A DNA stretch of 21,452 nt from Pirellulaceae bacterium (GTDB lineage: Bacteria > Planctomycetota > Planctomycetia > Pirellulales > Pirellulaceae), in NCBI GenBank assembly GCA_013002105.1, contig JABDKS010000909.1:1-21452 (forward strand). Reading direction: 5' to 3'. The notes beneath the pieces were generated by a model. The model saw nothing but the letters and a program-made list of their open reading frames with translations. It made no database searches and was not told the DNA's origin. This document shows, one piece after another, positions 1 to 21,452 of this stretch; the first letter of the stretch is position 1, and each line of letters begins with the position of its first letter. The translations under genes were made by a program, and so were the position numbers.

Positions 1-1
1 G

Positions 2-1516
2 CGTCAGATTCATGTCCCTGCGGGCGCCCAGTCGATTGTCGATCAACAGATTTATGTGCATCGGGAGAATCAACGCGAGTACATCGAAGTGGTTCGTGTT
101 AGCGGTGCCGCTCCGGCAAAGGCCGCGGCCAAGCCGGCAGACACGCCGAATGCTGCTGCCGCCAACAGCGGTCCGGCCGCCGCCGATGAAAACCAAAAGG
201 ATGTTTTGGTCAGAATTCCTACCGACCGCATCGGCCGCAATGGGATCGAGATCGGCAAGGACGAAGCAGAACGCCTGGCAAATAACGACATCCGTCGTTT
301 AAAAGTTCGTGGGATCGAAGCCAAGATCGAATCGCGATTCGTTCCCATTGTGAGACTTTATTCGCTCGGTGACGATGGGACAGTCGATTGTCGCGACGCA
401 GAGTCGGGCGAAAGCGTGTGGATGAACCGTGTTGGTGACCGGCGGCTGGGTTACAGCAAGATGGGAATCGATGACAAGTATTTGACGGTCATTAATGGCG
501 GCAATCTGATCAAGCTGGACGTCACCAATGGAACGGAAATCATGTCGGTGCGGACGACCAGCACGCCTCTGTTCGGTGCGGTGCATTCGGGTGGGTTTTC
601 GCTCGTTCCCACAATTCGAAATGGTGTCGAAGGTTACCCATTGGACGATCCAACACGAGTTCCATTTATGGAAATCGTGCAAGGGATCGCGTTGGCACCT
701 CCGAGCAAGTCGCCCAGTTCAACACGCGTTGCATGGGGCACCAACCGTGGATTTGTTTACGTGATGGAATCCTCGGGAACACCGTCGATCTTGTTTCGGT
801 TAAACACCGATGGCATCGTCAGCGGACGGATCGCAGCGGCCGAGGGTGATCGATTTTATTTTGGGAGCGAAGCCGGGCAAGTATATGGAATACGTGCCAC
901 ACGAACGGGGACGGTGTTATGGAGTCGACCGTACGGCGAACCGTTCTACAATTCTCCGATGGTGATCGGCAAGCAGGTTTTGTTGCGGTCGACCTACGGC
1001 ACGCTTTACTCGCTCGATACCGATTCGGGCATCATGACATGGCCCTACACAGTCGCTAACGTCGACGTCCTACTTGGAGCGTTCGACGGCAAATTATTTG
1101 TGCGGTTGCTGTCGGGTGGGTTTTCCGTCATCAATTTAGAAACCGGCAAGACGATCAATACGTTCAATGAATTGGTACCACAAACTCTGTTGGTGAATTC
1201 ACAAACCAACCGCCTCTATTTGGTTGGGAAAACCGGTGCCGTTCAGTGCCTGAGACCCGAAGGCGAAATGCTTCCTCAATTCAGTGTTTCGATCGACGCG
1301 CCTGCCGAGAAACCTGATGAGGAATCGCCCTCAGCGGACGAGCCAGCAGGGCCCGCCGCGGCGTTTGCCGGGCAAGCCGCGGATGCGGATCCTTTTGCTG
1401 CTGGTGGTGACGCCGACCCATTCGCGGGCGGAGGTGCCGATCCATTTGGTGCAGGTGCCGGCGATGCAATGGCCGACCCCTTCGCGACCGACGGCGCCGA
1501 CCCATTCGGCAACTAG
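2..1516 (+). CDS. PQQ-like beta-propeller protein with DPF-repeat tail (5' end cut off)
   Basis: The frame is open from base 2 with no start in good context, so the N-terminus lies outside the window; a GTG at 56 is internal. The visible 504 residues begin with a short segment, then an Ala/Pro-rich linker (about residues 35-65). A series of beta-strand repeats follows with PQQ/WD-like signatures such as 'GTVDCRDAESGESVW', 'GQVYGIRATRTGTVLW' and 'GTLYSLDTDSGIMTW', each a blade ending in G-x-x-x-W or similar. This fits a beta-propeller scaffold, likely extracytoplasmic; no enzymatic residues are evident. The last 44 residues are low-complexity Gly/Ala/Asp with five (A)DPF units. Planctomycetes carry many such propeller proteins of unknown role. 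Function is not assignable. A terminator-like hairpin follows about 115 nt after the stop. Confidence 0.85.
   Translation, partial: RQIHVPAGAQSIVDQQIYVHRENQREYIEVVRVSGAAPAKAAAKPADTPNAAAANSGPAAADENQKDVLVRIPTDRIGRNGIEIGKDEAERLANNDIRRLKVRGIEAKIESRFVPIVRLYSLGDDGTVDCRDAESGESVWMNRVGDRRLGYSKMGIDDKYLTVINGGNLIKLDVTNGTEIMSVRTTSTPLFGAVHSGGFSLVPTIRNGVEGYPLDDPTRVPFMEIVQGIALAPPSKSPSSTRVAWGTNRGFVYVMESSGTPSILFRLNTDGIVSGRIAAAEGDRFYFGSEAGQVYGIRATRTGTVLWSRPYGEPFYNSPMVIGKQVLLRSTYGTLYSLDTDSGIMTWPYTVANVDVLLGAFDGKLFVRLLSGGFSVINLETGKTINTFNELVPQTLLVNSQTNRLYLVGKTGAVQCLRPEGEMLPQFSVSIDAPAEKPDEESPSADEPAGPAAAFAGQAADADPFAAGGDADPFAGGGADPFGAGAGDAMADPFATDGADPFGN
1382..1513 (+). repeat. DPF tetrapeptide repeats at the propeller C-terminus
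   Basis: The last 44 codons encode five DPF units separated by Gly/Ala/Asp spacers of 4-9 residues. The tail is acidic, flexible and without hydrophobic segments, so it is not a membrane anchor. It follows a Pro/Glu/Ala linker. Its role is unknown. Confidence 0.8.
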
Positions 1517-1630
1517 CCATTGGATAGTTAGCTGTTCGGCAATTAGCGCGTTCGACGATCAGCTATGTGTCGTCCCATCTTTCAAACTGGATGTCCGTGA
1601 TTCGCCGCTGACGTGTGTCTTCGTCCTGAG

Positions 1631-1658
1631 TCTCTCGCGGGCGAGAGAAGTTTTACTT
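1631..1658 (+). terminator. Probable rho-independent terminator after the propeller gene
   Basis: TCTCTCG, loop CGGG, CGAGAGA gives a perfect 7-bp stem at 1631-1648. It is followed by AGTTTTACTT, a moderately T-rich run. It lies about 115 nt after the stop at 1516, with no other gene between. The T-tract is imperfect, so confidence is moderate. Confidence 0.5.
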
Positions 1659-1674
1659 AATACGTGGGATCAAT

Positions 1675-1728
1675 CGTAGGCCAGGACCTGTCCTGGCACA
1701 GCTGCGCCAGGACAGGTCCTGGCCTACG
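1675..1728. repeat. Perfect 23-bp inverted repeat (REP-like element)
   Basis: The arms 1675-1697 and 1706-1728 are exact reverse complements over 23 bases, separated by an 8-base spacer that contains the palindrome CAGCTG. Each arm is itself a near-palindrome: CCAGGAC-CT-GTCCTGG. The transcript could fold as one long hairpin or as two smaller ones. There is no T-tract, so it is not a simple terminator. It resembles dispersed intergenic palindromic elements rather than an operator. Confidence 0.85.
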
Positions 1729-1777
1729 AGAAAACTAAAATTGCTCTCGTACACTTCCATCATGGACGTGTGCTTGT

Positions 1778-1800
1778 CGTAGGTCAGCACCTGACTTGGC
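1778..1800 (+). repeat. Diverged copy of the 23-base arm
   Basis: This 23-base stretch matches the left arm at 1675-1697 at 19 of 23 positions with no gap, including the shared starts CGTAGG and ends TGGC. It keeps an internal short inverted repeat (GTCAG/CTGAC) in a shifted register. No complementary second arm is visible downstream, so it looks like a decayed or half element. Confidence 0.6.
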
Positions 1801-2019
1801 AAAGTCGCGTCGGTGATAGGGATTGCGCTACAAGACATTTGAAATTGCATTTCTCGATCGGGAGCGTAGTCGAAACCCGCGGCTGTCGTTTCAGTTCGCA
1901 AGCCGATGATGGTGGTGTGTGATCGATGGATCGTCCGGTCAACGTTCGTTGGGTGGGTGCGTGTTACAATAATGGGCAATTCTTGCCTGCAGTGGTACAA
2001 CCGGATCGAGAGGAATCGG

Positions 2020-3270
2020 ATGCTAGAAGAGAGTCACTATTACTTCCGCAGGGCCGCGGATATTTTGGGACTGCCCGACAAGTTGAGCGAGATTTTGTTG
2101 GCGCCCTACCGGATTGTCAAAGTCGTGGTCGTGACTGAGGGTGACGACGATAAGCTGAAGCATCATTACGGGTATCGCGTTCAACACAACCGCGCGCGAG
2201 GGCCGATGAAAGGTGGCTTGCGATTCCACCCCTCGGTCGATGAAGAAGAAGCAACGGCGCTGGCCAATTTAATGACATGGAAGACCGCCGTGGTGGACGT
2301 GCCCTATGGAGGCGCAAAGGGGGGCATCAATTGCGACCCTAGTCAGCTGAGCGTGAAAGAACTGGACAGCATCACCCGGACATTCGTCGGGCAGATCAAA
2401 GACGTGATTGGTCCGACAATCGACATTCCGGCACCAGACGTGAATACCAATGCCCAGGTAATGGGGTGGATCATGGACGAGTATTCCAAGTACTCGGGGT
2501 TTTCGCCGGGCGTCGTGACTGGAAAACCACTGCATCTGTTCGGCAGCCAAGGTCGCGAGGAAGCCACCGGCCGCGGCGTTACCATCGTGCTCGAAGAGGT
2601 CCTCCAAGAACAACACAAGACATTAAAGGATGTCACCGTTGCCATGCAAGGATTCGGGAACGTGGGCAGCTTTGCCGCAAAGTTGATGGCCGACGGCGGC
2701 GCCAAAATCGTTGCTGTCGGTGACCATCTTGGCGGTGTATCCAATAGCGCGGGCCTGCCGATCAGTGATTTGGTCCGTTGGGTGGCAGAACATCGATCGG
2801 TCAAGGGTTTTCCCGGCGGCGATGCTTTTGAAAGTAGCGACGTTTTGACATGGGACGCCGATGTGCTGGTGCCGGCGGCACTAGGCGGTGTGTTGACAAA
2901 GGAAAATGCGGGCGACGTCCGAGCTAAGATTGTCGTCGAAGCGGCCAACGCTCCGACGACGCCTGAGGCGGATGAGATCTTGGCTAAGAATGGGGTCGTT
3001 GTGGTGCCCGACATACTGGCTAACGCCGGCGGTGTCACGGTCAGCTACTTCGAATGGGCTCAAAACATTCAGCAGTTTCGTTGGGAGCTCGATCGCATCC
3101 GGCAAGAACTGACCAACCATATGCAGAAGGCGTATCGGTCGGTCGCCGATACTGCGAAACAAAACAACATCGATTTACGCACGGCTGCATACTTGCTGGC
3201 GATTGAGCGCGTCGGAAAAGCCGCATTGTCACGACGACATTACGCCGAAGCGAGCGAATTCGGTCGGTAG
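2020..3270 (+). CDS. Glu/Leu/Phe/Val-type amino acid dehydrogenase (probable glutamate dehydrogenase)
   Basis: The product has 416 residues, the normal length for this family, which performs reversible NAD(P)-dependent oxidative deamination, typically of glutamate to 2-oxoglutarate plus ammonia. The N-terminal substrate domain carries GPMKGGLRFHP (Lys64), MTWKTAVVDVPYGGAKGG (Lys88 and the catalytic Lys100) and PAPDVNTN (Asp140). The Rossmann domain has QGFGNVGSFA (210-219), and the C-terminal part has PDILANAGGV. The ATG at 2020 is chosen because GAGAGGA (2008-2014) precedes it by 5 bases and family homology begins there; an in-frame extension to 1906 reads through the intergenic region and lacks a ribosome site. 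The pair of Lys/Asp motifs favours glutamate dehydrogenase, but leucine or phenylalanine specificity is not excluded. It is convergent with the downstream regulator. Confidence 0.93.
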   Translation: MLEESHYYFRRAADILGLPDKLSEILLAPYRIVKVVVVTEGDDDKLKHHYGYRVQHNRARGPMKGGLRFHPSVDEEEATALANLMTWKTAVVDVPYGGAKGGINCDPSQLSVKELDSITRTFVGQIKDVIGPTIDIPAPDVNTNAQVMGWIMDEYSKYSGFSPGVVTGKPLHLFGSQGREEATGRGVTIVLEEVLQEQHKTLKDVTVAMQGFGNVGSFAAKLMADGGAKIVAVGDHLGGVSNSAGLPISDLVRWVAEHRSVKGFPGGDAFESSDVLTWDADVLVPAALGGVLTKENAGDVRAKIVVEAANAPTTPEADEILAKNGVVVVPDILANAGGVTVSYFEWAQNIQQFRWELDRIRQELTNHMQKAYRSVADTAKQNNIDLRTAAYLLAIERVGKAALSRRHYAEASEFGR

Positions 3271-3329
3271 GCGGACTCGAAATTCGGTATCCAAAGTTCA
3301 CGGTGAATGACCAGCCCGTTGATCCGTTC

Positions 3330-4229
3330 CTAGGTATCCGGATGGGTCAAGCTGTTTCGCATCACTGTTGCCAATTCGACAAGGTGTCGAAGGCTATCGC
3401 AGTGGGCGGTGTACTGCAGATTCGGTCGAATTTGATCGTTTAAACCTCGCCCGCCGACGATCAACGAAACATCATCATCAAGTGAATTCGCCAGGCGAAT
3501 CTGTGCCGATGTAAACAGTGTCGGATTGTCGATGATGGAAATGCTGAGCCAAAGCAATTTCGGTTTGTAATCGTAGGCTGCCTGAATGAAACTCTCGATT
3601 GGCAAATTGGTTCCCAAATTCGTAGCATTCCATCCCGCCTCGCGAAGCGCCAGTTCTACCATGACGGTCGCCAGTTCGTACGGGTCACCCGATGCCGTTC
3701 CGCCGATCGCAACCGGCGCGGATTCGGGCAGAGCGGGGAGTGAAGCTCGCGCTTGGCCAAGAAGTCGAAGGCAAATGCCGCAACTGCGACGTTCCTGGTA
3801 GACATCAATTTCTTGACTTTCCCAAGCGTCGCCGACACCCTTCATCGCTTCTGAGATCAAATCCTCGGCCACCTCGGCAACCGACCAACCATCCGAGACT
3901 CGCTCGGCAAAAATGGTCTGGCACGTTTCTTCATCGCCCGACGCCAGCGCCTCGCGGAACTGTCGTCGTTGCGGATCGTCACTTCCCGGAATTCTGGTTG
4001 ATCGTGTGCTTGGCAGCACAGCGAATCCGAGAACACCTGGGTTCACCAGCGACCGATTGCTGGTTCGCAAGAACGTATGCAATCCTTCGGGCGTGATTCG
4101 CCGGTGCCCACCCACGGTCCGAATCGTCGGTATGACGCCCCGATCGCACCAACGTTTGACCGATGATTCGCTGACGCTCAACGATTCGGCGATCTGCTTG
4201 GGCGAGTAATGAGTCTGCTGAATGGGCAA
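3330..4229 (-). CDS. MerR-type regulator with CarH/LitR-like B12-binding architecture, ligand residues degenerate
   Basis: The product has 299 residues. The N-terminal helix-turn-helix (about 6-55) reads YSPKQIAESLSVSESSVKRW and ends with the MerR/excisionase signature TVGGHRRIT. A linker leads to a helical cap domain (about 90-165) and a Rossmann-like cobalamin-binding domain (about 172-295, with LGTNLP and IVGGRGL). In CarH-type photoreceptors the cap has W-x9-E-H and the B12 domain a D-x-H ligand motif. Here the cap reads Trp136-x9-Glu146-Arg147 and the second motif GDPY (Asp182, Tyr184), so both histidines are replaced. The start is TTG at 4229, supported by GAGGTG five bases upstream. 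It is transcribed divergently from a sigma factor and is the likely regulator of both promoters in the shared region. It may bind another ligand, bind B12 weakly, or act without a ligand. Confidence 0.88.
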   Translation of the reverse strand: MPIQQTHYSPKQIAESLSVSESSVKRWCDRGVIPTIRTVGGHRRITPEGLHTFLRTSNRSLVNPGVLGFAVLPSTRSTRIPGSDDPQRRQFREALASGDEETCQTIFAERVSDGWSVAEVAEDLISEAMKGVGDAWESQEIDVYQERRSCGICLRLLGQARASLPALPESAPVAIGGTASGDPYELATVMVELALREAGWNATNLGTNLPIESFIQAAYDYKPKLLWLSISIIDNPTLFTSAQIRLANSLDDDVSLIVGGRGLNDQIRPNLQYTAHCDSLRHLVELATVMRNSLTHPDT

Positions 4230-4257
4230 GCGAGCACCTCGGCGGATTAGGAAAGAC

Positions 4258-4269
4258 CGTTTTGAACGT
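4258..4269 (-). promoter_or_regulatory. Putative operator, regulator side
   Basis: Read on the minus strand this is ACGTTCAAAACG, identical to the element at 4451-4462 on the plus strand. Its first base is 22 nt from the first base of the proposed -10 of the regulator gene, placing it in the 5' leader. It is a candidate autoregulatory site for the MerR-type protein. Confidence 0.5.
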
Positions 4270-4285
4270 CTTGGTCCATCAATCT

Positions 4286-4314
4286 GATGTACGTAAGTGT
4301 ATCACTCGCGACAA
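4286..4314 (-). promoter_or_regulatory. Putative promoter of the MerR-type regulator
   Basis: On the minus strand TTGTCG (4309-4314) and TACATC (4286-4291) are separated by 17 bases. The -10 is weak on its own. Support comes from the close match in layout to the sigma-factor promoter on the other strand, including the downstream shared element at the same distance. Confidence 0.42.
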
Positions 4315-4405
4315 GTTGTACCGAAGGAAGACGATCAAAACACGTGCAAAAACAGGTGGTTTATGCGGTTTGTCTAAATTTCGGTGGTTTCTTGGAGTGA
4401 ATCCG

Positions 4406-4434
4406 TTGTCCCGGACGATCTTAACCGGTATAAC
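4406..4434 (+). promoter_or_regulatory. Putative promoter of the sigma-factor operon
   Basis: TTGTCC (4406-4411) and TATAAC (4429-4434) are separated by 17 bases, matching sigma-70 consensus at 4/6 and 5/6 positions. Transcription would begin near 4441, inside the palindrome at 4440-4456. Confidence 0.55.
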
Positions 4435-4439
4435 GGAAT

Positions 4440-4462
4440 GAACGTTTTAAACGTTCAAAACG
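4440..4462 (+). promoter_or_regulatory. Putative operator, sigma-factor side
   Basis: GAACGTTT-T-AAACGTTC (4440-4456) is a perfect 8-bp inverted repeat around one base, located at the predicted transcription start. It overlaps ACGTTCAAAACG (4451-4462), which recurs in inverted orientation at 4258-4269 beside the divergent gene. A protein bound here would block or modulate initiation. Binding by the adjacent regulator is inferred. Confidence 0.55.
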
Positions 4463-4501
4463 TCCATTCAGATCCATTCCACTTACATCGAGAAGTTTCC
4501 A

Positions 4502-5593
4502 ATGCCCGCTATCCAAACCACCGATCATCGTGAATCTGTCTCGTCTCGGCGAAGCACCGCGAAAGGCGGCGAGCAGCAGGCGGTTGCAAAACTGGCAGCC
4601 AGGAGACCTGGTTGGTTTAGTTCTCCCGAATTGGTGGTCGCGATCGAGGAAACGTCAGATGAATTGACCGATCTAACTGCCGCGTCTCGGGACGAGTTGA
4701 AATCGCTGACCCGCGACCGATTGCGAGTCGAAATCGACTTCATCGGTAATGGAGACTTTGCCCAAAAGCTGGCCGGGAGGCGGATTTTCAGCGAGTCGCT
4801 CAATTTGTCGCCTCGACAAGCAGAGTCGGGTCTGGCGACGTTGCGCCGGAGCGGTGTCGATTTGCCAATTCATCTCAGCCGATTGTGCGAAGTTGCCCTA
4901 TTGAAGCCGGAACAGGAGCGAATGCTGTTCGAACGAATGAATTTCCTGCGACAGCAAGCCGCTGCACATCGTAGTGCGCTTAATCCCAACCGACCTTCAC
5001 GTGTGCGTTTGGAGTTGATCGAACAATTGCTGGCTTTGGCCGATTGGCATCGAGACCGGATAGTCGAAGCGAATGTGCGTTTGGTTTTTTCGATCGTCAA
5101 GAAATTCGTGAATGCCTACTGCAATTTCGACGAATTGTTAAGCGATGGCATTGTTGCGATCATGCGGGCCGTCGAAAAGTTCGATTTCGATCGCGGATTT
5201 CGATTTAGCACGTATGCGACACAAGTCATTCGTCGCAGTTCCTACCAGACGGTGGTGGAGAAACAACAGGAGCGGCAATCGACGTTGGGTGGGTTGCAGG
5301 ATATGGATTTGGAGTTGACCGACGAAGGTCGTGAGTCGGCCATCAGCGAAAAACGATGGCATGAGCTGCGAGGTCGATTGGCGATCATGCTTGATCAACT
5401 CGACCGACGAGAAAAGTTTATCATACGTGCCCGTTTTTCACTCGGTGCCCACCGAAAGGTTTACACTTTACAAGCGTTAGCAAACCGCCTCGGTGTATCC
5501 AAAGAACGGGTTCGTCAGTTAGAACGTCGGGCCATGGATAAGTTACAGGCGATGGCGGTAGACACATCGATTGGTGAAATAGCGTCGATTTGA
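4502..5593 (+). CDS. Sigma-70 family RNA polymerase sigma factor
   Basis: The product has 363 residues. A poorly conserved N-terminal part (1-125) is followed by a region 1.2-like helix (about 128-155) and region 2 (about 187-255) with ANVRLVFSIVKKFV, FDELLSDGIVAIMRAVEKFD and RGFRFSTYATQVIRR. Region 4 (about 297-352) has TLQALANRLGVSKERVRQLE, the -35-binding helix-turn-helix. The promoter-melting segment differs from the housekeeping factor (QVIRRSSYQTV instead of the usual WWIRQAI type), so it is an alternative factor rather than RpoD. The ATG at 4502 lacks a strong ribosome site. It leads a run with two further genes (27-nt gap, then a 4-base overlap) and faces the MerR-type regulator. It may drive its own promoter or a wider regulon; the target promoters are not known. 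Confidence 0.9.
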   Translation: MPAIQTTDHRESVSSRRSTAKGGEQQAVAKLAARRPGWFSSPELVVAIEETSDELTDLTAASRDELKSLTRDRLRVEIDFIGNGDFAQKLAGRRIFSESLNLSPRQAESGLATLRRSGVDLPIHLSRLCEVALLKPEQERMLFERMNFLRQQAAAHRSALNPNRPSRVRLELIEQLLALADWHRDRIVEANVRLVFSIVKKFVNAYCNFDELLSDGIVAIMRAVEKFDFDRGFRFSTYATQVIRRSSYQTVVEKQQERQSTLGGLQDMDLELTDEGRESAISEKRWHELRGRLAIMLDQLDRREKFIIRARFSLGAHRKVYTLQALANRLGVSKERVRQLERRAMDKLQAMAVDTSIGEIASI

Positions 5594-5620
5594 TCGACAT
5601 CGACTGTTGGGCGGAATCGC

Positions 5621-7009
5621 ATGAGCGAAGATAAAATCTATGTCGCTTCGACAACACTGCCAGTCTCAGTCGCCGATGCGTTTGCGTATCATGATCGACG
5701 TGGTGCCCTTGAGCGTCTGATTCCGCCTTGGGAGTCGGCCCACATCGAAAGCTCGGACCAAAGTCTGGAGGTGGGTAGTCGTGTTGTCTTGAAGACAAAA
5801 ATCGCCGGCGTTCCGCTGCGGTGGGTCGCTGAGCACACCCATTACGATCCGCCGACCTTGTTTGCCGACACACAGATATCCGGTCCGTTTGCAAAATGGA
5901 ATCACCGGCACCATTTCATACAGGCAGGGGATGAGAGTTCACTGATCAAAGACGAGATTCAGTATCGGTTGCCTGGCGGTTCCCTGGGTCGACTATTCGG
6001 CGGATCAATGGCCCAGCGAACGATTGAGTCCATGTTTTCTTACCGGCATCAAGTGACGCGTGATGATCTGCAGTTGTTCAATCAGTATCCCACGTCGCCT
6101 TTGACGGTCGCGATTTCCGGGGCCAGCGGACTCGTCGGTGCCCAGCTGAGTGCGTTGCTATCGCTGCTGGGTCATCGCACGCTGCGGATTGTTCGCAACC
6201 CCACCAATGATTCCAGTGACATCGCGGTATGGAGTGATCCAGCCGATGTAGCCAAATTGGAAGACGTTGACGCCGTGATCCATCTGGCGGGAAAACCGAT
6301 TGCTGATGATCGCTGGACGGACGACGTCAAGCAACAAATTCGTGACAGTCGTGTTATCAAAACGCGTGAGTTGTGTGAATCGTTGGCAAAACTGCACCGG
6401 AAACCGAAGGTTCTTATCTGCGCTTCGGCCACGGGCATTTACGGTAACCGTGGCGATGAAATTCTGGACGAAAACTCGGCCGCCGGTGGCGACTTCTTGG
6501 CAGACGTTGCCAGAGAGTGGGAGGACGCGTGCCAAGGTGCGCGAGACGCTGGGATTCGTGTCGTCAATACGCGATTTGGAATCGTGCTGACACCCCGCGG
6601 TGGCGCACTGCAGAAGATGTTATTGCCGGCAAAATTGGCTGGTGGTTCTTTGGGAAACGGTCAGCAGTGGTGGAGTTGGATCGCGCTGGACGATGTGTTG
6701 GGCGCAATCTATCACTGCATTCAGGACGATTCGATCAGTGGGGCAGTCAATTTTGTCGCGCCCGAGCCGATTCGCAACCGCGATTTCGCCAAGACGCTTG
6801 GTCGAGTCCTTGGCCGCCCTGCCCTGTTGCCCGCACCTGCGTTTGGGTTGCGATTGGCACTTGGCGAAATGGCCGATGCGTTATTACTTGCGAGCACCCG
6901 TGCCGTGCCCCAAAAATTGCTGCAGTCGACTTACAAGTATCGATTCGATGACCTTGAGTCCGCGCTGCGTTATTACCTGGGGCGAAATCGGTTGGAGTCC
7001 TCTCAATGA
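5621..7009 (+). CDS. SRPBCC domain fused to TIGR01777 (YfcH-like) SDR epimerase-type protein
   Basis: The product has 462 residues. Residues 1-155 form a START/SRPBCC (CoxG-like) hydrophobic-ligand domain with PPWES, GPFAKWNHRHHF and YRLPGG. Residues 160-400 form an atypical SDR with GASGLVG (167-173, dinucleotide binding), HLAGKPI (221-227), the family-typical DDRWTDDVKQQIRDSRV segment and SATGIYG (269-275). The C-terminus (about 400-455) matches DUF1731 (PALLPAPAFGLRLALGEM). This fusion is a known arrangement in the TIGR01777 family; the reaction is not established, and a role with a lipid or isoprenoid-like ligand is only a guess. It starts 27 nt after the sigma factor with GGCGGA before the ATG, and its stop overlaps the next start as ATGA at 7006-7009, so it is probably co-transcribed and translationally coupled. 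Confidence 0.9.
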   Translation: MSEDKIYVASTTLPVSVADAFAYHDRRGALERLIPPWESAHIESSDQSLEVGSRVVLKTKIAGVPLRWVAEHTHYDPPTLFADTQISGPFAKWNHRHHFIQAGDESSLIKDEIQYRLPGGSLGRLFGGSMAQRTIESMFSYRHQVTRDDLQLFNQYPTSPLTVAISGASGLVGAQLSALLSLLGHRTLRIVRNPTNDSSDIAVWSDPADVAKLEDVDAVIHLAGKPIADDRWTDDVKQQIRDSRVIKTRELCESLAKLHRKPKVLICASATGIYGNRGDEILDENSAAGGDFLADVAREWEDACQGARDAGIRVVNTRFGIVLTPRGGALQKMLLPAKLAGGSLGNGQQWWSWIALDDVLGAIYHCIQDDSISGAVNFVAPEPIRNRDFAKTLGRVLGRPALLPAPAFGLRLALGEMADALLLASTRAVPQKLLQSTYKYRFDDLESALRYYLGRNRLESSQ

Positions 7010-7452
7010 ACCCGTCGCTGGTCTTTACATTGAATCTCTTGGCTACGTGGTATCTGGTCGGTCTGATCTGGATGGTGCAAATCGTGCACTACAACCTGTT
7101 TGATCGTGTGGGCGACGATGCATTTGAGCGTTACGAAGCGGATCACGGTCGGTTGATTACTCCGATTGTTGGACCGCCGATGTTGATCGAGATCGCGACC
7201 GCGGCGTTGCTAATCACCACGGCACCAATTGGGTTCCCGCGCTGGGCGGCAATCGCCGGGCTGACGATGGTTGTATTGATTTGGCTGTCAACAGCGCTGC
7301 TGCAAGTGCCCTGTCACAATCGATTGATGGCGGGGTTCGATTTGACAACCTATCGTCAATTGGTTTGGAGCAATTGGATCCGTACCGTGCTGTGGACTAC
7401 TCGAGGTGGACTAATGGGGTATTTCTTGCTGCAAATTCTGCCGCGAAACTGA
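7006..7452 (+). CDS. Small four-helix membrane protein of unknown function
   Basis: The product has 148 residues with about four predicted membrane segments (roughly 5-27, 52-72, 77-98 and 123-144). It has a recognisable but unnamed pattern: WMVQIVHYNLFDRVG, then FERYEADHGRL before GPPMLIE, and QVPCHNRL before the last helix. The polar residues W, H, Y and E between helices look conserved in style, suggesting a catalytic or cofactor-binding membrane protein rather than a simple anchor. The start ATG overlaps the stop of the SRPBCC-SDR gene (ATGA), so translation is likely coupled and the two probably work together. I do not recognise the family with certainty; DUF1772-like proteins are one candidate. 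The gene ends the operon, and no clear terminator follows directly. Confidence 0.85.
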   Translation: MNPSLVFTLNLLATWYLVGLIWMVQIVHYNLFDRVGDDAFERYEADHGRLITPIVGPPMLIEIATAALLITTAPIGFPRWAAIAGLTMVVLIWLSTALLQVPCHNRLMAGFDLTTYRQLVWSNWIRTVLWTTRGGLMGYFLLQILPRN

Positions 7453-7873
7453 ATCGTTGTTTGGCCAGACGCGTGACTGATCTTGCCCATCGCGATCGTT
7501 ATCGGTCCTCAGCGAGCTTGCCGGCGAGTCATGTTCAGGCAAATACAACTTCAGCAGAACTGGATTGCCATCGAGACTCGTACGTCTGCCGTGTCTGCTA
7601 TCTCTGTCAAACATCATCGACATCCGGTTTGCGCAAACAGCGGCGACCGCGATCGCACAATCAATGCGATTGCCGAAGTGAAACAGACGGTGCAGTCGAT
7701 GATCAAATGAGCAGCGGGTGCGTCCCTGACCCGCAGCATCCTCCGCCAGATAATGAATGTTGGTCAGTGATGGTCCAGTATCCTGTTGATACTCAAGTGG
7801 TAAATCGTGGTCGGTTTGTCTTTAGACGTATTGGTCGACGTTATGGGCCGATTTGCGCAAAACGTAGAAGGTC

Positions 7874-8083
7874 TTATGCGGAAAGCTTGATCATGAAGTC
7901 ATCATCGTCCGAGCGGCCCGCGCTGTGGTCGATCGACTCGGACCTATTGATCGAGATTTGACGGTCCATCACCTCGATTTCGCCGGCAAGTAATTGACGC
8001 GTCTCAAGCCAATGAAGCGCGAGCCTGGAGGTTCGTCGTTGGCGTTCAGCGACCTGGTCGGGTTGAAATTTTGATTGCGACAT
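7874..8083 (-). pseudogene. Remnant of an exported planctomycete protein with LExRxLLAG leader
   Basis: A 69-codon frame starts at ATG 8083 with a basic N-terminus (AERQRRTSRLALHW) followed by LETRQLLAGE. Large secreted or surface proteins of Pirellula-type planctomycetes commonly begin with an Arg-rich stretch and LExRxLLAG or LSG, and normally continue for hundreds of residues. Here the frame stops 35 residues after the motif, ending in an acidic DDDDF segment, and the three forward frames after the stop show no continuation. I read it as a truncated or decayed gene. A genuine short secreted peptide cannot be excluded. The frame opens further upstream to 8149, but that part shows no family features. 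Confidence 0.5.
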
Positions 8084-8312
8084 CCAATGACTCGTGCTCG
8101 AGAAGTTCTGAGACGCCGGTCCTGCTCGCTCCGAGCGAAGAGGAAGCACCTCGTTGTCGATGCTGCACCGGGCGGTTGGGAGTCAAAGTTACGTTCAATT
8201 GATCGCCGGCTCGCCGATGGTGTTGCCTTCGTGACCAACTAGTTTGCAATGACCGTGCCAAATCGATTATTTATGTGCCTGCGATTCGAGGGTGACCGGG
8301 GGTTCGGCGACG

Positions 8313-8336
8313 AATGGCTGCATTCAGCCATTTTTT
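8313..8336 (+). terminator. Terminator-like hairpin without an upstream gene
   Basis: AATGGCTG, loop CATT, CAGCCATT forms a perfect 8-bp stem (8313-8332), and a run of six T (8331-8336) begins within the last stem bases. This is a textbook rho-independent terminator for plus-strand transcription. The nearest plus-strand gene ends 860 bases earlier, so it may end a long leaderless tail, a small RNA or a lost gene. Confidence 0.6.
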
Positions 8337-8498
8337 GATACCAGTTCTGTGTTCGTTTTCGTGCTGAGCGACGGCACCCGTTGGGACGAAAACTACAATT
8401 CATTGAAAATTTGGGCGTCGAGATCGTGAATCTCCCAGTTCACGTGACCGCAACTAACTCCAGGCTGCAACGAGGTTCGTGTTTCACGATCAGACCCT

Positions 8499-8530
8499 AA
8501 CGTGACCGAGTGATAACGTGATCGAGTAAT
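8499..8530 (+). repeat. Tandem 16-bp repeat
   Basis: Two adjacent 16-base units (8499-8514 and 8515-8530) begin AACGTGA and match at 14 of 16 positions. The related word CGTGACCG also occurs at 8443-8450 and 8598-8605. They lie 270-360 bases before the sulfatase start and could be a protein-binding array or chance. Confidence 0.5.
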
Positions 8531-8755
8531 GTGGATGGTCGGTCGTCGTACAAGTTTGACAACTGCGAAGTGGAAATGTGCTTGTGCGCGTCGCTGGCGT
8601 GACCGCACTTTCGATGGAATTTATCGATACCGCTTGCTGCGTCGATGTTGCGAAACAGCCGAAAAGGTTTTGCTGTCGTGCAACCTTTCTGTCATGGTTC
8701 CGTTAGACTGTCGCCGCCGAGTACATTTTTTTGCCATTTGGTAGCTCGTCATTTT

Positions 8756-8783
8756 TTGACGGTACTGGGATTCGACATAAACA
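8756..8783 (+). promoter_or_regulatory. Possible sulfatase promoter
   Basis: TTGACG (8756-8761) matches the -35 consensus at 5/6; a poor -10 (TAAACA, 8778-8783) follows at 16 bases. The -35 overlaps a small inverted repeat CGTCA-TTTTT-TGACG (8747-8761) that could be an operator. The evidence is weak apart from the -35. Confidence 0.3.
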
Positions 8784-8802
8784 CACATTTGGAGCGTGAG
8801 AA

Positions 8803-10269
8803 GTGATGATGTTCGTGCTAAAACGGTTCAGCCGGCACACACGTGCGGTACTGCCCATCGCGTCCATGTCACTTGCGCTATTGTATCTTTGCAGTTGCAC
8901 CCTGTTTGCTCAGCATCCAAATGTACTACTGATATGCGTTGACGATTTGCGACCTGAGTTGGCTTGTTTCGGCAAAGAGTACATACACTCTCCAACGATC
9001 GACTCGCTGGCTCGCAAGGGACGCGTCTTTCATCGTCATTACGTGCAAGCACCGACGTGCGGCGCGTCGCGGTTTGCACTTTTGACCGGTACCTACGGTC
9101 CTGCCGGTAATGGTGCGTTATTCGCTCGCGCCGAGAGATTGACTCAGGACCCGTCGACAGTGTCACCAAGTATGCCAGCTTGGTTTCGACAGCATGGTTA
9201 TACGACCGTAAGCGTCGGGAAAGTGTCGCATCATCCAGGAGGTCGTGGAGGCCCGGATTGGAATCGCGATGACGAACCAGAGATGCCAAACTCTTGGGAC
9301 CGCCATCTGTTACCAGCAGGTCCATGGCAACATCCTCGAGGTGCAATGCATGGGCTCGCAAACGGCGAGATCCGCAAGAATGCCAGGGACATGGATCTTT
9401 TTCAGTCAGTCAAAGGCGACGATTCGATCTACCCGGACGGATTGATCGCCGACGAGTCGGTACGCCAGTTGGATGCCTTGGCAGTCAACGCCGACAATCA
9501 ACCGTTCTTGTTAGCAGTTGGGATCATACGGCCCCACTTGCCCTTTGGTGCGCCGGCAAAATACATGCAGCATTATCAAGACGCCACGTTGCCTGTTACC
9601 CCGCATCCAGAAAAACCGAAGGGCAAAACGACTTGGCATGGTTCGGGCGAATTCATGAAATACAATCGTTGGAATCGAAATCCCAATGATGACGCAGGCT
9701 TTGCGTTGCAAGTTCGGCGGCACTACGCCGCCTGTGTCACCTATGCCGATGCACAGATAGCGAAGGTGCTCGAGCGATTGGATCACCATTCGCTACGCAA
9801 AAATACGATCGTCGTGCTTTGGGGCGACCATGGTTGGCATCTTGGTGAACATGCAATCTGGGGTAAGCATTCGCTGTTCGAGGAATCTCTCCGTTCACCG
9901 TTGATTATTTCGTACCCGGAGATGCCCGAGCCCGGCGCGTCGACCCGAGCGATGGTGGAAACATTGGACGTCTTTCCGACACTATGCGACCTTGCACATC
10001 TTCCCGTCCCCGATTTTGTCGACGGACGGTCGTTGCGACCCATGATCGAATCATCTGCCGACGCGACCGGGCACGCGGCACTTGCGTACCACGGCAAAGC
10101 AAAAACGATCCGGACGGATACGCATCGATTGATTTTGCACGGGGACGGGCACGTCGAATTGTACGATCACGCGTCCGCAGCCGGCGAGACGGAAAACGTT
10201 GCGGCGAAGGATCCCGGTCGGGTAACGGAGTTGACGGCACGTCTAACGCAACGTCTGGGCGACGATTAG
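8803..10269 (+). CDS. Secreted sulfatase (iduronate-2-sulfatase-like, S1 family)
   Basis: The product has 488 residues. A signal peptide (about 1-36, hydrophobic [12 protein letters not shown] then QHPN) predicts export. The sulfatase core starts with [18 protein letters not shown] (metal-binding Asp47/Asp48). The active-site motif is [13 protein letters not shown] (Cys86-x-Ala-Ser-Arg90), where the Cys would become formylglycine; Ala instead of Pro is accepted in this family. [11 protein letters not shown] (Lys140, His143) and [12 protein letters not shown] followed by GKHSLFEES supply further metal and sulfate ligands. The layout is that of iduronate-2-sulfatase-like enzymes acting on sulfated polysaccharides, which are abundant in marine planctomycetes; the substrate is unknown. 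GTG 8803, ATG 8806 and ATG 8809 are all possible starts; GGAG at 8791-8794 gives the best spacing to 8803. It is convergent with the thioredoxin-like gene, 37 nt apart. Confidence 0.93.
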
Positions 10270-10306
10270 TCGCAAGCAGCAAGGGTTGCGTTTGCCGTCA
10301 GGCGAC

Positions 10307-11608
10307 CTATTCCTGTTTTGACTCGTCGTCGGGACCAGCATCCTTTCGCGACTCGGTCGACTCCGCTGGCTTGATTTTTTTCTGCAACGTTTCCAGCTCA
10401 TCAAGAAACTCTTTCAGCTGCAGTTTTTGTTCGTCACTAGCGAGTTTGAACGCCTTGCGTTGAGTCTTTAACGCCTCGTCGTGCTTTCCGGTAAAGAGTT
10501 GGAGGTGCGCGACGGTGTCCATGACGAGTGGTCGGATATCTGAATCGTCATCGGCTTTTAATTTGGCGAGCTCCAATGCCGCCTCGAGCACATCTTGGTT
10601 TTCGAAATCGCCCGTTTCGGCCAGTTGGTAGATGGCCCAGCACAAATCGTTGGCGCTCGATTCGTCATGCTCCCTATCGGATAACAACTCGAGCGCATAT
10701 TGAACGGCTTGGTCATAAAAGTCGTTGTCATTGGCGAGCACGTGAAGCTTGATTTTGCGGAACCGCTTCTTTTCTGCTTCTAAGGTTCCGTCTCGCAGGT
10801 ATTGATCGATTGCCTCGACCGACTCGCTGGTTTTGCCGTCTCGCATCAACCGACTCACCGTCGTCAGCAAATTATTGGCTTGTTGTTTTGCGGTGTACTC
10901 CGCGACGAATGCATCGCGGTCCCACTTGTCGTTCACGACTTGCTCCAGCGGATCGTCGATCAGCATAGGATGACCAATCCACTCAATTTCGGATGTTTTG
11001 CCAACCAGAAATGCACAGGGTATGCCGTTGCGTTGTGCGGCGTCCATGTAGTCGGCATTGGTCGATCCGTCGGGATCGCAGCCAATGTGGTATGCACTGG
11101 TCAATTGCCTGTAGGTTTGTCTGGCGCCGTCGCTGCTATCGTCCTCGGAGGACTCGTCCTGGTCTTCGTCGCGTGCTGAGGGCACTTTGCGTTCCAGAAA
11201 GAACTCCACCGTTTTGAGTGACTCGTCGGTCACGCTGATCATGTGTACGTTACGATCGGCGTACTTGTTTTGTAACTCAGCGACATGCGGCATGGCAGAG
11301 ATGCAGGGACCACACCAAGTTGCCCAAAACTCGACAACATAAACGCTTCCCTTTTTGAACTCAGAAAAATCGAGCGGTTTGTCACGAGTTTCGTTGAGCC
11401 AGTGTTCGACATTCAATCGTGGCGCAATCGAACCAATCGAGAGAGGGTTCCCTGTGCCAGCGTCCAACGATCTCGCGCGGTCTTGCGCGAAGCTCTCATT
11501 CTCTTGGTCAAGCTTTGCTTGTGGCGATTCGTCTTGCGCAATGACGATCGTGCCTGATGTCACGAAGGTCAATCCGAGCCATAGAAGGAGAAAACGGGTG
11601 CGATGCAT
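10307..11608 (-). CDS. Exported TlpA-like thioredoxin-domain protein with acidic insert
   Basis: The product has 433 residues from the ATG at 11608, chosen because it begins a clear signal peptide (MHRTRFLLLWLGLTFV...IVIAQ); the frame opens to 11686 but that adds unlikely sequence before the signal. A TlpA/ResA-type domain (about 53-230) has FWATWCGPC (Cys99, Cys102) and NGIPCAFLVG with the cis-Pro (197). Between strands it carries an acidic insert (about 147-160, DEDQDESSEDDSSD) followed by a segment about 30 residues long. The C-terminal 200 residues look helical and TPR-like, with an Ala-rich repeat pattern, and end in a charged tail. TlpA-like proteins reduce or shuffle disulfides outside the cytoplasm; this one probably acts in the periplasm-like space. 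No ribosome site is evident. Its partners are unknown. Confidence 0.88.
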   Translation of the reverse strand: MHRTRFLLLWLGLTFVTSGTIVIAQDESPQAKLDQENESFAQDRARSLDAGTGNPLSIGSIAPRLNVEHWLNETRDKPLDFSEFKKGSVYVVEFWATWCGPCISAMPHVAELQNKYADRNVHMISVTDESLKTVEFFLERKVPSARDEDQDESSEDDSSDGARQTYRQLTSAYHIGCDPDGSTNADYMDAAQRNGIPCAFLVGKTSEIEWIGHPMLIDDPLEQVVNDKWDRDAFVAEYTAKQQANNLLTTVSRLMRDGKTSESVEAIDQYLRDGTLEAEKKRFRKIKLHVLANDNDFYDQAVQYALELLSDREHDESSANDLCWAIYQLAETGDFENQDVLEAALELAKLKADDDSDIRPLVMDTVAHLQLFTGKHDEALKTQRKAFKLASDEQKLQLKEFLDELETLQKKIKPAESTESRKDAGPDDESKQE

Positions 11609-11856
11609 CGATTCGATTCCAGTCATCGGGGAGAATGCGATGAGAAAGGGCGGCAGACCGCGTGGGAGGATCGTTGGTGAGTTCAAAAAAGGATAACGGC
11701 CTGGCTTGCCCGGTCTAGGTGAGAGTCAACGCAAGGCAGAAATTGTGCAGCCCGCCTGTATCCGTTCGGCAAATACCGTTGCGGTGGGCGGCAGTTCAGC
11801 GACATGGACGGCGGAAAGCGGTCGCGAGCGATCGCCGGGGCTGATCCATCCGACGG

Positions 11857-11883
11857 CCGCTCGTGGATCTGACCCCCGAGCGG
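11857..11883 (-). terminator. Weak hairpin after the oxidoreductase gene
   Basis: CCGCTCG (11857-11863) and CGAGCGG (11877-11883) form a 7-bp stem with a 13-base loop just after the stop codon of the minus-strand oxidoreductase at 11891. No T-tract follows on that strand, so it may only slow or protect the 3' end. Confidence 0.25.
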
Positions 11884-11890
11884 ATCTGCA

Positions 11891-13390
11891 TCAAACAGGC
11901 GTCGTCCAGCCGCTGCGGTATTCTCGCTGAATGTATTTTTGTAGATCGGGACGGTCCTTCACCGTCATCGTCTCGCGATCCCATTGCAGTTCTGTGTCGG
12001 GATTGCGTTGTGCCATCACGCCCAACAAGATCGTCTCAGTCATCGGGCCCGCGAGCGCGAAGTTGGATTGTCCTTGATCCACCGTGCCGTCGATCGCGTC
12101 GTACCACTCCTGGTAATTGTTCTGATTGGTGGCGCGCGGAATGGATTTTTCTGGCCAAGTGAATCCGTCAATATGACTGTTGGTCTTCAAAACCCAGGTG
12201 TTCCGAGACCGATTGAAGAAGAGTTTTCCATCGGTGCCGATGATCACGCTGCCAAACTTTGCGAAGTCCATGCCTTCCAAGATATCTTCGCTTGGATGGT
12301 TGTACTCGTCGCCATTTTTAACCAATTGCCAATTGTCACGATCAAATTTTGCATCCACGTAGCCGTCGTACCAATGAAACTTAAAACCCGCCTTGCCGGA
12401 AAATGGTCCTGGTCCAAAGTTCCACGTCAGGACGGAGTTGATGGGTGGCGACAGATCCGTTGCACCCTGCTGCTTCGCTTTGACGCTTTGCGGCGTGGGT
12501 GTGTCCATTGCCCAATAACCTAAATCCATAATGTGGCATGCCATGTCACCCAGCGCGCCGGTACCGTAGTTCCACCACCCACGCCACGCGAACGGCGCGA
12601 TCCGAGGACTGTAGTCAACCCACGGTGCGGGTCCAACCCACTGGTCCCAGTCGATCCCGGCTGGGACAGCTTGCTTGGCCGGCGGCGATCGAAAACCTTG
12701 TGGCCAGATCGGACGATTCGTCCAAGCATGAATGTCAGTGACTTTGCCAACAACGCCAGCGCGGATCAGTTCGACGCATCGACGCATGTGGTCGTTCGCA
12801 TGCGCCTGATTTCCCATCTGCGTTTTAACGCCCGTGCGTTTGGCCAATTCGGTCAACGTTCGAGCTTCCCAGATGCCATGAGTCAATGGCTTCTGACAGT
12901 AGACATGTTTGCCTGCGAGCATCGCCTGAGCGGAGGCGTGAAAGTGGTGATGGTCAGGCGTTGACACCGTGACCGCATCGACCTTATCGCCCAAGTCCGC
13001 GATCATCTGACGGTAGTCGCTAAAAAACTTCGCCTCGGGAAATTCTCTGCGAATCTTTCCCATATTTTTGATTCGCCCTTGGAACTTTTTGTCACTTCCA
13101 TCGATCTTGCCGAGTTTGGGGAAGTCGACGATGTCACAAAGCGCAACGACTTCGAAACCCGCTTTACTTGCACCCGTGATATCGGCACTCCCTTTGCCGC
13201 CAATTCCGATCCCGGCGAGCGTCGGTTTCTCAAGCTTCTTGTCCGCCAGTGCGGGGAAAAAATGAAAGCCAGCGGCGGCGCCGATCGCGGTGCCGGCAGC
13301 TTTGTGAAATTGCCGACGCGAGACGCCGCTGCCCGGCGCTTTGTGGGATTTCGTTGGATCAGTTCGTCCGTTTTCGTTTTGGTTCGTCAT
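11891..13390 (-). CDS. Tat-exported Gfo/Idh/MocA family oxidoreductase
   Basis: The product has 499 residues. A twin-arginine signal (SRRQFHKAAG at 24-33, then a hydrophobic stretch ending near ALAD at 47-50) predicts folded export. The NAD(P)-binding Rossmann fold has GIGIGGKG (60-67), followed by VVALCDI, TVSTPDHHHF (142-150) and HVYCQKPLTHGIWEA (162-176). The usual E-K-P is Q-K-P here, with the catalytic-type Lys167 kept. The C-terminal sheet domain has GALGDMACHIMD, giving an Asp and a His typical of the active site. Planctomycetes hold large families of such exported sugar-type dehydrogenases; the substrate is unknown. It lies 43 nt after the DUF3445 gene on the same strand and may be co-transcribed with it. 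Confidence 0.92.
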   Translation of the reverse strand: MTNQNENGRTDPTKSHKAPGSGVSRRQFHKAAGTAIGAAAGFHFFPALADKKLEKPTLAGIGIGGKGSADITGASKAGFEVVALCDIVDFPKLGKIDGSDKKFQGRIKNMGKIRREFPEAKFFSDYRQMIADLGDKVDAVTVSTPDHHHFHASAQAMLAGKHVYCQKPLTHGIWEARTLTELAKRTGVKTQMGNQAHANDHMRRCVELIRAGVVGKVTDIHAWTNRPIWPQGFRSPPAKQAVPAGIDWDQWVGPAPWVDYSPRIAPFAWRGWWNYGTGALGDMACHIMDLGYWAMDTPTPQSVKAKQQGATDLSPPINSVLTWNFGPGPFSGKAGFKFHWYDGYVDAKFDRDNWQLVKNGDEYNHPSEDILEGMDFAKFGSVIIGTDGKLFFNRSRNTWVLKTNSHIDGFTWPEKSIPRATNQNNYQEWYDAIDGTVDQGQSNFALAGPMTETILLGVMAQRNPDTELQWDRETMTVKDRPDLQKYIQREYRSGWTTPV

Positions 13391-13433
13391 AATGTCGTAG
13401 GTGGGCGATGGAGGGACGTGCGGGAGACTGATT

Positions 13434-14288
13434 CTATACCGTCGGATGGCTCAGATACGCAATCAAGGCATCGCGCATTGGCAATATTCCTTTGTATGCC
13501 AGCGTTTCGTTTGGGCAGGTACGCAATACTCCCAGCAGATTGGATCGTTGTATCGCGGTTAAACGTCCTAGTGGTGTCTGATGCGTGTGAATTGCAAAGA
13601 GGACCGCGCCGCTGGCGGATAATCGGGCCAGCGTTTGCCGTTCAACGCGAAAGTAGCAGTTTTGGCCCGCGTTGGCAGGTGTGATGAGGGTTCGTAACTG
13701 GGCCAATTCATCCGCGTGAATCGGTGATTGGTCCAGTTGCCCGGATGCTCTGACCCCCCAGTTCATCCGCCAGACCGGTCGACCAGCCTTGAGTCGCTTC
13801 ATCAACATTGCTGTTGGCTTATGCAGCGCGGAATCAAACTCTGGGACCGGTCGGTGAACCGACAGAATCGAATGACCGAGCTTGTCGCCGATGCACCATC
13901 CACTTGGGAAGGTGACGCATCCGGCAACCAAAGGATGTCCCGCATCAGCATCAGCGCTGAGGATCGCCAGGTCTTCTTGTAGGTGCCGAGCGATTGCGTA
14001 CAGCGGACACTGTTCGTCGATCTCGATGATTTCACCGGTAATCGTATTCGTTCCGCAATCTAGAAAAGAGGCCGCGTCGCCGAGCAGATCGCAGGCCTCG
14101 CGCTGAGCCGCTTCGGTCTTCGGCAGTGCGCGGAAGTAATAATCTTTGCGGGTGTCAAGAAGGTTGCGTTTGTGCGCGACCTCGGTTTGATAGTGCTCGG
14201 TGGCTTCGACGATTGAATGTGGATTGTCCAACGCACGCACACCGAATTGATGCTCGAAATGATCCGTCGTCAATGGAAAGTATCGCAT
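13434..14288 (-). CDS. DUF3445 family, heme-dependent oxidative N-demethylase-like protein
   Basis: The product has 284 residues, the usual length. Family signatures in order are FPSGW (127-131), SVHRPVP (143-149), RMNWGVRASGQLDQ (174-187), YFRVERQTLARLSASG (212-227) and GAVLFAIHTHQTPL (227-240). Members of PF11927 include the heme-dependent oxidative N-demethylase of dimethylamine metabolism, which demethylates secondary amines; many relatives are uncharacterised. No signal peptide is seen, so it is cytoplasmic. The genes for the usual reductase partners of dimethylamine monooxygenase are not nearby, so the physiological reaction is open. It sits 43 nt before the oxidoreductase gene and 124 nt after the prepilin gene, on the same strand as both. 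Confidence 0.85.
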   Translation of the reverse strand: MRYFPLTTDHFEHQFGVRALDNPHSIVEATEHYQTEVAHKRNLLDTRKDYYFRALPKTEAAQREACDLLGDAASFLDCGTNTITGEIIEIDEQCPLYAIARHLQEDLAILSADADAGHPLVAGCVTFPSGWCIGDKLGHSILSVHRPVPEFDSALHKPTAMLMKRLKAGRPVWRMNWGVRASGQLDQSPIHADELAQLRTLITPANAGQNCYFRVERQTLARLSASGAVLFAIHTHQTPLGRLTAIQRSNLLGVLRTCPNETLAYKGILPMRDALIAYLSHPTV

Positions 14289-14412
14289 GCTAGGTCCACG
14301 GCACGATTACAAGTGGATGCGATGGGGCATTCTCGCAGCTGATATCGCTAATTGAGATGACATCGTGATAAAGTCGGTTTCGATTTCTGATCAGAATGGT
14401 GTCCGTGTCATC

Positions 14413-15510
14413 TTAAGGCAAGAGTGTTTCGTCAGTCCTATCGTCGCCGGCGGCAGAACCTAAGGCACCCCAAAGTCCGAGCGGGCTGGCAACAGGACCG
14501 TCGGCAATTTGTTCATATGTCAACGGTGTCGATTGCGGCTCACCCGACTGTATGTCCTCCGTTGTGAATACGACGGCACCGTCGGCCATTAACACGTGCC
14601 CACCGCCGGCATGAAAACTGCCGACTGAATAGACGCCGTCGACTGCTTCGGTGCCGTTGACAGCACAACTGGGACTGTTGGGCGGCAGGACGGTGTTGAC
14701 CAATGAAAAACCGGCAGCACCATCGGCCCATCGCGTCCCACGTCCTTCGCTGCTCAGCGAAATTTCGCTGGCAAAGTGCGTTGTCCGTTGCGGATCACGC
14801 AATTCGTTACACAACCGTGGTTCTGATAGTAGGTCCGCCGACTGCTTGATTGCAAACTGGCCGAAGAGAGACAGGTCATTGGGAGTGCCGATTTCACCCA
14901 TCGCAATCGTGTTGCTTAAGCCATCTGTGACCAACGAAAAATTGGTGCTACGCAGGCATGCAAAAACACCTCGTGCGGCTGGTGGCCGGTGCACCTGCGT
15001 GACCATGTCGCCAATGCAAAATGCGTAGTTCGTCATTCCTAACTTGGTCGAATCGCTCGTCGCGCTGGGGCACCGGTAGGTGGGGATTTCTGCCGCCCAT
15101 GGGGTGTACTCGGCATGCCACGGCACCGGCCCCATTGGTGGGTAGTCTGATGTGGTCGCGACTGCCGGATTCGAGATTTGCTCCCACAAGGCTTGTTGTT
15201 CGATAAACGGCAACACGGCAACCAGTCCGCTCAATCGGTTCGCATTACCACCGCGCGATGTCGTGCCGCGGTCGGTACCACCCATCGCCATCGGGAGTTG
15301 TTTGTAGGCGGAATGGTAATTGTGCAGTCCCAGTCCAATCTGTTTGAAGTTGTTCGAGCAAGACATTCGTCTGGCCGCCTCCCTTGCACCCCGTGTCGCG
15401 GGCAGCATAAGTCCCAGCAATACGCCGATAATGACAATGACCAGGAGCAACTCGATCACAGTGAAGCCAACTCTGCGACACGCGGATTTGATGCCTGCGG
15501 AATTTGTCAT
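14413..15510 (-). CDS. DUF1559 prepilin-like protein with H-X9-DG C-terminal box
   Basis: The product has 365 residues. A type IV prepilin leader ends at Gly15, with RRVG|FTVIELLLVIVIIG and Glu20 at position +5 of the mature form. The conserved segment EAARRMSCSNNFKQIGLGLHNYH follows, then the DUF1559 domain with a C-terminal GSFHAGGGHVLMADGAV, in which His300 is followed by nine residues and DG (310-311). This family is hugely expanded in planctomycetes, and its members are thought to be pseudopilin-like surface or secretion proteins processed by a prepilin peptidase. Several Cys residues (51, and others) may form disulfides outside. The start overlaps the stop of the upstream DUF2306 gene in ATGA, suggesting coupled translation. 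Confidence 0.95.
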   Translation of the reverse strand: MTNSAGIKSACRRVGFTVIELLLVIVIIGVLLGLMLPATRGAREAARRMSCSNNFKQIGLGLHNYHSAYKQLPMAMGGTDRGTTSRGGNANRLSGLVAVLPFIEQQALWEQISNPAVATTSDYPPMGPVPWHAEYTPWAAEIPTYRCPSATSDSTKLGMTNYAFCIGDMVTQVHRPPAARGVFACLRSTNFSLVTDGLSNTIAMGEIGTPNDLSLFGQFAIKQSADLLSEPRLCNELRDPQRTTHFASEISLSSEGRGTRWADGAAGFSLVNTVLPPNSPSCAVNGTEAVDGVYSVGSFHAGGGHVLMADGAVVFTTEDIQSGEPQSTPLTYEQIADGPVASPLGLWGALGSAAGDDRTDETLLP

Positions 15511-16265
15511 CGAACTGTCTCGTTTAAGGTCGCGGTGATGTTTGTGTCGATCGCCGAATGGTTCGGCCTGGCTTGGTAGTGCAGATAAGCTTCATAGGCG
15601 ATCAACAGTAAAATCCAACTGCACCAAGCATTCAGTTGGTAGGTCAAATCTGATTCGTGATTTGTGATGATCGCTGCCCCAGAAATCAATCGCAGCATCA
15701 ATGGCGCACATAGCAACAGAAAACATCGTGTTGCCCATTGCCGGTGCGATCGAAAAGACCGTCGCCGCGCTTGGAACACCGCTATCACGGCGCACAGAGC
15801 CGTGGCCGAGGAATGCGTCGCGAACCCCCAGGCGGCAATCGCACCCGTGTAAGCTTGCGTTGCCATCACCAGACCACTGGGCGCAACAGCGAAAACGACA
15901 ATCGTTAACTGTATTCGACCCACTGCGCGATGGATGCGACGTAGTGAAGTCTTGCCGCCAGTAAACATCAGAAAGCACCCGGTCAGCAGCGCGACAGGTG
16001 CAGCAATGATGTGAGTATAGAAAGCGACACGATAAAGTCCGATGAAGGTAGGTCGGCGCCCGATCAAGAAGTCCGACTCATCGAAATTGGCCGGAAAATA
16101 CCAGCGATATTCATTTAAGATTTCAAAGAAGACTTCCGCAAAGAGTACTGCGACAGCAGCGATCGCGATTCGTTTCAACAGATCTACACGCTGCATCTGG
16201 GGCGTGGTTGGAGATTCGGCAGATGCAAAGCTGCGTAGTTCGTCGCGCACGGGATCAACAGCCAT
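15507..16265 (-). CDS. DUF2306 family multi-pass membrane protein
   Basis: The product has 252 residues with about seven hydrophobic segments after a polar N-terminal tail of about 30 residues. The family pattern is visible: FYTHIIAAPVALLTGCFLMF, then the short basic loop SLRRIHRAVGRIQ, an HSSATALCAVIAVFQARRRSFRSHRQWATRCF segment, and a final helix with SWILLLIAYEAYLHY. The His residues in the helix 2/3 region and the HRxxGR loop recall heme-binding or ferric-reductase-like membrane proteins, but this is only resemblance; DUF2306 has no proven function. Its stop overlaps the DUF1559 prepilin start. Upstream is an unrelated membrane protein, 88 nt away. Confidence 0.82.
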   Translation of the reverse strand: MAVDPVRDELRSFASAESPTTPQMQRVDLLKRIAIAAVAVLFAEVFFEILNEYRWYFPANFDESDFLIGRRPTFIGLYRVAFYTHIIAAPVALLTGCFLMFTGGKTSLRRIHRAVGRIQLTIVVFAVAPSGLVMATQAYTGAIAAWGFATHSSATALCAVIAVFQARRRSFRSHRQWATRCFLLLCAPLMLRLISGAAIITNHESDLTYQLNAWCSWILLLIAYEAYLHYQARPNHSAIDTNITATLNETVR

Positions 16266-16353
16266 CGGCGGCCTCGTCTGAAGCTGGGAAACAAACGCAC
16301 CTGATTTGCGAAGTCGTTTCGATCGTTCTGTTGCTACAACGCGTCATTGCAGA

Positions 16354-17091
16354 TTAGCTTTCGCGGTAGGGCGAGGGATGGCTTCGGAAATAGCTCAGTA
16401 GAATCCAAGTGGATATCGCCAACGCGCCGAGTGCACTTTGCGGCGTCCAGCATAGAAATACGCCCATCAGCACTTTGTCGAACTCCATCCCCAAGGCAAT
16501 CCCAACGGCGATAGCAACTGCGATCAAGCAAACGGTGGCCGGAATGATGATCGCGACACGCTTTTGCCAAGAGATGCGCCGAGGCAGAAACGCGATGGCA
16601 ACAAGAAAGGTCGGGCCGGCGGCGTAGATTGCGATCAACGTTTCGGGTCTCGCCGCATAGTTGTTTGCCAACATCGCCACAACCGCGACAAGAGTCGTGG
16701 TGATCAACAAACTGCGGAGCGTAAATTGAATCGGTTGCAGATGATCGGTAGGCGAATGGTCGTGCATGCTCGCCATCATCACATTCAATGGCGTGGATTT
16801 TGATGCAGCGAATGTGCCGACGATCGCGCCGATAAATGTTGCGAACAGTAGATTTAAACCAAGCATGGGATAGTCAACAAACATTCCCCCGTAAGTCTGG
16901 CCGTCCTCCCAAACGACCAAGGGGAAACCGAGCGATTCGCGTCCGGTAGAATGATCGCCTACCAAGCTGCCCCAATGTTCCGATCGTAAGAAATAAGAAA
17001 TGGCATTGATCATTGCCATCGTCAACATTCCGACTGCGGTACCTCGGACGAACCATTGCAGCTTCGAATCGCCGGCCATACCTTCGTTCAT
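16354..17091 (-). CDS. Unknown membrane protein with LRSLL segment
   Basis: The product has 245 residues and about six hydrophobic segments: one near the N-terminus (about 17-35), one around 75-95, and four in the second half. The middle carries IQFTLRSLLITTTLVAVVAM, a segment (roughly FsLRtLLlattlvA) seen at the start of many planctomycete membrane proteins of unknown role. Here it is internal, after about 120 residues, which suggests a fusion of two membrane modules. A loop with His/Asp residues (MASMHDHSPTDHLQ) precedes it. ATG 17091 or ATG 17079 could be the start. No function can be given. It lies 55 nt after the symporter gene, on the same strand. Confidence 0.75.
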   Translation of the reverse strand: MNEGMAGDSKLQWFVRGTAVGMLTMAMINAISYFLRSEHWGSLVGDHSTGRESLGFPLVVWEDGQTYGGMFVDYPMLGLNLLFATFIGAIVGTFAASKSTPLNVMMASMHDHSPTDHLQPIQFTLRSLLITTTLVAVVAMLANNYAARPETLIAIYAAGPTFLVAIAFLPRRISWQKRVAIIIPATVCLIAVAIAVGIALGMEFDKVLMGVFLCWTPQSALGALAISTWILLSYFRSHPSPYRES

Positions 17092-17146
17092 GTCGTACCA
17101 TCGGCGATCGTGGAGGGGTGAATCGTCAACACGTCGTGCCGTTTAA

Positions 17147-18511
17147 TCATTCTACGCCCTGTGCGGCGGATGGTTCGGGCGGGAGTGTCTTTTCCACTAC
17201 TGCTGCACCAACGCTGTCGCCGAACGTGTTGACTGCGGTACGAAAGCGATCCAACAACCAGTCAACGGTCAGAATCAATCCGATGTATTCGACGGGCAGG
17301 CCGACGGCGTTGAGAACGATCAACATCGTCACCAATCCGGCTTCTGGGATTCCGGCTGCGCCAATGGCCGCCAAGGTAGCGGTAACCGCAATTGTCAATT
17401 GTTGCATCATGTCCAGGTCAATGCCGATGGCTTGCGCAATAAATATCGCTGCGGCAGCCTCGTACAGCGCGGTCCCGTCCATGTTGATCGTCGCACCCAA
17501 CGGGATGACAAATTCGCTCGATCGTTTGGAGATGCCCGCTTGTTCGGTGCATTCCATCGTCACGGGTAGCGTCGCGGACGAACTGGCAGTGGAAAACGCA
17601 GTCAGTAGGGCCTGCGACATTTGCATCATGAATCGATAAGGATTTTCTCGACGTACGATCCAGAAAATGAGCGGTAAGACTAGTAATGCGTGAATGCCCA
17701 GCCCGATCACGACGGTTCCGAAATACCAACCAATTTGCGAAAGCTCTTCCAGGAATTTTCCCTCGGCTTGTGCTTTGCCGAATCTGGCGGCGACTAAACA
17801 AAAGATGCCAAGCGGTGCGACCTTCATTAGCACCAAAACGAACTGCATCAACGCCCTGTTTGCTTGATGAATCAAGTTGGTGATGCTGGAAACTTCTTCG
17901 TGCATCGTCGTCAGCATTGCTCCAAAGATGATCGCAAAGATAATGATCGGCAGCAGCTGAGTCTCTGCGGCCGATACGAACAAGTTGTCCGTCACGAGCA
18001 TTAGCAGCAGGTTTTTGAAGATAGTCCCGATACTTGGTTCTGACGCCTCACCACTGGGTAGGTCGCGAAATACGCTGGTAACTTCGTTTTTGGTCAGGCC
18101 CGTCAATTTCATCAACGACTCGGTCATCGTCTCTTTTGGAGAACCGATGACAGTGCCCGAATATTCCTCCAGTACCGACGGGTCGACGGTTCCGACACCA
18201 GGCTGGATCACGTTGACAACTGCCAGACCAATCAGGACTGCGAGCACGGTTGTGCAAAGGTAGAATCCGACCGCGGCGGCACCGGGTTTGCCCAGTTTTC
18301 GAACATCCCCCAGCCCGAGGATGCCGCTCAGCACAGACGTGAAAACCAGGGGAACCACAATCATTTTGAGCAGTCGCAAGAATATCTCGCCACCGACTTC
18401 GAGCGACTCTGCGACGTGTGGCGCCGCGAGTGCCAGCGCCACGGCGGCAACAATCGCCGCGCAGATGAAATAGGTCAGATAAGATCCGTGCGATTTGGAT
18501 TCACCGGGCAT
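17147..18511 (-). CDS. DAACS-family sodium/proton:acidic amino acid or dicarboxylate symporter
   Basis: The product has 454 residues, normal for GltP/GltT/DctA relatives. Hairpin-1 has the serine-rich FSTASSSATLPVTM (306-319). NMDGTA (343-348) marks TM7, GAAGIPEAG (384-392) hairpin-2, and DWLLDRFRTAVNTFGD (417-432) TM8. In TM8, Asp421, Arg424 and Asn428 align with the Asp394, Arg397 and Asn401 positions of GltPh; the Arg binds the side-chain carboxylate, so an acidic substrate (aspartate, glutamate or a C4 dicarboxylate) is favoured over neutral ones. About 50 polar residues (105-160) lie between the early helices. It is an inner-membrane trimer by family. It sits 125 nt after the 2-hydroxyacid dehydrogenase gene on the same strand. 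Confidence 0.93.
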   Translation of the reverse strand: MPGESKSHGSYLTYFICAAIVAAVALALAAPHVAESLEVGGEIFLRLLKMIVVPLVFTSVLSGILGLGDVRKLGKPGAAAVGFYLCTTVLAVLIGLAVVNVIQPGVGTVDPSVLEEYSGTVIGSPKETMTESLMKLTGLTKNEVTSVFRDLPSGEASEPSIGTIFKNLLLMLVTDNLFVSAAETQLLPIIIFAIIFGAMLTTMHEEVSSITNLIHQANRALMQFVLVLMKVAPLGIFCLVAARFGKAQAEGKFLEELSQIGWYFGTVVIGLGIHALLVLPLIFWIVRRENPYRFMMQMSQALLTAFSTASSSATLPVTMECTEQAGISKRSSEFVIPLGATINMDGTALYEAAAAIFIAQAIGIDLDMMQQLTIAVTATLAAIGAAGIPEAGLVTMLIVLNAVGLPVEYIGLILTVDWLLDRFRTAVNTFGDSVGAAVVEKTLPPEPSAAQGVE

Positions 18512-18636
18512 GGCAGAATTCGACAGAGGGCAATGAACGGGGGGAAGTTCGTTGCAATTTAACGAGTCGATACGCGGCGTAGGATCGCGGAACGTATTTT
18601 CCTGATGGCAGAGACACGATCCGGGCGTTGCAAAAT

Positions 18637-19623
18637 CTAATTAATCACGTTTCTCAAGGGGACGCCTGCGAATGCTCGACGGCACGCTTCGGCTCCCTTG
18701 GCTCGCATGTCGGTTAGGCCTTCTTCGCAGTAAAACGCCGAATGGGGATTCACGATCAGGCGTTTGTACGCGGGATGATCTGGATCTCGCCAGGCGACCA
18801 GTAGAGGATTGTCGTCACTTGGTGGTTCGTCGGCCAGCACATCAATGGCGGCTCCTGCGAGTTGCCCACTCGCGATTGCATCTGGGATCGCAGTTGTATC
18901 GACGACATCGCCCCGCGATGTATTGATCAGATAACTGCCGTGCGGCATCCAAGCGAGCGTTTCTGCATTGACCATTTGCTTGGTGTCGTTCGTCAATGGG
19001 CAATGAGCACTCAGGATGTATGAATCGGCCATCAATTCCCGAAGTGATTCTACTCGTGTGCACCCAAGTGCTTTGTCGTAACCGTCAGGTTTCAGCGGGT
19101 CGTAAAAACGCACGTCCATTCCCAACGACAACGCACGACGAGCGGTCGCGATCCCGATTCGACCAAATCCGATAATCCCAAACACGCGTCCTCGGAGTCG
19201 ACGCAATGGTTTTGCAACGTGATACATCCAGGGATCAGTCTTCGATCGCATCTGGGTGTTGTAGAGGTGGATGCCGCGGGCGAGCGCCAATGCCATGCCG
19301 ATTGCTGAATCAGCAACTTCTTCTGTTCCATAATCCGGCACGTTCGCAACAGGAATCCCACGATCTCGGGCAAATGCATGGTCGACGTTGTCAAATCCAG
19401 CGCCGCAACGCACAATCAGTTGGCAATTCCTTAGGCGCTCGATTGTGGTTCGCGTGATCGACAGGTTGTGGTAGAGCATGATCGCGTCGGCGTCTTCGAC
19501 TTTTCCGGCGAGATCCTTTTCGTCATAAGCGTCCAACGCGTCGACTTGAGCGACTCCGGCTAGAATCTCACGTTCCACATTCAGCGGTTCGGTGATAAAG
19601 TCTGCCACGACGACGCGTTTCAT
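18637..19623 (-). CDS. D-2-hydroxyacid dehydrogenase, CtBP-like
   Basis: The product has 328 residues. The catalytic domain includes CGAGFDNVD (73-81) and VPDYGTEEVADSAIG. The NAD-binding domain has FGIIGFGRIG (148-157) and an acidic Asp175 (FYDP), favouring NAD over NADP. The catalytic triad is Arg237 (NTSRGDVVD), Glu266 (DVLADEPP) and His294 (NPHSAFYCEEG). The C-terminal HSAFYCEEGLTDMR form is typical of the C-terminal-binding-protein branch of this family rather than of SerA. The reaction would be reversible reduction of a 2-oxo acid to a D-2-hydroxy acid; the exact acid is unknown. It is divergent from the RraA-like gene across 88 bp, which suggests shared control and a shared pathway. 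Confidence 0.92.
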   Translation of the reverse strand: MKRVVVADFITEPLNVEREILAGVAQVDALDAYDEKDLAGKVEDADAIMLYHNLSITRTTIERLRNCQLIVRCGAGFDNVDHAFARDRGIPVANVPDYGTEEVADSAIGMALALARGIHLYNTQMRSKTDPWMYHVAKPLRRLRGRVFGIIGFGRIGIATARRALSLGMDVRFYDPLKPDGYDKALGCTRVESLRELMADSYILSAHCPLTNDTKQMVNAETLAWMPHGSYLINTSRGDVVDTTAIPDAIASGQLAGAAIDVLADEPPSDDNPLLVAWRDPDHPAYKRLIVNPHSAFYCEEGLTDMRAKGAEACRRAFAGVPLRNVIN

Positions 19624-19711
19624 TGCAATTCATTCAGTCGGTGGATTGAGGTAGGCTTGCGCGAATGGTCGCACGAGTGATGGATGCCAACTTTAGGAGA
19701 GGGACGAGTCA

Positions 19712-20455
19712 ATGTCACTGACCCATGCGGATTTACTGAAGCTGAAGCGTTGGAATACACCGACGATCTACAACGGCTGGGAACAAATTACCGAACAAAA
19801 CATTGCCGCTGACGCGTTTAATCTGGAAGAAACACGCGATTTTATGCCACAAATGGGTCCGATGGTCGGCTACGCGGTAACGGTTGTGATCGAACCCTCC
19901 AATGCGTCACATCGAAGTAACACGTCATGTTGGTCGGACTATCGCAACTACGTCGCGCAAAGGCCCGGACCAAAGATCGTCGTCGTGCAAGACAATGACA
20001 AACCGGCGGTGCTGGGATCGTTTTGGGGTGAAGTGAACAGCAACGTGCATCGAGCGTTGGGTTGCGTGGGGACAATCACCGATGGAGCGATTCGCGATGT
20101 TGACGAAATGACAAATGCCGGCTTTAAAGCGCTGGCTCGTCGGTTATGCGTCGGCCACGCCCATGTTTGCCCGGTTCGCTGGGACTGCGAGATCAACGTT
20201 TTCGGCCGCACCATACTGCCGGGGCAATTGATCCACGCGGATCAACATGGTTTTTTAGCGGTTGACCAGCGAGACGAGCAATGTCTGCTCGATGCCGCGA
20301 TATTCATGGACAACAACGAGTGTGAAACGGTGATCGCGGCGGCACGCAGCTTTGCAGGCTTGGACTCGAAACAAGCGGTTGAAAGAATCAATTCGGCCGG
20401 ACTGGAATTCAGCCGAGCGACGAAAGAAAAGTTTCGGCGTGAGGGCGAATTTTGA
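19712..20455 (+). CDS. RraA-like / 4-hydroxy-4-methyl-2-oxoglutarate aldolase-type protein
   Basis: The product has 247 residues. The family motif G-x4-D-G-x-x-R-D appears as GTITDGAIRDVDEM (120-133, with Asp124, Arg128 and Asp129), preceded by FWGEVNSNVHRALG (104-117, with Gly106-Glu107). The barrel end has PGQLIHADQHGFLAV (170-184). These are the metal- and pyruvate-binding elements of class II HMG/CHA aldolases, which split 4-hydroxy-4-methyl- or 4-carboxy-4-hydroxy-2-oxo acids into pyruvate plus an oxo acid; RraA relatives lack the activity and bind RNase E. The longer size and complete motif favour an aldolase-like enzyme. ATG 19712 has AGGAGAGG at 19695-19702. It is divergent from the 2-hydroxyacid dehydrogenase gene, and the gamma-carboxylase-like gene follows 72 nt later. 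Confidence 0.87.
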   Translation: MSLTHADLLKLKRWNTPTIYNGWEQITEQNIAADAFNLEETRDFMPQMGPMVGYAVTVVIEPSNASHRSNTSCWSDYRNYVAQRPGPKIVVVQDNDKPAVLGSFWGEVNSNVHRALGCVGTITDGAIRDVDEMTNAGFKALARRLCVGHAHVCPVRWDCEINVFGRTILPGQLIHADQHGFLAVDQRDEQCLLDAAIFMDNNECETVIAAARSFAGLDSKQAVERINSAGLEFSRATKEKFRREGEF

Positions 20456-20484
20456 CGGCCATTTACGTGCGACTAGCAACTAAG

Positions 20485-20503
20485 CAACCGTGTGTTACGG
20501 TTG
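20485..20503 (+). terminator. Hairpin after the RraA-like gene
   Basis: CAACCGT, loop GTGTT, ACGGTTG gives a perfect 7-bp stem, extendable by G-U and A-T pairs, 30 bases after the stop at 20455. No T-run follows, so it may be an attenuator, an RNA-stability element or a weak terminator before the next gene. Confidence 0.35.
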
Positions 20504-20527
20504 TTCACCTGTCTTCCATGTACTGAT

Positions 20528-21452
20528 ATGACTGAATTGTCGAAACCGATGTCGCGACGTGAAGGGATTCACCAACAGATGTTCGAGCGTGCGGATTCAA
20601 CGATCGTAGCCGTCGTCCGTATCGTCACAGGTATCGCAATTTTTTTGTGGGCCTGCAGTTACACCAAAATGGTGCCATACGATTCCCAGTGGCTACCTGT
20701 CTATGACCCTGTCTTTTTGAAGCCTCGTATTCTGTTTAAGTATGCAGGGTTTGAATGGGTACAGCTTTGGCCGGGTAACGGGATCTACTGGCACTTCCTA
20801 ATCACAAAAGTCGCCGCGGTCTTTTTGGTGATCGGCTTTTTGTCGCGGCTTTCAGCTGCGATTCTGTGTGCGTCGATCGCTTATGTGATGTTAGTCGAAC
20901 GCCAGATCTACCTGAACCACTACTACTTACTAGCCTGCGTCGCTGGGTTGCTGGTTTTTTTGCCAGCGGGACGCAGATGGTCGATTGACTCGGTCATTGG
21001 AATCGAACCGAGGCGAACGACGATCGCCAATTGGCAGTTGTGGTTGTTGCGTTTCCAACTAGGAATGCCGTATGTATTTGGCGCGATTGCCAAACTGGAT
21101 TCGGATTGGTTCGCCGGGGCACCGGGACGAATACTCTTGGAGAGTCGATCCGATCTATGGTTGGTCGATGCTTACCTGAAGATGCCAGGGGCTGTCGTTG
21201 CATTCGCAGTGGGTGGGTTTCTCTACGATTTGTTGGTCGTGCCGATGTTGCTTTGGCACCGTACCCGCATGGTCGCTGTGTTGATGTCGATCGTTTTTCA
21301 CGTAACCAATTCGCAGCTGTTTGTGATCGGGATCTTTCCCTGGTTCATGCTTGCAACATTGATCGTTTTCTTTCCTCCCGATACCGCGCCCAGGCTATTT
21401 CGCTGGATCAGTTCAAAGTACACCGACGAACCGTTGACGTATGACGAAGCGG
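20528..21452 (+). CDS. Vitamin K-dependent gamma-carboxylase-like (HTTM) membrane protein, 3' end cut off
   Basis: The frame starts at ATG 20528 and stays open to the window end (308 codons), so the C-terminus is missing. It has several membrane segments (about 27-45, 90-125, 128-147, 173-187, 222-243 and 247-282). Signatures shared with vertebrate gamma-glutamyl carboxylase are LNHYYLLACVAGLLVFLPAG (129-148), FQLGMPYVFGAIAKLDSDW (176-194), whose Lys189 aligns with the catalytic base Lys218 of human GGCX, and FHVTNSQLFVIGIFPWFMLA (257-276). Known relatives couple vitamin K hydroquinone epoxidation to Glu carboxylation, but bacterial homologues are largely untested and some may only epoxidise. 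Planctomycetes make menaquinone, a possible cofactor source. No ribosome site is obvious. The gene lies 72 nt after the RraA-like gene. Confidence 0.88.
   Translation, partial: MTELSKPMSRREGIHQQMFERADSTIVAVVRIVTGIAIFLWACSYTKMVPYDSQWLPVYDPVFLKPRILFKYAGFEWVQLWPGNGIYWHFLITKVAAVFLVIGFLSRLSAAILCASIAYVMLVERQIYLNHYYLLACVAGLLVFLPAGRRWSIDSVIGIEPRRTTIANWQLWLLRFQLGMPYVFGAIAKLDSDWFAGAPGRILLESRSDLWLVDAYLKMPGAVVAFAVGGFLYDLLVVPMLLWHRTRMVAVLMSIVFHVTNSQLFVIGIFPWFMLATLIVFFPPDTAPRLFRWISSKYTDEPLTYDEA

Follow-up and report, generated by a model that had tools for sequence, protein, structure and literature searches.

Organization of the locus

The window, that is, the whole stretch of 21,452 nucleotides analysed, carries a gene for a CarH/LitR-like regulator and, divergent from it, a gene for a sigma-70-family factor, which is proposed to head an operon together with the genes for an SRPBCC-SDR protein and a small hydrophobic protein. 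The features of these genes and of the gap between them are listed in Table 1. The hydrophobic protein gave no match in Pfam or NCBIfam; a 147-aa reading frame also lies just after the SRPBCC-SDR gene at L001, and likewise at L013, as compared by position and length.

Within the gap, promoter-like pairs of hexamers separated by 17 bases were located on both strands as described in the initial annotation, and on both strands the same 12-mer, ACGTTCAAAACG (4451-4462 on the plus strand and 4269-4258 on the minus strand), starts 22 bases from the first base of the -10. This 12-mer occurs at these two places only in the whole window. The perfect 8+8 palindrome noticed at the predicted start of the plus-strand promoter is also present. 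The agreement between the 40-base stretches of the two strands, counted by eye as 27, came to 26 of 40 positions by computation. A sigma-70 consensus scan of positions 4000-5000 found no promoter; the promoter-like hexamers are weak matches, and what supports them is their conservation in relatives.

Table 1. Genes and predicted regulatory features of the divergent gap and its surroundings (window coordinates)
Feature	Position	Strand	Basis or remark
CarH/LitR-like regulator, 299 aa, proposed repressor	3330..4229	-	HTH_17 (excisionase/BldC-type), B12-binding_2 and B12-binding domains; Pfam, NCBIfam
Putative regulator-side operator, half-sites AGACCGTTTT and TGAACGTCTT in a 9-bp step	4254..4272	+	PWM score 18.2; holds the minus-strand 12-mer (4269-4258)
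Minus-strand promoter of the initial annotation, TTGTCG (4314-4309)-N17-TACATC (4291-4286)	4286..4314	-	Sequence confirmed; weakly supported
TACACT, window copy of the TAYACT box; alternative -10 of the regulator gene	4296..4301	-	Box kept in relatives, by eye
-35-like element TTGTCC of the predicted sigma-operon promoter, 17 bases before TATAAC	4406..4411	+	Window sequence; TTG kept in relatives
-10-like element TATAAC	4429..4434	+	Expected start about 4441; spacing from hexamer to half-site kept in relatives
Putative sigma-side operator, four contiguous 9-bp units AACGGAATG AACGTTTTA AACGTTCAA AACGTCCAT	4432..4467	+	Sequence, lag test, PWM, relatives
Sigma-side half-site TGAACGTTTT	4439-4448	+	
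Sigma-side half-site TGAACGTTTA	4457-4448	-	
Sigma-side half-site TGGACGTTTT	4466-4457	-	
8+8 palindrome GAACGTTT-T-AAACGTTC	4440..4456	.	Forward unit meets reverse unit in 9-bp phase
Sigma-70-family factor, 363 aa, regions 2 and 4	4502..5593	+	Proposed to head the controlled operon; Pfam, NCBIfam
SRPBCC (Polyketide_cyc) and SDR (TIGR01777/DUF1731) protein, 462 aa	5621..7009	+	Likely operon member
Hydrophobic protein, 148 aa	7006..7452	+	Overlaps the stop of the SRPBCC-SDR gene

The regulator protein

The regulator has the domain order of CarH/LitR proteins, an N-terminal HTH followed by the B12-binding four-helix and Rossmann domains, and its AlphaFold model (mean pLDDT 91.4) found its best PDB matches in Thermus thermophilus CarH (5c8d, 5c8e and 5c8f) and in the B12 domain 8jbs. 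The NCBIfam CarH equivalog model gave 49.5 bits, below its cut-off of 400, and the BldC model NF033787 gave 36.6 bits against the HTH, below its cut-off of 77. The PDB chains 6amk and 6ama of BldC gave profile matches at an E value of about 5e-6.

Relatives were collected by scanning a genome collection with a query alignment of 35 regulators, and the best 80 of the 166 relatives obtained, with 39-59% identity, were compared with the window protein. In the CarH of T. thermophilus, contacts to the adenosyl group come from Trp131 and Glu141, and the cobalt is ligated by His177 in the dark and by His132 after light (PMC10442372). The two adenosyl-contact positions are kept as W136 and E146 in all of the 81 proteins, and the residue after this Glu is Arg in 81 of 81. 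At the position of His177, whose register rests on the alignment to 8jbs, there is Tyr in 78 proteins, Thr in two and Phe in one; at that of His132, the residue after W131, His is found in none of the 81. Since neither of the cobalt-ligating positions carries His, the class I CarH chemistry is not expected to operate unchanged. The regulator may sense cobalamin held in an atypical manner, for instance with the Tyr facing the cobalt, or it may respond to another ligand or to a partner protein; by kinship, light or photo-oxidative stress may be the signal.

A 9-bp repeat array conserved in the divergent gaps

Among the best 80 of the 166 relatives, a sigma relative of 35-72% identity lies divergent from the regulator gene within 1.5 kb at 70 loci. 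These 70 gaps and that of the window, 71 in total, were divided by locus number, and thereby roughly by identity, into a near group of 32 (the window, L001-L030 and L047) and a far group of 39. The start of each gap was set by the sigma BLAST match, and many gaps hold some sigma coding sequence.

The gaps carry variants of TGAACGwwTTG[AG]ACGwwTT, in which the conserved half-site TGAACGwwTT recurs in 9-bp steps. In the window, the plus-side 12-mer turned out to be the interior of such an array, made up of four units, which overlaps the -10 and the expected start of the TTGTCC-N17-TATAAC promoter. When the window was compared with itself at various lags, the top score at lag 9 fell on the 36-base stretches beginning at 4431 and 4432 (19 of 27 matches, vs 2 of 25 within the array at lag 11); other lags reach 18 elsewhere in the window, and the evidence from the window alone is modest. 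It is the conservation in relatives that argues strongly for the 9-bp array.

Half-sites in the same orientation, with up to two mismatches each and exactly 9 bp apart, were detected in 28 of the 32 near and all 39 far gaps (67/71), vs 1.45 pairs per 71 gaps in the shuffled control. A PWM trained on the far gaps scored 30 of the 32 near gaps higher than any of 160 dinucleotide shuffles, and one trained on the near gaps scored 38 of the 39 far gaps higher than any of 195 (68/71 for both directions), these held-out halves being not fully blind in that both were seeded with one consensus string written after all the gaps had been viewed. The final model, with a site defined by a score of 15 or more, identified an array in 69 of the 71 gaps; the two gaps below this score, L001 and L023, hold the inverted form only, TGAACGTTTT-N8-AAAACGTTCA. 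At the same threshold, 167 sites were counted in 33.0 kb of gap and six in 545.7 kb of flanking DNA at the 70 loci, a comparison that is partly circular by use of a model trained on the same gaps.

Convergent half-sites in the near gaps lie mostly 18 bp apart (23 gaps), followed by 9 bp (10 gaps) and 27 bp (nine gaps), with at most four gaps for each of the other distances. Since these distances are multiples of 9, the reverse units of this Rhodopirellula-type group, which includes the window, stand in the same phase as the forward ones. No convergent half-sites at 18 bp were present in the far gaps. The gap at L033 contains eight 9-bp units that alternate between the AATGTTTTG and AGCGCTTTG types, an operator enlarged by natural repeat expansion.

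Position of the array relative to the promoter

Where a -10 was called, a 10-base stretch around the expected -35 place includes TTG in 26 of the 29 near gaps and in 27 of the 35 far ones. With distances measured to the first half-site that has a -10-like hexamer before it, a TATAnC-like hexamer stands 4 nt before the half-site in 19 of the 32 near gaps (none was called in three), and the far gaps most often show 9 nt (11/39), followed by 4 nt (8/39). Because the -10-like hexamers sit 4 or 9 nt before half-sites, the array covers the start site that these hexamers predict.

In 10 of the 39 far gaps (L041, L049, L056, L061, L062, L066, L070, L074, L077 and L079) and in none of the 32 near gaps, a second array is located at a distance of 56-60 bp and the promoter lies between the two, as in the order array, TTGACC-N17-TAGAAT, array at L070. 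Pairs of arrays 57-58 bp apart are also found at the sigma genes L098, L099 and L100 and beside the divergent gene in L054 and L076. The paired arrays at 56-60 bp suggest a bridging repressor. The PWM scan of the window detected no upstream array copy of this type.

The location of the array at the predicted 5' end of the sigma mRNA, where the palindrome gives a hairpin of seven pairs, raises the alternative that it acts as RNA in the 5' leader. The leader from 4440 to 4501 folds, however, with only -7.1 kcal/mol (raw value for the native sequence alone), and the window gave no match in Rfam. Convergent units are moreover rare in the far gaps, and the second array 56-60 bp upstream in 10 of the 39 far gaps also speaks against an RNA element. 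This reading is weak, and we regard it as extremely unlikely.

The regulator-side site

The site near the regulator gene in the window is imperfect and begins 24 bases beyond TACACT. At a score of 15 or more, a regulator-side site was identified in 24 of the 32 near gaps, the window included, and was absent in eight; all 24 are on the plus strand, the same strand as the sigma-side site, which was on the plus strand in 27 of the 32 and lacking in five. In the far group, the regulator-side site was on the plus strand in 19 gaps, on the minus strand in six and absent in 14. The initial annotation had supposed that both genes are under the same control, and this is strengthened by an operator of one predicted type at both genes, together with the conservation of the array in the 71 gaps.

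The rows on the regulator side were also compared by eye, with hand-picked sites in 28 of the 32 near and 14 of the 39 far gaps. No counterpart of TACATC at the 22-base spacing was seen in these rows. Of the 28 near rows printed, at least 13, among them that of the window, have TTGnC, 6-7 bases and TAYACT ahead of the regulator gene; in the window the form is TTGTCG-N7-TACACT (4296-4314, minus strand). The 6-7 bases are too short for an ordinary pair of -35 and -10 elements.

The annotation had further proposed that one promoter-operator cassette was duplicated and inverted to give two mirrored copies, in accordance with the 26/40 identity and the equal 22-base spacing in the window. The near-group operators are co-oriented, and by eye the regulator-side spacing varies among the relatives and TACATC lacks a counterpart; much of the identity, in addition, falls within the shared binding word. 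On the orientation of the operators in the relatives, two mirrored cassettes were rejected and are considered very unlikely. The two 12-mers look mirrored because the sigma-side array of the window includes units in reverse orientation, and with co-oriented operators and no TACATC counterpart, the equal 22-base spacing is best taken as a coincidence. In the Rhodopirellula-type gaps, the comparison of which the annotation had suggested, half-sites in 9-bp steps are kept in 28 of 32, and the mirrored geometry with its common 22-base spacing is not conserved.

The probable binding protein

At 10 loci the regulator gene has no divergent sigma gene, and at six of these (L040, L048, L054, L060, L065 and L076) the array is nevertheless present at the regulator. 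The divergent gene under the same type of array encodes a protein with a Pfam fasciclin domain in L048, L065 and L076 and one with a Pfam flavin amine-oxidoreductase domain in L060; three arrays each were observed in L054 and L076. The divergent reading frame of L054 is cut off and resembles fasciclin proteins by eye, and Pfam gave no match for it. No array was found at the regulator in the remaining four, L059, L068, L071 and L080. In three of these four genomes it is at a sigma gene (L100, L113, which is in the same locus as L071, and L098), and in the genome of L068 none was found.

The initial annotation had named either the regulator or the sigma factor as the binder. That the sigma factor of 4502-5593 reads the repeats, as promoter elements or as a site for autoregulation, would be in line with the location of the array at sigma-gene promoters and with its presence at sigma relatives outside the regulator gap: in L098, L099 and L100 it clearly precedes the start codon, and it also occurs in L112 and L113, whose start codons are ambiguous. 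However, a separate TTG..-N17-TATAnC pair precedes the array, which coincides with the -10 or follows it. Furthermore, the array is kept at the regulators of L040, L048, L054 and L076, in the genomes of which only RpoD-sized sigma relatives (561-585 aa) were found at E values of 1e-30 or less; the L076 genome is a 6.78-Mb Lacipirellula chromosome record, and those of L040, L048 and L054 are possibly incomplete MAGs. With the array present in genomes that gave RpoD-sized relatives only, binding by the sigma factor is disfavoured and appears quite unlikely. No array at score 15 was detected at the smaller sigma paralogs L097, L110 and L119 or at the RpoD-sized genes. In the genome of L078 (G013), the sigma copy adjoining the regulator (L108) has an array, and the more similar sigma gene L097 (57%), followed by an SDR gene, has none within its locus.

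The genome-wide search for the repeated word recommended in the annotation was carried out with several patterns. Exact matches turned out to lie almost exclusively at this locus: for the shorter direct-repeat pattern there were eight in 19 genomes, seven of them at regulator or sigma loci and the eighth (L155) inside an ORF, and for the inverted pattern eight in eight of 16 genomes, all eight in this gap. The strict direct-repeat pattern with one mismatch gave 15 matches in nine of 13 genomes, including 12 at regulator or sigma loci. With looser patterns, the counts approached those of the reversed-pattern controls: allowing one mismatch, the shorter pattern matched 36 times in 19 genomes (regulator or sigma loci account for 20 of the 30 matches fetched) vs seven for the control, and allowing two, the inverted pattern matched at 15 places in 16 genomes, of which 10 belong to this locus, vs eight for the control. 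The off-locus matches are therefore near the chance level, and a wider regulon was rejected. The four off-locus matches inspected (L085, L088, L139 and L155) are all within predicted ORFs.

Another factor, such as a nucleoid protein or a second regulator, could bind the array with the CarH/LitR-like protein as a mere neighbour, and the arrays at distant sigma genes, as well as the four of 10 regulators with neither a divergent sigma gene nor an adjacent array, would agree with such a factor. The near-confinement of exact matches to this locus fits a local regulator instead, and a general DNA-binding protein is disfavoured since it would have many sites genome-wide; we judge binding by another factor to be unlikely. 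Independence of the array from an adjacent sigma gene makes the regulator the most economical binder, and of the two candidates first named, the CarH/LitR-like regulator encoded here is most likely the protein that binds the array.

A predicted genetic switch

Altogether, a 9-bp-phased array is conserved in the gaps, adjoins promoter-like hexamers, accounts for nearly all exact matches and is present at some regulators without a sigma neighbour. From these observations, we infer that the regulator binds the array and represses both the sigma-factor operon and its own gene. The gap is best explained as regulatory DNA of a self-contained genetic switch, and probably a CarH/LitR-like repressor that binds in BldC-like 9-bp steps turns down its own gene and the sigma-factor operon. 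The regulator would bind TGAACGwwTT half-sites every 9 bp through DNA-binding domains arranged head-to-tail as in BldC. The array over the -10 and the start of the sigma-factor operon would block RNA polymerase, and the second array near the regulator start would lead to autorepression. Upon release of the regulator by a signal, the sigma factor, the SRPBCC-SDR protein and the small membrane protein would be made, and the sigma factor would carry the response onward.

Comparison with known systems

No publication on this planctomycete regulator-sigma pair or on its operator was found in a literature search that covered mainly open-access papers. For planctomycetes, the locus would define a regulatory module of two genes with a precise operator code, and it would offer a natural family with the B12 photoreceptor fold minus the cobalt ligands, in which one may ask what the sensor domain reads. 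CarH and BldC modes of DNA binding would be joined in one lineage. A possible history, which we rate at somewhat under an even chance, is that a planctomycete branch of the CarH fold lost both cobalt-ligating His residues, kept the adenosyl contacts, moved from an 11-bp to a 9-bp BldC-like operator and came to act as master switch over a dedicated sigma factor.

The pairing of a LitR-type regulator with a sigma factor is shared with LitR-LitS of Streptomyces coelicolor, in which the ECF sigma LitS reportedly relays the signal. The sigma factor here differs from LitS in being a 363-aa sigma-70-family protein with RpoD-like matches, and no carotenoid gene was detected among the ten window proteins scanned with Pfam and NCBIfam.

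With the class I CarH/LitR proteins, which are AdoB12-dependent MerR-type photoreceptor repressors, the regulator shares the domain order, the fold, the adenosyl contacts and the location of predicted operators on promoter elements; the characterised LitR/CarH proteins are repressors with operators on the -35, on the -10 or near the start (PMC9304148, PMC9758184). It differs from them in the lack of His at the H177 and H132 positions, in the 9-bp AACG units and in the predicted sigma-operon target. Because CarH uses 11-bp direct repeats of the form nnnnTnnACAn (PMC9304148), neither the spacing nor the sequence of the operator was inherited from the closest characterised family.

The HTH, with its below-cut-off match to the BldC model, and the direct repeats in 9-bp steps are reminiscent of Streptomyces BldC, which binds AATTXXXX(C) 9-letter direct repeats head-to-tail, four per 36-mer (PMC5859096). 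BldC is different in having no B12-type sensor domain and a distinct, AT-rich repeat. Finally, the paired arrays of the far gaps resemble the two-site layout of the class II LitR proteins PmlR2/PplR1 of Pseudomonas, which probably do not bind B12 and repress from sites on the -35 and between the start and the ATG (PMC9758184). These proteins have the operator TGTACA-N12-TGTACA, no second B12 domain and a LOV-protein partner (same source), and in all three respects, operator sequence, second B12 domain and partner, the planctomycete system is different.
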